Shown: positions 1-64,000 of the stretch, piece after piece
Layout: every line of letters starts with the position of its first letter
Numbering within the stretch: position 1 is the stretch's first letter
Assembly: GCA_947624355.1 (NCBI GenBank)
Contig: CANQKI010000003.1
Location: 1 to 64,000, forward strand
Source: an uncultured Clostridia bacterium
GTDB lineage: Bacteria > Bacillota > Clostridia > Christensenellales > Aristaeellaceae
Length of the DNA stretch: 64,000 nucleotides
Reading direction: 5' to 3'
Program-made: the position numbers and the translations under genes
The notes under the pieces: generated by a model
The model's input: only the letters and a program-made list of their open reading frames with translations
Told to the model about the DNA's origin: nothing
The model's database searches: none

Positions 1-354
1 TCGCCGTACCCGCATTCGCGGCCCGGTCAGCTACAATCATTGTACCATATTTTTTCCAATCATCAAGGGGCAAATTATCCAAAAAACAAGAAATCTTTCA
101 GTTCTGTGTCGTCCGGCTCCGCCGCATCCGCCGAACCCGCACGGGCACGGAAAAATGCAGGATGCCCGCCATGTCCCCTTTTTTGTTTTTATTCATGTCC
201 TTTTCATTCTCCACTTGACCTTCCTCCTTTTTACGTAGGATGCCCCGGAAAATAATGCGTCATGCGGGGAAGGCCGTTTCGACAAAATGTGACTTATTGT
301 ATGTAGATTTATTGTATGAACATTCCTTATAATGGAAAAGTTGGAGGGCCTGAA

Positions 355-606
355 ATGGATATTGTCAAAGTATTCGGAACCAATGTGCGCAAGTACCGAA
401 AATTGGCCGGCCTGTCCCAGGAGGCCTTCGCCGAAAAATGCGGGCTGCACAGAACGTATATCAGCGCGGTGGAATGCTGCCGCCGCAGCATTTCCCTGGA
501 AAATATTCAAAGGATTGCCGACGCGCTGCAGGTGGATACCTATCGGCTGTTTCTTGAAAATACGCAGGCGGCAGGAGGGCAGGAAGATGGATTCGGTCTT
601 CAATAA
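355..606 (+). CDS. XRE-family HTH regulator (C-protein-like)
   Basis: ORF 316..606; GGAGGG just upstream of the ATG at 355; HTH motif SQEAFAEKCGLHRTYISAVE...SLENIQRIADAL. Confidence 0.85.
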   Translation: MDIVKVFGTNVRKYRKLAGLSQEAFAEKCGLHRTYISAVECCRRSISLENIQRIADALQVDTYRLFLENTQAAGGQEDGFGLQ

Positions 607-1174
607 ATGGGAAATAACCGAAAACGAGTTTACCAAAATCGTGGGCGAAAATCCCTCCCTGCGGGGCTTTGTGTTCGGGTACGTGAGCGAATACAAGGTG
701 CGCGCGTACCTGGAAGAATGCGCGGGCATCACCAACATTAAAAAATACGACGATCACGACCGGCAGACCAAGGGCTTCCTCTCCTTCCAGTACAAGGGCC
801 GGGAATTCAAGGCGGAAGTCAAATCGCTGCAGACCAATTCGGTGATCCAGCGGGCAGAAGGAGATTGGAAGGGCCGCTTCCAGTGCGACGCCAGCGACAA
901 GCGCAACGTGATTTTGCCCAACGGCCATGTGGTGAATACCACCTGCCTCACGGTTGGCGAATTTGACATTGTGGCCGTGAGCCTGTTCGCTTTCGGCGAT
1001 ACCTGGCGCTTCGCTTTCGCCAAAAACGAAGACCTCCCCCACCCCAACCGGCGGGCCAAGAACGTGGAAGTGGAGGACCGGGAATACCTCATCAAGTCCA
1101 TGATCGATATCACCTGGCCCCTCCAGGCCCCCTTTACCGACAATCTGTACGAATTACTGGATACCATCCCGTAA
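587..1174 (+). CDS. PD-(D/E)XK-like putative restriction endonuclease/nuclease
   Basis: In-frame ATG at 587 overlapping the HTH gene by 20 nt; KYDDHD...FKAEVKS resembles a D...ExK nuclease core. Confidence 0.6.
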   Translation: MDSVFNKWEITENEFTKIVGENPSLRGFVFGYVSEYKVRAYLEECAGITNIKKYDDHDRQTKGFLSFQYKGREFKAEVKSLQTNSVIQRAEGDWKGRFQCDASDKRNVILPNGHVVNTTCLTVGEFDIVAVSLFAFGDTWRFAFAKNEDLPHPNRRAKNVEVEDREYLIKSMIDITWPLQAPFTDNLYELLDTIP

Positions 1175-1180
1175 ACAGAG

Positions 1181-1209
1181 AAAGCAGACGAAAACCGTCT
1201 GCTTTTTGC
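1181..1209 (+). terminator. Rho-independent terminator
   Basis: AGCAGACG-AAAAC-CGTCTGCT followed by TTTTT. Confidence 0.8.
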
Positions 1210-1258
1210 GTACAGAAAGTGTATGTTAAAAATACTCCGGCAGGCAAAGAGGAAGCCG

Positions 1259-1909
1259 TCAGCGTGCAAGCAGGGTGGAAGTTGCTTTCCAGTTTCCCAT
1301 AATCCGCACATCCGAAAAGCCAGCTTTCTTTAATACCTCTATTTCATGTTCCACTGTCAGCGGCGTGTCATAGTGATATAACGCATGGGGTTCAAGGCCC
1401 TGCCCGCTTTTCAGCCTTTCCAGTTCGAAAAAGTAAAAGCGTTCTGCTTCCTCCGATTCCGCGAAATAATCTGTCAAAACAAAATATCCGCTGTCGGTCA
1501 GGGCGGCATGCAGTTTCCGATACAGTTTCAGCTTTTGCGCGGCGGTGAAGTGATGGAGCGATTCGACGGATACGGCTGCGTCAAAGCGGTTTGCTCCAAA
1601 CAGAACATCGAAATAAGAACCGCAAATCAGGTTGATTTTACGGTTCGCAAATTTCCGTTTCAGGGCTGCCAGCATATCGGCGGACAAATCAATTCCCACC
1701 ACGGACGCGCTGCCGTTCAGGGCGAAATAGTATTCAAGTTCAAGCCCTGTACCGCAGCCCAAATCAAGCACATTTACTTCCTGTTCCAACGGAAGCAAGG
1801 CTGCCGTACAGGGATAAAATTCCTGTGCGCCTTCAATTTCCGTCATCATATGTTCGTCGTATCCGTTCAAACGGGCGGCGAAAAAAGCGTCCATTTTCTC
1901 AAGTTTCAT
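1259..1909 (-). CDS. Class I SAM-dependent methyltransferase
   Basis: VNVLDLGCGTGLELEYY motif I; small-molecule type methyltransferase. Confidence 0.85.
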   Translation of the reverse strand: MKLEKMDAFFAARLNGYDEHMMTEIEGAQEFYPCTAALLPLEQEVNVLDLGCGTGLELEYYFALNGSASVVGIDLSADMLAALKRKFANRKINLICGSYFDVLFGANRFDAAVSVESLHHFTAAQKLKLYRKLHAALTDSGYFVLTDYFAESEEAERFYFFELERLKSGQGLEPHALYHYDTPLTVEHEIEVLKKAGFSDVRIMGNWKATSTLLAR

Positions 1910-1998
1910 AAAATCCTCACGAAACTGCGGTTGATCTCCCGGGCCTTCCTGTCAGCGCAGTCCCTTCCGGGCTGCCTTTTCATTTTCGCAACGCAATG

Positions 1999-2712
1999 TC
2001 AGGCGGTTTTGCGGAACACCAGAAAATAGGAATGGTTTTTCCGGGCGTGCACCTGCTTTTGCAGCCGGGAAACGCTGGGGCGGTTATTGCGCATCATGAT
2101 GAAGAGATCTTCCACCTTCAGGCCGTGCCGGCAATATTCGTTGATGATTTCCACATGGGTCAGGTGCTGCTTGTTAGCGCTTACCTCGTCCTGGCATTTC
2201 ACGATCAGGATGCCGCCCTTCCGGAGCACCCGCAGGGCCTCGCACCCCGCGCTGAAATACATATCCAGCACCGCGCCATGGTAGCGGGGGGCGCCGGTAG
2301 GCTGATCGTACACGCTGCCGTCCGAATAGGCGTCACGGAAGGAGGAATAATTCCCGCCTCCCGCCAGATGCTCCGAATTCCGGCGGTAAAAACCCTCCAT
2401 ATACGGCGGATCGATCACCACGCAGTCCATGGATTGATCTCCATAGGGCAGGTTCCGGCAGTCGACCCCCGTTTTGATGTCCGAAAAATGCAAGGTATAT
2501 TTGGATTTATCCACCTTTTTCCAAAAAACGCCCCGGCCATAGGTCACGTCGGCCACTTCCGCCCCTTCCCGCACATACAATTGCAGAATCAGAGGGAAAA
2601 TATCTTCATTATTTTGCATGTAGGCAGAGAAAACAAGATTTGTACTGGGCTGCCCCGAAGCAGCCCTTCTTTTGATTTCGGCCATCTGCCGCTTCCGCTC
2701 CTTCCGGCGCAC
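1999..2712 (-). CDS. Site-specific DNA methyltransferase (DPPY, N4/N6 amino type)
   Basis: [13 protein letters not shown] motif IV and [14 protein letters not shown] motif I-like. Confidence 0.8.
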
Positions 2713-2882
2713 GGTTGCCCTTCAGCGTCAGCCCGCAAGCGCCGGGCGCTTCGCGGCGCATTTCCGTCCGCGTTTTCCGAAGGCGGCGGCAAATCAAAAA
2801 ATCGCCGCAAAGCCCCGAAAATTCAAGTGCTATTATAATCCATCGGCGGCCAAAAATCAAGGGACGGCCCCTGCGGAAGATT

Positions 2883-3719
2883 TCACTGCACCCGCTGCCA
2901 GAGGGTCCAGTACCCCTTTCCTTCCCGGCCCGGCTGGTAGCGGTAGCCGGGCAGCGGCGCGGGAGCCTGATATGGAGAGCCCGGCACGGCGTACGCCACC
3001 TGCACCACCCGGCTGTCCCGGGCCAGGTAGCCCACGGCGCAGTAGGGAACCGTTCGAAGCGGCGAAGGAGCCCGGACAAAGCGCCAGCCAGGCGCGTCAA
3101 AGGGCGCAATGGGCGGGCATTCGTCAAAATACGGCTTCAGCCCGGCGGCGGCTTCCGGCCAATCCAGCGCGGGCAGGGTATCGACGGCCTCCGCGTCCGT
3201 TTCCGGGCGCAGGTGCCACTTTTCTTCTTCCACCTCTCCCCGGGGTGCTTCCGCCGGACGCGGAGTTTCCGCCAGTGTCTCCTGCGCAGCTTCCGCTGGT
3301 TCCGTCGTCCTTGCTTCTTTCGCCGGTTCCGCGGTGTTCGGCGCGGCGGATACCTCCGTCACCGGGGTTATCTTCACCGGTTCTTCCCGTCCGGGGGGCT
3401 CTTCATTGCCCTTTCGCAGCCATTCCGCGGCCCGGAGGCGGAGCTGGCCTTCTTCCGGCCCGTCCTCCCAAAGCAGGATTTTGCTTTCGTTCGTTACGAA
3501 CAGGGCCCCCTCCCCCGCGTACCGGAGGCGAATGTTTCCCCGTCCGTCCGCCGTTCCCCGGGCGCACGGGACGACCCGGCCGGCATCCATTCTGTACAGC
3601 CCTACTTCCTCGCCGGGCGGCAGGCCCCTGGCCTCCGCTACCCCCTGATTTCCGTCTCCCCGGGCGTATCCCGCCGCGCCGCCGCGCCCCCGCAGCATTC
3701 TGTATTGCCTTTCCATCAC
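2883..3719 (-). CDS. Hypothetical protein, two conserved-looking ends joined by a Pro/Glu/Ala-rich linker
   Basis: Long ORF with low-complexity middle and GYRYQPGREGKGYWTLWQRVQ tail. Confidence 0.6.
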   Translation of the reverse strand: MMERQYRMLRGRGGAAGYARGDGNQGVAEARGLPPGEEVGLYRMDAGRVVPCARGTADGRGNIRLRYAGEGALFVTNESKILLWEDGPEEGQLRLRAAEWLRKGNEEPPGREEPVKITPVTEVSAAPNTAEPAKEARTTEPAEAAQETLAETPRPAEAPRGEVEEEKWHLRPETDAEAVDTLPALDWPEAAAGLKPYFDECPPIAPFDAPGWRFVRAPSPLRTVPYCAVGYLARDSRVVQVAYAVPGSPYQAPAPLPGYRYQPGREGKGYWTLWQRVQ

Positions 3720-3850
3720 GATCCCTCCCTGTTTCCATCCTATGACCGTGGAAAGAAGGATATGGCCGCCCCGGTTCGCCCGTTTTTTTCGGTTGCGCGA
3801 AAGCGGAATTTCGATTATAATGAAGGGTGAAACAAAGAAAGGAGCCCTTT

Positions 3851-4612
3851 ATGCGCATTCTGATTACCAATGACGACGGCATCGCCTCCGCGGGCCTGAA
3901 AGCCCTTGCCGATGCGGCCGCACAACGGGGCCACGAGATTTTTATCAGCGCCCCCAGCAGCCAGTGCAGCGCCAACAGCCAGCACATCACCCTTACCACC
4001 CCCCTCATCGTCCATAAGCGCCCCTGGCCGGACGCCGAGGCCTTTGCCGTGGACGGCACGCCTTCCGACTGCGTGCGCGTGGCCCCCTGCATGACGGATA
4101 AACCCTTTGACTTCTGCCTTTCGGGCATCAATCACGGGGAAAACGCCGGGGCCGCCGTCTATTACAGCGGAACCTGCGCCGCCGCCCGGGAGGCCGCCAC
4201 CCTGCACATCCCGGCCATGGCGGTATCCATTGTGCGGGACGAAACGGACGAAATGCGTGCCGCCCTGGCAAAAATGGCGGTGGATCTGATGGAAAAAATC
4301 AAGGACGTACCCCTGCCGCCCTTCGGCTTTTTCAATCTGAACGCCCCGGCCCTGCCGCCCGAAACCTGGAAGCCCTTGCAGGTGTGCCCCCTCTCCCAGG
4401 CCTATTACCTGGACACCTATGAACGCCGGGTGAGCCCTTACGGCACCACCTATTTCTGGCTGGATTCCAACGACACCTCCGGCCTGCCCATGGAGCCCAT
4501 CGAGCCTGGCAGCGATTACGCCTATCTGAAGGATGGCCATGTGACGTTTACCATCGTGGGGGCTTTTGGAAATCACAACGAGCTTTTGAAGGAAAAAATG
4601 CAGGAAGCATAA
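3851..4612 (+). CDS. surE: 5'/3'-nucleotidase SurE
   Basis: MRILITNDDGIASAGLKAL N-terminus; SGINHGENAG. Confidence 0.95.
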   Translation: MRILITNDDGIASAGLKALADAAAQRGHEIFISAPSSQCSANSQHITLTTPLIVHKRPWPDAEAFAVDGTPSDCVRVAPCMTDKPFDFCLSGINHGENAGAAVYYSGTCAAAREAATLHIPAMAVSIVRDETDEMRAALAKMAVDLMEKIKDVPLPPFGFFNLNAPALPPETWKPLQVCPLSQAYYLDTYERRVSPYGTTYFWLDSNDTSGLPMEPIEPGSDYAYLKDGHVTFTIVGAFGNHNELLKEKMQEA

Positions 4613-4688
4613 GATAAGTCTTGCATTTTTCCCTGTTTTGCCTGTATAATAAGGGGCGTATGATTCCTTCCGATGAATCGAGGCAAGT

Positions 4689-5555
4689 ATGGAAAACACG
4701 CACGATCTGATTGACAGGCTCAACCTCAGCGGCAGGCGCCTGAGCAAAAGCCACCGGCGGATTGCCGATTTTATTGTGAATCATTACGACAAGGCCGTGT
4801 TCATGACGGCGTCCGCCCTGGGCGACAGCGTGGGCGTGAGCGAAAGCACGGTGGTCCGCTTCGCCATGGCCATGGGATACGAGGGGTATCCGCAATTGCA
4901 GCATTCCCTGCAGGAATTGGCCCGGCACCGGCTCACCAACCTGCAGCGGTTTGAAATGAGCGGCGATATGGACGAGGCGGACGTGCTGCCCTCCTCCCTC
5001 AAGGCCGATATGCTCAATATCCGCCGCACGGCCGAGCAGATTGACGGAAAGACCTTTGCCGACGTGGTGGCCCGCCTCCTTTCGGCGGACACCATTTACG
5101 TGCTGGGCATGCGCTCGGCCGCGCCCCTGGCCCAGTTTTTCGGCCATTATCTGCAGTTTATTTTCCAGGACGTGCGGGTCATCGCCGCCTCCAGTGACGA
5201 CGTGTTTGAGGCCATCGCCCGCATCCGCAAAACGGACGTGCTGGTGGGTATCAGCTTCCCCCGCTACTCCAGCCGTACCCTGGAGGCCATGCGCTTCGCC
5301 CATGAAAGCGGCGCCCAGGTCATCGGCCTGACGGACGGGCCCATGAGCCCTTTGCACCAGGAGGCGGACGTGTGCCTTTCCGCCCGGACGGACGTGAATT
5401 CCTTCGTGGATTCCATGGTGGCCCCCATGTCGGTCATCAACGCGCTGCTGGCCGCCCTCGCCCTCAAAAAGCGGGATGAGCTCAGCCGCCACTTCTCCCG
5501 ATTGGAAGATATCTGGAGCGCCCACAGCGTATATGTGGGCAAGGAAAACCCGTAA
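4689..5555 (+). CDS. MurR/RpiR family transcriptional regulator
   Basis: N-terminal HTH plus SIS-like domain. Confidence 0.9.
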   Translation: MENTHDLIDRLNLSGRRLSKSHRRIADFIVNHYDKAVFMTASALGDSVGVSESTVVRFAMAMGYEGYPQLQHSLQELARHRLTNLQRFEMSGDMDEADVLPSSLKADMLNIRRTAEQIDGKTFADVVARLLSADTIYVLGMRSAAPLAQFFGHYLQFIFQDVRVIAASSDDVFEAIARIRKTDVLVGISFPRYSSRTLEAMRFAHESGAQVIGLTDGPMSPLHQEADVCLSARTDVNSFVDSMVAPMSVINALLAALALKKRDELSRHFSRLEDIWSAHSVYVGKENP

Positions 5556-5585
5556 TTTCGCGGAAACTTGGGAGGTCTTGCTCCA

Positions 5586-6842
5586 TTGACCCCGGAAAAT
5601 GAAGTAATTGTCATCGGCGGAGGCGCGGCCGGTATGCTGGCCGCGCTGTTTGCGTCGCGGGCCGGGGCCACGGTCACGCTGCTGGAACGCAACGAAAAAC
5701 TGGGCAAAAAACTGTATATCACGGGCAAGGGCCGCTGCAACGTGACCAACCAGTGCGACACGGATGAATTTCTGCAAAACGTGCCCCGGAACCCCCGGTT
5801 TCTCTACAGCGCCCTGCGCTGCCTGAACCCGGACGGGATGCGGGCGCTGCTGCGGGAGCTGGGCTGCGAAACCAAAGAGGAACGGGGCCGCAGGGTATTC
5901 CCCGTATCGGACAAGGCCAGCGATGTGACCCGCGCCCTGGAAAGGGGCCTGCGGCAAGCGGGGGTGCGCATTTTGCTGAACACCCGGGTCAGGCAGCTGG
6001 TCATGGCGGAAAAAAGCGTGACAGGCGTGCAGCTGGAGGACGGGCGGACGCTGCCCTGCGGCGCGGTGGTTGTGGCCACGGGAGGGCTTTCCTACCCTTC
6101 CACCGGCTCCACCGGCGACGGCCTTCGCTTCGCCCGGGAAACGGGCCACAGCCTGGTTCCCTGCCGGCCTTCCCTGGTGGGCCTTGTGACAAAGGAAGCG
6201 TGGCCCCAGGCGCTTCAGGGGCTTTCTTTGAAAAACATTTGCCTTACGGGCCTGTCCTGTGGTAAAATATTATACTCCGAACTGGGCGAAATGCTTTTTA
6301 CCCACTTCGGGATTTCCGGTCCCCTGGCCCTGGAGCTTTCATCGCATTTGCCCGAAAACGGCCGGGGTGAAATCTTCCTCGATCTCAAGCCGGGCCTGAC
6401 CGAGGAACAGTTGACCCGGCGGCTGAGCCGGGATTTTGCCGCGGCGGGCAAAAAGAAACTGGCCACCGTAATGCAGGGGCTGCTGCCCATGCGGTTAGCC
6501 GCCATCTTCCCCGGGCTGTGCCGGGTGGACGGGGAACAAACGTGCAGCCAGGTTCCCGCCCAGAACCGGGCGAAAATCGTGCACACCCTCAAATGCCTGC
6601 CCCTGACCGTAACCGGCACGCGGCCCATCGATGAGGCCGTGATTACCCGGGGCGGCGTGGACGTGCGCATGATCAATCCCGCCGTTATGGCCTCCCGCAT
6701 TACGGACGGGCTGTATTTCGCGGGGGAAGTGATCGACGTGGACGCCCACACCGGGGGCTATAACCTGCAGATTGCTTTCTCCACCGGCGCCCTGGCCGGC
6801 AAAAGCGCGGCGGGCTATCTTGAAAAAAGGACGGCGAAGTGA
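5586..6842 (+). CDS. NAD(P)/FAD-dependent oxidoreductase (HI0933/YhiN-like)
   Basis: VIVIGGGAAGMLAALFASRAGATVTLLERNEKLGKKLYITGKGRCNVTN; TTG start with GGGAGG RBS. Confidence 0.9.
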   Translation: MTPENEVIVIGGGAAGMLAALFASRAGATVTLLERNEKLGKKLYITGKGRCNVTNQCDTDEFLQNVPRNPRFLYSALRCLNPDGMRALLRELGCETKEERGRRVFPVSDKASDVTRALERGLRQAGVRILLNTRVRQLVMAEKSVTGVQLEDGRTLPCGAVVVATGGLSYPSTGSTGDGLRFARETGHSLVPCRPSLVGLVTKEAWPQALQGLSLKNICLTGLSCGKILYSELGEMLFTHFGISGPLALELSSHLPENGRGEIFLDLKPGLTEEQLTRRLSRDFAAAGKKKLATVMQGLLPMRLAAIFPGLCRVDGEQTCSQVPAQNRAKIVHTLKCLPLTVTGTRPIDEAVITRGGVDVRMINPAVMASRITDGLYFAGEVIDVDAHTGGYNLQIAFSTGALAGKSAAGYLEKRTAK

Positions 6843-6848
6843 ACGCCT

Positions 6849-7820
6849 ATGCAGTACATTGTATTGGACCTGGAATGGAATCAGCCGATCTCCTATAATT
6901 CCACGGCGTACAAGAGCGTGGGGAGCAAGCTGCTCTTTGAAATGATCCAGATCGGCGCGGTGAAGGTGAACGAGAAATTCGAAATCGTGGATTCCTTCAG
7001 CGTGCTGATCCGCCCCCGGCACTACGTCCGGCTGCATCCGCGCATTGCCAGGATTACCCACATCACCCAGGAGGAGCTGGAAAAAGCCCCCGATTTCAAC
7101 GAAGCCGTGGAGGCCTTTGCCGCCTGGTGCGGCGACGATTATGCCCTGCTCACCTGGGGGTGCGACGACGTTTCGGTGCTGGCCCAGAACATGAGCTTTT
7201 TCGAATGCAATGTGAAGCTGGCCGGTTTTTACGATATCCAGCGGCTCTTTGGGGAAGTGATCGGCAACAAAAAGGAGCGCCAGGGGCTCAAGGCCGCCAT
7301 GGAGCACTTTGAAATTTCCCCCGATGAGGAAACCATGCCCTTCCACAACGCCGTAAACGACGCGTATTACACCGCCCTGGTCTTTGCCCGTCTCCCCGAC
7401 CCCAACAAGGTGCTGGAATACCCGCAAAGCCCCCGGAAGCTGCGTCACCTGAACCGCGCCAGGAAGGAAAGCCAGGCGATTCTGCGGGTGCGTTCCATGA
7501 AGGACGCCATGCGCAGCGCCGCCGTGCTCAATCCCCCCTGCCCTATCTGCGGAAAAAAGCTGCCCCTGCCCGAGGATGAAGGCTATATTCCCCAGGGGGA
7601 AAACAAGTGGATGGCTTTGGCGGACTGTCCCCAGCACGGGTTGGTTTTTGTCCGGCTGCAGTTTGGCAAAAACGACGACGGCAAGCGCATCATGACCCGC
7701 AGCACCTCCCTTTCCGAAGAACAAAGCGCCCCCTACGTGCACACCAAGCACCTGCAGTGGCGGCAGAAAGCGGCCATCCTGAAGGAAAAGGAAGCGGCAG
7801 AAACCAAAACGGAAGCCTGA
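6849..7820 (+). CDS. DEDDh 3'-5' exonuclease family protein
   Basis: YIVLDLEWNQP...HITQEELEKAPDF...HNAVNDAYYTALV. Confidence 0.85.
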   Translation: MQYIVLDLEWNQPISYNSTAYKSVGSKLLFEMIQIGAVKVNEKFEIVDSFSVLIRPRHYVRLHPRIARITHITQEELEKAPDFNEAVEAFAAWCGDDYALLTWGCDDVSVLAQNMSFFECNVKLAGFYDIQRLFGEVIGNKKERQGLKAAMEHFEISPDEETMPFHNAVNDAYYTALVFARLPDPNKVLEYPQSPRKLRHLNRARKESQAILRVRSMKDAMRSAAVLNPPCPICGKKLPLPEDEGYIPQGENKWMALADCPQHGLVFVRLQFGKNDDGKRIMTRSTSLSEEQSAPYVHTKHLQWRQKAAILKEKEAAETKTEA

Positions 7821-7961
7821 CAATCGCAAAAATGGACTTCCCTCCATGAAATCAACGCGGCAAAAGGCCGCGTTTGGAAGTATCCCCTTTTTTACCGACC
7901 CCATAATACTTTGAACGTTTGACCTGCGGAACCCCACCGCTGAAGAAAGGAGAAGAAATTG

Positions 7962-9608
7962 ATGTACATTCAAATGCTGAACAGACAACAGGAATTTCCC
8001 GCCCCCTGCACGGTGCTGGAAATCATCCGCGCCATGGCCCCGGAGGAAGAAAAAACGGCCCTGGGCTGCTTTTGCGGCGGAAAGTCGCTGGAACTGAACG
8101 AAGTGGTTTCGGAATCCTGCGCCCTGCACCCCATCACCTTCCAGAATGAGGAAGGCCGCCGCATTTACGAGCGTTCCCTTCGCTTCGTACTGCTTTTGGC
8201 CGTGCACCGGGTGCTCCCCGGGCTTCATGTGCGCATCGAGCATTCCATCGGCTACGGCGTATATATGCGCCTGATGGAACGGGACCTGACCGACGGAGAC
8301 ATTGCCGCCCTCCAGGCCGAAATGGAAAAAATCGTAAAGGAAAATTTGCCCTTCGTCCGGCAAAAGTGGGACAGGGAGCAGGCCATCCGGTACTTTGACG
8401 CCGAGGGCGAGCATGACACCGCCCGTCTGCTTTCCTACCGTCCCTATGATTATTTCAACGTTTACCAGTGCGGCGGCATGAGCGAATATTTTTACGGGGC
8501 CATGCTGCCCTCCACCGGCTATGTGTCCGCCTTCCGGATGATTCCCCATCTGCCCGGCATGGTGATGCAGATGCCCGGGCCCAAGAATCCCGCCGTGCCG
8601 GCGCCCTTCCATCCCCTGCCCAAGCATCTGCAGGCCTTTGCCCAGTCCAACCACTGGTGCGACATTCTGGGCTGCAAAAACGCCGCCGACCTCAACGACA
8701 TGACCGTCAGCGGCCGCCTGCCCGAATTCATCCGCATCAACGAAGCGCTGCACGATAAATCCATCGGCGAAATTGCCGACGGTATCCGGCAGAAGGGCGC
8801 CAAGGCCGTATTTGTGGCCGGCCCTTCCTCCAGCGGCAAGACCACCTTTGCCAACCGCCTGTGCATTCATCTGCGGGTGCTGGGCCTGCGCCCGGTGCTC
8901 ATTTCCCTGGACGATTTCTACCTGGACCGGGACGTGCTGCCCCTGGAGGCGGACGGCAAGCCCGATCTGGAGGCCCTGTCCGCCCTGGATGTGCCCCTGC
9001 TGCGCGGGTGCCTGAAGGGCTTGCTGGAAGGGGAAGAAGTGCAGATGCCCTCCTTTGATTTCACCGTAAGCAAGCGGAACCTGAACGGCTGGCGGCCCCT
9101 GAAGCTGGAAAACGACCAGGTGCTGGTGATGGAGGGCATCCACGGCCTGAATCCCGCCCTGCACGAGGGGTTTGACCCGCACCTGCTGGCCAAGGTGTAT
9201 ATCAGCGAGCTGACCTGCCTGAACCTGGATAACCACAACCGCATCCGCACCACGGACGCCCGGCTGCTGCGCCGCATCGTGCGGGATCATCAGTTCCGCT
9301 GCACGCCCCCCGAGGAAACGCTTGACATGTGGAACAGCGTGCGCCGGGGCGAGGAAAAATGGATTTTCCCCTATCAGGAACAGGCGGATTTCGTATTCAA
9401 TTCGGCCCTGCACTATGAACTGCCCGTGCTGAAGCGGTATGCCTATGACCTGCTCAAGGAAATCAAACCCGATAATCCGGTGTACCTTTCCTCCCGCAGG
9501 CTGCTCAAGATTCTGCATTACATTCTGCCCGCCCCCGAAAACGCGCTGCAGGAAATTCCGCCCCTGTCCCTGCTGCGGGAATTCATCGGCGGCTGCACCC
9601 TGTACTGA
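7962..9608 (+). CDS. Nucleoside (uridine) kinase with N-terminal ThrRS-like region
   Basis: P-loop VFVAGPSSSGKTTFANRL; RRIVRDHQFRC. Confidence 0.88.
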   Translation: MYIQMLNRQQEFPAPCTVLEIIRAMAPEEEKTALGCFCGGKSLELNEVVSESCALHPITFQNEEGRRIYERSLRFVLLLAVHRVLPGLHVRIEHSIGYGVYMRLMERDLTDGDIAALQAEMEKIVKENLPFVRQKWDREQAIRYFDAEGEHDTARLLSYRPYDYFNVYQCGGMSEYFYGAMLPSTGYVSAFRMIPHLPGMVMQMPGPKNPAVPAPFHPLPKHLQAFAQSNHWCDILGCKNAADLNDMTVSGRLPEFIRINEALHDKSIGEIADGIRQKGAKAVFVAGPSSSGKTTFANRLCIHLRVLGLRPVLISLDDFYLDRDVLPLEADGKPDLEALSALDVPLLRGCLKGLLEGEEVQMPSFDFTVSKRNLNGWRPLKLENDQVLVMEGIHGLNPALHEGFDPHLLAKVYISELTCLNLDNHNRIRTTDARLLRRIVRDHQFRCTPPEETLDMWNSVRRGEEKWIFPYQEQADFVFNSALHYELPVLKRYAYDLLKEIKPDNPVYLSSRRLLKILHYILPAPENALQEIPPLSLLREFIGGCTLY

Positions 9609-9628
9609 CCGACGGATAGGAGGCACAT

Positions 9629-10285
9629 ATGATTCTCAAAGGCGCAACCGTTAATTTTCTCGGCGACAGCATCACGGAGGGCGCAGGCGCGTCCTGCCTG
9701 GAAAAATGCTACGTTTCCGTGCTGGAAAAGGAATTCGGCCTCAAAAAGGCCAATAATTACGGCATCGGCGGCACCCGCATCGCCCGTCAGCCCGTCGTGA
9801 CCGACAGCCCCTTCGACCAGGACTACTGCATGCGGATGAGTACCATGGACGAAAATGCCGACGCGGTGGTGGTATTCGGCGGCACCAACGATTTCGGTCA
9901 CGGCCTGGCGCCCCTGGGCGTGCCCACCGACCGCACCCCCGACACCTTCTGGGGCGCGTGCCATTACCTGATGGACGGGCTGATGAGCCGCTATGTGGGC
10001 AAGCCCGTAATGATTATCACGCCCCTGCACCGGCTGGGGGAGGAAAACCCCAAGGGCGACGGCGGCAAGCCCGCCAGCGTAGCCCCGCTCCGGGTGTACC
10101 GGGACATTCTGATTTCCGTGGCGCAGTATTACGGCCTGCCCGTGCTGGACCTCTACAGCGTCAGCGGCATGCAGCCCGCCAACCCCGTCTGCCGGGAGCG
10201 CCTCATGCCCGACGGCCTGCACCCCAGCGACGAGGGCCACGCCATCCTGGCCCGGAAAATCGGACTGTTTTTGCAAACCTTATAA
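9629..10285 (+). CDS. SGNH/GDSL hydrolase
   Basis: VNFLGDSITEGAGAS; GGTNDFGHG; DGLHPSDEGH. Confidence 0.9.
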   Translation: MILKGATVNFLGDSITEGAGASCLEKCYVSVLEKEFGLKKANNYGIGGTRIARQPVVTDSPFDQDYCMRMSTMDENADAVVVFGGTNDFGHGLAPLGVPTDRTPDTFWGACHYLMDGLMSRYVGKPVMIITPLHRLGEENPKGDGGKPASVAPLRVYRDILISVAQYYGLPVLDLYSVSGMQPANPVCRERLMPDGLHPSDEGHAILARKIGLFLQTL

Positions 10286-10290
10286 ATAAT

Positions 10291-10335
10291 GCAAAAAAGC
10301 TTCACAAGGCGTTCTGCTTTGCGAAGCTTTTCGTT
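10291..10335. terminator. Bidirectional terminator between convergent genes
   Basis: AAAAGCTTC ... GAAGCTTTT stem between stops at 10285 (+) and 10345 (-). Confidence 0.7.
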
Positions 10336-10344
10336 TGCCTGGTT

Positions 10345-11850
10345 TTATCCGATTCCGTATGCTTTCCTGGCGTCCCAGAGGGAGGCAATCTGCTGCTCGC
10401 CGTTCAGTTCGATCTGGCCGTATTTCCGTTCACCCACGGCCCCGGCCAGGCCGTGCCACAGGCTGCCCAGGGCGGCGGCCTCCCAGGGAGCATGATTGAC
10501 CAGCAGAGCCGCGATGACCCCGCAGAGCACGTCGCCGCTGCCGCCCTTGGCCAGGGCGGGCGTACCGGAAGCATTGAGGGCAAAGGCCGTACCCCGCTCT
10601 CCCGCATAGGCCAGCACGGAAACGTCGCCCTTGAGCAGGGCCGTACAGCCGTATTTTTCCCGCAGGGTCCGGGCGGCGGCAAAACGGGCGGCCGTGACGG
10701 CCGCGTTTTCGGTATGCAGCAGCCGCGCCGCCTCGCCGGGGTGGGGCGTGATGACGGCCTTTTCCCCCAGCGTTTGTTCATGACGGGCCAGCAGGTTCAG
10801 CGCGTCGGCGTCCCAGACGGAGGGCCGATCGGGATCATACAGCGCCCGGATATTCTGCCAGATTTCTTCCCCGTCCGTCAGTCCGGGGCCCAGGGCCAGC
10901 ACGTCGTGAGCGGGCGGGTTCTGGACGGCCTTTGCAATATCCACGCACATGGCGTTGGGTACGGCGGATTGCAGAATGGGCATGATCTCCCGGGGACAGG
11001 CTACCGTCGTGCGGCCCGCCCCCGCGGTGACGGCGGCCCTGGCGCACATGATGGCGGCCCCCGCCATGCCCAGGCTGCCCGCGTAAATCAGCACCCGGCC
11101 GAAATCTCCCTTGTGGGCGTTCAGCTTCCGGGGCGCGAGCCTGCGGAGCAGGGGCGGCAGAAGCAAAGTACAGTCCGGCTCCCGGTCGTCGGGCAGAAGC
11201 CCCGCCATGTCCCACAGGCCGATATCGGCGATTTCGATTTTTCCCACGGCTTCCCGATCGCCCGTCAGGTAAAGGCCGGGCTTGGGGGCATGGAAGGTGA
11301 CGGTAACGGCAGCGCGGATGCAGGCATCCGGCACGCAGACCCCCGTTTCCCCGTCCATGCCGCTGGGAATATCCACGGCCAGGACGGGCACGCCGCTTGC
11401 ATTGGCGGCACGGATAAGAGCGGTTATCTTTCCGTCCGGCGCGCCCTTCAGCCCCGTACCCAGCAGCGCGTCCACCATTGCGTCGCAGGACGGCAGCGCC
11501 CCGCCGTCATAAAAATCAATGGCGATGCCCGGAATCTGCCGAACCCATTGCAGCTGGGTTTTCGCTTCCTCCGTTTTGGGTTCGGCCGTCAAAAGGATGT
11601 GGGCCGCGCCGCCCCGCTGATGAAACAGCCGGGCCGCGGCCATCCCGTCCCCGCCGTTATTGCCGGGGCCGCACAGAAACAGCACACGCTTGCCCGCGCA
11701 GCCCCCCAGCATGCTTTCCAGTGCGTCCGTCACGGCCTCCGCCGCGTGCTCCATCAGCAGCAGCGAAGGAACGCCCCGGGAAAAGGCGTTTTGTTCCGTC
11801 CGCTTCATATCCCGGGGCGTCAGCACAGGCAGCATTTCCCTGTCGTTCAT
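10345..11850 (-). CDS. nnr: Bifunctional NAD(P)H-hydrate epimerase/dehydratase
   Basis: FLCGPGNNGGDGMAAARLF N-domain; ALNASGTPALAKGGSGDVLCGVIAALL C-domain. Confidence 0.93.
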   Translation of the reverse strand: MNDREMLPVLTPRDMKRTEQNAFSRGVPSLLLMEHAAEAVTDALESMLGGCAGKRVLFLCGPGNNGGDGMAAARLFHQRGGAAHILLTAEPKTEEAKTQLQWVRQIPGIAIDFYDGGALPSCDAMVDALLGTGLKGAPDGKITALIRAANASGVPVLAVDIPSGMDGETGVCVPDACIRAAVTVTFHAPKPGLYLTGDREAVGKIEIADIGLWDMAGLLPDDREPDCTLLLPPLLRRLAPRKLNAHKGDFGRVLIYAGSLGMAGAAIMCARAAVTAGAGRTTVACPREIMPILQSAVPNAMCVDIAKAVQNPPAHDVLALGPGLTDGEEIWQNIRALYDPDRPSVWDADALNLLARHEQTLGEKAVITPHPGEAARLLHTENAAVTAARFAAARTLREKYGCTALLKGDVSVLAYAGERGTAFALNASGTPALAKGGSGDVLCGVIAALLVNHAPWEAAALGSLWHGLAGAVGERKYGQIELNGEQQIASLWDARKAYGIG

Positions 11851-12227
11851 GTCTTTTCCCTTTCCGCGATGGCCACCGCGGCGGCCATGCCGTTTTCGTG
11901 GGTAATGGACAGATGCAGCGTATGAATATTCCGTTGGCCGGCCAGGTGGGCAAAATCCCCCCGCAGGTCATAATAGGGCGCGCCGAATTTATCGTGCAGC
12001 ACGCAGATGCCCGCGATGTCCCCGCCCGAAAGGCCAACCCCCAGCGCTTTCGCCAGAGCCTCCTTGGCGGCAAAAATCCCCGCCATGGAGGCGGCGGCGC
12101 ACTTGCCCCGGGTCTCGATGTATTCCTGCTCCTCGGGGGCGAAATACCGGCCCAGGAAGCGGCCGTCCTGCAGTAATTGTTCCATGCGCGAAATTTCGCA
12201 CAGGTCGATGCCGATGCCCACAATCAT
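11847..12227 (-). CDS. acpS: Holo-[acyl-carrier-protein] synthase
   Basis: MIVGIGIDLCEISRM; FAAKEALAKALG; SITHENGMAAAVAIAE; 4-nt overlaps with both neighbours. Confidence 0.93.
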   Translation of the reverse strand: MIVGIGIDLCEISRMEQLLQDGRFLGRYFAPEEQEYIETRGKCAAASMAGIFAAKEALAKALGVGLSGGDIAGICVLHDKFGAPYYDLRGDFAHLAGQRNIHTLHLSITHENGMAAAVAIAEREKT

Positions 12228-13186
12228 ACGCTTGCGTACAAAAGCGCGTTGGCGATGGCCCGGGCCGTCACCTCGGCCGCCGCCGCGCAGAGCTTGACGA
12301 AATTGACCTCGGCCCCCGAGCGGCCGGTGGCCAGGGCAAACATGGTATCGCCGTCCATCTGCGTGTGCACGGGACGGATGGTGCGGGCCAGGCCGTCGTG
12401 GCTCACGTCCGCCAGACGGTTGCACTGTTCCTTCGTCAGCTTGCAGTCCACGGCCACCACCCCGATGGTGGTGTTGCTGCCGGGAGCGGGAATGCGAATC
12501 TGCTGGGGCGCGGGGGCCTGGCCGTAAAGCAGGCCGTCGGCCAGGACGGGGGTACCATCCGGCATATGGGCGCAGCCCAGCACCTGGTTGGTTTCGGGGT
12601 GATACACGTCTCCCACCGCGTTGACTGCCACCACGGCCCCCACGGTGACGCCCTCGGGCAGGGTGATGGAGGCGGAGCCGACGCCGCTGTCCTGGGGAAT
12701 GGCGGAGGGCACCAGCTTGCCCACCGTGGCCCCCGTTCCCGCGCCCACCCGGCCCTGGGCCATCTGCTTGCCCGCGTTCATGCAGGCGGCCCGGCCCATG
12801 GCGGCGTCGGGACGGATGTTCGGGTCCCCCACGCTCAGGTCATAGAGCACGGCGGCGGGCACAATGGGCACCCTGGCCGCGCCCATATCCATGCCGCAGC
12901 CCATCTGCTCCAGGTAGCGCATCACGCCGCCCGCCGCGTCCAGGCCGAAAGCGCTGCCGCCGGAAAGCACGACCGCGTTGACCCTTTCCACCAAATTGCC
13001 CGGGCGCAGCAGATCGGTTTCCCGGGTGCCCGGGGCCGCGCCGCGGACGGATACGCCCCCAACGGCCCCCTCCTTCCGGCACAGTACCACGGTAACCCCC
13101 GTGCGGCCGGATTTACTGTCGGCGTGGCCCACGCGGATGCCGTGGACAGCCGTAATATCGCCGGGATAAGGATTCATCAAAAGCAC
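12224..13186 (-). CDS. P1 family peptidase (DmpA/S58-like)
   Basis: ITAVHGIRVGHADS; VLSGGSAFGLDAAGGVMRYLE. Confidence 0.9.
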   Translation of the reverse strand: MLLMNPYPGDITAVHGIRVGHADSKSGRTGVTVVLCRKEGAVGGVSVRGAAPGTRETDLLRPGNLVERVNAVVLSGGSAFGLDAAGGVMRYLEQMGCGMDMGAARVPIVPAAVLYDLSVGDPNIRPDAAMGRAACMNAGKQMAQGRVGAGTGATVGKLVPSAIPQDSGVGSASITLPEGVTVGAVVAVNAVGDVYHPETNQVLGCAHMPDGTPVLADGLLYGQAPAPQQIRIPAPGSNTTIGVVAVDCKLTKEQCNRLADVSHDGLARTIRPVHTQMDGDTMFALATGRSGAEVNFVKLCAAAAEVTARAIANALLYASV

Positions 13187-13195
13187 CTCGCTTTT

Positions 13196-14197
13196 TCAGG
13201 GCTGATACAGGCCAACCTTTTTGTAAACCTTGCGCAGCGTTTTCCGGGCCAGGGCCTGGGCGCGCTCGGCGTTATGGATCAGCATGGCGTTGAGGCCGTC
13301 CCTGTCCGCCAGGATTTCGGCGTGCCGCTGACGGATGGGCGTCAGTTCGCCGATCACCGTTTCGGCCACGGCTTCCTTGAGGGCCCCGTAGCCCAGGCCC
13401 TGCAGCTCCTGCGCCGCCGCTTCGGGGGTAATGTTTTTGAGGGCGGAAAGAATCACCAGCAGATTGGATACGCCAGGCTTGTTTTCCGGATCGTAACGGA
13501 TTTCGCCGTCGCTGTCCGTCACGGCGCGTTTGATCTTGCGGCGGATATCGTCCGGGCTGTCCAGGATGGCGATGTAGGTATCCTCCGGGTCGGATTTGCT
13601 CATTTTCTTCGTGGGCTCGCTGAGGCTCATGATCTTGGCGCTGGCCTTGCGGATGTAGGGCTCGGGGATGGTGAACACGTCGCCGTAAAGGGCGTTGAAC
13701 CGCTGGGCGATGTCCCGGCAGATTTCCACATGCTGCTTCTGGTCCACCCCCACGGGCACAATATCCGTCTGATACAGCAGGATATCCGAGGCCATCAGCA
13801 CGGGATAGGCAAAGAGGCCCACGTTGATATTATCCGCGTGCTTCTGGGACTTATCCTTGAACTGGGTCATACGGGACATTTCGCCCATGTAAGTGTAGCA
13901 GTTGAGAATCCAGGCCAGTTCCGCGTGGGCGGGCACATGGCTCTGGCAATAAATGATGTTTTTCTCGGGGTCCAGGCCGCAGGCCACGTACAGGGCGGCC
14001 AGGGAGGCCGTGCGTTTGCGAAGCTGGGCCGGGTCCTGCCGCACGGTGAGGGTGTGCAGATCGGCCATGCAGTAGAGGCAGTCCGCGTCCGGGAAGCCGC
14101 TGAAATTGCGCAGCGCGCCGATATAATTGCCCAATGTCAGGTTGCCCGATGGCTGGATACCCGAAAAGACCACCTTGCGTTTTTCCGTATTTTCCAT
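13196..14197 (-). CDS. trpS: Tryptophanyl-tRNA synthetase
   Basis: VFSGIQPSGNLTLGNYIGAL; KKMSKSDP. Confidence 0.96.
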   Translation of the reverse strand: MENTEKRKVVFSGIQPSGNLTLGNYIGALRNFSGFPDADCLYCMADLHTLTVRQDPAQLRKRTASLAALYVACGLDPEKNIIYCQSHVPAHAELAWILNCYTYMGEMSRMTQFKDKSQKHADNINVGLFAYPVLMASDILLYQTDIVPVGVDQKQHVEICRDIAQRFNALYGDVFTIPEPYIRKASAKIMSLSEPTKKMSKSDPEDTYIAILDSPDDIRRKIKRAVTDSDGEIRYDPENKPGVSNLLVILSALKNITPEAAAQELQGLGYGALKEAVAETVIGELTPIRQRHAEILADRDGLNAMLIHNAERAQALARKTLRKVYKKVGLYQP

Positions 14198-14544
14198 AAA
14201 ACATCCTATCCTTCCGTCTGCTGGCACACAGAAATTTCCACGCTTATTTTACCACGTTTTTTCTTTCATGTAAAGCGTCGGCGGGATGGGCGCGGTTTTT
14301 TTGATTTTTCTGTTTTCAAACGGGCAGAATCGGTGTATAATCATCCTGCGGAGCGTCGCAAAACCGAGTGGATTCCATGAGGCGGAGCGGCGGCGCGCGG
14401 AAAAACAATCGTTTCCTTGCGGGCAGGGATGCGTCCTGGCCCAAGAGCGGAAGGAGGATAAGCCATGAAGACAAAGCTTTCGGGAGCATAGCGGCCTTTC
14501 GCTGTGCTCATTTTTACGCCCAGATTGCAAAGGAGCGGAACAAA

Positions 14545-14835
14545 ATGGCGGAAGAACGCATTGGGTTCGTGGGCATCGTAATAGAGGACCTTTCCCAGGC
14601 GGCGCGGGTCAATCAGGTGGTGGGTCAGTACCAAAGCCTGGTGACGGGCCGCATCGGCGTGCCCGACCACGAACGGAACCTGGCGGTCATCGGCCTGCTG
14701 GTGCGGGGCGAGGACACGCAGCTGGGCGCGTTCACCGGGCGGCTGGGCAACATTCCCGGCGTGCAGGTGAAAAGCGCCATGACCAAAACAAAAACGGAAA
14801 AGAAAGAAGGAAATTTCCATGAAAAAGATGATTAA
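14545..14835 (+). CDS. TM1266-family iron-only hydrogenase system putative regulator
   Basis: RIGFVGIVIEDLSQAARVNQVVGQYQSLVTGRIGVPDHE...IGLLVRG. Confidence 0.85.
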   Translation: MAEERIGFVGIVIEDLSQAARVNQVVGQYQSLVTGRIGVPDHERNLAVIGLLVRGEDTQLGAFTGRLGNIPGVQVKSAMTKTKTEKKEGNFHEKDD

Positions 14836-15781
14836 ACTGCTGGCCGCGCTGGCATTGGCCGCGGCGCTGACCCTGGTTTGCTGCTTTGCCGAGGAAGGGG
14901 ATACCCCCGTCCGGGTGGCGGGCCTCAACGGCCCCACGGGCATGGCCCTGGCCCACATGAACGCCCAGAACGACGGCACCTATGAATTCACCTTCCGGGG
15001 CGCGCCCGATCAGCTGAGCGCCGACATCATCCAGGGCAATGTGGATATCGCCGCCGTGCCCATCAACCTGGGCTCCGTGCTGTACAACAAAACCGAGGGC
15101 GGCGTGAAGGCCCTGTCCCTCATTACCCGGGGGATGCTGTACGTGCTGGAAAAGGGCGACACCATCCATTCCGTGGCCGACCTGGAGGGCAAGACCATCG
15201 TCACCGCCGGCCAGGGCGCCACGCCGGAATACGCATTCAATTTCATCCTGGACGCCAATGACGTGCACGCCGACCTGGAATTCCTGCCCGAGCACGCCGA
15301 GGTGACCACCCAGGCGGTGAGCGGCCTGGCGGACATCGTGCTGCTGCCCGAGCCCCATGTGACCAACCTGCTTATGAAGGATTCTTCCTTCCGGATCGCC
15401 CTGGACGTCACCGAGGAATTTGCCAAGGCCGCGGAAGCAAAGGGCTATGAAGACGCCCAGCTTTCCATGAGCGTGGTCATTGTGCGCAGCGCGTTTCTGG
15501 AAGAGCACCCCGAAAAGGTGGAAAAATTCCTGAGCGACCTGGAAGCCTCCATCGCCTTCGCAAACGAAAACGTGGCCGAGGCCGCCCAGGAAATCGAAAC
15601 CGCCGGCATCATCCCCAGCGCCAAGGTGGCCGAAACGGCCCTGCCCTCCTGCCGCCTGGTATTCGTGACGGGGGCGGATATGCAGGCCCAGGCCGCGCCC
15701 CTCTACGACATCCTGTTTGCCGCCAATCCCGCTTCCGTGGGCGGCAAAATCCCTGCCAACGATTATTACGTTCAGCAATAA
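14819..15781 (+). CDS. ABC transporter substrate-binding protein (NMT1/SsuA-like)
   Basis: Signal peptide; VAGLNGPTGMALAHM; overlaps upstream gene by 17 nt. Confidence 0.85.
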   Translation: MKKMIKLLAALALAAALTLVCCFAEEGDTPVRVAGLNGPTGMALAHMNAQNDGTYEFTFRGAPDQLSADIIQGNVDIAAVPINLGSVLYNKTEGGVKALSLITRGMLYVLEKGDTIHSVADLEGKTIVTAGQGATPEYAFNFILDANDVHADLEFLPEHAEVTTQAVSGLADIVLLPEPHVTNLLMKDSSFRIALDVTEEFAKAAEAKGYEDAQLSMSVVIVRSAFLEEHPEKVEKFLSDLEASIAFANENVAEAAQEIETAGIIPSAKVAETALPSCRLVFVTGADMQAQAAPLYDILFAANPASVGGKIPANDYYVQQ

Positions 15782-15787
15782 TTCCAA

Positions 15788-15838
15788 CTGAAAAAGCGCC
15801 CGGAGGCTTTCCAATAAGCTTTCGGACGCTTCTTTTTT
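15788..15838. terminator. Terminator between convergent genes
   Basis: AAGCGCCCGGAGGCTT...AAGCTTTCGGACGCTTCTTTTTT imperfect stem and T-tract. Confidence 0.6.
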
Positions 15839-15840
15839 GT

Positions 15841-16566
15841 TTAACGTTTTTTCATTTGCCGAAGGAAGAGCAGCACGGCGGCGATGAGCGTAACCAGGGC
15901 GTATCCCGCTACCCAGGCAAGGTGCGGCAGCATCGCCCTGCCGCTCAGCGCCGCCCGCTCCAGCTCCACCGCGTGGACGAAGGGCAAAAGATGCGCGATC
16001 TTTTCAAAGGTCCCGCCCACCAGATGCAGATCGAACCACACGCCGGACAGCCAGGCGGACAGATTGGTCAGCAGCGCCCCGCAGACGCCGCCCACCTGCT
16101 TATCGTTCAGCACGCTGCCGCAAAGAAGGCCCAGCGCAATGTAGAACACGGCCACAGGCAGCGAGGCCGGGAAAATCAGCAGCATCCGGAAGGACAGCCG
16201 CAGCCCCAGCAGAACGGAAACCAGGCCGCAAATTGCCGTTTGCGCCAGGCAGACGGGCAGAAGGGGCGCGGTGTAGCCCAGGATGAAATCGGCGGCGGTC
16301 ATGGGGGTGGTGTACAGCCGCTGCAAAAGGGCGCTGCCCCGGTCCCGGGCGATGAGCGTCGCGGAAAACAAGGTCATAAAGGACAGGCCAAATACCGCAA
16401 TGCCGGGGGCCAGGCGGGCAAGGCTGAATAACGCCACCGGGACATGCTGTTGGATCGTATGTAGAAGAAGCAGCAAAATCAGCGGGAAAGCCAGGCCGAA
16501 AAACAGGTTCAGCGGATCCCGGAGGATTTCCAGAACGCACCGCCGGGAAAAAGCGAGCAGCTTCAT
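15841..16566 (-). CDS. ABC-2 type transporter permease
   Basis: Multiple TM helices; follows the ATPase gene with a 4-nt overlap. Confidence 0.88.
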   Translation of the reverse strand: MKLLAFSRRCVLEILRDPLNLFFGLAFPLILLLLLHTIQQHVPVALFSLARLAPGIAVFGLSFMTLFSATLIARDRGSALLQRLYTTPMTAADFILGYTAPLLPVCLAQTAICGLVSVLLGLRLSFRMLLIFPASLPVAVFYIALGLLCGSVLNDKQVGGVCGALLTNLSAWLSGVWFDLHLVGGTFEKIAHLLPFVHAVELERAALSGRAMLPHLAWVAGYALVTLIAAVLLFLRQMKKR

Positions 16567-17291
16567 GCATTTTCCTCCTTCACGATACGCAGAAACGCTT
16601 CGTCCAGCCGATCCGCGCCTGCCCGGGCCTTGATTTCGTCCACTGTGCCGATTTCCAGCAGCCGCCCGGCCTTCATAATCCCCACCCGATCCGCCAGGGC
16701 CTCCGCCTCCTCCAGGTAATGGGTGGTCAAAATCACGGTGATTTTTCCTTTCATGGCGCGGATGAAATCCCACAGTTCACTCCGCGCCAGCACATCCAGC
16801 CCCAGGGTGGGTTCGTCCAGAAAGAGCACATGGGGCTCGCTCAGCAGCGCCATGGCGATGCTGAGCCGCCGCTGCCACCCGCCGGACAGCTTCCCCGCCC
16901 GCCTTTTTGCGATTCCGGAAAGGCCGAAGCGGGCCAGGGCTTCCCCGGTTTTAATTCGCGCTTCCTTTCTTGAAAAGCCGTGCGCCCCCGCCATCAGTTC
17001 CAGGTTTTCCCGGACGCTCAGGTTGGGGGCCACCGCCGTCTCCTGGGGCGACAGGGCGATCAGTTCCCTGACTGCCGCCGCCTCCCGGCAAACGCTTTTG
17101 CCCTCGATCAGCGCGTCCCCCGCATCCGGCCGGGCCAGGCAGGAAAGCAGGCGGATGGCCGTGGTCTTGCCCGCGCCGTTGACCCCCAGCAGGGCGAACA
17201 GCTCCCCCTGCCGGACGGAAAGGTTCAGGCGGTCCACGGCGACGGTATCCCGGTAGCGCTTGGTCAGGTCAATGGTCTGAACGGCTTCCAT
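16563..17291 (-). CDS. ABC transporter ATP-binding protein
   Basis: GVNGAGKTTAIRLL; LSGGWQRRLSIAMAL; LFLDEPTLGLD. Confidence 0.95.
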   Translation of the reverse strand: MEAVQTIDLTKRYRDTVAVDRLNLSVRQGELFALLGVNGAGKTTAIRLLSCLARPDAGDALIEGKSVCREAAAVRELIALSPQETAVAPNLSVRENLELMAGAHGFSRKEARIKTGEALARFGLSGIAKRRAGKLSGGWQRRLSIAMALLSEPHVLFLDEPTLGLDVLARSELWDFIRAMKGKITVILTTHYLEEAEALADRVGIMKAGRLLEIGTVDEIKARAGADRLDEAFLRIVKEENA

Positions 17292-17853
17292 GGATATCCT
17301 CCTTTTCATACCGGGCCCGGAGACCCAGGTACGCGTCCGTCAGCATCCGGCTGACCGTTTCCTCGTCCCAGGGCAGATAGGATGTGGCCAGCGTGACGGC
17401 GATGCCGTGGACGAACATCCACATTTCCGTGTGGAAAACCGCCGCAGCATCGTCGGTCAGGCCAGTGTTGCCCTTGATGATTTCCGCAATCTGCCCCCAT
17501 TCCCGGCCGGGGCCGATTTTTTCCCCCGTGCGGTCCCGCATGAAAAGCAGGCGGAACAGCTCCTTTTCCTCCCGGGCAAAGCGGATATAGCCCATGCCGC
17601 TGGCCTTGTAGGGGGGATACTGCCCCGCTTCCATTTCCAGGCGGAGGCACATTTGATACCGTTCGTCCGCCGCGGCAATGACCGCCTGCCGCACCTCCTC
17701 CATGCTTTCAAACAGGCTGAAGATGGGCCGGGAGGAGGCCCCCAGCCTTTCCCCCAGTGCCCGGGCCGTGACGGCCTCCATCCCCTGCTCCCGCACCATC
17801 TCCAGGGCGGCGGCGATGACCTCTTCCCGGGTAAATCTGCACTTTGGCGGCAT
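17269..17853 (-). CDS. TetR/AcrR family regulator
   Basis: FTREEVIAAALEMVREQGMEAVTARALGERLGAS. Confidence 0.9.
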   Translation of the reverse strand: MPPKCRFTREEVIAAALEMVREQGMEAVTARALGERLGASSRPIFSLFESMEEVRQAVIAAADERYQMCLRLEMEAGQYPPYKASGMGYIRFAREEKELFRLLFMRDRTGEKIGPGREWGQIAEIIKGNTGLTDDAAAVFHTEMWMFVHGIAVTLATSYLPWDEETVSRMLTDAYLGLRARYEKEDIHGSRSDH

Positions 17854-17873
17854 GCAATCCCTTCTTTCTAAAT

Positions 17874-17893
17874 CATATGTTATGCAACATATG
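17874..17893. promoter_or_regulatory. Candidate TetR operator palindrome
   Basis: CATATGTT-ATGC-AACATATG, perfect 8-bp arms, 20 bp upstream of the TetR start. Confidence 0.6.
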
Positions 17894-18012
17894 TTTTATT
17901 ATAATCCTGATTTTCACTTCTGTCAACCCTTTTCTTTGACATTTTGAACAAAAAGGCTTATCATAGAGATGACATTTCATGCCGCGTATTGACAGAACAG
18001 GAGGTTGATTTG

Positions 18013-18855
18013 ATGAATATCGGAATCCGCATGCACGACGTCGCGCCCGGCACCCTGGCCCAGCGGGCGGAGTTTGCGAAGGCCCAGGGCTTTTCCTGCG
18101 TTCATCTGGCCCTGAGCAAGGCGCTGGGGCCGCTCTATATGGAGCCCAGCGTGGCCACCCCGGGGCTGGCGGCGCAGGTAAAAAAAGACCTGGCCGGCCT
18201 GGACGTGGCCGTGCTGGGGTGCTACCTGAACCTGGCGCATCCCGACCACAGCGTGTACCGGCAGGCAGTGAAGCGGTATCAGGCGCATCTGGCCATGGCC
18301 CGCTGGCTGAACGCCGGGGTAGTGGGCACCGAAACGGATTACATCGATCCCGAGCGCCGCTATGACCTCGCCCTCAACCACACGGAGGACGCCCTCGACC
18401 TTTTTATCGACCGGCTTGCCCCCGTGGTGGAAATTGCGGAAAAAACCGGGGCCGTGCTGGCCATTGAGCCGGTGTACGCCCACATCGTATCCACCCCCAA
18501 GCGGGCCCGGAAGGTGCTGGACGCTTTCCATTCCCCCGCCCTGCGCATCATCTTCGATGCCGTGAACCTGCTTCACGCGGATAATTTCGACCGTCGGGAA
18601 CAGGTGCTGGACGAAGCCATGGATATTCTGCAGGACGAAATCGTTATCATGCACATGAAGGATTTCATCCCGGAAAACAGCGAACTGCGCAGCACGGCCT
18701 GCGGCCTGGGCGGCATGCAGTACGAAAAGCTGCTGCGCTTCGCCCTGGAAAAGAAGCCCGGCATTCAGATCACCCTGGAAAATACCCAGCCCGACAACGC
18801 CGAGCAGGCCCGGCTGCACCTGGAGCGCATTGCAGGCGAACTGACCGGGGCCTGA
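18013..18855 (+). CDS. Sugar phosphate isomerase/epimerase (xylose-isomerase-like TIM barrel)
   Basis: GAVLAIEPVYAH...LRIIFDAVNLL...IVIMHMKDF. Confidence 0.88.
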   Translation: MNIGIRMHDVAPGTLAQRAEFAKAQGFSCVHLALSKALGPLYMEPSVATPGLAAQVKKDLAGLDVAVLGCYLNLAHPDHSVYRQAVKRYQAHLAMARWLNAGVVGTETDYIDPERRYDLALNHTEDALDLFIDRLAPVVEIAEKTGAVLAIEPVYAHIVSTPKRARKVLDAFHSPALRIIFDAVNLLHADNFDRREQVLDEAMDILQDEIVIMHMKDFIPENSELRSTACGLGGMQYEKLLRFALEKKPGIQITLENTQPDNAEQARLHLERIAGELTGA

Positions 18856-18873
18856 CGTTTCCCGGCACAAAAG

Positions 18874-19725
18874 ATGAACGCTTCGGATACCTATCGGCAA
18901 TATCAGGATGCCCGGGACGCCGCCTGGCGCACGCTGCTGCGGTTTTCCGTGCGCGCCCTGCCCGCCGACGTATTTCGGATTGCGAAGGAGCTGGGGATTG
19001 CGGTGCATCCCCATCCCCTGCCGGCCGACGACCCCGCCCGGACGCTTCTTGGGCGGCTGCCCGGCCCGTCCGTATGCCGCGCGCTGCTCCTGGGCCGGGC
19101 GTGGCACGTTTATTTTCTTGTGCCTCTGGACGAAAACAGGCGGCGCTTCGCCCTGGCCCACGAATTGGGGCACATCATCCTGGGGCACGAAAAAACGGCC
19201 GTCCGCCCCGGCGTCCGCGCATTCAGAAGCAATGAAAACGCGGGCGACCTGATCGAAGATCCCCTGGACATCAGCGATTATGCCGCCGATATTTTCGCCA
19301 TCCGGCTGTTGGCCCCGGCCTGCGTGCTGCATGAAATGCATATCGACCGGCCGGGCCGAATTGCCGCCCTGTGCGGCCTGCCGCCCAAAGCGGCGGCCCT
19401 GCGCGGGGAGAGAATGGAGCTGCTCAACGCCCGGAACGCCTTTTTCAGCCATCCCCTGGAGCGGCAGGTTCGGGATCAATTTCTGCCTTTTATCCGGGGA
19501 TACGGCCAGGTTCCAACGGAATCCCGTCCGGCCTCTCCCCTTTCCATGCCTCTGCCCGAGCCGCGCAAAAAGGAGCCAGCGCCCATGGCCGCACCCGCGC
19601 CTGTGCAAGAATTGCCTCCGCCATCGCCGCCCGCGCCGCCGGCACGTCCGTCCATGGGGTTTTGGATTGTGCTTGGCGCGGCGCTACTGGCGGCCCTGCT
19701 GCTGATCATCATCCGATACGCCTGA
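18874..19725 (+). CDS. ImmA/IrrE-type metallopeptidase with Pro-rich linker and C-terminal TM helix
   Basis: FALAHELGHIILGHE zinc motif; Pro/Ala linker; MGFWIVLGAALLAALLLIIIRYA tail. Confidence 0.8.
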   Translation: MNASDTYRQYQDARDAAWRTLLRFSVRALPADVFRIAKELGIAVHPHPLPADDPARTLLGRLPGPSVCRALLLGRAWHVYFLVPLDENRRRFALAHELGHIILGHEKTAVRPGVRAFRSNENAGDLIEDPLDISDYAADIFAIRLLAPACVLHEMHIDRPGRIAALCGLPPKAAALRGERMELLNARNAFFSHPLERQVRDQFLPFIRGYGQVPTESRPASPLSMPLPEPRKKEPAPMAAPAPVQELPPPSPPAPPARPSMGFWIVLGAALLAALLLIIIRYA

Positions 19726-19742
19726 ATCACGAGGTGAAAGCC

Positions 19743-20306
19743 ATGGCATTTTACTCCCTGCGCCTGCCCATCACTGAGGCCGAGGCACGCATGCTCCGGG
19801 CCGGGGACACGGTGGAACTGACGGGCGACATGTATACCGGCCGGGACGCCGCCCACAAGCGCCTTATTGCCCTGCTGGATGAAGGCAAACCCCTGCCCGT
19901 CGATCTGCAGGGGCAGACGATTTATTACGTGGGCCCCGCCCCTGCCTCCCCCGGCCACGCCGTGGGTTCCGCCGGGCCCACCACGTCCTACCGCATGGAT
20001 GCGTACACCCCCCGCCTGTTGGCCCTGGGGCTGCGGGTCATGATCGGCAAAGGGCAGCGCAGCCCCGAAGTCCGGGCCGCCATGAAGCAGTTTGGCGCGG
20101 TGTACCTGGGGGCCGTGGGCGGCGCGGCGGCGCTCATTGCCCGCAGCATCAAAGAAAGCCGGGTGGTGGCCTATCCCGATCTGGGAGCCGAGGCGATTTA
20201 TCAATTCACGGTGGAAAAATTCCCCGCCGTCGTGCTGATGGACAGCGTGGGCGGCAATCTGTACGAATCGGGACCCCAGGCCTATGCCTGCTTTGACAAG
20301 GGCTAA
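19743..20306 (+). CDS. Fumarate hydratase/tartrate dehydratase beta-subunit (C-terminal domain) protein
   Basis: AGDTVELTGDMYTGRDAAHKRL; GPTTSYRMD; MIGKGQRSPEV. Confidence 0.9.
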   Translation: MAFYSLRLPITEAEARMLRAGDTVELTGDMYTGRDAAHKRLIALLDEGKPLPVDLQGQTIYYVGPAPASPGHAVGSAGPTTSYRMDAYTPRLLALGLRVMIGKGQRSPEVRAAMKQFGAVYLGAVGGAAALIARSIKESRVVAYPDLGAEAIYQFTVEKFPAVVLMDSVGGNLYESGPQAYACFDKG

Positions 20307-20366
20307 TTCTTATGATATAATTGCTAATGTGTTTCGATTTTTTTACGAAGCACATGAGGTGAAGGC

Positions 20367-21833
20367 ATGCTGAAGGGAAAAGGAACGCGCTTTGCGGGGC
20401 TGCTGCTGGCAGTCCTGATATTGTTGTGCTGCCTTCCGCTTCCCGCCCTGGCCAGCGAATACGACCCGCTGTATCCCGAAATCCTGCGTGCCAACGACCT
20501 GTCCGCCGCCTCGGCCATTCTGATCGAGGCCAATACCGGCAACGTGATCTTTGAAAAGAACGCCGACGCCATCATGTACCCCGCCTCCACCACCAAGATT
20601 CTGACCGTGTGGCTGGCCATCAACATGACCAAGGACAATTCCAACGAAGCGGAGGGCACGGGGCTTTACCAGAAAATCACGGTAAGCGAAAATGCGGTGA
20701 ACCTGGCCGCAGACGAATCCAGCGCCAAGCTGGCGGCGGGGGAAGAGGTTCGTCTCATCGACCTGATGTACGCCGCCATGCTCCTTTCGGGCAACGATGC
20801 CGCCACTGCCATCGCCGAAGGGCTGAGCGGCTCGGTGGAGGCCTTCGCCTATGAAATGAACCGGGCGGCCGTGGCCCTGGGGTGCACGGGCTCCCATTTC
20901 GTGAACGCCAACGGCCTCCATGACGACAACCACTACACCACCGCCCGGGATATGGCGATCCTGGCCCAGGTGGCCATGGAGGATTCCCTGTTCCGGGATA
21001 TCGTGGGCCGCACGTCCTATGTCATGCCCAAGGACAATATTTACCGCTCCCGCACCATCGAAAACCGCAACCGCTTCCTGACCAATTCGGAAAACAACGC
21101 CAAATACTACTACCAGTACAGCACCGGCATCAAGACGGGCACCACCAGCGCGGCGGGCAACTGCTTTATCGGCTCGGCCGTCAAGGACGGGGTCAGCCTG
21201 ATTTCGGTGGTGCTGGGGGCCGCCCAGGACGGCGACCGCTATACCGATACCATCAAGCTGATGGATTACGGCTTTTCCCAGTTCCAGAGCATTACCCTGA
21301 CCGAAATCTATGCCCGCAATCCCCGGGTGATCGATATCCGGGGCTTCGACCTGGACGACCCCGAGGTGGGCCGCCTGACGCTGAACCTGCGCAAGGTGGA
21401 CAGCCGCCTGAGCGACCTGATTGTGGCCTCCCAGGACCAGATCGATTATTGGGCCCAGCACCTCAACACCATCACCGTCACCAACTTTACCCGGGAATTT
21501 ACCGCCCCCATCACGGCGGGCGAGGTCATGGGCACCATGACCTTTACCCCGGAAGACGGCGGGTCCACCGTGACCTACGAGCTGGTCGCCGCCCGAAGCA
21601 TTGCCGCCCGGGAGCAGCTGGCCCCCTCCATCGACCAGATCATCCAGGCCGCCATGGAGGACCCCAACCCCTTCCCCCGTATCACATTCGAGCTGGTCTT
21701 CCGGTTCCTGATTCTGCCCGTTCTGGCGGTGATGATCCTGGTGTGGCTGATCCGTCGCCGGCACAAAAGAAAAACCCGTCACACCCGCCGCCGGTTCAAG
21801 GGCTTCAAGCCCACCATCCGCTATTACCAATAA
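20367..21833 (+). CDS. D-alanyl-D-alanine carboxypeptidase (DacF-like)
   Basis: MYPASTTKILTVWLA (SxxK), LLSGNDAATAIAE (SGN), GIKTGTTSAAGNC (KTG). Confidence 0.93.
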   Translation: MLKGKGTRFAGLLLAVLILLCCLPLPALASEYDPLYPEILRANDLSAASAILIEANTGNVIFEKNADAIMYPASTTKILTVWLAINMTKDNSNEAEGTGLYQKITVSENAVNLAADESSAKLAAGEEVRLIDLMYAAMLLSGNDAATAIAEGLSGSVEAFAYEMNRAAVALGCTGSHFVNANGLHDDNHYTTARDMAILAQVAMEDSLFRDIVGRTSYVMPKDNIYRSRTIENRNRFLTNSENNAKYYYQYSTGIKTGTTSAAGNCFIGSAVKDGVSLISVVLGAAQDGDRYTDTIKLMDYGFSQFQSITLTEIYARNPRVIDIRGFDLDDPEVGRLTLNLRKVDSRLSDLIVASQDQIDYWAQHLNTITVTNFTREFTAPITAGEVMGTMTFTPEDGGSTVTYELVAARSIAAREQLAPSIDQIIQAAMEDPNPFPRITFELVFRFLILPVLAVMILVWLIRRRHKRKTRHTRRRFKGFKPTIRYYQ

Positions 21834-21851
21834 GGAATGGATAATACATAC

Positions 21852-21885
21852 CAGAAACGCCCGGGTTGACTTCCGGGCGTTTCTG
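21852..21885. terminator. Bidirectional terminator
   Basis: CAGAAACGCCCGG-GTTGACTT-CCGGGCGTTTCTG, perfect 13-bp stem. Confidence 0.8.
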
Positions 21886-21953
21886 TATGTCGGAAAAAGT
21901 TTTTCGGTTTTCTGCAATGCTGGAACGAAAAACGTTCCTGTACCGTAATCCGG

Positions 21954-22901
21954 TTATACCCTGAAATATTCTCTCGGCGACACATGGTAATATGCCCGGA
22001 AAGCCCGGTAGAAATTGCTGGCGTCCTGATAGCCCACCATGGCGGACACCTCTTCCACGGAAAGGCTGGTGCCTTTCAGCAGGGCCAATGCCCGGTCCAT
22101 CCTTTGCTCCAGCAGGATTTCGGAAAAGGTCCTGCCGGTTTTCTGCCGGAGCAGAGCGGAAATGTAGTTGGGATGATAGGAAAAATGCGCGGCAGTCGTT
22201 CCCAAAGTCGCTTTGTCCGGGTATTCGCCGATATAGCGGATAATCCGGTCGGATAAAGCCTGGCTTTCGGTTTTTGCGGATTCCTTGCGGTATGCTCTTG
22301 CAATGTGCATGAGAAGCGCGAGGGTCATGGGCTTCAAAACTGCCTGCGTATCTTCTTTTTTGTCCGCATATTCAAGAACCATCAGTTCCAGAATTTTCCG
22401 CACAGGATGCGCGTCACCGAATGTCAGATGGATCCTGTTTTCCGAAAAACGGTCTGTCTGCGGATCGAGGAAAAAATGAAACAGCGCGTTATCCACAGCC
22501 AGCGCCGAAAGATATTCCCTGAAAAAGGTATCCCTTTGAATCAGCACGCCGATGATCACAATGTCTTCTTCCGATTCTCCCCGAATGGCATACCCGCTGA
22601 ACGGCTGCCCGATGTAGCAGTCGTTTTCTTTGATGGTCAGCAGGTTGTCCGAGGCGGCGCTGAGGGCCCGGTAATCCCGGCGGTACGCAAAATTCAGAAA
22701 GAAAAAGTCCTGCCGGTGAAACACTTCGTTCACCTGACGCGCTTTCAGCACGCAGACCAGGATATCCTCCTGCGGCTCCCCGGGCCAATAGGACATGACC
22801 TCGTCGCTTTCCCGGATTGTCTCCGGCACAAAAGCCCAGTTCAGATGCGGAAAATCATTCCCCAGTTTCCGGATGGCTTCTTCAATCTGCATGCCGTTCA
22901 T
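21954..22901 (-). CDS. AraC family transcriptional regulator
   Basis: C-terminal double HTH: LSVEEVSAMVGYQDASNFYRAFRAYYHVSPREYF. Confidence 0.9.
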   Translation of the reverse strand: MNGMQIEEAIRKLGNDFPHLNWAFVPETIRESDEVMSYWPGEPQEDILVCVLKARQVNEVFHRQDFFFLNFAYRRDYRALSAASDNLLTIKENDCYIGQPFSGYAIRGESEEDIVIIGVLIQRDTFFREYLSALAVDNALFHFFLDPQTDRFSENRIHLTFGDAHPVRKILELMVLEYADKKEDTQAVLKPMTLALLMHIARAYRKESAKTESQALSDRIIRYIGEYPDKATLGTTAAHFSYHPNYISALLRQKTGRTFSEILLEQRMDRALALLKGTSLSVEEVSAMVGYQDASNFYRAFRAYYHVSPREYFRV

Positions 22902-23040
22902 CCTCCCCCCCGATAGGATTATAGCAAAAATCTTAAAAAAAGTCACGATGTTTCTTAAGATTTGCCGCTGATTTTTCCGTCAATTTGAAATAGAATCGGA
23001 CCGTTGGCAGCTCAAGCGGCCTGATAAGGAGGAAGAAATT

Positions 23041-24204
23041 ATGTATAGCTGGACGCACTACAATCCTGTGAAAGTTCTTTTCGGCCCTGGCAAACTGAAC
23101 GATCTGCATAAGGAAACGCTTCCGGGCAGGAAGGCGCTGATTGTTACCTCAAACGGTACCTCTACCAAGAAATACGGTTATCTTGCCCGTGTGGAAAAAG
23201 AACTGGAGGCGGCGGGCGTGGATCATGTGCTGTTTGATCAGATCCGCCCGAATCCCACTGACATTAACGTCATGGACGGCGCAAGGGCTGTGAAGGAGAA
23301 CGGCTGCGACTTTGTGGTCGCTCTCGGCGGCGGCTCGGTGATGGATTGTTCCAAGTGCATCGCTCTGATGGCGGCCAATCCCGGCGACATTTGGGATTAC
23401 TCCCTGAGCGCGGCGGGCGGCAAGAAAACGGCCCTCCATCCCGCCATTCCCATCGTCTGCATCACCACCTCTGCCGGAACTGCCAGTGAAGTGGACATCG
23501 CCTCCGTCATTACCAATGACAAAACACAGGAAAAGACCGGCATTTTCTTCCCGTCCATGTTTCCCGCCCTTTCCGTCGTCGACAGCGACCTGATGATGAG
23601 CGTCCCCGCAAAGCTGACCGCTTTTCAAGGGATGGACGCCTTCTTCCACGCTTCGGAGACGGTGGTCAACAAAAACGTCCATCCCATGGGAGAGATGTTC
23701 GCCCTGAAAACCATTGAGCTGGTGGCGAAGTATCTGCCCCGCGCCGTGGCGGACGGAAACGACCGCGAGGCACGGGAAATGATGGCCTATGCCAATACCT
23801 TCGCCGGATACTACATGATGTGTACCTCCGCCCATACCATGGAACATGTGATGGGCAGCTTCCATGACGATCTGATCCATGGCGCCGGACTGATCGAGAT
23901 TGCCCACGCCTACTACGGCTTCTTCGCCGACCGCAAGGCTGCCGAGGAACCGATGAAAAAGATGGCGAAGGCGATGGGCGTGGAACATCCCGCCTCCGGA
24001 CAGGATTTTATCAAAGCGCTGGATGATCTGATCGCCTCCATCGGCTGTGCTGACCTGAAAATGAGCGCTGAGGGCATCACCGAGGAAGAACTGAACCGCT
24101 ATCCCGCAAAGGTGCACGAGGTCCTCGGCGGCGATATCACCGCGGACCCGCTTCCGCTTTCCGATGAGGATTATCTGGCGATTTTCAGGAACGCGTACAG
24201 GTAA
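23041..24204 (+). CDS. Iron-containing alcohol dehydrogenase
   Basis: FVVALGGGSVMDCSKCIALMA; typical length and fold motifs. Confidence 0.95.
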   Translation: MYSWTHYNPVKVLFGPGKLNDLHKETLPGRKALIVTSNGTSTKKYGYLARVEKELEAAGVDHVLFDQIRPNPTDINVMDGARAVKENGCDFVVALGGGSVMDCSKCIALMAANPGDIWDYSLSAAGGKKTALHPAIPIVCITTSAGTASEVDIASVITNDKTQEKTGIFFPSMFPALSVVDSDLMMSVPAKLTAFQGMDAFFHASETVVNKNVHPMGEMFALKTIELVAKYLPRAVADGNDREAREMMAYANTFAGYYMMCTSAHTMEHVMGSFHDDLIHGAGLIEIAHAYYGFFADRKAAEEPMKKMAKAMGVEHPASGQDFIKALDDLIASIGCADLKMSAEGITEEELNRYPAKVHEVLGGDITADPLPLSDEDYLAIFRNAYR

Positions 24205-24419
24205 CCGAAATAATGGCGGGGCCGGCTGCATCGGCTCCGCTTCCACTTTGGAAAAAGGATTGAAAACGAACATGAGCAGCGTATCCGAAAAAGTAAATAT
24301 GCGAACCGCCTAAAATCCCTATAAATCAATGGGTTTCGAGCGATTTTGCTATTGAATTGTCGCTTGTTTGTCGCTTAAACAGGCACAATAATACTTGATA
24401 TTATTATGAGATACAGCAC

Positions 24420-25055
24420 TTAATTAAAACCTTTATATGGATTTGTGGGCGTATGTCTATACGGGATAATAGCTGTATCCAAATACAATAACGGCATTGC
24501 GTTAAAGGCAGATGTCCTTATTACAGCGGTTTTTCCAGAATCACCCTCTGTATTACTGCAACTAAAGTCTTCGCTATTAAGATAGCCAAATTTTACTTCC
24601 CATATCGTTACAGTAGTCAAAGAATCTATAACGTCAGTTCTTAGACCATTTTCATCTGTTAGGCAGTAACGATATGTTAAATAGTATCCGGGCTTTGGTT
24701 GATGCCCTTTCGGAGAATTCTTAACAAGCGCAGTTTTAATCTCAATGCCCGGATTATCAGGATTTGTAGGCACAAGATCAGGGTATGTGTGGGGCTTATT
24801 GCGGAAATAGAAACCGTTGCTTGCTTCGGCAAAACCAGCACCTAAAAGATTACCAATTATAGAAGAAAGGTTCGCTAATTCAACTAACTGGGACATCTTT
24901 GGCACGCCACGACTTATTAGGTTTTGATCTATCATATCAAGTGTGTCATAGCAATGAACAATACTTCCCCTGATTATTTCTTCAGTAATTTTCAAGTTCG
25001 GTAAATCAAACTTAAAATTGTGATGGATTAGGTACTTGTCTTCAAATCTTCTCAT
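24420..25055 (-). CDS. Type II restriction endonuclease, PD-(D/E)XK
   Basis: TYPDLVPTNPDNPGIEIKTALVK; adjacent to C and M genes. Confidence 0.8.
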   Translation of the reverse strand: MRRFEDKYLIHHNFKFDLPNLKITEEIIRGSIVHCYDTLDMIDQNLISRGVPKMSQLVELANLSSIIGNLLGAGFAEASNGFYFRNKPHTYPDLVPTNPDNPGIEIKTALVKNSPKGHQPKPGYYLTYRYCLTDENGLRTDVIDSLTTVTIWEVKFGYLNSEDFSCSNTEGDSGKTAVIRTSAFNAMPLLYLDTAIIPYRHTPTNPYKGFN

Positions 25056-25068
25056 GTGTTCGCTCCTA

Positions 25069-25293
25069 TCATAGGTCAAAAAACAATTCGCTAAGTGAAA
25101 CGCCAAATCCATTCGCAATTTTGTTAATGTTTTCAAGTGATATATTTCGTTTACCATTTTCAACCGAGGCATAATATGTTCTGTCCATGCCTATTGATAA
25201 AGCGAACTTCTCTTGACTAACACCTTGCCGTTCGCGTAGCACTTTCAAGCGCTTGCCGAATCGCAGCAGAATCGTTTCCTGCACATCATTCAC
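25069..25293 (-). CDS. XRE HTH controller (C) protein of R-M system
   Basis: FGKRLKVLRERQGVSQEKFALSIGMDRTYYASVENGKRNISLENI. Confidence 0.9.
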   Translation of the reverse strand: MNDVQETILLRFGKRLKVLRERQGVSQEKFALSIGMDRTYYASVENGKRNISLENINKIANGFGVSLSELFFDL

Positions 25294-25404
25294 CCCCTGC
25301 AGATAAGTCTATTTAAAGATGAAAATAAAGCAACGGGATATAAGTAACAATCCCCAAATTAATAAAGGCCGTGTACTTTCGCACACGGCATGTGAAGCAG
25401 TGCT

Positions 25405-26691
25405 TTATTGTTCTATATGCAGAATATTTTTACATATGATCTCTATCAGCAGCGGGGGAACGCTTTCACCTATCACTTCTGCACACATATTTTTTGAGAT
25501 AAGGTTTCCATCTACAGTCATTCTATACGGGTATCTACTTATTGTTTGAATAACCATAGCTTCATACAATGAAAGGACTCTTGTTTGTGAAGGATGAACC
25601 TTCTTATCTGACGCTTCAAATAAGAAGTTTTGGGTCAACGTTGGCGCAGGCTTATCCCATTCCATACGCCTGTAAGCTGTGTCATAGCCTTTGATTAATC
25701 TGCGTTGTCCTGTCTTTTTGTCTACAATGTTTGGTCGCGGGAGTAGATGACCACACTTTTCACAGTAGATAGGTGTGTCAGTATTGGACTGATGTAACCC
25801 GGATTGAGTGTTACTGCCGTGTAGTCTATTCCCTTGATATAAGCATTGTGGATTCGTACATTGATTGTTATATGCAGTATTCCCTTCCGGCGTGCTATCC
25901 ATCCACCAAAACTTTTCTTCTGTCATAACAGGGACAAAGTGCCATTCATTAAAGCAATAATTGGTATTTTTGCCCTTTTCAGCACTTATAGGCGGGAATG
26001 AACCAATAGCATCACGAAGAGAAACCCACTTCGATGTAAAAAAGGTGGGTTCCTCGCTGTGCGTTTTTTCAGGTAAAAAAGTGTGGTGTTTGGAAAAGAA
26101 TTCTTTTCCTCTTTCGCTTCGCGTGAAAATCGTTATCAATCTGCGCCGCGTCTGTGGTATTCCATAATCAGCGCAATTAACAACTTCTGCTTTGCCAACA
26201 TAATCACTTCCTAATTCCTTTTCAATATAAGAAATGATGTTGATATAGTTTCCTTCTTCATCAAAAATGACAGTATTATCCATTGTCGGCACATTCTCAA
26301 GCAGCAACCACAAGGGTCTTAAGGCACGGACAATGTGCAATGTAGGAATTATTAGGCGGTTTCTTTGATCTTCACCTTTTCTTTTACCGTTTCTTGCTTC
26401 ATGCAGTAGTTTCCCCGCTCCATTAGAAGACATTCCCTGACAAGGCGGGGTAGCATATATTAAAAATGGTGAATCAGACGAATGCTTTGCCCAGGCTTCT
26501 ATTATTTCCTGCTCTTTGCGCCAAATATCGCCCTCTATCACTTCCACATCAGGATAATTTTCACGATACAAGGCGCAACGGCTTTGCAGTAATTCGTTAC
26601 TAACCAATATGTTCATGCCAGAGGCAACAATCCCGGCTTCACCTATTCCAGCGGATGAAAACAAACTCAATACATTCTTAGGCGCGGCCAT
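25405..26691 (-). CDS. C5-cytosine DNA methyltransferase with zinc-ribbon-like segment
   Basis: TPPCQGMSSNGAG, LLLENVPTM, PQTRRRLITIF; CTNPQC...YCEKC. Confidence 0.95.
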   Translation of the reverse strand: MAAPKNVLSLFSSAGIGEAGIVASGMNILVSNELLQSRCALYRENYPDVEVIEGDIWRKEQEIIEAWAKHSSDSPFLIYATPPCQGMSSNGAGKLLHEARNGKRKGEDQRNRLIIPTLHIVRALRPLWLLLENVPTMDNTVIFDEEGNYINIISYIEKELGSDYVGKAEVVNCADYGIPQTRRRLITIFTRSERGKEFFSKHHTFLPEKTHSEEPTFFTSKWVSLRDAIGSFPPISAEKGKNTNYCFNEWHFVPVMTEEKFWWMDSTPEGNTAYNNQCTNPQCLYQGNRLHGSNTQSGLHQSNTDTPIYCEKCGHLLPRPNIVDKKTGQRRLIKGYDTAYRRMEWDKPAPTLTQNFLFEASDKKVHPSQTRVLSLYEAMVIQTISRYPYRMTVDGNLISKNMCAEVIGESVPPLLIEIICKNILHIEQ

Positions 26692-26780
26692 GATTAACCC
26701 CTTTCAACCTCAATGATAGGCATAAAAACCCGTATAATTATAGCACACAAGCCGCTTCTGTCGCAATGCGAAAACAAATA

Positions 26781-26812
26781 TGTTGGATTACAATACTGTT
26801 GGATTACAATAC
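26781..26812. repeat. Perfect 16-bp tandem duplication
   Basis: TGTTGGATTACAATAC x2. Confidence 0.95.
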
Positions 26813-26851
26813 ATATGGGACATCAAGCAAGAAAAGGAGGAAAAAAGAATA

Positions 26852-26920
26852 GAAGGTTGACCGGCTGTGTGGTAAGATAAAGCTGCTAAAACAACACTTA
26901 CGAAAGGACGGTCAACCTTC
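26852..26920. repeat. Inverted repeat at IS 5' end
   Basis: GAAGGTTGACCG ... CGGTCAACCTTC (12-bp arms) with inner GTAAG/CTTAC. Confidence 0.9.
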
Positions 26921-26921
26921 C

Positions 26922-27113
26922 ATGAACAGTATAACGCAGGGCATGAAGTACCGTCCATCCCTTTTGTGCTGCGCCCAGAAGTACGGGGTGTCGAAGGCGA
27001 GCAGAAAGTACAACGTGCATCGTTCCTACATTTACCGTTGGCGGGCGCGTTGGGACGGTACGGTTCAGTCCCTGGCCTGTATGTCCAGACGGCCTCGCTT
27101 CCTACAAGGATAA
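26922..27113 (+). pseudogene. Truncated transposase N-terminus (IS3/IS481-like HTH)
   Basis: MKYRPSLLCCAQKYGVSKASRKYNVHRSYIYRWRARWDGTVQSLA; ORF stops after 63 aa, no catalytic domain. Confidence 0.75.
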
Positions 27114-27462
27114 GGGCATTTATGATACCGTTTTGGAACACGGCGCGCTTCTGTCCAGGCGGCTGAAGGTCATCTGCAATTACCGAAAGGGCGGGAACAA
27201 GGGCTTCGATACGATCATCACCCGGCTTCAGATGCAAACCTACATCAGCGTTGCGGATTTTGTCTATATGCAGGACCCATACGGGCGGCCCTACGGCTGG
27301 GGCGTGGCAAAATATGCCACACCGGAGGCGCAGTTTGGGTACGATTTTATCACTTCGGCGTACTGCAGGAAACCGGAAGAATCACGGGACCGTATCCTTG
27401 CCCATTTGAAAACCGTTTTACCAGAAGCACACACGGAACAGCTGTCAAAACTGATCAGATAA
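27095..27462 (+). pseudogene. C-terminal fragment of AlkZ-related/winged-helix protein
   Basis: DTIITRLQMQTYISVADFVYM...YGWGVAKYATPEAQFGYDFITSAYCRKPEESRDRI; no N-terminal half in the window. Confidence 0.55.
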
Positions 27463-27502
27463 GATGAAACGACATGACGGAAGAAGCGCTTTTTTGACGT
27501 TT

Positions 27503-28384
27503 TTACAAAACGCACGCGCCCGTTTCGTCCACCTGCAGCGGCACAAACTGCCAGGCGGGCAGCGCCGCTTTCAATGCGCTCTGGAGGCGGGCAAGGCGGT
27601 CTTCTTCCCGGGCCGCGCACAGGAGCGTGGACCCGGCCCCCGAAATGCAGAGGGCCTCGATGCCGCAGGCATGGGCAAAGGCCCGCGCCTTTTCGCCTCC
27701 CGGAATCAGGGGGAAGCGGTAGGGCTGGTGCAGCCGGTCCGCCATGGCAAAGCGCAGCAGCTCCTCATCCCCGTCCGACAAAGCCCGAAGCAGCAGCGCC
27801 GTGCGGGACAGATTGAACACCGCGTCTTCCCGGGAAACCCGCTCCGGCAATGCCTGGCGGGCTTTTTTCGTGGGCAGGGGCGTATCCGGAATCAGGGCGG
27901 CAAAGCGCCAGGCGGGATGCACGGGGTACGCCGCCGTCACCGGTCTTTCCCCTTCCATGGCCGCGGCGGTCAAGCCCCCCAGCAGGGCCGGGGCCGCGTT
28001 GTCCGGGTGACCTTCCAGCGCTGCCGCCAGGGCCAGCATATCCTGCCGGGACAGGCCGAGGCCGTGCAGTGCGTCCGCCGCCGCGATCCCCCCGACGGTC
28101 AGCGCCGCCGAGGAACCCAGTCCCCGGGAAATGGGGATATCCGTCCGGACGAAGCGGATTTCCAGCGATTCCTCCGGCAGCCCGGCCGCCTTCAAAGCGG
28201 CCAGGTACCCCTGATACGCCAGGTTTTCCCGGTTGGCGCACCTTTGCGGGCAGCCGGAAATCCGCAATTCCGCTCCGCCCAAGGCAAATTCCATTTCATT
28301 ATACAATTGCCAGGCCATCCCCAGGCAGTCAAACCCCGGCCCCAGGTTGGCCGACGTGGCAGGCACCCGAATCCGCACGCTCAT
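27503..28384 (-). CDS. thrB: Homoserine kinase
   Basis: IRVPATSANLGPGFDCLGMAW; PISRGLGSSAALTVGGI. Confidence 0.95.
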   Translation of the reverse strand: MSVRIRVPATSANLGPGFDCLGMAWQLYNEMEFALGGAELRISGCPQRCANRENLAYQGYLAALKAAGLPEESLEIRFVRTDIPISRGLGSSAALTVGGIAAADALHGLGLSRQDMLALAAALEGHPDNAAPALLGGLTAAAMEGERPVTAAYPVHPAWRFAALIPDTPLPTKKARQALPERVSREDAVFNLSRTALLLRALSDGDEELLRFAMADRLHQPYRFPLIPGGEKARAFAHACGIEALCISGAGSTLLCAAREEDRLARLQSALKAALPAWQFVPLQVDETGACVL

Positions 28385-29847
28385 AACTTTTCCTCCAGCT
28401 TCCGGAACACGTAATCCGCGATTTCCGCCCGGTCGATCACGTCCCTGTGCAATACGGGCTTTTCCCGTAAATTCCTTAAATGCGGGGGCATAGGCACGTT
28501 GGACAGCCTCTCCAGCGCATCCATTTGCGTGTATGCGTCCCCGGGGATTTCTTCTCCGATTCCCGCCAGCACGGGCCCCGGGAATTTGTAGGGCGAAGCC
28601 GTGGACAGAATCACCATCGGGCGCTTCGGAGCGCCGCTTTTTTTGTACGCCATGGCCCCATGGAAGGCCACCGCCGTGTGCGGGTCGCAAAGATACCGCC
28701 GCTCCCGCCAGACGAGGCCGATGGTTTTCAGGGTTTCTTCTTCATCGCAGCAGGCCGCCGCAAAGCTTTCCCGAATGCGGTTCATGGCGTCCGCCTCCAG
28801 GGTGTATATGCCCTTTTCCCGCAGTTCCGCCATATACCGGGCCGTTTTTTCCGTGTCGCCCTGCAAAGCCAGGAACAGAAGCCTTTCCAGGTTGGAGGAC
28901 ACCAGAATATCCATGGAGGGCGAGGAGGTTTTCAGGAAGGGCCGCCGGCGATCGTACACCCCCGTTTCCAGAAAATCGGTGAGCACCCGGTTGGCGTTGG
29001 AGGCGCAGACGAGCCTGCCCACGGGCAGACCCATAAGCCTGGCGAAATATCCCGCAAGAATATCGCCGAAATTCCCCGTGGGCACGGAAAAATCCACAGG
29101 TTCCCCCAGGGAAACCGCGCCATGGGCCAGCAGGTTTTTGTATGCGTCAAAATAATACACGACCTGGGGGGCCAGGCGGCCGATGTTAATGGAATTGGCC
29201 GAGGAAAGCCGCGCCCCGGGCATGTTCGGATGCCCGGCAAACACGTCCTTCACCGCCCGCTGGCAATCGTCAAAATTGCCGCGCACGGCGCAGACGGCAA
29301 CGTTGGCCCCCTCCTGGGTGATCATCTGCCGCTCTTGAATGAGCGACACGCCGCCGGCCGGGTAGAACACCAGGATCCGTGTGCCGGGAACATCCCGGAA
29401 GCCGTGCAGCGCCGCCTTGCCCGTGTCCCCCGACGTGGCTGTCAGGATCACGATTTCGTCCCCGATGCCTTCCTGTGTTTTCGCGGCCGAAAGAAGCCGG
29501 GGCAGCATGGAAAGAGCCACATCCTTGAAGGCCGCCGTGGGCCCGTGGAAGAGCTCCAGCACGTAATCCTCCCCCACGGGCACAAGGGGCGTCAGGTCCT
29601 CCCCCTCAAACTTTCCCCGGTAAGCCTGCTGCACCAGTTCTTCCATCCCATCGATGCCTGGCAGCAGGTGACGCAGAATCATGGCCGCCATGCCCAGCCA
29701 ATCCTTTTTCAGGCATTCCCGCCAATCGAAAGGACGGGATGCCAGCGCCGGATCGATGAATAATCCGCCGTCCGGAGCCAGGCCCTGCAAAATGGCCTGG
29801 GCGGGCGAAACGGCGCAGGCGCTCCTTGTGCTTTGATACATCAGCAT
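28381..29847 (-). CDS. thrC: Threonine synthase
   Basis: YQSTRSACAVSPAQAILQGLAPDGGLFI; FHGPTAAFKDVALS; TATSGDTGKAAL. Confidence 0.95.
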   Translation of the reverse strand: MLMYQSTRSACAVSPAQAILQGLAPDGGLFIDPALASRPFDWRECLKKDWLGMAAMILRHLLPGIDGMEELVQQAYRGKFEGEDLTPLVPVGEDYVLELFHGPTAAFKDVALSMLPRLLSAAKTQEGIGDEIVILTATSGDTGKAALHGFRDVPGTRILVFYPAGGVSLIQERQMITQEGANVAVCAVRGNFDDCQRAVKDVFAGHPNMPGARLSSANSINIGRLAPQVVYYFDAYKNLLAHGAVSLGEPVDFSVPTGNFGDILAGYFARLMGLPVGRLVCASNANRVLTDFLETGVYDRRRPFLKTSSPSMDILVSSNLERLLFLALQGDTEKTARYMAELREKGIYTLEADAMNRIRESFAAACCDEEETLKTIGLVWRERRYLCDPHTAVAFHGAMAYKKSGAPKRPMVILSTASPYKFPGPVLAGIGEEIPGDAYTQMDALERLSNVPMPPHLRNLREKPVLHRDVIDRAEIADYVFRKLEEKL

Positions 29848-29861
29848 GCTTTCTTCCTCCC

Positions 29862-30308
29862 TCATTCCACGGCCACCAGGTGCGCGTTTTCCACGCCGTC
29901 CACCTGCTCCATCCGCCGGATCAGGCCGGAAATATCTTCCGCCATGCCGCTGATATCCAGGGATACCGTCACGCTGGCCCGGCCCCGGATGGGCAGGCTT
30001 TGGGTGATGGTGAGCACGCTGCACCCACTTTTTGAAATTTCCATCAGCAGCGCCCCCAGCACCCCCGTTTCATGGGCCAATACCAGGGAAAATACGGCCT
30101 TCCGCCCGTCCGGCAGGGCGCTGGGCTCCAGAATAAAATCCTTGTATTTATAGAACGTGCTGCGGGAGATGCCCGCCTGCTCCACCGCCCGGTTGACCTC
30201 TTTCACCTTGCCTTCCTCCAGCAGCCGCCGGGCCCTGAGCACCGCCTCAAAGTGCGGCGGCAGGATGCTCCTGTGCACAATCAGATAGTTTTCCAGCATG
30301 GCGATCAT
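29862..30308 (-). CDS. ACT domain-containing protein (PheB/UPF-like)
   Basis: VNRAVEQAGISRSTFYKYKD HTH-like then ACT segment. Confidence 0.85.
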   Translation of the reverse strand: MIAMLENYLIVHRSILPPHFEAVLRARRLLEEGKVKEVNRAVEQAGISRSTFYKYKDFILEPSALPDGRKAVFSLVLAHETGVLGALLMEISKSGCSVLTITQSLPIRGRASVTVSLDISGMAEDISGLIRRMEQVDGVENAHLVAVE

Positions 30309-30383
30309 CCCTTCGGGAAAATTGTATCTTTCGTGGTTCTTTTGCAAAAAACCGCTTGATCCTTCCCCGTAATTATGATACAC

Positions 30384-30424
30384 TGTTTTTGTGATAAAAA
30401 CAAGTGTCTTTTTTGGAAAGACAC
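30384..30424 (+). promoter_or_regulatory. Two adjacent hairpins in the hom leader
   Basis: TGTTTTT/AAAAACA and GTGTCTTT-TTTGG-AAAGACAC, ending ~10 nt before the RBS. Confidence 0.55.
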
Positions 30425-30445
30425 AAATTTTTCGGAGGAACGGAA

Positions 30446-31588
30446 ATGAAGGTCGCGGTATTGGGCTTTGGCGTGGTGGGCGTCGGGATTTGGGAAATGC
30501 TGGGCCAGGCGGAAAATCTGGAGCAGGGGCCGGTGCTGGTGCGTCCCGGAAAGAAGGATGCGCCCTGGAAGGTGGAAACCCTGGACGAAATCCTGGCCGA
30601 CCCTTCCATTGACGCCGTGGCCGAGGCCATGGGCGGCGTGGAACCCGCCTTTTCCTACGGCATGCGGGTCCTCCGGGCCGGGAAGCACTTCATCACGGCC
30701 AACAAGGCGCTTGTGGCCGCCCGGGGCATTGAGCTGAGCGCCCTGGCCCGGGAACGGGGCCTGGCATTCCTGTTCGGCGCGGCCTGCGGCGGCGCGCTGC
30801 CCTATCTGCAGCAGCTGTGCCTGGCCCACCGCGGCGACCGGGTGCTGCGGGTGAGCGGCATCCTCAACAGCACCACCAATTATATTCTGGACGCCATGCA
30901 GCGGCGGAATATGGAATACTGCGACGCGCTGAAGGACGCCCAGGCCCTGGGCTATGCCGAGTGCGACCCCACCGCTGACGTATCCGGCCTGGACGCGCTG
31001 CGGAAAATCATGCTGGCCTGCGCCGTGGCCTTTGACCGCCTTCCCGCGGACGGCCTGTGCTGCGAGGGCATTGACCGCCTCACCGCCGCCGACGTGACCG
31101 ATTTCAAGCGCCGTGGGCTCACCTGCCGCCTGCTGGTCAGCGGCGAACCCGTGGGCGATACCGTGTCCGCCTACGCAGAGCCCGTGCTTCTGCCTCCCGA
31201 CCGGGAGGAATGCGCCGTGCTGGATAACTTCAACCTGGCCCGGTTCGACGCCGAACGGATGGGGCGCATGGCGCTGCTGGGGCAGGGGGCCGGGCGGTAT
31301 CCCACGGCGGGCGGCGTGATCCGCGACCTGCAATGGGCCGTGCTGGGCGGACGGCAAATGCTGTCTCCCGCCTGCGTAAAAGTCACGGCGGACAACAGCC
31401 GGGTACGCCACCGCTATTATCTGCGCCTCCCCCGCGCTTTGGCCGACCGCTTCACCCCGGAAGAATACGTCCTCTGCGGCGATACGGCCCGCATTGTCAC
31501 CGAACCTGTATCGGTGGCGGAAATGCACGCCGCCGTCCGGGAAATGCGGGAAGCAGGGGCGGATGTTTTCTTCGCCGCCATGGCATAA
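30446..31588 (+). CDS. hom: Homoserine dehydrogenase
   Basis: VAVLGFGVVGVGIWEML; ITANKALVA; GILNSTTNYIL. Confidence 0.95.
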   Translation: MKVAVLGFGVVGVGIWEMLGQAENLEQGPVLVRPGKKDAPWKVETLDEILADPSIDAVAEAMGGVEPAFSYGMRVLRAGKHFITANKALVAARGIELSALARERGLAFLFGAACGGALPYLQQLCLAHRGDRVLRVSGILNSTTNYILDAMQRRNMEYCDALKDAQALGYAECDPTADVSGLDALRKIMLACAVAFDRLPADGLCCEGIDRLTAADVTDFKRRGLTCRLLVSGEPVGDTVSAYAEPVLLPPDREECAVLDNFNLARFDAERMGRMALLGQGAGRYPTAGGVIRDLQWAVLGGRQMLSPACVKVTADNSRVRHRYYLRLPRALADRFTPEEYVLCGDTARIVTEPVSVAEMHAAVREMREAGADVFFAAMA

Positions 31589-31613
31589 GCAATACGATCG
31601 GAGAAATGTCACA

Positions 31614-31651
31614 GCAAAAAAACGGAGGCGATCCTGTCTCCGCTTTTTTGC
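31614..31651. terminator. Bidirectional terminator
   Basis: GCAAAAAAACGGAG ... CTCCGCTTTTTTGC. Confidence 0.8.
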
Positions 31652-31666
31652 ATAGAAACTGTCAGT

Positions 31667-32338
31667 TTAATCAGCGTTTTTTGTTGTCTGTTCCAGGCAA
31701 TAACCCGCGTTCCGGAAAGAAGCGATGCGGATATCTGCATGGAGGGCGGCCAGTTTTTTCCGCAGGGACGCGATATTCACCCACACGGCGCCGATTTCGG
31801 CCGCGTCCGCGCCCCAGATTTTTTCCAACAGCCGTTCGGTGGAAAAAAGGGTGCGGGGCTGGGTGATCAGGATTTCCATAAGGCAGAATTCCCGCCGGGT
31901 CAGGCGCGCGGCCCCGGACGGCGTGGACAGGGTGCGGGCGTTCAGGTCCAGCACGGTATTGCCGAAAGCGGGCTTTTCCCCTGCGCCCGAAGCGCGCAGC
32001 ATGGCGCGGACGCGGGCCAGCAATTCCCGCATATCGAAGGGTTTGGTCATATAATCGTTGGCCCCGCTGTCCAGGCCCAGCACGGTATCCTCCACGCCGC
32101 TGCGGACGCCCAGCAGCAGCACGGGTACAGGATTACCCGCGGCCCGGAGGCGCTTGACCACGGCCACGCCGTCCGCCCCGGCAGGCAGCACATCCAGCAC
32201 CGCGGCGTCATACGCGCCGGTCTGCAGACGGGCAAAAGCGTCCTCGCCGTTCCGGGCCAGCTCGGCCGCATAACGGCTTTTCCGCAGCGCCGCGGCGATT
32301 TCCTCCGCCCCGTCCTTTTCCGCGATCAGGATCCGCAT
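31667..32338 (-). CDS. OmpR/PhoB-type response regulator (no adjacent kinase)
   Basis: VLDVLPAGADGVAVVKRLR; GANDYMTKPFDMRELLARV; C-terminal winged helix. Confidence 0.9.
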   Translation of the reverse strand: MRILIAEKDGAEEIAAALRKSRYAAELARNGEDAFARLQTGAYDAAVLDVLPAGADGVAVVKRLRAAGNPVPVLLLGVRSGVEDTVLGLDSGANDYMTKPFDMRELLARVRAMLRASGAGEKPAFGNTVLDLNARTLSTPSGAARLTRREFCLMEILITQPRTLFSTERLLEKIWGADAAEIGAVWVNIASLRKKLAALHADIRIASFRNAGYCLEQTTKNAD

Positions 32339-32454
32339 GCCCGCCTGCCCCCTTCTTCATGGTATTTCTATCATAAACCGTCCGCCGGCATTTTGCAAGC
32401 GGGATTTCCCCTCTTGACAAAATCCCCCAAAATGTTATAATACGGCCATCGGCA

Positions 32455-32715
32455 ATGATGGAGAGCAACCCCTCGTTGACGCGTGTTCCCTAAGAGAAGG
32501 GCGGCCATGGGCTGGAAGCCGTCCGGGACACGGGAGGGCATTCGCTCCGGAGCCGCGGCACAGAACCGGGCCCGCCCGAAACGGGCGCGCAGTAAGCGCC
32601 GCCGGCCGCCCCCGTTACGGGCGCAAGGAGGGCCGGGGAATCCCGGCCGAAAATGGGTGGTACCGCGTTGTGAATCACGCCCCATGGCAGGAATGCCGTG
32701 GGCGTTTTCATTTGG
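32455..32715 (+). ncRNA. T-box leader upstream of pheST
   Basis: TGGGTGGTACCGCG T-box sequence (32654..32667) followed by CACGCCCCATGGCA...TGCCGTGGGCGTTTT terminator. Confidence 0.92.
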
Positions 32716-32726
32716 AGGGAAAAGGA

Positions 32727-33755
32727 ATGGATATTCGGGAAAACCTGAGCAGGATCGGCGAGGAACTGGAAAAAGAGCTCCATGATCTGGACGCCCTGCA
32801 GGCCCTGGAAAACCTGAAGGTCAGGGTGCTGGGCAAGAAAGGCAGCCTGACCGCGCTGCTGCGGGGCATGGGACAACTATCCCCGGAGGAGCGGCCCAAA
32901 GCGGGCCAGCTCATCAACGAAGCCCGGGAAAAAATGACAAGGCTGCTGGAAGACAAGCAGAAAGAGCTGGCCGAACGGGAAAAGGAAGCCCGGCTCAAGA
33001 AAGAGGCCATCGACGTGACCGAGCCCCGGGACCTGCCCCTGATTGGCTGCGTGCATCCCATGAACCTGGTGCTGAACCAGGTGCTGGACTGCTTTACCAG
33101 CATGGGCTTTGACGTGGCGGAAGGGCCCGAGGTGGAATTGGATCACTACAATTTCGAATTGCTGAACATTCCCAAGAACCACCCCGCCCGAGACGCCCAG
33201 GACACCTTCTATATTGACGACAATACCGTCCTGCGCACCCACACCTCCCCCGTGCAGGCCCGCACCATGCTGTCCCGCAAGCCCCCCATCCGCATTGTAT
33301 GCCCGGGCCGGGTCTTTCGGGCCGACGAGGTGGACGCCACCCACAGCCCCGTGTTCCACCAGATCGAGGGCCTGGTGATCGACAAGGACGTGACCATGGG
33401 CGACCTCAAGGGCACCCTGGACGCGTTCGCCAAGCGCCTGTACGGCCCGGATATCGAGGTGCGCTTCCGCCCCTCCTTCTTCCCCTTTACGGAGCCTTCC
33501 GCCGAGGTGGACCTGACCTGCTTCAACTGCCACGGCAAGGGCTGCCGGGTATGCAAGGGCACGGGCTGGATCGAGGTGCTGGGCTGCGGCATGGTGAACC
33601 CGAAAGTGCTGTCCATGTGCGGCATCGACCCGGACGTGTATTCCGGCTTCGCGTTCGGCATCGGTTTGGAGCGCATCACCATGCTGCGCTACGGCATTCA
33701 GGACATGCGGCTGCTCTATGAAGGCGATTTGCGCTTCCTGCGCCAGTTCCGATAA
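32727..33755 (+). CDS. pheS: Phenylalanyl-tRNA synthetase alpha subunit
   Basis: VLGKKGSLTALLRGM; TSPVQARTM; GFAFGIGLERITML. Confidence 0.97.
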   Translation: MDIRENLSRIGEELEKELHDLDALQALENLKVRVLGKKGSLTALLRGMGQLSPEERPKAGQLINEAREKMTRLLEDKQKELAEREKEARLKKEAIDVTEPRDLPLIGCVHPMNLVLNQVLDCFTSMGFDVAEGPEVELDHYNFELLNIPKNHPARDAQDTFYIDDNTVLRTHTSPVQARTMLSRKPPIRIVCPGRVFRADEVDATHSPVFHQIEGLVIDKDVTMGDLKGTLDAFAKRLYGPDIEVRFRPSFFPFTEPSAEVDLTCFNCHGKGCRVCKGTGWIEVLGCGMVNPKVLSMCGIDPDVYSGFAFGIGLERITMLRYGIQDMRLLYEGDLRFLRQFR

Positions 33756-33770
33756 GGGAGGAAGAAAACA

Positions 33771-36164
33771 ATGAAAGTATCCATGAATTGGCTGAAAAAA
33801 TACGCCGATATCCCCATGACGGCGGAGGAATACGAGAACCGCATGATTATGACAGGCACGGGCGTGGAAGGCGTGGAAAAGCTGGGCTCGGAATTCGACC
33901 ATGTGGTGGTGGGCCGGGTGCTTTCCTGCCGGGACCATGAGAACAGCGACCATCTCCATGTGTGCGAGGTGGACGTGGGTGGGGACGCACCCTTGCAGAT
34001 CGTCTGCGGCGCGCCCAACGTGAAGGCGGGCATTCTGGTGCCCGTGGCCCTGCCCGGGGCGCACCTGCCCGGTGGCGTAACCATCAAGAAAAGCAAGATG
34101 CGCGGGGTGGAAAGCGAAGGCATGCTCTGCTCCTCCACGGAGCTGGGGGTTCCGGTGGAACTGTACCCCTCCGTGGGCGCGGCGGGGCTGCTGATCTTCA
34201 ATGAGGATTACCCCGTGGGCACGGACGTGAAAAGCATCTTCTTTGCCGACGATACCGTCATCGATTTTGAAATTCTGGCCAACCGGCCGGACTGCCTGTG
34301 CGTCTGGGGCGTGGCCCGGGAAACGGCCGCCGCCATGGGCACGGAACTGCGGCTGCCCGAAATCACGGTGCAGGAAGCGGGGGGCGATATCCATGATTTC
34401 GCCCGGGTAGAGGTCCGGGACGCGGAGTTGTGCCCCCGGTACGCCGCCAAGGTGGTCAAGAACGTACGGATTGCTCCGTCGCCCCTGTGGCTGCGGCAAT
34501 ACCTCCACGCCGCCGGCATGCGCGCCATCAACAACGTGGTGGACATTACCAACTTCATTATGCTGGAAACGGGCCATCCCATGCACGCCTTTGACCTGGA
34601 CAAGGTCCGGGGCCGGCACATTATCGTGCGCCGGGCAGAGGCGGGCGAATCCCTCACCACCCTGGACGGCAAAACCTATGACCTGCCGCAAACCGCCCTC
34701 ATGATCTGCGATGAAATGGGCCCCACGGGCCTGGCCGGCATTATGGGCGGCGAGGAAAGCGAAATCACCGAGAACACGAAAACCATTCTCTTTGAGTGCG
34801 CGGCCTTTGACCGCACCAGCATCCGCCTGACCAGCCGCGCCCTGGGCATCCGCACGGAGTCCTCCGGCCGCTTCGAGCGGGGCGTGGCCCCCGCCACCGT
34901 CATGGACGCCCTGAACCGGGCCTGCCAGATGGTGAACGAGCTGGACGCCGGCGACGTGGTGGGCGGCGTGATCGACGAATATCCGCATCCCGTATCCCCC
35001 GTGACGCTGACGGTTTCCTGCCGGCGCATGGCGAGACGGGCGGGTGTGGACATCGCGCCCGAGGAAATGGTGGAGATTCTGAAAAAGCTGCAGTTTGTCG
35101 TGACCCGGGACGGCGACGCCCTCACCGTTACCGCCCCCGCCTTCCGCCAGGATATCGAGCAGGAAGCCGACATCTGCGAGGAAGTGCTGCGCTATGCGGG
35201 CTATGACCGGATTCCCACCACCCGGCTCCGGGGCGAAACCACCACAGGCGGCCTGAACGACAAAGCGGCCCGGCAGGAGGCCCTGCGCCGGGGGCTGACC
35301 GGCATGGGCTTTTATGAGACCATGACCTTCTCCTTCGTTTCCCCCAAGGTCATTGCCATGCTGGGCTGGCCCGAGGAGGACAAACGCAGCCAGCCCCTGA
35401 TGGTGCGCAATCCCTTAGGCGAGGACACCGCCTGCATGCGCACAACGCTGCTCTGCGGCCTGTTCAGGACCCTGGAAACCAATATCAAAAACGGCAACGA
35501 AAACGGGCGCATTTACGAAATGGGCACGGTGTTCGACGCGCGGAACAAAACGGCGGAGGGCCTGCCCACCGAAAGCCCCGAACTGGCCGTCGGCATGTAT
35601 GGCGCGGGGGCGGATTTCTATGCTGTCCGCGGCGTGGCCGAGGCCCTGTGCCGCCGGGCGGGGGTTGCGTATCAGCTGGCCGATTGCAATGAACCGTACC
35701 TGCATCCCGGCCGCCGGGCTGCCCTGGTTTCCGGGGGCGAGACCCTGGCCGTGGTGGGCGAAGTGCACCCTGACGCCGCCGAAAGGTTCGACCTGACCGG
35801 CCGGGTGTATGTGGCAGTCATCTATCTGCCCGCCCTCTTCCGCCTGAGCACGCCCATGGGCGAAGTAAAGCCCATCGCCCGGTTCCCCGCCGTCGCCCGG
35901 GATATCGCCCTGGTCATGCCCGAGAAAACCCCCGTCGGCCCCCTCATGGATGCCATCCGTCACGGCTGCGGGCCCCTGCTGGAGGATATCCGCATGTTCG
36001 ACGTGTTCCGGGGCGTGCAGATCGGCCTGGGCAATAAGTCCGTGGCCTTCTCCCTCACCTTCCGCGCCGCCGACCATACCCTCGCCGAGGATGAAATCAA
36101 CCGCCTCACCGATAAGGCCGTCCGCACCGCCGAACGCCATTCGGGCGCAGTGCTCAGAAGCTGA
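33771..36164 (+). CDS. pheT: Phenylalanyl-tRNA synthetase beta subunit
   Basis: MKVSMNWLKKYADI; full-length B domains. Confidence 0.97.
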   Translation: MKVSMNWLKKYADIPMTAEEYENRMIMTGTGVEGVEKLGSEFDHVVVGRVLSCRDHENSDHLHVCEVDVGGDAPLQIVCGAPNVKAGILVPVALPGAHLPGGVTIKKSKMRGVESEGMLCSSTELGVPVELYPSVGAAGLLIFNEDYPVGTDVKSIFFADDTVIDFEILANRPDCLCVWGVARETAAAMGTELRLPEITVQEAGGDIHDFARVEVRDAELCPRYAAKVVKNVRIAPSPLWLRQYLHAAGMRAINNVVDITNFIMLETGHPMHAFDLDKVRGRHIIVRRAEAGESLTTLDGKTYDLPQTALMICDEMGPTGLAGIMGGEESEITENTKTILFECAAFDRTSIRLTSRALGIRTESSGRFERGVAPATVMDALNRACQMVNELDAGDVVGGVIDEYPHPVSPVTLTVSCRRMARRAGVDIAPEEMVEILKKLQFVVTRDGDALTVTAPAFRQDIEQEADICEEVLRYAGYDRIPTTRLRGETTTGGLNDKAARQEALRRGLTGMGFYETMTFSFVSPKVIAMLGWPEEDKRSQPLMVRNPLGEDTACMRTTLLCGLFRTLETNIKNGNENGRIYEMGTVFDARNKTAEGLPTESPELAVGMYGAGADFYAVRGVAEALCRRAGVAYQLADCNEPYLHPGRRAALVSGGETLAVVGEVHPDAAERFDLTGRVYVAVIYLPALFRLSTPMGEVKPIARFPAVARDIALVMPEKTPVGPLMDAIRHGCGPLLEDIRMFDVFRGVQIGLGNKSVAFSLTFRAADHTLAEDEINRLTDKAVRTAERHSGAVLRS

Positions 36165-36194
36165 AACGGCCGGCCTGCGGATATAACCAGTGAC

Positions 36195-36224
36195 GGACGC
36201 TGAGCAAAAACTCAGCGTCCTTTT
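36195..36224 (+). terminator. Terminator downstream of pheT
   Basis: GGACGCTGAG-CAAAAA-CTCAGCGTCC-TTTT. Confidence 0.85.
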
Positions 36225-36490
36225 CTCGTCCGGAAAATCGGTAATTTGAAAAAATTAGACGGCGCTTCTGCGCACGGTCAGCCTGCACCCGGGTAACAAA
36301 AGCATGAAACAGAAAGTGACGCGAGGCGCGTTTTTTGCCCGACAGCCATGGAATAGGGCTGGCCATTCAAAAAATCATCGAACATAAAAAAAGAAGAAAC
36401 GGCTTTCGTCCTCTTTAGCAATTTGTCCAGCCTTTCCCTTTGATAAAGCGTCGCCTCCCTGCGCACAATAGCCGCGAGGAGGCGATCATC

Positions 36491-37075
36491 TTGAAAAAAA
36501 TTTGGATGCTCTTACTGCTGTTGACCCTGTCCGCCCTGGTGCTGGCGGGCTGCTCCGGAAGCGCGGACACGCTGCCCACCCCCACCCCCGGCGCCACCGA
36601 CATGACGCCCCAGGCGTCCCCCGGCGCCACCGTGGGAACGGACGGCATGATGGACGGGCTGCTGCCCGGCGTCACCGCTGCCCCTGACGCAAACGACGCG
36701 CCCGCCGTGGGCACGGGCGCGGGGATTGCCACCGTGGAGGACGCGAAAAAGGATTCCGAAGAGATGGAAGACGCCGTCGAAAAGCTCTCCGAAGTGGACG
36801 ACGCGTACGTGGTGGCCGTGGGCAACACGGCGGTGGTGGGCGTGGAATTTGACGCCCAGTACAAGGGCGGCGTGGACGACCGGATGAAGGGCATGGTGCT
36901 CACCCGGGTGCAGACCGTCAACAAGAACGTGACCGGTGTCGCCGTGACGGACGATGAAAAGCTGGTGCGGCAGATTGAGTCCCTGGCCGAAACGCTGGAG
37001 AGCGCCACGTCCCTCAGCGCCGTGAGCACCCAGGCGGAAGAGCTGGCAGGCCAGATCAAGGTTTACACAAAATGA
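36491..37075 (+). CDS. YhcN/YlaJ-like sporulation lipoprotein
   Basis: Lipobox LVLAGC; AYVVAVGNTAVVGVEFD; TTG start. Confidence 0.75.
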   Translation: MKKIWMLLLLLTLSALVLAGCSGSADTLPTPTPGATDMTPQASPGATVGTDGMMDGLLPGVTAAPDANDAPAVGTGAGIATVEDAKKDSEEMEDAVEKLSEVDDAYVVAVGNTAVVGVEFDAQYKGGVDDRMKGMVLTRVQTVNKNVTGVAVTDDEKLVRQIESLAETLESATSLSAVSTQAEELAGQIKVYTK

Positions 37076-37491
37076 GGACGGAAGCCGCCCGCACGCGGCG
37101 CTGGGCCCTCCTTGGTGCGCCGGTGCTGCTTGGCTGCGCCGGGCTGGGGATGCGTGCGGGCGGCGGGGCGGCAGGATTGCTCGGCTGCATGATGCTGAGT
37201 ATGCTCCGCGGGCCCTTCCGTTATCCTTATCCCCGCCGCCGGGGCCTTGCCCCCCAACGGCTCTTTTTTGCGTGGAGCGCGGGGACGTTCGTTCTGATTC
37301 TGACGGAAAGATGCCTGAATGCCCTGTTGGCCGATCCTGCGCTGGATGCCTTATGCTATATGACGGGCGTTTTTCCCGCCTGCGTCCTGTGCGGGCAATC
37401 GCTGTTTTGGCCCTTGTCAAAATCCCGGGCGGCAGCGGGCGGAATGATTCTGTGGGCTTTGCTGGCCTTAATCTTTATCGCCGGTAGGTAA
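37072..37491 (+). CDS. Small multi-TM hypothetical protein
   Basis: Hydrophobic segments; ATGA overlap with the upstream gene. Confidence 0.5.
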   Translation: MRTEAARTRRWALLGAPVLLGCAGLGMRAGGGAAGLLGCMMLSMLRGPFRYPYPRRRGLAPQRLFFAWSAGTFVLILTERCLNALLADPALDALCYMTGVFPACVLCGQSLFWPLSKSRAAAGGMILWALLALIFIAGR

Positions 37492-39004
37492 TGACAGGGG
37501 TGCCGGGAACGCAGGTCTCCTGCAGCTTGGGGTTCATTTCCACAATGTCATGCACAGCCATGCGGTAGCGTTTGGCCAGGTCCCAGGTGGTTTCCCCGGG
37601 CTGCAGGAAATAGAGGGCGACGCCCTTTTCCGTTTCGGGGGCGGGGGCCGCCGCCGCGTCGGCAATCACGTCCGCGCCGGATTTCCGCACGCCCTCGGCG
37701 CTCAGATGCAGGATGTACTTGAGCTCCACCCGGTCTCCCGTGACGGCGCTGGGCTCCACCTGGGTGGCCGTCAGGGAAACGGCGTCGTCCGGCCCCGCCT
37801 GGGTGGCGAAGGCCATGCGGAAAGGTTCCTCCTGCTCTATGGCGACGGGTACGGCGCTGTCGTCGGTGAGATATACAACGGCCGTTTCCAGAATGCCTTC
37901 CACCAGCAGTTTATCCTTCTGCCGCTCGCACTGCACCGGCACGGGCCGCACAAAGCCCAGCAGCGCCGTCTTCACCCGGGGCGAACCCTCGGGCAGCTGC
38001 AGCACGGTCTTGCCGCTTTCGGCGGCCTGCTCGTTGACGGTGCCGCTGCGGTAAATAACGTGCTGGGAGGTTACTTCAATGGCGTCGCCGCCTGTGGTAA
38101 AAACGTCCTGGAGCACGGTCATTTTTTCATCCGCCACGGCCGTGACCTCGGTATACAACTGCACCTCCGCCCGCATGATTTTTCCGCCCTCGCCGTTATC
38201 CTGGCTGAGAACGGCCACATCCTTCACCACGCTCCGGGCGGCCAGGGCGTCCCCCAGGGCCCCGGACAGATTGACCTGCTGCTCATAAGGCATGGAATGC
38301 CGGGTGTAAATGAGGGGGCGGCCCGGCATATCGGAGGTGTGGTACGCCTCGATCTGGATGGTGCCCGTCACCGTGGCGCGGCCGTCCGCCCCGCCCATAA
38401 TATCCTCCACCTGGGCCGAGCCCGTGGCGTACAGGGTGCCCTTTACCTGCAAAACGTCGGAAAGCTCGAATTCCTCCCGCAGCAGCGTCTGGGCCGCGCC
38501 TTCCCCCACCGCCCGCTGGATGGAGAGCACCTGGGTCTTTTTTTCCACGTCCCCCGAAATATCCTTCACGAAGGCCACGCTCCGGGGCAGGGCCGCCTCA
38601 GCAGTCAGGTACACGATGGCCCGCAGCAGCAGCCGGCCATTGAAGGCCTTGGCGCTTACATGCTGCACCTCGGCCCGGGGCTGCAGCCGCACGGCGGCGG
38701 AATTGGTGTTTTCCTCCCGAAGGGGCAGGGCCTGGGTGAAATCCGCCGTGGTTTCCAGGGCGGAAATTTTGCTCAGGTCCCCCTGGGCGTACAGCACATG
38801 GAAGGTCACCTTGCCGTCCGTGCTCACCCGGCTGCCCGAAAGCTCGCCCCCGTTCACTGCCGCCATGGCATCGGCATAGTATACCCTGGCTTCCTCCCGC
38901 AGACCCCCGGGCAGCGCCACCTCGGCCTCCACCGTCACCTGCGTGGGCTTGGCGGACAATACCTGTTCCGTTTCCATATGATCATGAATCGCTTGCCATT
39001 CCAT
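37475..39004 (-). CDS. SPOCS-domain (DUF3794) and LysM protein
   Basis: Repeated SPOCS-like modules; C-terminal FLQPGETTWDLAKRYRMAVHDIVEMNP LysM. Confidence 0.85.
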   Translation of the reverse strand: MEWQAIHDHMETEQVLSAKPTQVTVEAEVALPGGLREEARVYYADAMAAVNGGELSGSRVSTDGKVTFHVLYAQGDLSKISALETTADFTQALPLREENTNSAAVRLQPRAEVQHVSAKAFNGRLLLRAIVYLTAEAALPRSVAFVKDISGDVEKKTQVLSIQRAVGEGAAQTLLREEFELSDVLQVKGTLYATGSAQVEDIMGGADGRATVTGTIQIEAYHTSDMPGRPLIYTRHSMPYEQQVNLSGALGDALAARSVVKDVAVLSQDNGEGGKIMRAEVQLYTEVTAVADEKMTVLQDVFTTGGDAIEVTSQHVIYRSGTVNEQAAESGKTVLQLPEGSPRVKTALLGFVRPVPVQCERQKDKLLVEGILETAVVYLTDDSAVPVAIEQEEPFRMAFATQAGPDDAVSLTATQVEPSAVTGDRVELKYILHLSAEGVRKSGADVIADAAAAPAPETEKGVALYFLQPGETTWDLAKRYRMAVHDIVEMNPKLQETCVPGTPVITYRR

Positions 39005-39065
39005 TTCGCATTTCCCTCCTATCGCGCCTGCATCATGCCTATTCGCGGAAAATACAAAATATGCA

Positions 39066-39106
39066 TGCAAAAAAGCCCTCCGACTTTTCGCCGGAAGGCT
39101 TTTCTG
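39066..39106 (-). terminator. Terminator of the opp operon
   Basis: On the minus strand AAAAGCCTTCCGGCG...CGGAGGGCTTTTTTG. Confidence 0.7.
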
Positions 39107-39120
39107 CTTCAATTCATGAT

Positions 39121-39315
39121 TCAAAGCACGCCGAAAATCCACAGCATGAGCAGGCTGAGCCCCGTAAGCAGCAGCAGGCACGGCACAAGCAGCACCAGGT
39201 ATGCCGAAACGACCATGGCAAACCGATCTTTCCAGCCCACCTTCGCCTCCTCAAACCGATCGGAGAGGGCCTGCGCGTCGTTTGGATCAGGCTTCCTCAG
39301 CCGCTTCCAGATCAT
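39121..39315 (-). CDS. 64-aa small membrane protein
   Basis: One long hydrophobic stretch; ATGA overlap with the oppF-like stop. Confidence 0.6.
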   Translation of the reverse strand: MIWKRLRKPDPNDAQALSDRFEEAKVGWKDRFAMVVSAYLVLLVPCLLLLTGLSLLMLWIFGVL

Positions 39316-40899
39316 GGAGCGACTGCCTCCGCATCCACTTCCTCGGCCGCGCGGTCGGCATGCCGGGCCATTTTGGGCAGCTCAAACAGGTAATTGCCGT
39401 TTTCGTCCATTTTCTTCTGCGGGAAATGGCAAGCCAGGAAATGATCGGGCTCCACTTCCACCAGAGGCGGCGGAACGCGCTTGCACTTATCGCACGCCAT
39501 ATAGCAGCGGGTGTGGAATTTGCAGCCGGAGGGGGGCTTGATGGGGCTGGGGATATTGCCTTCCAGCAGGATGCGCTCCTTCTTCAGGCTGTCCACATCC
39601 GTGGTGGGGATGGAGGAAAGCAGGGCGATGGTGTAGGGATGCCGCGGATCGGAGAAAATCGTTTCGGCCGAAGCCAGCTCCACCACATTGCCCAGGTACA
39701 TGACGCAGATACGGTCCGAAATGTACCGCACCACCGACAAGTCGTGGGAAATGAACATGTAGGTCAGCTTCTGCTTTTCCTTCAGTTCCTGAAGCAGGTT
39801 GATGATCTGGGACTGGATGGACACGTCCAGGGCGGACACGCACTCGTCGCACACCACGAATTTGGGGTTGACCGCCAGGGCCCGGGCAATGGCCACGCGC
39901 TGCCGCTGGCCGCCGGAGAACTGGTGGGGATACCGGTGCAGCATGTATTCCTGCAGGCCGCATTCCGTCATGGTGCGCACGATATGCTCGCGCATTTGGG
40001 GAGAGCCGTATTTGTAGAACCCGTGGGTGGCCACGCCCTCTTCAATGATCTGGCCGATGGTCATGCGGGGGTTCAGGCTGGAATACGGATCCTGGAAGAT
40101 GATCTGCAGATCCTTGCGCAGCACGCGCATTTCGTTGTACTTGAGCCGGGCCAGGTCGATGCCGCTGTCCCGCATGGCTTCGTACTTGGCAAACTCCGCG
40201 TTGCCGGCGTTTTTCGCCCGCAGTGCGTCGAGCTCCGCCTGGCATTCCGCCGTTTCCTTGTCGCAGGCGGCAATTTGGGCGTTCAGTTCGCCCAGCTTGC
40301 CTTCCAGCCGGTTCACCTTGGCCTTACCCTTGCCCATCCGCGCCAGGCCGTCGTGCTCCACCTGCAAAGCGTCGCGCCGGCGAACCAGCTTGTTCCGCTT
40401 CACGTTGGCGTCGTACACCTTCTTGAGCAGGGCGCAGCCTTTGCCGCCCTCGTCCACGGCGAAGAAGCCGCCCAGAATCTTGACGATGGCGTTCAGGCAG
40501 GTCTGTTCGTCGCAGGAAGCCAGGTTGTATTCCTGCAGCAGGTTGAAATCGGCCTTTTCTTCGCCGCCCACTTGATCGATCCGGCTTTTCAGCTCGGCCG
40601 CCTTATGGGAGGCCTTCTGCAGCTTGGCCTTGTATTTGTCCAGATGGGACAGGGTGTCTGCAATGTAATGGGGCGTCGTTTCGTCCAGGGTCGCGCCGTA
40701 ATACATGGTGTTGCCCGCCGTCTGGGGGTAAAGCTGCAGCAGCACGCGGCCCAGCGTCGATTTCCCGCAGCCGCTCTCGCCCACCACGCCGATGGTTTCG
40801 CCCTCGTAAATATCGAGGGAAATATCCTCGTTGGCGCGGACATACAGCTGCTCCTTCTGGAAAATGGAGGACTTCGCAACCGGGAAGTATTTTTTCAGA

Positions 40900-41913
<1,014 letters not shown>

Positions 41914-41925
41914 GTCTTTCCCTCC

Positions 41926-43914
41926 TTACCTTTCCCGGTTGGACTTGGGGTCCATCACGTCGCGCAGGGTGTCGCCCACGATGTTGATGCAGATGGTAGT
42001 GATGGCCAGGAACAGGGCCGTGAACACCCACTCCCACCAGAAGGCGTTGATGATGGTGGCGTTATTGGCGCCGTTGAGCATATTGCCCCAGGTGGGCCGG
42101 GGATAGGCCACGCCGAAGCCCAGGTAGCTCAGGGACGATTCCGTCAGCATGCAGGTGCCGAAGCTGAGCATCAGGCTCACCAGCACCACGGACATGACGT
42201 TGGGCAGGATGTGCTTGAAGGCGATGGTGCTTTCCTTCACGCCCATGGCCTTGGCCGCCGTCACGTATTCGCTTTCGCGGGCCACCAGCACCTGGCCGCG
42301 CACCAGGTGCGCCAGGCCGGGCCAGCTGAGCACGCCCAGGATGCACATGATGATGAAGATGCGCATGGTCTCGCTGATGACGTAATGGCCCATGACGGCG
42401 GAGAGGATCATGGCGAAGGGCAGGAAAGGAATGGCGGAGAAAATTTCGGCCACGCGCATGAGGAAAATATCCACCTTGCCGCCGAAATAGCCCGAAATAC
42501 AGCCGATGATGATGCCGATGATGGCCTCGATGATGACGGCCACCGCGCCGATGGTCATGGTCATCTTGCCGCCCTGGATGATGCGCTGGAAGATGTTCGC
42601 GCCCCGGGTGTCGGTGCCGAAGGGATAGCCCTTGAGGCCCCAGCTGGCCACCACTTCATCGTCGTCGGCGGCATAGGTCTGGAAGGAGCCGGCGAACAAA
42701 CGCGTCACGCCCTTTTTGCCGATATCGGCGGGCACTTCGGTCTGGTCGTTTTCATTGCGGCCCCAGGAATACACGTTGCCCAGGTTGGTAAGCCCGCTGT
42801 AATGGTGGGTGCCGCCCACGATCTGCACGTATTTTTCCCCTTCCTGCAGTTCGGGCGCGGGCACGGCGTTCAGGGAAAAGTCGCCCGTGAAGCACACCGA
42901 GCCGTCGCTCAGCAGCAGGGCAATGCTGGTGCCCGTGGCGGTGAGGGCCTCGATGGTGCGGTCGCCCAGGTAGGCGTTGATGGGCACGGCCTTATCGCCC
43001 ACGTTGCCGCGTACCTGGCTGTACAGGTCGCGGGAGCCGGTGTACACTGTTTTCCTGGGCCCGTTGATGCCCACGATGTAGCTGAGGGTAAAGTCAATAT
43101 CGTCCAGGTTCGACATGTTCAGGAACCGGTCCATGTTGGAATAGGTCTTTTTGTTGCCCCACAGGTAGCAGGAGCCGTCGTTCATCAGAATGGCGGTGGC
43201 CTGATAGCCGCAGGTGATTTTCTTGATGTTGGCCACGTCCACGCCGTTGTCCACCAGTTCCTGGGGCATGTAGGCGATGTTGGGGTTCACGTCGTTCTTG
43301 GCTTCGGCCTCGGCCTTGGTGCCGTACTGGCCCAGGGTTTTGGCGCCCCAGGCGTACACCTTGCCGTCCTCGCCGATGGCCACGATATGGTCGATGCCGG
43401 CGGCCACCAGGGCGATCTTGGCATTCTGCACCTCTTCGGGGATTTTGCCGATGTCAATGCCCGTGGTGCCCAGCTGCGTGGAGCCCCACACGTACACCTT
43501 GCCCGCGTTGGACAGGCCCACCGTGAAGGAGCCAAAGCCGTCCACCATCTTCAGGTCCTGCCGAAGCTCCTTGGGCATGGACATGAGGCGCATATTGGGC
43601 GCCATGTTCTGCTGGGTCACCTCGGTGTAAGCGTCGTAATACTTGGGCATGAACAGGGGGCCGATGAACATGATAATAAACATGACGATCAGCACCAGCA
43701 GCGCCCCCACGGCCAGCTTCCGCTCCATGAAGCCGCGGATGATCTGCCGGGTGGGGCTGATAATCTCTTCCGCGTCCCCCGCCTGGGCCCGGGCCCAATC
43801 GTCGCCTTCCACTTCCTTGGCCAGGTGATTGGCCCCGCCGTAAAACAGCCGGCCGAACCAGTTGCCCAGCGTGGAGCCCTTTTTGGAAGCATTCGTTTTT
43901 TTCTTGTCGCTCAT
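41926..43914 (-). CDS. OppC-type ABC permease with internal RCC1-like beta-propeller
   Basis: TM1 then repeated xxVYxWG motifs, then FGTDTRGANIFQRIIQGGKMTMTIG and permease core. Confidence 0.9.
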   Translation of the reverse strand: MSDKKKTNASKKGSTLGNWFGRLFYGGANHLAKEVEGDDWARAQAGDAEEIISPTRQIIRGFMERKLAVGALLVLIVMFIIMFIGPLFMPKYYDAYTEVTQQNMAPNMRLMSMPKELRQDLKMVDGFGSFTVGLSNAGKVYVWGSTQLGTTGIDIGKIPEEVQNAKIALVAAGIDHIVAIGEDGKVYAWGAKTLGQYGTKAEAEAKNDVNPNIAYMPQELVDNGVDVANIKKITCGYQATAILMNDGSCYLWGNKKTYSNMDRFLNMSNLDDIDFTLSYIVGINGPRKTVYTGSRDLYSQVRGNVGDKAVPINAYLGDRTIEALTATGTSIALLLSDGSVCFTGDFSLNAVPAPELQEGEKYVQIVGGTHHYSGLTNLGNVYSWGRNENDQTEVPADIGKKGVTRLFAGSFQTYAADDDEVVASWGLKGYPFGTDTRGANIFQRIIQGGKMTMTIGAVAVIIEAIIGIIIGCISGYFGGKVDIFLMRVAEIFSAIPFLPFAMILSAVMGHYVISETMRIFIIMCILGVLSWPGLAHLVRGQVLVARESEYVTAAKAMGVKESTIAFKHILPNVMSVVLVSLMLSFGTCMLTESSLSYLGFGVAYPRPTWGNMLNGANNATIINAFWWEWVFTALFLAITTICINIVGDTLRDVMDPKSNRER

Positions 43915-43927
43915 TTCTCCTGCCTCC

Positions 43928-44971
43928 TCACTTGTTGACGCGCACGCGCGGGTCGACCATGCCGTAGATAATGTCGATAATCAGGTTGCCAAACAGCGAC
44001 AGGGCGATGTAGAACACCTGCATCAGCATCACCACGTCATAGTCGCTGGAGCGCAGGGCGGTAAGCATGATGCGGCCCATGCCGTTGTAGGCGAACATGT
44101 TTTCCACCATCAGGGAGCCGCCGAAAATGCCCAGGAACCAGCCCACCACCAGCGACACCACCGGAATCAGGGCGTTGCGCCAGGCGTGGGAATAGATAAC
44201 CACCTTTTCCTTGAGGCCCTTGGCCCGGGCGGTCTTGATGCAGTCCAGCGTCAGGGCGTCGGACATGGAAGCGCGCACATAGCGCGTCATGCCGCCCAGG
44301 GACGTGAACGTCATCACGATGAGGGGCAGGGCCATATAGTAAAGCTCGTCGGCAAATTTGCGCCACCCGGTGTAGGTTACGCCGGGGGTGCTCATGCCGC
44401 TGGCCGGGAACCAGCCCAGCTTGGAGCAGAACAGCCAAATGAAGATGATGGCAAACAGGAAGACGGGCAGGCTGTACCCCACGATAGTGATCACCTGCAC
44501 CGCCTGGTCAAACTTGCCGCCCCGCTTGACGGCGCAGTAAATACCCAGGGGGATGGTGATGCCCAGGGCCAGAATGGTGGACACGATGTTGATCTTGATG
44601 GTGTTGATCATGGGCTGCGCCACAATATCCACCACGGGCTTTTTGTAATCGTAGGAATAGCCGAAATTGCCCTGCAGCAGGCCGTCCAGCTTGCCGTTGT
44701 ACAGGGGATAGAGGCCCACCCAGCGCAGATAGCGGATGAGCATATTATTCGTATCCGTGCCGTACATCTGCTGATATTTCAGATAGATCTTTTCAAAATA
44801 GGCTTCCGTTTCCCCCGCGGGAATCGAATTTTTCAGGGCGGTGACTTCCGCCTTGGCATCGGTATACGCGCGGTTAGCCGGAACCAGGTTATAAATCATG
44901 AACAGGATGATGGACAACAGCACCAGCACCACCAGCATGTAGCCCACGCGCTTGAGAACGTATCTTCCCAA
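43928..44971 (-). CDS. OppB-type ABC permease
   Basis: MGRYVLKRVGYMLVVLVLLSIILFMIYNLVP; YVRASMSDALTLDCIKTARAKGL. Confidence 0.93.
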   Translation of the reverse strand: MGRYVLKRVGYMLVVLVLLSIILFMIYNLVPANRAYTDAKAEVTALKNSIPAGETEAYFEKIYLKYQQMYGTDTNNMLIRYLRWVGLYPLYNGKLDGLLQGNFGYSYDYKKPVVDIVAQPMINTIKINIVSTILALGITIPLGIYCAVKRGGKFDQAVQVITIVGYSLPVFLFAIIFIWLFCSKLGWFPASGMSTPGVTYTGWRKFADELYYMALPLIVMTFTSLGGMTRYVRASMSDALTLDCIKTARAKGLKEKVVIYSHAWRNALIPVVSLVVGWFLGIFGGSLMVENMFAYNGMGRIMLTALRSSDYDVVMLMQVFYIALSLFGNLIIDIIYGMVDPRVRVNK

Positions 44972-45098
44972 AATTCCTTCCTCCTTTCCTGGTTCGCAGC
45001 TTGCCCCTTCCGGGCTGGGGATTCGCAGCAGCGCGCCCTGCGAAAGCGCACCGTGGTTTTGCGGGATGAATTATCTGGAAAAGTTCCTTCTAATAAGA

Positions 45099-45127
45099 GC
45101 AGGGTGGGGAGGGAATCCCCACCCTGC
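45099..45127. repeat. Perfect 12-bp stem hairpin, SBP-oppB intergenic region
   Basis: GCAGGGTGGGGA-GGGAA-TCCCCACCCTGC. Confidence 0.95.
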
Positions 45128-45365
45128 ACGTTATCGAAAAAGTGGCTTCGCCGCTTTTTCGATCCTTGCTGCGGAATATTTTCCTCCGCAAAATTTCATT
45201 TTGCTACGGAAAATTCCCCGCCCGACCGGCAAAGCCGGTCGATACGATTTCAGTCCTGCGGACGGCTTTTGGTGTCGCCTTCCGAAACTGGTCTTTCCAA
45301 TCGTTTGAGTCAAGGTAAGGAAAATCTTACCACATAGCCAACTCCATCCTTATCTGAATGGAGAA

Positions 45366-45392
45366 GCGGCGCGCCTTTTTGGGGCGCGCCGC
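45366..45392. repeat. GC-rich hairpin just downstream of the SBP stop
   Basis: GCGGCGCGCC-TTTTTGG-GGCGCGCCGC. Confidence 0.95.
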
Positions 45393-45415
45393 CCTTGTTA
45401 CAGGTTGTTCGCGCC

Positions 45416-47620
45416 TTATTCGGCGTCGGTCAGCCAGTACACGTCCGCCATATCCTTGATGTAGTACGAGCTGTAAATGTCGTACATGGAAGGATCGATG
45501 GTCATGTTAAAGGCGAAGTCATACGCAGCAGAGCTGAAGCTGGTAGCGAAGTTGAAGCAGTTGTAGGTGGGCGTTCCGTTGTAGCTCACGCCGTAGCCGC
45601 CCTGGGTCAGCTCGTCCAGCATGGGGTTGAAGTCGCCGATGGTGTTCTGCACCACGAAGCCGGCAGCCTTGATGTTGTCGTTCTCCATGAAGCCGGTCAC
45701 CAGCTGATCGGTGAATACGTTGTCGGCAGTGCCGTACCAGTTGAGGGCCAGAGGCATGAGGTAATAATCGCCCATGTCGACCACCTTGTACGCGCCGTCC
45801 TTGGAAGCGTAGGTCTTGTCGCCTTCGTACATTTCGTCGGCGGGAATCTTCTTGTAGCGCACGCCTTCCACGTAATCGTTGCCCTCGGCGTCGTACACCC
45901 AGCCGTCGGCCTCCAGCACAGCGATGGCGCTGTCCACAGAGGTGGGATAGGTGTTGAGCACCATGCCCTGGTTCATCGCGGCCTGATACATCCAGGAACC
46001 GGTGTAGTACGGGCCGTCAGTGACGCCGCCGTAGCCGCCGGTGAAGTCAAGGGCGAACTGGGCGCGATCCATGCAGTAAGCAATGGCCTCACGGACAGCA
46101 GCGAACTGCACGGGGCCCAGGTCGGCCCGGAAGCCCAGCTTGCCGTAGCCGGCGCGGGCATAGTGGGTGTACACATACTTACCTTCGTTGGCGGGATCAT
46201 CGGCCAGAGCGATGGCTTCGTCGGTTTCCTTGCCGCCGGTGATGCCGGACAGGACGTCCACGCCGCCGCTGATGAAGTCAGCCAGCTGGGTCTCGCTGAT
46301 GATGCGGCGATACACGATGTGGCCGATCTGGGGCTTGGTGCCCTCATAGTTGCCCTTGAATTCGGGGTTCAGAGCCAGGGTCACCACATGGCCGGCTTCG
46401 TCCCAGCTCTCGATAGTGTAGGGGCCGGAATAGGGATAGCTGTTGTCCTTGTTCCAGACGGCGTCATTGATGGCTTTCGCGTGGGTGTAGGAATCGCCGT
46501 CCTTGGCGTAGAACTCGTCGGACAGGTAGATGCCCTGGCCGTCATCCATGATGTCCACGCCCTCGCCCAGGCACATGCCCAGAGGCTGAGGATTGAAGCC
46601 GCCATAAAGGATGGCGTAGAAGTAGGACGCATAGTCCGCTTCGACGGTCGCGGAGAAGGTGTAATCGTCGATCAGATGGAAGCCGGAGAAATACTTGGAA
46701 GCGACCACCCCGTCTTCGGTCTCCACGCCATCGTTGGTGCCGTCATAGGCCCAGAAGGCTTCGTGGCCCACATAGTTCATGCCGCCGTTGCCGCTGCCGC
46801 CCGCCTGGACGCCCACGGGAGTGGCGCTCATGGGCAGGTCGGCAAGGTAGTTCTTGGCGGTGATGGCGCTGCCGTCGGAGAACTTCAGGTCGTCATAGAT
46901 GGTGATGGTGTAGGTGCGGCTGCCATCCTCGTTGTCCGTTTCGGTATGCTCCTTGACAACGGTGGGGTTCCACACGTAGCCGCCTTCCTTGGTGGAAGAA
47001 ACGGTCTCCAGGCCGGTGATCAGGCTTTGAACATCACTGTCGCCGCCGCCGGGAGAGGAAACGCCAAAGGAGGGGAAACGGAGACGGCCGGACAGTTCAG
47101 TGGAGTTGCCCAGGATGATGTTGTCGTCGGGCTTCTCGCTGGTCCAGTCGATCACGGCATAGGCAGGGGTCCAGTAGGGGTTGGTGGGATGCTCTTCAAC
47201 GCCCTTGATCTGGGCATTGTAGAGATCGTAGTACTCGTTGGAGTACAGGGGGATTTCGGGCAGCAGGGCATTCCAGCGCTGGATGTACAGCTTCCACCAG
47301 GTGGCGTACACATCGTCTTCGGTTTCCCACATGCCGCCTTCGGGCACCTGGGTGTTGTACACCATAGCCATGGTCAGGAAGTCCAGGCCCAGTTCATACT
47401 GCTTGCCATCCTTTTCGATGTAGGCAAAGCCGGTGGAAGGATCTTCCGTCACGTCCGCGATGGAAGTTTCCTTGCCGTACTTGTCGTACAGGGAAATGTA
47501 GTCCTTCTGCCACTCCTTGCCCACCAGGGTCTTGGGCGTGGAAGCGGCTTCTTCGGCGAAGCAGGTCGCGGTGGACAGGAGCATCATCGCCGCGAGAAGC
47601 ATTGCCAACAGCTTCTTCAT
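45416..47620 (-). CDS. Peptide-type (SBP_bac_5-like) substrate-binding protein, apparently circularly permuted
   Basis: Signal peptide MKKLLAMLLAAMMLLSTATCFA; NSTELSGRLRFPSFG; FSDGSAITAKNYLADLP. Confidence 0.9.
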   Translation of the reverse strand: MKKLLAMLLAAMMLLSTATCFAEEAASTPKTLVGKEWQKDYISLYDKYGKETSIADVTEDPSTGFAYIEKDGKQYELGLDFLTMAMVYNTQVPEGGMWETEDDVYATWWKLYIQRWNALLPEIPLYSNEYYDLYNAQIKGVEEHPTNPYWTPAYAVIDWTSEKPDDNIILGNSTELSGRLRFPSFGVSSPGGGDSDVQSLITGLETVSSTKEGGYVWNPTVVKEHTETDNEDGSRTYTITIYDDLKFSDGSAITAKNYLADLPMSATPVGVQAGGSGNGGMNYVGHEAFWAYDGTNDGVETEDGVVASKYFSGFHLIDDYTFSATVEADYASYFYAILYGGFNPQPLGMCLGEGVDIMDDGQGIYLSDEFYAKDGDSYTHAKAINDAVWNKDNSYPYSGPYTIESWDEAGHVVTLALNPEFKGNYEGTKPQIGHIVYRRIISETQLADFISGGVDVLSGITGGKETDEAIALADDPANEGKYVYTHYARAGYGKLGFRADLGPVQFAAVREAIAYCMDRAQFALDFTGGYGGVTDGPYYTGSWMYQAAMNQGMVLNTYPTSVDSAIAVLEADGWVYDAEGNDYVEGVRYKKIPADEMYEGDKTYASKDGAYKVVDMGDYYLMPLALNWYGTADNVFTDQLVTGFMENDNIKAAGFVVQNTIGDFNPMLDELTQGGYGVSYNGTPTYNCFNFATSFSSAAYDFAFNMTIDPSMYDIYSSYYIKDMADVYWLTDAE

Positions 47621-48099
47621 AGGTTTTCCTCCTCTTAAAGGTTTTTCTATCTTCCACGCCCTCTCGGGCGGAAAATAGTCGCATACGGGCGGAACTTGCA
47701 ATTTCCGCCCTTCAAAAATGCAGCCGCCATAGCTCAGCGCCATGTCTTGGGCCTATTTTATTTCAATTTATTCGTGTTGTCAATAGCCATTTTGCGGCCA
47801 TTCAGCCCCTCCTTTGCTATATTTTTGCATTTTTATAGGTTCTGAAATGCATTTTCCCTTGTCTTTCTTCTGATTTGTCGAATTAATTGCCAGATTATAC
47901 ATTTTCCATGTACAATAAAAATACAATCTTTTTTTCCCGTTTTTTCCATGTTTTTCTCCCGCGGAAGCATTGCCGCCGCCCGTCCGTCAGCGGGCGACAA
48001 AACGCCGCCGCGGCGGGTTTTGAAAGCGCACGCAAAAGCTGACGCCCATACGCTGCGCCGGAATTGCTTAGCAGTCATTCGGGGATGAAGCGGGAACGA

Positions 48100-48732
48100 T
48101 TATATTTTCAGCAAATCAGAGAATTTTTCCAGATGCCGGTCAGCCCGTTCATCGTCCCTGGCGTCGCCCATGGCGGCGCAATCGAAGCCGCCCGCCTTCG
48201 CCGCCTCCACGCCCGCGTGGGCGTCCTCCACCACCAGACAATCCTGCGGGCAGAGGCCGATCATGCCGGCAGCTTTCAGGAAAACCTCAGGATGCGGTTT
48301 GGAATGGGTAATGCAGTTGCCGTCCGCCACGGCATCAAAGAAATCCCTGAGGCCGATCCGCTCCAGAATGAAGGGCGTGTTTTTGCTGGAAGAGCCGATG
48401 GCCAGCTTCAGATCTGTCTTTCGCAGCGCTTCCAGAGTTGTTTTCACATCGTCCGACAGATCGGCGGGCGACATCCGCCCCAGAAGTTCCCGGTACCGTG
48501 TGTTCTTTTCTTCGGCAAAGGCGGCTTTTTCTTCTTCCGTATAGGTTTTATCGCTTTTTTCCAGAATAATCTCCAGGCTGGCCATGCGGCTGACGCCCCG
48601 GAGCAGGTTGTTCCTCTCCCGGTCGAAAGGAATCCCCAGCCGGTCCGCCAGGGCTTTCCAGGCCAGATAATGGTATTCGTCGGTGGAGCAGATCACGCCG
48701 TCCAAATCAAAGATAATCCCTTTGTACTTCAT
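48100..48732 (-). CDS. pgmB: Beta-phosphoglucomutase (HAD)
   Basis: GIIFDLDGVICSTDEYHYLAWKALADRLGI; LAIGSSSKNTPFIL. Confidence 0.93.
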   Translation of the reverse strand: MKYKGIIFDLDGVICSTDEYHYLAWKALADRLGIPFDRERNNLLRGVSRMASLEIILEKSDKTYTEEEKAAFAEEKNTRYRELLGRMSPADLSDDVKTTLEALRKTDLKLAIGSSSKNTPFILERIGLRDFFDAVADGNCITHSKPHPEVFLKAAGMIGLCPQDCLVVEDAHAGVEAAKAGGFDCAAMGDARDDERADRHLEKFSDLLKI

Positions 48733-48747
48733 TTGATGACCCTCCTC

Positions 48748-51165
48748 TTAAATCGCAACCTGCCGAAGCAAGGCATCCATTTCGCGGATCGCGTCCCGGT
48801 CCAGCGGCATCGCATTGGCCACCTGCATGGGCGGCATGACCCGCAGTTCGTTATCGCGGCCCTGGCAGGCATAATACAGCGCGGGAACGCGCTGCCGGAT
48901 GATTGCGGCGGCATCAGCGTTATCCAACAGATCCATCATGCGGGAATCGATGGAGAGGGGATGCAGATAATCCTTCGTGGGCTGCCAACGCCAGCAATAG
49001 ACGCCGCCCTTCACTTCTTCGGCATGAGATTTGCCCGGATAATCGGGCAGGACCACCCGCGCTTCCGCCCCTTCGGGCACTTCCGCCTGCACGGTCACTT
49101 CGCCGTGATCTGCAATGCTCCAGGCCACCTTCCATGTGCCCGCCGGAGAATCATAGGCAATGGAAGCGTGCCTGATTCGCCCGTCAATTTTCGGGGCGAT
49201 CAGCGCCTTTTTCCACCCCGGGGCAGCATTTTGAAGCCCCATGATCCGGCTGTAAATTGCTTCGCATACTGAACCGTAGGCATAGTGATTCAGGCTGTTC
49301 ATGCCCGTTCCGCTGATGGTTCCGTCCGCTTCCAGGCTGTTCCACCGCTCCCAGATGGTCGTGGCCCCCAGGTTCACGGCATAGAGCCAGCCGGGAAATT
49401 CCTCCGTCAGCAGCATCCGATAGGCAATATCCGTCATATCGTTATCCAGCAGCACGGGCAGCATCAGCGGCGCGCCGGTAAAGCCGCAGGTGATCCGGTA
49501 GAAATCCCGTTCGATGCGGCGGCGGAAACCCCGGAGCATCTTTTCTTTCTCACGATAGATTCCATGCTTCAGCGCGAGCACATAGCCGGTCTGGGTATCC
49601 ACCGTCAGATTTCCGCCCGGGGACACATATTCGTCCAGCAGCGCGCCCCGGATATCGCTTGCCAATGCGCCGTATTTTTCTGCATCCGCCGTTTCGCCCA
49701 GTTCCCCGGCCGCTTTGGCGGTCAATTCAATGCTGTTCAGGTAATATATTCCCTGAATAAAGGCATCGTCCGTGCCGCCCTTCAGGCTTTGGGGGCCCAT
49801 GCCGTCCTGGGCAAGCCAGTCGCCGAAGGTAAAGGAATGAAAAACGAGATGGGCGCCGCCCGCCTGTTCATCCGCCGTTATCAGATATTCGGCATAATCC
49901 CGCATCATGGGGTAGTTTTCCAGAAGCAGCGCCTTGTCCCCATAATTCATATATACGTTCCAGGGAATGATGGTGCCCGCGTCTGCCCAGACGGCCCCGC
50001 CATGAACGGCCTCGCCCTTGAGGGACGGGCTGAAAGCGGGAATATTCCCCCCGTAATACAGCTGCTGATCGGCGCGCAGATCCCGCATATACTTGCGGTA
50101 AAAATCCTTGCAGTCCATCTGGTAGCAGGCGGTGTTGACGAACACCTGGGTATCCGCCGTCCAGCCCAGGCGTTCATCCCGCTGCGGGCAATCGGTGGGC
50201 ACGTCCAGGAAATTGCTGCGCTGCCCCCACAGGCTGTTTTGCATCAGCCGGTTCAGCTTTTCGTGGCTGGTTTCCGCCTGCAGGGTTTCTTTCAGATCGC
50301 TGGACAGGCACAGGGCGGTGAAATCATCCGGATTTACCGTTTCAACGCCCTCGATCTTGGCGTAACGGAAGCCGAAAAAGGTGAACAGGGGCTCCACCTC
50401 TTTTTCCGTCCCATCGGAGGTATAAACAAATTCGCTCCTGGCCGTGCGCAGATTGTCCCGGTAGAAATTGCCGTTTTGCAGCACTTCCCCGGTCTGGATG
50501 CGCATTTGCTTTCCCCTGGGCAGACGGTTCACAAAGCGAATGACGCCCGCCATATTCTGCCCAAAGTCGATCACCTGCTCTCCGGCGGGGGTAAGAATCA
50601 GCTTTCCCTTTCGCTCCTCCTTCACCCGGATGCAGGGGGAAAACTGGGGCTCCGGCCTGTAATCATTTTCCGCGATCACGCAGGGAACGGCTTCGCCCGT
50701 TCCGCGGGTGTCGTCCCGGATTTCCCCGTCATAAATGCCCCCGTCCACAATGGGAGAGGAAGACGCCAGCCAGCTTTCGTCGGTTTCGACGGTCACCGTT
50801 TCGCCGCCTGTCAGAGTGATTTCCAATTGAACCGCCAGCAGGTACCGTTCTCCCCAGCGGTTGGTTTTCCCGCCGTCAAAGCCCAAACGCCCTTTATACC
50901 AGCCGTTTCCCAGCCAGACCTCCAGCCGGTTTTGGGATTGCAGCAGATTTGTCACGTCATAGGTCTGAACCCGCAGATAAGCGTCGTAATCGTTAAATCC
51001 GGGCGTCAGGTAATCCCGCCCGATCCGCTTGCCGTTCAGAAAAGCCCGGTAAAGGCCCAGGCCGGTAATCCGAAGCTCCGCCTTTTGTGCTTCACGAACG
51101 GCAAAGTCCTTCCACAGCCTGGGGCAGGAAATGGGCTTTTTCGGGGTAATCATACGAAACGGCAT
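48748..51165 (-). CDS. Alpha-L-rhamnosidase, GH78
   Basis: FLDVPTDCPQRDERLGWTADTQVF; GNGWYKGRLGF; GATTIWERWNSL. Confidence 0.95.
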   Translation of the reverse strand: MPFRMITPKKPISCPRLWKDFAVREAQKAELRITGLGLYRAFLNGKRIGRDYLTPGFNDYDAYLRVQTYDVTNLLQSQNRLEVWLGNGWYKGRLGFDGGKTNRWGERYLLAVQLEITLTGGETVTVETDESWLASSSPIVDGGIYDGEIRDDTRGTGEAVPCVIAENDYRPEPQFSPCIRVKEERKGKLILTPAGEQVIDFGQNMAGVIRFVNRLPRGKQMRIQTGEVLQNGNFYRDNLRTARSEFVYTSDGTEKEVEPLFTFFGFRYAKIEGVETVNPDDFTALCLSSDLKETLQAETSHEKLNRLMQNSLWGQRSNFLDVPTDCPQRDERLGWTADTQVFVNTACYQMDCKDFYRKYMRDLRADQQLYYGGNIPAFSPSLKGEAVHGGAVWADAGTIIPWNVYMNYGDKALLLENYPMMRDYAEYLITADEQAGGAHLVFHSFTFGDWLAQDGMGPQSLKGGTDDAFIQGIYYLNSIELTAKAAGELGETADAEKYGALASDIRGALLDEYVSPGGNLTVDTQTGYVLALKHGIYREKEKMLRGFRRRIERDFYRITCGFTGAPLMLPVLLDNDMTDIAYRMLLTEEFPGWLYAVNLGATTIWERWNSLEADGTISGTGMNSLNHYAYGSVCEAIYSRIMGLQNAAPGWKKALIAPKIDGRIRHASIAYDSPAGTWKVAWSIADHGEVTVQAEVPEGAEARVVLPDYPGKSHAEEVKGGVYCWRWQPTKDYLHPLSIDSRMMDLLDNADAAAIIRQRVPALYYACQGRDNELRVMPPMQVANAMPLDRDAIREMDALLRQVAI

Positions 51166-51178
51166 CTCCATTCCTCCT

Positions 51179-52552
51179 TCATTCATCGTGTTCATGCGCA
51201 TACAGGTTTTCCCCATTGGTTTGGATGACCCGGGCATACCAGGCGGCCGAATCCTTCAGGGTTCTTTTTTGCGTGCGGTAATCCACATAAATCAGGCCAA
51301 AGCGCGGATCGTAGCCCCGGCTCCATTCCAGGTTGTCCATAATGGACCAATGGTGATATCCCAGGACCGGCACGCCGTCTTCTATGGCTTTTCCAAGGGA
51401 CAGCAGGTAGCGATGCAGAAAATCGATCCGCTGCATATCGTGCACATGCCCGTCAAGGGAAACCCAGTCCATGCCGGCCATGCCGTTTTCGGTAATCATG
51501 ATGGGCTTTCCGTACCGTTCATAGAAAAACTTGGGGGCATAGTACATAACTTCCGGGGTCACATTCCAATCCAGCGTGGTTTTCGGGCTGCCCTGATAAG
51601 CATCCTCCTGATACCCGTCCTGCGGCGCAGGGTAACTTACGGCACCCTGATATACATTGAACCCGTAAAAGTCAAGCGGCTGGGCAATCATATCCCATTC
51701 TTCCCGGGTAAAACGGGGCAGCCTGTTTCCGAACAATGCTTCCGCTTCGCTGCTGAACCGCCCCAGAAAAATGGGATCGGCCCACCAGCTGTTGCCCAGC
51801 GTATAGGCCCCCGGCAGCACGGCAAAGGATGCCTTGCGCGCGGCCTCGACGTCTTCCGGGGAATTGCTCCGGGGAAGGGGCACGTCGCCTGTCGGCGCCA
51901 TGCCGATCATCAGCGGCTGTTTTCCCTCCTGGCGAAGCGCGGAAACCGCACGGCCATGGGCCAGATAAAAATGTCTGCTGATGCGAAGGACCGTATCCTC
52001 ATCGTTCTGCTCAAAGGGGGCCATGGCGCCGATTTGCAATCCCAATCCAATAAACATCTGGGGTTCATTGAATGTGATCCAGCGCTTCACCCGATCGGAC
52101 AGACGCCTCGCCACGACCCGGGCATACGCTTCAAACCACTTGGGCGAATCGGGGTTCTTCCAGCCGCCCTGTTCATAGAGCGCCTGCGGAAGATCCCAGT
52201 GATAAAGCGTCACCATCGGTTCAATGCCCGCTTCCAGCAGCGCATCCACCAGATCGGAATAAAACTGTAATCCTTTTTCGTTCACCCGGCCAATCCCATC
52301 CGGCAGCACACGCGCCCAGCTGATGGAAAAACGATAGCTTTTCAGCCCGATTTTTTTCATCAGCGCCACGTCTTCCCGCCAGCGGTGATAGTGATCGCAG
52401 GCGATGTCGCCCGTTTCTCCATGCACGATACGGCCCGGTTCATGGGAAAAATGATCCCAGATGCTTTCTTTTTTCCCGTCCTCCAGGTAAGCGCCCTCTA
52501 CCTGATAGGCCGCGGAGGAAGCGCCCCAGAGAAAATCCTTCGGAAAAGGCAT
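51179..52552 (-). CDS. GH1 beta-glucosidase
   Basis: FLWGASSAAYQVEGA; TFNEPQMF; IMITENGMAG. Confidence 0.97.
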   Translation of the reverse strand: MPFPKDFLWGASSAAYQVEGAYLEDGKKESIWDHFSHEPGRIVHGETGDIACDHYHRWREDVALMKKIGLKSYRFSISWARVLPDGIGRVNEKGLQFYSDLVDALLEAGIEPMVTLYHWDLPQALYEQGGWKNPDSPKWFEAYARVVARRLSDRVKRWITFNEPQMFIGLGLQIGAMAPFEQNDEDTVLRISRHFYLAHGRAVSALRQEGKQPLMIGMAPTGDVPLPRSNSPEDVEAARKASFAVLPGAYTLGNSWWADPIFLGRFSSEAEALFGNRLPRFTREEWDMIAQPLDFYGFNVYQGAVSYPAPQDGYQEDAYQGSPKTTLDWNVTPEVMYYAPKFFYERYGKPIMITENGMAGMDWVSLDGHVHDMQRIDFLHRYLLSLGKAIEDGVPVLGYHHWSIMDNLEWSRGYDPRFGLIYVDYRTQKRTLKDSAAWYARVIQTNGENLYAHEHDE

Positions 52553-52611
52553 TCCCGTTCATCCTTTCTTTTGAAAAATGCTCCGATCTCCAAAGGAGCG
52601 GAGCAATCAGA

Positions 52612-54285
52612 TCAGAATTTCAGCCAATCCTTCCCGCAGTAGGGATCGGTTGGCGATGAACCCCTGAAAGTGTCCCGGCCCATCAGCTTTTCCACGAGGG
52701 CGTCAAGGGTTTCATTATTGTTGGAATAGCAGTTGACGTAGGTTTTGATCATCGGAACATCCACCAGATGATAGGGATTCGCCAGGGAGCAGAACACCGT
52801 GGGCACCTCATGGACGAACCAGGGCACGTTGTTTCCATGGCCCCAGAAGGTGTACCAGTTGATGCGGTTGGTGGTTTTGTTGCTGGCGTTCTCGATGTTG
52901 CCCAGATACAGCACCGCGTCGAACTGATCGGTAAAGGGCTTGACGCCGAACTGGTAGGTGTCGAAATCCTCGGGCTGATAGAGGGTCACTTCAAAGCCTT
53001 CCGCTGTCAGCTTTTCCTTCATATAGGCGGCGATACGCCCTTCAGAGGGGCAGCCGCCCAGCACCTCCAGCAGCAGACGCCTGGTCTTGCGCGGGTTCAG
53101 CGGCAGATTGTTTTCGGTATCCTTCACCAGCGTGATGGCCTCGTCCGCCATTTCCCGGGCCCAGGCATGGTGCTGCGCACAGCCGATGCAGGCCATATCC
53201 GCTTCATCGGGCATGCGCTTTTCCATAAGGCCCAGGGCTGCCTTCATGGCCAGGATGCGGGTGACCGCTTCATCCACCCGCTCCCAGGTGAGCAGGCCCC
53301 GGCGGATGCCGTCCTTCATGTAGGCCACATCTTCCGGCAGGCTTTTATTGAACAGGAACATATCCGCGCCCGCGGCGATGGAGGCGGGCACGGCGTCCGC
53401 CCGCTTCATGGAGCAATTGAAGCCCACCATGGGCGTGGCGTCGGTGATGATCAGGCCATTGAAGCCCAGGTGTTCCCGCAGAAGGCCGGTCATCAGCTCT
53501 TTCGAGAGCGTTGCGGGCACGGTGCCCTCGGGCAGATCGGGATTCAGCGCGTGCCGCCAGGCGGGATGGTCGATATGGCCCACCATAAAGCTCATGGCCC
53601 CATCCTCGATCAGGCCGCGATATACCTTGCCGTAGGTTGCTTCCCATTCGTCGACGGACATGGTGTTGACGCTGACCAGCAAATGCTGATCCACCTCGTC
53701 CACGCCGTCGCCGGGAAAGTGCTTGACGGATACCGCCACACGGTTTTCATCCGCGCCGCGCTTGTAGGCCTTGCAGAAAGCGAGCACCTTCTCCGGGTCT
53801 TTCCCGTAGGAGCGCACGTTGATAATGGGATTGCGCCAGTTGAGATCCAGATCGCTCACCGGAGCGAAGGCGAAATTGCAGCCGGCAGCCGCCGCCTCCC
53901 TGCAGGAAACATACCCCATACGGTAGGCGTGCTTCGGATCGTCCGTGGCCCCGATCCCCAGCTGCTGGCCGAAAAACGTGCCGTCCTCCAGGTAGCCGGT
54001 GGAGCCGAATTCCAGGTTGGCGGCGCAGAGCAGCGGAATGCGGCTGTTCTCCTGCATGAATCGCAGCGCGCGGCGCACTTCCCCGGACGGGCTGGTTTTG
54101 AACAGCAATCCGCCCACATGGTATTGCAGGAATTCATACCGCAGGTAATTTTCGTCCGCCGAAAAGCCGATGGGGCAAAAAAGCTGGCCCACCTTTTCAT
54201 CCTCGGACATGGAGGAAAGCGTATCCTGAACCCACTTTATCTGCTCATCCGTCAGGCAAAACGGCTTGGCTTTCAGATTCATCAT
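52612..54285 (-). CDS. GH3 glycoside hydrolase
   Basis: VAVSVKHFPGDGVDEVDQHL; NGLIITDATPM. Confidence 0.93.
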   Translation of the reverse strand: MMNLKAKPFCLTDEQIKWVQDTLSSMSEDEKVGQLFCPIGFSADENYLRYEFLQYHVGGLLFKTSPSGEVRRALRFMQENSRIPLLCAANLEFGSTGYLEDGTFFGQQLGIGATDDPKHAYRMGYVSCREAAAAGCNFAFAPVSDLDLNWRNPIINVRSYGKDPEKVLAFCKAYKRGADENRVAVSVKHFPGDGVDEVDQHLLVSVNTMSVDEWEATYGKVYRGLIEDGAMSFMVGHIDHPAWRHALNPDLPEGTVPATLSKELMTGLLREHLGFNGLIITDATPMVGFNCSMKRADAVPASIAAGADMFLFNKSLPEDVAYMKDGIRRGLLTWERVDEAVTRILAMKAALGLMEKRMPDEADMACIGCAQHHAWAREMADEAITLVKDTENNLPLNPRKTRRLLLEVLGGCPSEGRIAAYMKEKLTAEGFEVTLYQPEDFDTYQFGVKPFTDQFDAVLYLGNIENASNKTTNRINWYTFWGHGNNVPWFVHEVPTVFCSLANPYHLVDVPMIKTYVNCYSNNNETLDALVEKLMGRDTFRGSSPTDPYCGKDWLKF

Positions 54286-54297
54286 CGTTCGTCTCCT

Positions 54298-55293
54298 TCA
54301 GGCATGAGCCTTCTTTTGCTTCATTTTTGCCAGCAGCGCCTGGATGTTGCCCAGCTGGCCGGAGAAAGCATAGAACCCCAGCACGAACACGCCCATGATG
54401 ATCTGCTGCCAGCCGCCCGCGCCCAGGTTCAGGCAATTCAGGCCATAGTTGAGGATTTCCATGCCGATGGCGGCGATGATGATGCCGACGACATCGCAGG
54501 AAGCCAGGCCGATAAACATCCCCATGAACACCGGCACAATGTAGGAGAACATGATGCCGGAGGTGGACAGGCCGGATTGCGGCGTCACCGTATTTTGAGA
54601 AACGTAAATGATGGCGGCCATCCCCAGGATGATACCGGTAAAGATATAAGAAGCGCCAATGTTGCTCTTCTCGTTGATGCCGATGTTTACACCCGCCGTC
54701 TGGTTATTGGCAAGAATCTTTCCTTTGCGGCCCTGCGTGGTGAAATATACGAAAATCACAAAGGCGGCAATCGCAATGCACGTAGGCAGGAAAATGCCCG
54801 GCAAACGGCCGAATACGGCCAGATTGGCAGTGGAATAGAAAGCGCGCACGCCGTTGCCCCCGAACACCAGATAGGTGAGCGATTCAAAGAGCAGGGTCGC
54901 GCCGATGGTACTGATAATGATGGGGACGCGCCCGAAGATATACATGGACGCGGTAAAAGCGCTCAGGGCCACGGAAGTGGCCACGGCCGCCAGCATCGCA
55001 AGGATGGGGCTGTTGGTCTGCAAGCCCACGTTGCCGGCAACGATTGCAGAAAGAATCATGTTTGCGCCGGCGGAAAAGTCAAACCGTCCGTTTTTCAGCT
55101 GGAGCCAGATTGCCAGCGCCACGCAGACCGTCATGCAGGCATTGATCAGCACCTGGCGCGGCATATCGCTCTGCAGAAAGATGAGCTGACCGTTGACATA
55201 GCATTTGTCGTTGGACGCAGTGATTGCCAGCATAACGACAAACATCAATGCCGGGAACAGAAGCGTCAGCAGGGTCTTTTTGATGATTTTCAT
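54298..55293 (-). CDS. Ribose-type sugar ABC permease
   Basis: LLFPALMFVVMLAIT...; RbsC-like multi-TM. Confidence 0.88.
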   Translation of the reverse strand: MKIIKKTLLTLLFPALMFVVMLAITASNDKCYVNGQLIFLQSDMPRQVLINACMTVCVALAIWLQLKNGRFDFSAGANMILSAIVAGNVGLQTNSPILAMLAAVATSVALSAFTASMYIFGRVPIIISTIGATLLFESLTYLVFGGNGVRAFYSTANLAVFGRLPGIFLPTCIAIAAFVIFVYFTTQGRKGKILANNQTAGVNIGINEKSNIGASYIFTGIILGMAAIIYVSQNTVTPQSGLSTSGIMFSYIVPVFMGMFIGLASCDVVGIIIAAIGMEILNYGLNCLNLGAGGWQQIIMGVFVLGFYAFSGQLGNIQALLAKMKQKKAHA

Positions 55294-55382
55294 GAATGGC
55301 ACCTCGTTTCTTGTGGATCGGGAGAGGCGCGCGGTATGCGCCGCGCTTGGCCGGGCAGCGCATACCGTGCGGATAATCCCTG

Positions 55383-56555
55383 TTACTTGGCGATATCTTC
55401 GATGGTCATATGGGCCAGGATGTCGCGCAGGCCGGCATAGGTGGCATCGGGATTGCCAAAGGCGGTCATGTTCAGCACCTGATCGGGCGTAAACATGGCG
55501 TCGGCGGCATTGCCGGTGTAGTAAATGCTGTGAACGAACACGTCCAGGTCTTCATCGCTGTTGATGCAGAACTGGCTGGTGCTGATGCGCTCGGCAGCTT
55601 CGGGCATGTCGGGGAAGTCCACGCCGTTGATCTTGTTCAGGATCAGAACCAGCGGATAGGTGACGGATTCCACAGCGGATACCATGTTCTGCTGGAAGGT
55701 CTGGGTGCCCTTGGTGCCGAAGTTGTTTTCTTCGCCGCCCTCAAAGCCGGTGGTGAAGAGCTTGATGTCCTTATCCACGCCGGCCTGCACCATCACGGGA
55801 TAGACAAAGCTGGTGCCGGCCGCGAAGGAGATGATGCCTTCGATACCGGGATGCTTGGCGAAGTACGTGGTGTCCATGGGAGAGAACATCAGCACGTCCA
55901 CTTCCTCATCCAGGGGATCCACGGTGATGGGCGTTTCGGCCGTCTTATTGTATTCCTCGACGGCTTCCACAAACTGCTGCGCGCCGGTCATCTGGGACGG
56001 GAAGGCCCAGACGGGGAAGATTGCCATAGACACATGGGTCAGGGGCTTTTCGGCACGGGCGTTGTATTCGAGCAGGCTGTTGAACATGGTGGTGCCGATG
56101 GTGGTGTCGTCAGGATTCTGACCGTCGGTCGCGGTGCCCAGGAAGTATTCGCTCTTGAACACGCGGTCATAGTTCTGGGTGTAGGAGGTGTCATAGTCGC
56201 ACAGGTAGCCGGCCAGATACACGCCCGCCATCTCGCATTCCTCGATGATGGAATTGGTGCCCAGATCCATGGTGCAGATGATGCCGTCCACATTGGCGGA
56301 AATCAGGTTCTGGATGGTGGACAGGTTGGCGGATTCGTCGGTCTGGGTCAGCACGGCATAAACGAATTCCACGTTCAGCGCATCGGACAGGGATTCCAGA
56401 TAAGCCTTGGTGGCAGTGACGGCATAGCCGGTATCCTGATAGAAGGCTACGCCGATTTTGGCATGCTTGGGTTCAGCGCTGGCAACGGACATGCAGCCCA
56501 GCGCCATGACGAACACCAGCATCAAAGCGACGAGAGACTTGGTGAACTGTTTCAT
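55383..56555 (-). CDS. Periplasmic-binding-protein-like sugar SBP
   Basis: Signal peptide; KIGVAFYQDTGYAVT; VDGIICTMDLGTNS. Confidence 0.88.
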   Translation of the reverse strand: MKQFTKSLVALMLVFVMALGCMSVASAEPKHAKIGVAFYQDTGYAVTATKAYLESLSDALNVEFVYAVLTQTDESANLSTIQNLISANVDGIICTMDLGTNSIIEECEMAGVYLAGYLCDYDTSYTQNYDRVFKSEYFLGTATDGQNPDDTTIGTTMFNSLLEYNARAEKPLTHVSMAIFPVWAFPSQMTGAQQFVEAVEEYNKTAETPITVDPLDEEVDVLMFSPMDTTYFAKHPGIEGIISFAAGTSFVYPVMVQAGVDKDIKLFTTGFEGGEENNFGTKGTQTFQQNMVSAVESVTYPLVLILNKINGVDFPDMPEAAERISTSQFCINSDEDLDVFVHSIYYTGNAADAMFTPDQVLNMTAFGNPDATYAGLRDILAHMTIEDIAK

Positions 56556-56655
56556 GAGTAGGTTCCTCCTTTAAATGTTTTGGAATTTACGCTCCGGAGC
56601 GACGCCAAGGTGCCATCTATGTTTTACCGCCGGGCCGGTAAAATCCGAATCAGGA

Positions 56656-57654
56656 TCAGCGGGGAAGCACGCCGCCGTGTTTGCGGCAGGTGATCAGGAT
56701 AATGACGATGAAAATGGCGGCCTTTACAAAGTTGATCATGTTCAGGTCCACGCCCATGGTCGTCAGGTCATTGGTCAGAAGAACATAGGTCAGCGTACCC
56801 ACCAAAGCGCTGGAAACCTTGGATTTCATGCCGCCGGACAGGGGCATGCCGCCCAGAATCAGGCAAATCATGATATCCATGGCATAGCCGGTGCCAGTGC
56901 CCTTGCCCGCGCTGCCGGTGCGCATCAGCATCACATAAGAGCCGATGGCCACGCACACGCCGAAGGCCATATACGCGATGACCTTCCATTTGGTCGTGTT
57001 CACGCCGCTTTGCGCGGTGGCCGTTTCGTTGGCGCCGATGCCGCGCGTGTACTTGCCCAGTTTTGTGAAACGGGAAAAGTACGTAACCGCCAGCGTAACG
57101 GCCACAATGATCAGAACGAGCACCAGATTATAAGCGCTTCGGTTGGCGGGACGCAGCAGGGAGGTGGGAACGGAAATGGAGTTTGTGCCGGTGCTTTCCA
57201 TCAGCAACAGCTGCGCGCCGGTAAAGAAGAACATGAGGAACAGAGAAGTGACGATGGAAGGCAGCTTCAGCCACACGGCGACTGCGCCGTTGAATGCGCC
57301 GCACAGCAACGCCAGCGCCAGTACCGCCAGGAAGCCCAGGATCACGCCCAGAACACCGCCCACGGCGTTGATAATCATGATCATCAGAATGGCATATACG
57401 CCCACCTGCTGGCCGACGCTGACGTCCATATAGCCCATGGAATAGACGAACACGGCGCCCAGGGCGATGATGATGGTCGGCGCGCTGGTCTGCAGGACCG
57501 TCTGGGCATTATAGGAAAGACGTTTGCCGCCGAAAATCAGGAACAAAATCAAGGTGACCGCCAGGCCGGCGTACGCGGCGATATCATAGACGTGCTTTCC
57601 CAGAAACGCCAGGAAGGAGTTTTGCTTTTCCGCCGGATTGGTTTTCGTGCTCAT
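56656..57654 (-). CDS. Ribose-type sugar ABC permease
   Basis: SYNAQTVLQTSAPTIIIALGAVFVYSMGYMDVSVG. Confidence 0.9.
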   Translation of the reverse strand: MSTKTNPAEKQNSFLAFLGKHVYDIAAYAGLAVTLILFLIFGGKRLSYNAQTVLQTSAPTIIIALGAVFVYSMGYMDVSVGQQVGVYAILMIMIINAVGGVLGVILGFLAVLALALLCGAFNGAVAVWLKLPSIVTSLFLMFFFTGAQLLLMESTGTNSISVPTSLLRPANRSAYNLVLVLIIVAVTLAVTYFSRFTKLGKYTRGIGANETATAQSGVNTTKWKVIAYMAFGVCVAIGSYVMLMRTGSAGKGTGTGYAMDIMICLILGGMPLSGGMKSKVSSALVGTLTYVLLTNDLTTMGVDLNMINFVKAAIFIVIILITCRKHGGVLPR

Positions 57655-57671
57655 TTTGTCTCCCTCCTTCA

Positions 57672-59177
57672 TTAAATCACGTATTCGATCATGTCCGTTT
57701 CGGACAGTTCGGGACTGCGTTCCAATTCTCCGGATACCTTGAAATCCTTCATCACGATGATGCGGTCCGCCATGCCGATGAGCTCAGCCATTTCTTCGCT
57801 GATGAGCAGGATAGCCTTTCCCTGCTTCTTCATTTCACCGATCAAAGCATACATGGCCTGCTTCACGCCGATATCCACGCCGCGTGTAGGACAGTCCATA
57901 ATCAGCACGTCGGACCCCTTGGCCGTCCATTTGCCGAAGGAAACCTTCTGCTTGTTTCCGCCGGACAGTGTATTGACCCATTGTTTGCCGTTATTGCATT
58001 TGATGCGGAAGGAGTCGATTTCCTTTTTGGCCATTTTCTTTTCTGCCGCTGGGCTAATGAACGTGGCGTGCGACAGGGCGGGCAGGGAAGGAAGCACGAT
58101 GTTTTCCCCGATCGCCGCTTCCAGGATCAGCGCTTCTTTGTCGCGGTTCTTGGAGATATAGCCGATCCCTTCTTTGATGGCCTGATAGCAGTTTGTAATC
58201 TCCTTGCCGTTGCGCAGCACTTTTCCGCCCGCCAGCTTTTCCAGGCCGAACGCGGCGCGGCCGATCTCGTGCATGCCGCAGCCGCTGAGGCCGCCGAAGC
58301 CGATGATTTCTCCTTTATGCAGCTTCAGGGAGAAATGCTCGATGGGGCCGAACGTGATATCCTGCAGTTCCAGCGCCACCTCTGGCAAGTGCGACGTATC
58401 GTAATCTTCCCGATAGTAGGCTTCGCCGATTTCACGGCCCACCATCATGTAACGGATGCGCTGCACGGCGTCCGGCGCGTCCATTTCGGCACGGTCCAGG
58501 TGGCCGATGATTTCGCCGTCCCGCAGCACGGTCAAATCGGTGCACTGTTCCAGAATCTCATCCATATCGTGAGAAATGAAAATGACCGATTTCCCTTCAT
58601 CCTTCATTTTGTGGATCAGCTTGTAGAGAATGTTGCGGCCTTCCAGCGACAGGGCCGTGGTGGTTTCGTCCACCACGAACACCTGCGTGTCGTCGGATAC
58701 GCACCGCACGATCTCAATCAGCTTGCGGTCCTCGAAACCGTACTTGTTGATGCTGTCCGCCGCCTTGATGTGGGAAATGCCGAAATCGTCCAGCATTTTC
58801 TGGGCCGCTTCCGTCACTTTCTTCATGTTGACGATTCTGAATTTCGAGAATTCATCAAACTGCCCGGCAAAGATGTTTTCCGCTACGGTGCAGTCTGGAA
58901 TCGTATTGGCTTCCTGCAGTACCATGCTGATGCCCTTTTCCTGGGCTTCCACCATGGTGGAGGGGTTCCAGGGCTGCCCGTGATAGAACATTTCCCCGCT
59001 GGTTGCCTTCTGCATGCCGGAGATAATGGAAGTGATGGTGGATTTCCCACTGCCGTTTTCTCCCACCAGCCCCCGAATCTGGCCGGCGTAGAATTTCATA
59101 TCCACGCCGCGCAGCGCACGGGTCGGGCCAAAGTTTTTGACCACGTTCCTGACCTCGATGACGACTTCGTTGCTCAT
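57672..59177 (-). CDS. Sugar ABC transporter ATP-binding protein (two NBDs, RbsA/MglA-like)
   Basis: GLVGENGSGKSTITSIISG; NTLSGGNKQKVSFGKW. Confidence 0.95.
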   Translation of the reverse strand: MSNEVVIEVRNVVKNFGPTRALRGVDMKFYAGQIRGLVGENGSGKSTITSIISGMQKATSGEMFYHGQPWNPSTMVEAQEKGISMVLQEANTIPDCTVAENIFAGQFDEFSKFRIVNMKKVTEAAQKMLDDFGISHIKAADSINKYGFEDRKLIEIVRCVSDDTQVFVVDETTTALSLEGRNILYKLIHKMKDEGKSVIFISHDMDEILEQCTDLTVLRDGEIIGHLDRAEMDAPDAVQRIRYMMVGREIGEAYYREDYDTSHLPEVALELQDITFGPIEHFSLKLHKGEIIGFGGLSGCGMHEIGRAAFGLEKLAGGKVLRNGKEITNCYQAIKEGIGYISKNRDKEALILEAAIGENIVLPSLPALSHATFISPAAEKKMAKKEIDSFRIKCNNGKQWVNTLSGGNKQKVSFGKWTAKGSDVLIMDCPTRGVDIGVKQAMYALIGEMKKQGKAILLISEEMAELIGMADRIIVMKDFKVSGELERSPELSETDMIEYVI

Positions 59178-59287
59178 GTTCTTCCTCACATCCTGTCTGA
59201 AATTGATACGGTCGCAATGATGTTTTGTTCAGGGAATAACCTTCTATTTTAAGGAATCCCGCTTTTCCAAGCCGGTATTCCTTAAAC

Positions 59288-60427
59288 TCAGCGGTATTTC
59301 AGCCAGCCATGCTGAATGCACTTGCGAAAGTCCCAGGCGTCAGGCCGATCCTCTGTCACTTTATAGCTCCAGTACGCGCCGCCCTCCACCTGATCCCAGG
59401 CTTCCATATGCGCGTCGGCCAGCTGACGGTATAAGGCCCGGGCTTTTTCATCATTTTCGGCGTTCTTAATATCTTCCATATTCTGCACCAGGCACCATTC
59501 GCCCACCATGACAGGATGGTGCTCCGCGGCCTGCAAAACATCTTTCAGAAAGATTTCCCGAATCAGCTTCAAATAGTTTTCCATAATCAGCCCGCCATGG
59601 ATCTCCCCGCCGTTTGCCTGGTAAGCGTATGCGGAGGGCAGGCCGTTATAGGCAAACATGCCTTCAGAGAAGGTCAGGTATTTGTGCGCATCCAGCCAGA
59701 CGCCGGGATATTCTTCCTTTGGCATGAAGTCCGCCCAGCGGGAAAGATCGAACTGATCCGACAGGACAATCACGGCATCCTTGGGCAATAAGGGCTTGAT
59801 GCGCCGGTACACATCCAAATAGAATTGCTTTAAAAAAGTATCCGGGACAGCTTCAGACTGCGCAACGCGTTCAGGATAACGGTCCTTGAACAAAAATGCG
59901 TTCATCGCCATAATGTGATCGCTGGCGGGCTCGTTGATCGGCCCGATGCCGAACAGCGCGGGGCTGGCGGCGTATCGTTTTGCCAGTTTTTCCAGCAGCT
60001 GCAGGCTTTCTTCCACATACTCCGGGTGCTTGTGCCAGGTGCACAGGCCGCATGCGCCGCTGTTGTCAAATCCGTTCTGGCCGCCGCGCACGGAATGCAG
60101 ATCGATCAGCACCTTGATACCGTATTTTTCCGCCCATTGGAAAGCCTTGTCCAGACAGTCGATCGAGGCCGGGCGCCCCGGTTCGCCATAGATATAATAC
60201 GGAATGGGAATGCGCACCATATTGACGCCCGCATACGCCATAAAGGAAAAATCGTCTTCCGTAATATAGCTTTCGTAGTGCTTCCGCAGCCGTCTGCAGG
60301 CTTCCTGTTCAGGGAGCTGCGAGAAAAAGTCCAGCTCATCCTCGCCGTCGATCCCCTCGAACAATGCTGGCTGCATCCATTTTTCAAGCGAAAGCCAGTT
60401 GCCCAGGTTCACGCCCCGCAGCTTCAT
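59288..60427 (-). CDS. GH5-type glycoside hydrolase (exo-beta-1,3-glucanase-like)
   Basis: RGVNLGNWLSLEKWMQPALF; IGPINEPAS; VGEWCLVQ. Confidence 0.9.
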   Translation of the reverse strand: MKLRGVNLGNWLSLEKWMQPALFEGIDGEDELDFFSQLPEQEACRRLRKHYESYITEDDFSFMAYAGVNMVRIPIPYYIYGEPGRPASIDCLDKAFQWAEKYGIKVLIDLHSVRGGQNGFDNSGACGLCTWHKHPEYVEESLQLLEKLAKRYAASPALFGIGPINEPASDHIMAMNAFLFKDRYPERVAQSEAVPDTFLKQFYLDVYRRIKPLLPKDAVIVLSDQFDLSRWADFMPKEEYPGVWLDAHKYLTFSEGMFAYNGLPSAYAYQANGGEIHGGLIMENYLKLIREIFLKDVLQAAEHHPVMVGEWCLVQNMEDIKNAENDEKARALYRQLADAHMEAWDQVEGGAYWSYKVTEDRPDAWDFRKCIQHGWLKYR

Positions 60428-60445
60428 TCCCACCGCCTCCTTCCG

Positions 60446-61621
60446 TCATCTTTCCGTTTGATCCGGAAACCATCCCAAGTCGTGGCAGCGGCCCAAATCC
60501 CAGGCGTCCCAGCCCACCCAGCCGGCTGTGTTGACCGTATCGGTGAGCAGCTTGTAGCTCCAGAAGATATATCCGTGGCCGCGGTTCCAGGCTGCCAGCT
60601 GCGCTGCCGCGATCGCCCTGTACAAATCCTTCTTTTCTTCGTCGCCCATGCACTCCCGGGACGACCCCTCCATACCGTTCAGCACCGTTTGACCGCCCTT
60701 GGTGTCACGCCCTGTGGCCAAAGAATTGAACAGGCACCATTCACCGCAGATCACCGGGAAATACTGTTCCATTTCTTCGACCAGCCGATAGTAATTGTCC
60801 ATGATATAGCGCACGTAGCCGGGCGCGCTTTGCTCGCAGCCCATGCCTTCGGCGTTCATCAGGTACTGATGGGTGTCCAGCCAGACGTTTTTGTAGCAAT
60901 CCTCCCGCATGAAATCCTTCCAGGCCGTCAGGTCAAAGGCGTCATGCAGCACGACGGCTTTCTCTTCCGGCATATGCTTGCGAAGCTTCCAATAGGCTTC
61001 CACATAGAACCACCGCAGGAAACCAAAGGAAATGCCGGCGCTGCCTTCAGCCACTTGGGGATCCCGGGGCTTGTAGCGGTCCTGCACATGGGCGACGCTC
61101 CACAGCCATTCGTTCATGGGTTCGTTGATGGGCTGGATGCCAAAAAGGCTTTCGTGCCGGCCGTACCGCTCCGCCAGCTTTTCCAGCAGATTGAGCACAA
61201 AATCAATCTTTTCCTGGCTTTGCGCCCATTTGCACACGCCGCTGATGCCGCTGTTGTCAAATCCGTTCTGGCCGCCCGGCACCGTATGCAGATCGATCAG
61301 GATTTTCAGCCCATACCGTTTGGCCCAGGAAAAGGCTTTGTCCAGTTCTTCGATGCAGCCGATATAGGGCGCCACGTCTCCGAAAATAAAATAGGGAATC
61401 GGGATGCGGACGGTATTCAGGCCCATGGCGCGGATACGGATAAAATCGCCTTCCGAAATGTATTCTGACCGGTGCACCCGGATACGCGCTTCATAGACTT
61501 CCTTTGGCAGCATCCGGGGAAGATCGTATTCGTCCTGCGCATCGGTGTTATAAAACAGAGCGGGACTCATCCACTTTTCCAGCACCAGCCAGTTGCCGAG
61601 ATTAACGCCCTTGATCTTCAA
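60446..61621 (-). CDS. GH5-type glycoside hydrolase, paralogue of the preceding gene
   Basis: KGVNLGNWLVLEKWMSPALF; QPINEPMNE; CGEWCLFN; probable TTG start. Confidence 0.9.
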   Translation of the reverse strand: MKIKGVNLGNWLVLEKWMSPALFYNTDAQDEYDLPRMLPKEVYEARIRVHRSEYISEGDFIRIRAMGLNTVRIPIPYFIFGDVAPYIGCIEELDKAFSWAKRYGLKILIDLHTVPGGQNGFDNSGISGVCKWAQSQEKIDFVLNLLEKLAERYGRHESLFGIQPINEPMNEWLWSVAHVQDRYKPRDPQVAEGSAGISFGFLRWFYVEAYWKLRKHMPEEKAVVLHDAFDLTAWKDFMREDCYKNVWLDTHQYLMNAEGMGCEQSAPGYVRYIMDNYYRLVEEMEQYFPVICGEWCLFNSLATGRDTKGGQTVLNGMEGSSRECMGDEEKKDLYRAIAAAQLAAWNRGHGYIFWSYKLLTDTVNTAGWVGWDAWDLGRCHDLGWFPDQTER

Positions 61622-61782
61622 TCCATCACTTTCTTTCCTGGACTTGTTTTATGCCCGCGCTTCAGCGAAAAAATGTCAAATGTGGTGGAATTCATTCCAA
61701 TATAACAATAGCAAAAAAAAGCGCCCGGTTTATACCATAAATCCGAGCATTTTATCATATTTATTAGTTTTGTTGTTCGTTT

Positions 61783-64000
61783 CTACTTTTCCTTCCGGTC
61801 CCCGTATAATGCTCTGTACTGCTTTGGCGTCATGCCGGTCCATTTTTTGAAAACCTTGCCCATATGGCTCTGGGAAGAAAAAGAAAGGGATGCCGCAATA
61901 TCGTCAAGGGATTTGGCGCTGAAAATCAGTTCATGAGCCGCCGCGCGCGCCTTCTCCCGGCTGATATAGTCGATGACCGTCATCCCCGTCTCCCTTGAAA
62001 ACAGCTGAGAGAGGTATTCAGGGTTAATGTTCATGGCGGCAGCGATTTCTTTGACGGTCAGTTTGGCGGCAATTCGCTTGACGATCAATTCCCTGCATCG
62101 AATCACCAACGGGTTTTCTGTCTTAACATTATTATACTTTCTCACCGCCAAACAGTATTCCGCCTGCGCGTTTCGAAGCAGGGCACCGATCTTTTCCCAG
62201 TCCTCCTGCGCTTCGATCTGCTGGATAAACACGTCGCTCATAGAAAAGGCCACTTCCGAGGGGACGCCGCCGCGTATCGCAGTACGGGAAGAAATGCCGG
62301 TAACCACGATGGCAATATCTTTCAGGTTTCGTACTGCATCCTTTGAAACGGTGCCGACCTTATCCATTTCCAGCTCATCAAAAACTTTCAGCAGGCCCTC
62401 CAGATTCCCGGTTCGGATGCACTCCTGTTCCCGCTGCTCCTGCAGGTAGGAATTATGGCTTCTTTCGCTTTCCTGTAAATCAGCCGTAAAGGACTGCACT
62501 TTTTTTCTGATTTCTTCGTTTTGTTTCCGCATGGACGCTGTCCCCGCATTTTCCGTGTCCGCGGACGGCAAAAGCTCCGGGAGCAGATCCTGATACAAAA
62601 AGAAATCAAAGTCAGCGTATTTTTGATGCAGCAGCCGGTCCGCGCAGGTCAGGCCGACGAAGCATCCCGTGAATTCGCCGAACCGGGAATACTCATCGGA
62701 AAATTCGCTGGTATCAAAAACAGGCCCAATGGTTTTCCATCGCTTTCCGTCATCGGAATAACTGAAAAACGATTTGCGGCCTTCGATCATCAGTTTCATC
62801 CAGACCGAACCGCTTGGTGCAGGGATACGTTCATGTTCGGTCCGTTCGCCGTTTCTGATTCTGAGCACGGATAAAGCCGGCCGGCCCAGCGTATCGCTGT
62901 AATACTTCCGCAGGAAAGCGAAATTCATGTTATCGTAATACAGGATAAGCCCCGCGCTCTGCTGATAAACCTCGGGCTCAAATTCCATCCGGGTCATGAC
63001 TTTTGCGTGTACGCTGCGCAGCTTACGGGCCAGCAGGCTCACCCGGTGCAGGGAACAGCCGGATTCCTGCCCCCGCATACGAAGCCAGCCGGGACGGGCC
63101 GATAAATCGCAAAAGCTGCCTGGGGCGATTCGGGGCGCGTAATACTGAATGCCCAAACAGCCGCAGTCAAAATCGTCCCTGTCCGGAATTTGCGCCGGTT
63201 TCCAGTCGGGCAGCCCGCTTCCTTCCACAAAGGTTTCCGCCATCCTTCCGCCGGACGCCAGGCGAAGCCATCCGTCCTCCGTCCATTTCATTTTCTGGAT
63301 GGCCGTTTCCCGCCCCAAAGTGCAGCGCAGCTCCGGGGTAAAGGGCCTGGCGCACAAATGCACCAGATAGACTTCCCCCAGGCTCGTTTCCACATAGCTG
63401 CCATGGCCGCATTTTTGCAGATAACTCGCCGGGTTATAGTAATGCGGCTTTAAGTGATCCACATCCTGCCGCTCATTTCTTTCTTCCGGCGTCGCCGTGA
63501 CGATGGGATTCATTGGGTCGCTTTCATAAGGCCCGAAAGGGTTCCGGGCCCGGGCCATTGTCACGCAGTGATAGTAGCCCGTGCCGCCCTCTGCGCACAT
63601 GAGATAATAGTATTCTCCGTGCCGGGTCAGATGCGGCGCTTCCAGACATCCCCTGTCCGTGCCGCCCCGCCAGATACGCCGGGGATTTCCCCTGATTCTT
63701 TTTTCCTGCGGATCGTATTCCGCGATGCAGATTTGTCCGGGCTTTTCATAGCCCGATCTCGTTTCCCAATCGAGGGCCACCACCCATTTCCGCCCGTCCC
63801 GGTCGTGAAACAGGGAAGCGTCAAAGCCGGAGGAATGCAGATAAACAGGCTCGCTCCATGGCCCGCAAATATCTTTGGCCGTGATGAGATAATTGTCGAT
63901 GTCGAAATAGCGTGCGTTCATGGAATGCATGATCCCATACACGACATAAAACAAATCCTCATCCTCGCAATAGGTAAGACACGGCGCCCAAATGCCTTTC
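61783..64000 (-). CDS. GH43-type domain fused to AraC-family regulator (5' end beyond window)
   Basis: Open frame to 64000 (KGIWAPCLTY...); GFDASLFHDRDG; CLEAPHLTRHGEYYYLMCAEGGTGYYH; C-terminal AraC HTHs VKEIAAAMNINPEYLSQLFSRETG. Confidence 0.9.
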   Translation of the reverse strand, partial: KGIWAPCLTYCEDEDLFYVVYGIMHSMNARYFDIDNYLITAKDICGPWSEPVYLHSSGFDASLFHDRDGRKWVVALDWETRSGYEKPGQICIAEYDPQEKRIRGNPRRIWRGGTDRGCLEAPHLTRHGEYYYLMCAEGGTGYYHCVTMARARNPFGPYESDPMNPIVTATPEERNERQDVDHLKPHYYNPASYLQKCGHGSYVETSLGEVYLVHLCARPFTPELRCTLGRETAIQKMKWTEDGWLRLASGGRMAETFVEGSGLPDWKPAQIPDRDDFDCGCLGIQYYAPRIAPGSFCDLSARPGWLRMRGQESGCSLHRVSLLARKLRSVHAKVMTRMEFEPEVYQQSAGLILYYDNMNFAFLRKYYSDTLGRPALSVLRIRNGERTEHERIPAPSGSVWMKLMIEGRKSFFSYSDDGKRWKTIGPVFDTSEFSDEYSRFGEFTGCFVGLTCADRLLHQKYADFDFFLYQDLLPELLPSADTENAGTASMRKQNEEIRKKVQSFTADLQESERSHNSYLQEQREQECIRTGNLEGLLKVFDELEMDKVGTVSKDAVRNLKDIAIVVTGISSRTAIRGGVPSEVAFSMSDVFIQQIEAQEDWEKIGALLRNAQAEYCLAVRKYNNVKTENPLVIRCRELIVKRIAAKLTVKEIAAAMNINPEYLSQLFSRETGMTVIDYISREKARAAAHELIFSAKSLDDIAASLSFSSQSHMGKVFKKWTGMTPKQYRALYGDRKEK

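Follow-up and report, generated by a model that had tools for sequence, protein, structure and literature searches.

An OppC-type permease carrying an RCC1-type beta-propeller in its first extracellular loop: a candidate built-in receptor for the solute-binding protein

In the usual depiction of Type I ABC importers, the extracellular portions are minimal. The window, which is the whole stretch of 64,000 nucleotides analysed here from an uncultured Clostridia bacterium, contains an oppC gene that departs from this picture: a large extra domain is lodged between the first transmembrane helix (TM1) and the GTDxxG motif of the encoded permease. What is this domain, how widely is it kept, and what might a peptide transporter use it for?

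The oppC gene and its inserted propeller

An earlier note, made from the letters of this DNA, had described an uninterrupted frame of 662 amino acids at 41926-43914 without giving its strand. The frame is indeed single and intact, and lies on the minus strand with its ATG at 43914 and its stop at 41926-41928. A Pfam scan, which the note had proposed for RCC1 together with BPD_transp_1, detected both, plus OppC_N. The OppC_N match covers residues 53-106 (1.5e-8, 34.8 bits versus a curated cut-off of 23.9) and that of BPD_transp_1 residues 467-657 (3.2e-31, 108.9 bits versus 26.4). The best NCBIfam matches are the Opp4C, Opp3C and OppC equivalogs, from about residue 424 onward only, and none of these equivalog cut-offs is reached by the window OppC. 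Upon a phmmer search of the PDB, OppC and DppC chains matched residues 405-659, and UVR8, RCC1 and BLIP-II matched the propeller. In the hydropathy profile, TM1 is the sole hydrophobic segment before residue 450; the next stretch begins at residue 455 and no hydrophobic segment is found over residues 90-430. The GTDxxG motif is present before TM2, the R and D of GTDxxGRD being altered in the window and its close relatives (GTDTRGAN). With OppC_N, BPD_transp_1, GTDxxG and the operon partners, the protein is an OppC-type permease. It shares TM1, the GTDxxG motif, the core membrane domain and the OppB, OppD, OppF and solute-binding protein (SBP) partners with OppC, DppC and NikC permeases (chains 8z21, 8z1v, 8wd9, 8j5q), but differs from ordinary ones by the propeller of about 310 residues between TM1 and GTDxxG.

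Table 1. Features of the operon and its upstream neighbours, in window coordinates
Feature	Position	Strand	Evidence or remark
oppF, ATPase, 540 aa	39312..40934	-	ORF and profiles
OppF insert of ~160 aa after Walker A, residues ~92-256	40167..40661	-	Pfam, length comparison
oppD, ATPase, 337 aa	40900..41913	-	ORF and profiles
oppC, 662 aa, OppC permease with inserted RCC1 propeller	41926..43914	-	ORF and profile searches
GTDTRGAN motif and core BPD_transp_1 membrane domain, residues 427-662	41929..42636	-	Profiles, alignment
Seven-bladed RCC1-type beta-propeller, residues 119-426	42637..43560	-	Pfam, AF2, Foldseek
Linker ('stalk') joining TM1 to blade 1, residues 89-118	43561..43650	-	Alignment of 18 homologues, conservation
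TM1, residues 67-85, inside the OppC_N domain	43660..43716	-	Hydropathy and Pfam
oppB, partner permease, 347 aa	43928..44971	-	ORF and profiles
SBP-oppB spacer, strongly structured RNA	44972..45415	-	Folding versus shuffles, z -8.3
SBP (SBP_bac_5, cluster C)	45416..47743	-	Likely start 47620
Circularly permuted SBP segment, residues 79-165 of the 734-aa form	47126..47386	-	Homologous segment is C-terminal in non-permuted relatives
HAD hydrolase, upstream, same strand as the operon	48103-48732	-	
GH78 alpha-L-rhamnosidase, upstream, same strand as the operon	48751-51237	-	

The insert was described in the note as about 305 residues with seven repeats, in the approximate range 42625..43542, which Pfam and the AF2 model bear out. 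RCC1_2 is found in four stretches (2.3e-18, 65.9 bits versus a cut-off of 22) and RCC1 at 2.2e-13 (51 bits versus 21.7). The whole-domain model WD40_RLD, 'RCC1-like domain', gives 1.8e-33, yet stays under its own curated cut-off (116.8 versus 150 bits). The structure prediction that the note had suggested was run with AF2 on the window OppC and 18 homologues. It yields a propeller, with seven sets of short strands over residues 121-425 and pLDDT by block mostly around 80-93 over residues 111-420. The membrane domain is poorly predicted (pLDDT of about 45), probably due to the shallow alignment and the missing partner subunit. Searching Foldseek with the predicted propeller returned UVR8 (E 2e-13), BLIP-II, RPGR, HERC2 and the ectodomains of plant ACR4/CR4, the TM-score to BLIP-II (3qi0) being 0.73 when normalised to BLIP-II. 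The strand pattern and this score over the whole of BLIP-II point to a closed propeller with seven blades. The window propeller has the seven blades and xGxVYxWG repeats of these proteins, which it matches with Foldseek E values of 1e-9 to 1e-13, but unlike the known RCC1-fold propellers it sits inside a polytopic membrane transporter subunit. The linker that connects it to TM1 is well conserved among close relatives.

OppC is oriented with its N-terminus inside and its TM1-TM2 loop in the extracytoplasmic space, and the propeller therefore faces outward, as the note had anticipated. This type of propeller is best known from eukaryotic RCC1; the Ran GEF activity of the latter is not expected of an extracellular domain. 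Inspection of the conserved propeller positions revealed neither a catalytic-looking invariant set nor a pocket-like set of residues. The conserved residues look structural, which fits a binding scaffold.

Distribution and operon context

The OppC-propeller architecture is kept at 76 homologous loci and is conserved far beyond chance. Full-length homologues occur in the family, order, class and phylum of the window; 17 named genome contigs also carry them, at 47-74% identity. At the order level, 23 full-length or near full-length matches and two partial ones were found in 297 genomes. A plasmid collection that was also searched gave a core-permease match only. An assembly error joining two frames, which the note had named as a possible artefact, is ruled out by the 76 homologues, their independent assemblies and the single-contig genomes among the carriers (G399, G417). 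When the GTDxxG motif is located by pattern, which succeeds in all intact RCC1-type frames except one, it falls mostly at residues 374-466 of the 76 proteins, with GTD at residue 433 in the window; most ordinary OppC from that family have it at residues 58-127.

When the core membrane domains are placed in a maximum-likelihood tree, all 76 RCC1-type OppC form one clade (support 100/98), to which neither ordinary OppC nor a third class, with an alternative insert, belongs. The simplest reading of this tree is that the propeller was gained by one insertion event; it is found today across many Bacillota. The third class (L073-L083, e.g. L076:6020-7795) carries a different insert of about 290 residues in the same TM1-TM2 loop; it has FxxDGxxY-type repeats and matches no Pfam family and no PDB sequence.

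No other part of the system evolves as fast as the propeller, whose mean majority-residue frequency is 0.45 versus 0.71 for the membrane domain, as would be seen if a neutral insertion were hitchhiking without function. This explanation is nevertheless highly improbable, as the domain is kept in 76 divergent operons from many families with its RCC1 signatures intact, and no loss was seen within the clade.

The phylogenomic survey advocated in the note also gives a constant operon. The gene order SBP-OppB-OppC(RCC1)-OppD-OppF is found at every RCC1 locus on a long enough contig; a few contigs stop early. Most RCC1-type operons encode an OppF of about 470-600 residues; L071 (333 aa) and L149 (362 aa) are among the exceptions. 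The added length stems from an insert, which in the window protein has about 160 residues and follows Walker A. Where an operon of the family is of the ordinary or alternative-insert kind, OppF mostly has about 320-380 residues. The insert has no convincing Pfam family; most RCC1-type operons have it, and none of the ordinary or alternative-insert Opp operons that were examined does. The spacer between the SBP gene and oppB contains a 12-bp stem-loop followed by a U-containing tail (45127-45099, minus strand) and has no match in Rfam. The stem-loop is possibly an attenuator between the SBP and permease genes. Control of stoichiometry is reported for other clostridial ABC operons (PMC9045158), and by analogy the spacer may serve the same end.

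Genes of the oligopeptidase F/M3 type flank ten RCC1 loci from several clades (checked with Pfam for two of them), which suggests oligopeptides as substrates. The GH78 and HAD neighbours of the window do not recur at other RCC1 loci, and a substrate deduced from them was dropped for this reason.

Permutation and anchoring of the solute-binding protein

From residue 167 onward, the window SBP aligns by BLAST with residues 44-563 of the SBP from another RCC1 operon (L132; E 5e-102), and its residues 79-157 align with residues 566-634 of that SBP (E 3e-14, 60.5 bits; the best of 50 shuffles reached 28.5 bits). Likewise, the stretch LLPEIPLYSNEYYDxYNA is near the N-terminus in the window clade, and its equivalent is at the C-terminus in other RCC1 operons. 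Judged from these alignments, the SBP of the window clade is a natural circular permutation. The 30 operons with a permuted SBP, namely the window, L037-L053, L055, L131, L141-L149 and L160, form one nested clade in the core-domain tree (100/98). In a search of 297 genomes, matches covering the permuted arrangement were obtained only from genomes that also carry RCC1-OppC. One genome (G235) encodes a second permuted SBP of 787 residues (L191:3920-6280), with a lipobox-like signal and no Opp permease gene beside it. A circular permutation that arose naturally in the SBP of an ABC importer is known from cluster B, in Tp0684/MglB-2 ('Cluster Bc', PMC4990184). The window SBP differs from it in belonging to cluster C (SBP_bac_5) and in being tied to one transporter clade.

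With its start at 47620, the window SBP has a signal peptide, MKKLLAMLLAAMMLLSTATCFA, without a lipobox. By the simple pattern used for lipobox calls, other SBPs of the window's family (f1) also lack one, so that the propeller might make up for the missing lipid anchor and keep a secreted SBP at the cell. This is the most improbable of the explanations considered. The RCC1 operons outside f1 mostly have SBPs with a lipobox, and most ordinary Opp SBPs of f1 are devoid of it in operons that have no propeller (L167-L186), even though 58/60 genomes of the family have Lgt and 50/60 have LspA. Whether a lipobox is missing depends on the family and not on the propeller, and a role as lipid-anchor substitute is mostly refuted.

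Branch rates and the proposed docking role

Distance matrices were compared between the parts of the transporter. In the set of permuted operons, the correlation was 0.92 for propeller and SBP versus 0.69 for propeller and its own membrane domain; the 'non-permuted' set of this comparison includes one permuted locus, L131. As distances are not independent, a single fixed tree of 63 operons, itself derived from these proteins, was then used to re-estimate the branch lengths part by part, with the OppF insert left out. OppD with OppF and the membrane domains of OppB with OppC are known contacts, and their partial correlations were 0.74 and 0.58, respectively. The propeller and the SBP gave 0.49 (bootstrap 0.30-0.62, permutation p 2e-4), and the propeller and its own membrane domain 0.06. 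The propeller-SBP link is recovered when permuted and non-permuted operons are analysed apart, when terminal branches are taken and when ranks replace values. After addition of the OppB extracellular loop, a weak control since it is short (80 columns), values of 0.45 for propeller-SBP versus 0.20 for propeller-OppB loop were obtained. The main doubt is that a shared compartment or composition could inflate the correlation, both parts being fast-evolving.

That the rate of the propeller tracks that of the SBP suggests a built-in docking site. The note had offered docking of the SBP as one of three roles; rate covariation gives it independent support, which the other two, substrate receptor and cell-wall contact, do not gain. 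Physical contact between propeller and SBP is presumed. The structural neighbours of the propeller that bind proteins, in BLIP-II, RPGR and HERC2 complexes, also count for docking. Against it, most importers dock their SBPs without such a domain, and tethering alone is unneeded as the SBPs of most families outside that of the window are already lipoproteins.

The propeller could instead be a steric lid or spacer, shaping access to the pore or keeping the transporter off the cell wall or S-layer with no specific partner. That this OppC loop holds an unrelated insert in another clade hints that bulk might matter, but a passive spacer is not expected to covary with the SBP above its own membrane domain, and this alternative is quite improbable.

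An external ligand, such as peptidoglycan, a glycan, a host or dietary polymer, or the peptide substrates themselves, might also be bound, which would anchor the transporter at its food or pre-capture the substrate, and the SBP would covary through the same substrate. RCC1-like propellers form ectodomains of plant receptor kinases, with ACR4/CR4 among the structural matches; the propeller surface is variable over a kept core; the named members are gut or rumen-type MAGs; and the window operon adjoins the rhamnosidase gene. The lack of a conserved pocket-like residue set and the non-recurrence of the rhamnosidase and HAD neighbours weigh against this explanation, which is unlikely.

The somewhat favoured reading is an SBP-dependent oligopeptide importer in which the propeller is an added receptor for the SBP. 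Having entered the extracellular loop between TM1 and TM2 of OppC in one event, the RCC1-type propeller would project above the OppBC pore. The SBP would load a peptide and be bound by the faces or edges of the propeller, which would raise its local concentration and orient it over the pore; held in this way, the SBP would hand the peptide to OppBC. In this role the propeller would be the counterpart of MalF-P2 in the maltose importer.

MalF-P2 of the maltose importer contacts MalE (PMC3150292). Like MalF-P2 (PMC3150292, PMC8134467), the propeller is a large extracytoplasmic domain in one permease subunit, the SBP contact being known for MalF-P2 and presumed here. It differs by its unrelated fold, its other loop and its other transporter family, and the two are not homologous. 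A fuller account, put forward tentatively as somewhat short of an even chance, is that the propeller was captured once as an integral SBP receptor coevolving with the SBP, that the SBP of a nested lineage was permuted on this platform, and that a second, unrelated solution to the role of MalF-P2 arose, with possible use of orphan SBPs.

Domain databases probably list the combination of RCC1 with a permease. In the literature searched, which covered few subscription journals, no description or characterisation of an RCC1 propeller in an ABC permease was found, although the note had allowed for the architecture being already well characterised. In this clade a permease gained a large domain of the binding type once and retained it throughout many families of Bacillota; its SBP follows the domain in evolutionary rate and was even permuted. 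As the domain is soluble and could be isolated, the way in which permeases select and hold their SBPs becomes directly testable, and the permuted clade makes it possible to ask if circular permutation changes how the SBP docks.

The genome of the window also encodes a second RCC1-repeat protein of about 390 residues, with an apparent signal peptide (L001, G000:C14:26994).

What the first reader, a model, noticed from the sequence alone, without database searches (positions are those of the whole stretch)
61783..64000. Single ORF fusing a GH43-type glycosidase domain to an AraC transcription regulator
The minus-strand frame is open from the window edge to 61783. It begins inside a GH43-like domain (KGIWAPCLTY..., GFDASLFHDRDG, CLEAPHLTRHGEYYYLMCAEGGTGYYH) and passes through a beta-sandwich-like region (MRMRGQESGCSLHRV..., FSYSDDGKRWKTIG). 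It then enters a coiled-coil-like linker and an AraC effector-like region (VRNLKDIAIVVTGISSRTAIRGGVPSEVAFSMSD), ending in two AraC HTHs. The GH43 Asp (pKa-modulator region) and Glu (EAPH, acid region) appear retained; the N-terminal catalytic Asp lies outside the window. Inference: a cytosolic enzyme-sensor that binds or cleaves an incoming oligosaccharide and controls the adjacent GH/ABC locus.
Basis: partly seen in the sequence, partly recalled or inferred. Interest (0 to 1): 0.85.

Follow-up and report, generated by a model that had tools for sequence, protein, structure and literature searches.

The report
Sugar-cutting enzyme fused to gene switch
A group of rumen bacteria carries a single protein that joins an apparently working xylose-releasing enzyme to a DNA-binding gene switch, in the exact spot of the locus where a relative keeps the switch as a separate gene, so the enzyme probably acts as the switch's sugar sensor.

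Summary
The contig continues, and the whole gene (window 61783-64206, minus strand) is one uninterrupted 807-aa ORF with a strong ribosome-binding site. It contains a GH43 catalytic domain, a GH43_C2 domain, a helical linker and middle region, and an AraC DNA-binding domain. The three GH43 catalytic residues (D14, D129, E189) are present. Six further single-ORF fusions (68-80% identical over full length) occur in rumen or ruminant-gut MAGs. Their AraC halves form one clade (100/99), and all segments evolve under purifying selection. This is an old, maintained protein, not an assembly error.

In unfused relatives the two halves are separate genes of one locus. In L019 the order is GH42, AraC, GH5, MFS, GH43. 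Its AraC is the closest stand-alone relative found and sits exactly where the fused gene sits in the window (GH42, [GH43-AraC], GH5, GH5, ABC). The GH43 enzyme has replaced the AraC protein's own N-terminal ~150-aa sensor.

Most likely mechanism (inferred): a cytosolic xylosidase-like enzyme whose sugar occupancy controls AraC binding at the neighbouring GH/transporter operon. Activity, ligand and operator are untested. AraC-GH39 fusions exist, so this is a new variant of a known kind.

The parts
61783..64000 (-). GH43-AraC fusion gene (full gene is 61783-64206, 807 aa; the first 206 bases lie beyond the window on the same contig)
63265..64000 (-). GH43 five-bladed propeller catalytic domain, residues 4-314 (N-terminal part incl. 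D14 lies outside the window); D129 at 63820-63822, E189 at 63640-63642
   Evidence: Pfam PF04616 2.1e-84; alignment to GH43 xylosidases of known structure; AF2 + Foldseek to 1yrz
62590..63180 (-). GH43_C2 concanavalin A-like domain, residues 343-539, with F512, the equivalent of the Phe that closes the active site in GH43 xylosidases
   Evidence: Pfam PF17851 1.3e-47
62455..62586 (-). Low-confidence linker and first helix, residues 541-584; the fusion joint
   Evidence: AF2 pLDDT <50 at 545-560 and 573-583; end of homology to unfused GH43s
62107..62454 (-).
   Evidence: TIGR04094 match 559-798 (below its curated cut-off)
61810..62046 (-). AraC DNA-binding domain (two HTHs), residues 721-799
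   Evidence: Pfam PF12833 2.2e-21
61712..61748 (-). Conserved terminator-like hairpin with T-run just after the fusion gene (GCTCGG...CCGGGC-T8)
   Evidence: alignment of five loci; sequence. The consensus scanner did not list it
60446..61621 (-). GH5 gene a, next gene downstream; found in this place in five of seven fused loci
59288..60433 (-). GH5 gene b
55383..59189 (-). Sugar ABC transporter of the ribose/arabinose type: ATPase 57672-59189, permease 56656-57672, binding protein 55383-56555; order conserved in L010 and L014

Best explanation
This is a genuine enzyme-regulator fusion. A cytosolic GH43 beta-xylosidase/arabinofuranosidase-like enzyme with its catalytic residues intact has been joined to the C-terminal half (helical middle region plus two-HTH DNA-binding domain) of the AraC regulator that lies in the same GH42/GH5/transporter/GH43 locus in relatives, replacing that regulator's own N-terminal sensor domain. 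SHOWN: the single ORF; its conservation in seven species; purifying selection on every segment; a single origin of the AraC half; the separate genes in the same locus of unfused relatives. INFERRED: an imported glycoside or its hydrolysis product in the GH43 pocket changes the arrangement of the AraC halves (GH43_C2 enzymes are oligomers, family knowledge, so the enzyme may also supply dimerisation), switching on the downstream GH5-GH5-ABC operon and probably the fusion's own GH42 operon. The enzyme would thus be both consumer and sensor of the sugar, a one-component trigger enzyme that shuts off when substrate runs out.
For: Full-length single ORF and domains. D14/D129/E189, R299, T209 and F512 invariant in all seven fused proteins. 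Six orthologous fusions. dN/dS mostly 0.05-0.17 (one pair 0.27 in the linker), with both halves constrained. AraC halves monophyletic 100/99, with L019's stand-alone AraC as sister, 99/98. L019 order GH42-AraC-GH5-MFS-GH43 against window GH42-[GH43-AraC]-GH5-GH5-ABC; stand-alone AraC also near GH5/GH43 in L022, L023, L031, L039, L040. A GH5 or GH3 is the next gene in all seven fused loci, while three unfused sisters of the same clade with flanks on hand (L016-L018) have no GH5, GH3 or GH42 relative nearby. Stand-alone relatives carry ~150 aa of N-terminal sequence that the fusion lacks, and align over the whole helical middle region. AF2 model mean pLDDT 86; GH43 part matches 1yrz with TM 0.95 over the target.
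Against: No experiment on catalysis, ligand or DNA binding. No operator identified: the spacer upstream of GH5 shows only a weak shared box and no significant promoter match. The AF2 linker is low confidence, so how the halves communicate is unknown. One member, L010, has W73R and H268C in the pocket, so full activity may not be universal. Four near relatives keep GH43 without the AraC half, so the enzyme is useful on its own.
Confidence: 0.6

Rival explanations
1. The two halves work independently: GH43 is an ordinary enzyme tethered to a regulator, and the fusion only fixes their ratio or places the enzyme under autoregulation. Ligand sensing, if any, lies in the helical middle region.
For: The helical middle region is retained and conserved in all seven and might itself bind an effector. 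The linker is flexible in the model.
Against: The fusion removed exactly the stand-alone regulator's N-terminal domain, where AraC-family effectors usually bind (family knowledge), and put GH43 in its place. This arrangement was kept through saturated synonymous divergence.
Confidence: 0.22
2. The GH43 domain has become a pure sugar sensor without catalysis, as BzdR's shikimate-kinase-like domain did.
For: Precedent BzdR (PMC3602430). L010 has lost W73 and H268 and has a long branch in the GH43 tree.
Against: The catalytic triad and R299/T209/F512 are invariant in all seven, W73/H268 are kept in six of seven, and the catalytic domain is the most conserved segment (84-88% identity against 57-81% for the linker and middle region).
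Confidence: 0.12
3. Two separate proteins are made from the frame by internal initiation (for example at ATG 62532) or proteolysis in the linker.
For: An in-frame ATG lies at residue 559 in the window, L010 and L014. Several other in-frame start codons with moderate ribosome-binding sites exist. The linker is predicted with low confidence.
Against: No start codon between residues 540 and 610 is shared by all seven fused proteins. The 559 site has a weak ribosome-binding site. A separate start would not need the stop-free junction to persist in all seven.
Confidence: 0.05
4. Assembly or sequencing artefact that hides a stop or frameshift.
For: The window and all fused relatives are draft assemblies, the relatives metagenome-derived.
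Against: Seven assemblies from different studies and hosts show the same uninterrupted frame and junction, with dN/dS far below 1 across it.
Confidence: 0.01

Closest known systems
GH43 xylosidases with GH43_C2 domain (Bacillus halodurans 1yrz; GSXynB3 2exh; Selenomonas ruminantium 3c2u)
   Same: Residues 3-541 align end to end (1yrz E 4.6e-140; TM 0.95 over 1yrz); catalytic D14/D129/E189 and F512 present
   Different: Those solved enzymes end at about residue 540; here another 265 residues of AraC regulator follow
AraC regulators matched by NCBIfam TIGR04094 (adjacent_YSIRK) and the stand-alone AraC of the GH42/GH5/GH43 locus (L019:3883-5073)
   Same: Helical middle region plus two-HTH domain align over residues 556-805 (46% identity to L019)
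   Different: Their N-terminal ~150-aa sensor is absent and replaced by GH43-GH43_C2; the TIGR04094 score (108) is below its cut-off of 200
AraC-GH39 fusion proteins (L080, L081, L082; 828-838 aa)
   Same: Glycosidase domain and AraC DNA-binding domain in one ORF in genomes of the same class
   Different: Order is cupin sensor, HTH, then GH39: the AraC protein is complete and the enzyme is appended; here the enzyme replaces the sensor and lies N-terminal
BzdR (shikimate-kinase-like domain joined to a HTH domain; PMC3602430)
   Same: A pathway-type enzyme domain recruited as effector domain of a transcription regulator
   Different: BzdR's enzyme domain lost its activity; here the catalytic residues are kept
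Trigger enzymes such as PutA (enzyme and DNA-binding domain in one chain; from memory)
   Same: Working concept: a metabolic enzyme that controls transcription of its own pathway
   Different: No trigger enzyme with a glycoside hydrolase domain was found in the papers searched

Membership tests
Glycoside hydrolase family 43 (GH43, with GH43_C2) | Match to the family model over its full length | tested here: met
   PF04616 2-288 of 288, 2.1e-84; PF17851 1-203 of 203
Glycoside hydrolase family 43 (GH43, with GH43_C2) | Asp base, Asp pKa modulator and Glu acid | tested here: met
   D14, D129, E189 aligned with D15, D128, E187 of 2exh; invariant in seven fused proteins
Glycoside hydrolase family 43 (GH43, with GH43_C2) | Glycosidase activity on xylosides or arabinosides | not testable with these tools
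   needs enzyme assay
AraC/XylS transcription regulators | C-terminal two-HTH AraC DNA-binding domain above cut-off | tested here: met
   HTH_18 76.3 bits, cut-off 33.6
AraC/XylS transcription regulators | Own N-terminal effector/dimerisation domain as in stand-alone relatives | tested here: not met
   Replaced by GH43-GH43_C2; stand-alone relatives have ~150 aa there
AraC/XylS transcription regulators | DNA binding and control of a target promoter | not testable with these tools
   no operator could be identified by sequence
TIGR04094 (adjacent_YSIRK regulator) | Score above curated cut-off | tested here: not met
   108 bits against 200; C-terminal part of the model only
AraC-glycosidase fusions (GH39 type) | Intact cupin-HTH N-terminus with C-terminal GH39 | tested here: not met
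   Different GH family, reversed order and no cupin

The most novel reading that the evidence does not exclude
A catalytically active glycoside hydrolase serves as the effector domain of a one-component transcription factor, so that turnover (not only binding) of an imported glycoside sets the DNA-binding state. Seven extant fusions, separate-gene ancestors and sister lineages that apparently dropped the regulator half would capture the enzyme-to-regulator transition in progress.
Probability: 0.4. Interest if true: 0.75.

Novelty: new variant of a known kind. Interest (0 to 1): 0.6.

Why it matters
Transcription factors are widely held to arise when enzymes acquire DNA-binding domains, but the published test case (BzdR) had to be reconstructed with synthetic chimeras because its enzyme domain has lost its activity (PMC3602430). 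Here natural chimeras with intact catalytic residues, unfused two-gene relatives with the same locus, and sister lineages without the AraC half are all available. That makes the order of events (fusion first, loss of activity later or never) directly testable. It also suggests a way for gut bacteria to sense small plant glycosides through the enzyme that degrades them, and warns annotators that these genes may be labelled as only an enzyme or only a regulator.

Tried and rejected
(1) Assembly or frameshift artefact: rejected by six orthologous fusions. (2) Internal start at 62532: the site exists but is weak and not conserved. (3) First AlphaFold job with only the seven fused proteins gave pLDDT 45 and was discarded; a 34-sequence alignment gave 86. 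(4) Search for an operator: the GH42-side upstream and GH5-side spacers were inspected; only a terminator-like hairpin and a vague ACCA-N4-TTGCATT-like box are shared, not enough to claim a binding site. (5) Single clean gain on the GH43 tree: the four unfused relatives L015-L018 nest among the fused ones (held-together tree p-AU 0.032), so secondary loss of the AraC half is favoured over several gains because the AraC halves form one clade. Recombination between fused and unfused copies is not excluded. (6) Literature searches for a GH43-AraC fusion found none; the library lacks most subscription journals, so this is weak evidence of absence. (7) Broad sampling: no other fused member in 396 genomes of the order or 399 of the phylum, so it is rare and patchily spread, probably by horizontal transfer among rumen Clostridia (inference).

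Full report
OBSERVATION. The window is part of a 71,266-base contig, and the rest of the gene was fetched. The complete gene is 807 codons (window 61783-64206, minus strand), starts with ATG after AAGGAGAGG, and follows a GH42 gene by 27 bases. Pfam gives GH43 (4-314), GH43_C2 (343-539) and HTH_18 (721-799), all far above cut-off. NCBIfam adds a sub-threshold match of residues 559-798 to TIGR04094, positions 147-383 of 383: the model's first ~146 positions have no counterpart here.

CATALYTIC SITE. Aligned to solved GH43 xylosidases (best 1yrz, E 4.6e-140), the base, pKa-modulator and acid positions are D14, D129 and E189. With R299, T209, F31, A74 and F512 they are identical in all seven fused and six unfused proteins compared. 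W73 and H268 differ only in L010 (R and C). There is no room for a signal peptide before D14, so a cytosolic location is likely (inference). An AlphaFold2 model from 34 sequences has mean pLDDT 86, and the GH43 part superposes on 1yrz (TM 0.95 over the target). The stretch 545-583 is the main poorly predicted part.

CONSERVATION. A scan of 84,980 species genomes returned six more full-length fusions, each one ORF: L010, L011, L012, L013, L014 and L034, 68-80% identical over ~805 residues. All come from ruminant-gut or rumen-study metagenomes, judging by the record titles. Whole-genome searches show no in-frame stops. dN/dS between fused members is mostly 0.05-0.17 in all four segments (one linker/middle-region pair 0.27) at near-saturated synonymous divergence. 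Both halves are therefore kept by selection. The architecture is rare: no other fused gene in 396 genomes of the order and 399 of the phylum.

ORIGIN. On a tree of AraC halves the seven fused proteins form one clade (100/99), and their sister (99/98) is the stand-alone AraC of L019. L019 is the telling locus: GH42 (1863-3893), AraC (3883-5073), GH5 (5239-6411), MFS sugar transporter (6510-7916), GH43 (8004-9650; 69% identical), all on one strand. The window has GH42, [GH43-AraC], GH5, GH5, ABC. The fused gene thus occupies the slot of the AraC gene, and the GH43 enzyme of the same locus stands where the regulator's N-terminal ~150 residues were. Stand-alone AraC genes of the same group also lie beside GH5/GH43, most with MFS or GH42 too, in L022, L023, L031, L039 and L040. 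On the GH43 tree four unfused proteins (L015-L018) nest inside the fused group (p-AU 0.032 against a fused-only clade). Together with the single origin of the AraC half, this favours one fusion and later loss of the AraC half. The three of these with downstream sequence on hand have no GH5, GH3 or GH42 relative nearby, whereas all seven fused genes are followed on the same strand by a GH5 (window, L010, L012, L013, L014) or a permuted GH3 (L011, L034). Having the regulator half goes with having something to regulate.

MECHANISM. Most likely the protein is a one-component sensor-enzyme: a sugar imported by the ABC transporter (MFS in relatives) binds and is probably cleaved in the GH43 site, and this changes the DNA-binding state of the AraC halves at the neighbouring operon. 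Shown: the parts, their conservation, and their origin from regulator and enzyme of one locus. Inferred: ligand control, activity, DNA target. A conserved terminator-like hairpin appears to end the fusion's transcription unit (window 61712-61748), so the GH5-GH5-ABC genes probably have their own promoter in the remaining ~90 bases. No operator could be defined.

COMPARISON. Membership in GH43 and possession of an AraC DNA-binding domain are met. The N-terminal effector domain of the AraC relatives is absent, so it should not be filed as an ordinary AraC regulator. AraC-GH39 fusions found here (L080-L082) show that glycosidase-AraC fusions are an existing kind of arrangement, but there the complete cupin-HTH regulator precedes the enzyme. 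BzdR (PMC3602430) is the closest worked-out case of an enzyme turned effector domain, with activity lost. No paper on a GH43-AraC fusion was found in the library searched.

VERDICT. Real, conserved and interesting: a new variant of a known kind, with the mechanism inferred, not shown.

Noticed in passing
L080:1414-3900 (-), L081:505-3021 (+), L082:481-2970 (+): Cupin-AraC-GH39 fusion proteins in other families of the same class; an independent kind of glycosidase-regulator fusion with the regulator complete.
   Followed up: partly
L010:1804-4230 (+): Fused protein with W73R and H268C in the otherwise invariant GH43 pocket and a longer branch; may be drifting towards a sensor without full activity, or be a MAG error.
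   Followed up: partly
L015:2074-3822, L016:8001-9686, L017:8001-9641, L018:8001-9665: GH43 genes of the fused clade that end just after the GH43_C2 domain, three of them in unrelated contexts; apparent losses of the AraC half.
   Followed up: yes
L006:1310-2103 and L047:8001-8794: GH43 copies broken into two short frames with the middle of the gene missing; identical pieces in both loci (same genome or duplicate record).
   Followed up: no
L002:10851-10880 (-), about 570 bases upstream of the GH42 gene, beyond the window: A tRNA 3'-end-like sequence (GTGGGTTCGAATCCCACCCGCTCCGCCA) not called as a full tRNA by ARAGORN; could mark the edge of an integrated island carrying the GH operon.
   Followed up: partly
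L002:12244-13299 (+), beyond the window: ORF resembling Rpn-type nuclease/transposase proteins (by eye, not tested) with a C-terminal run of near-identical GLKKGLAEGEA repeats.
   Followed up: no
window 61712-61748 (-) and the same place in L010, L012, L013, L014: Hairpin plus T-run after the fused gene conserved better than the rest of the spacer in five loci; probably a terminator, possibly more.
   Followed up: partly
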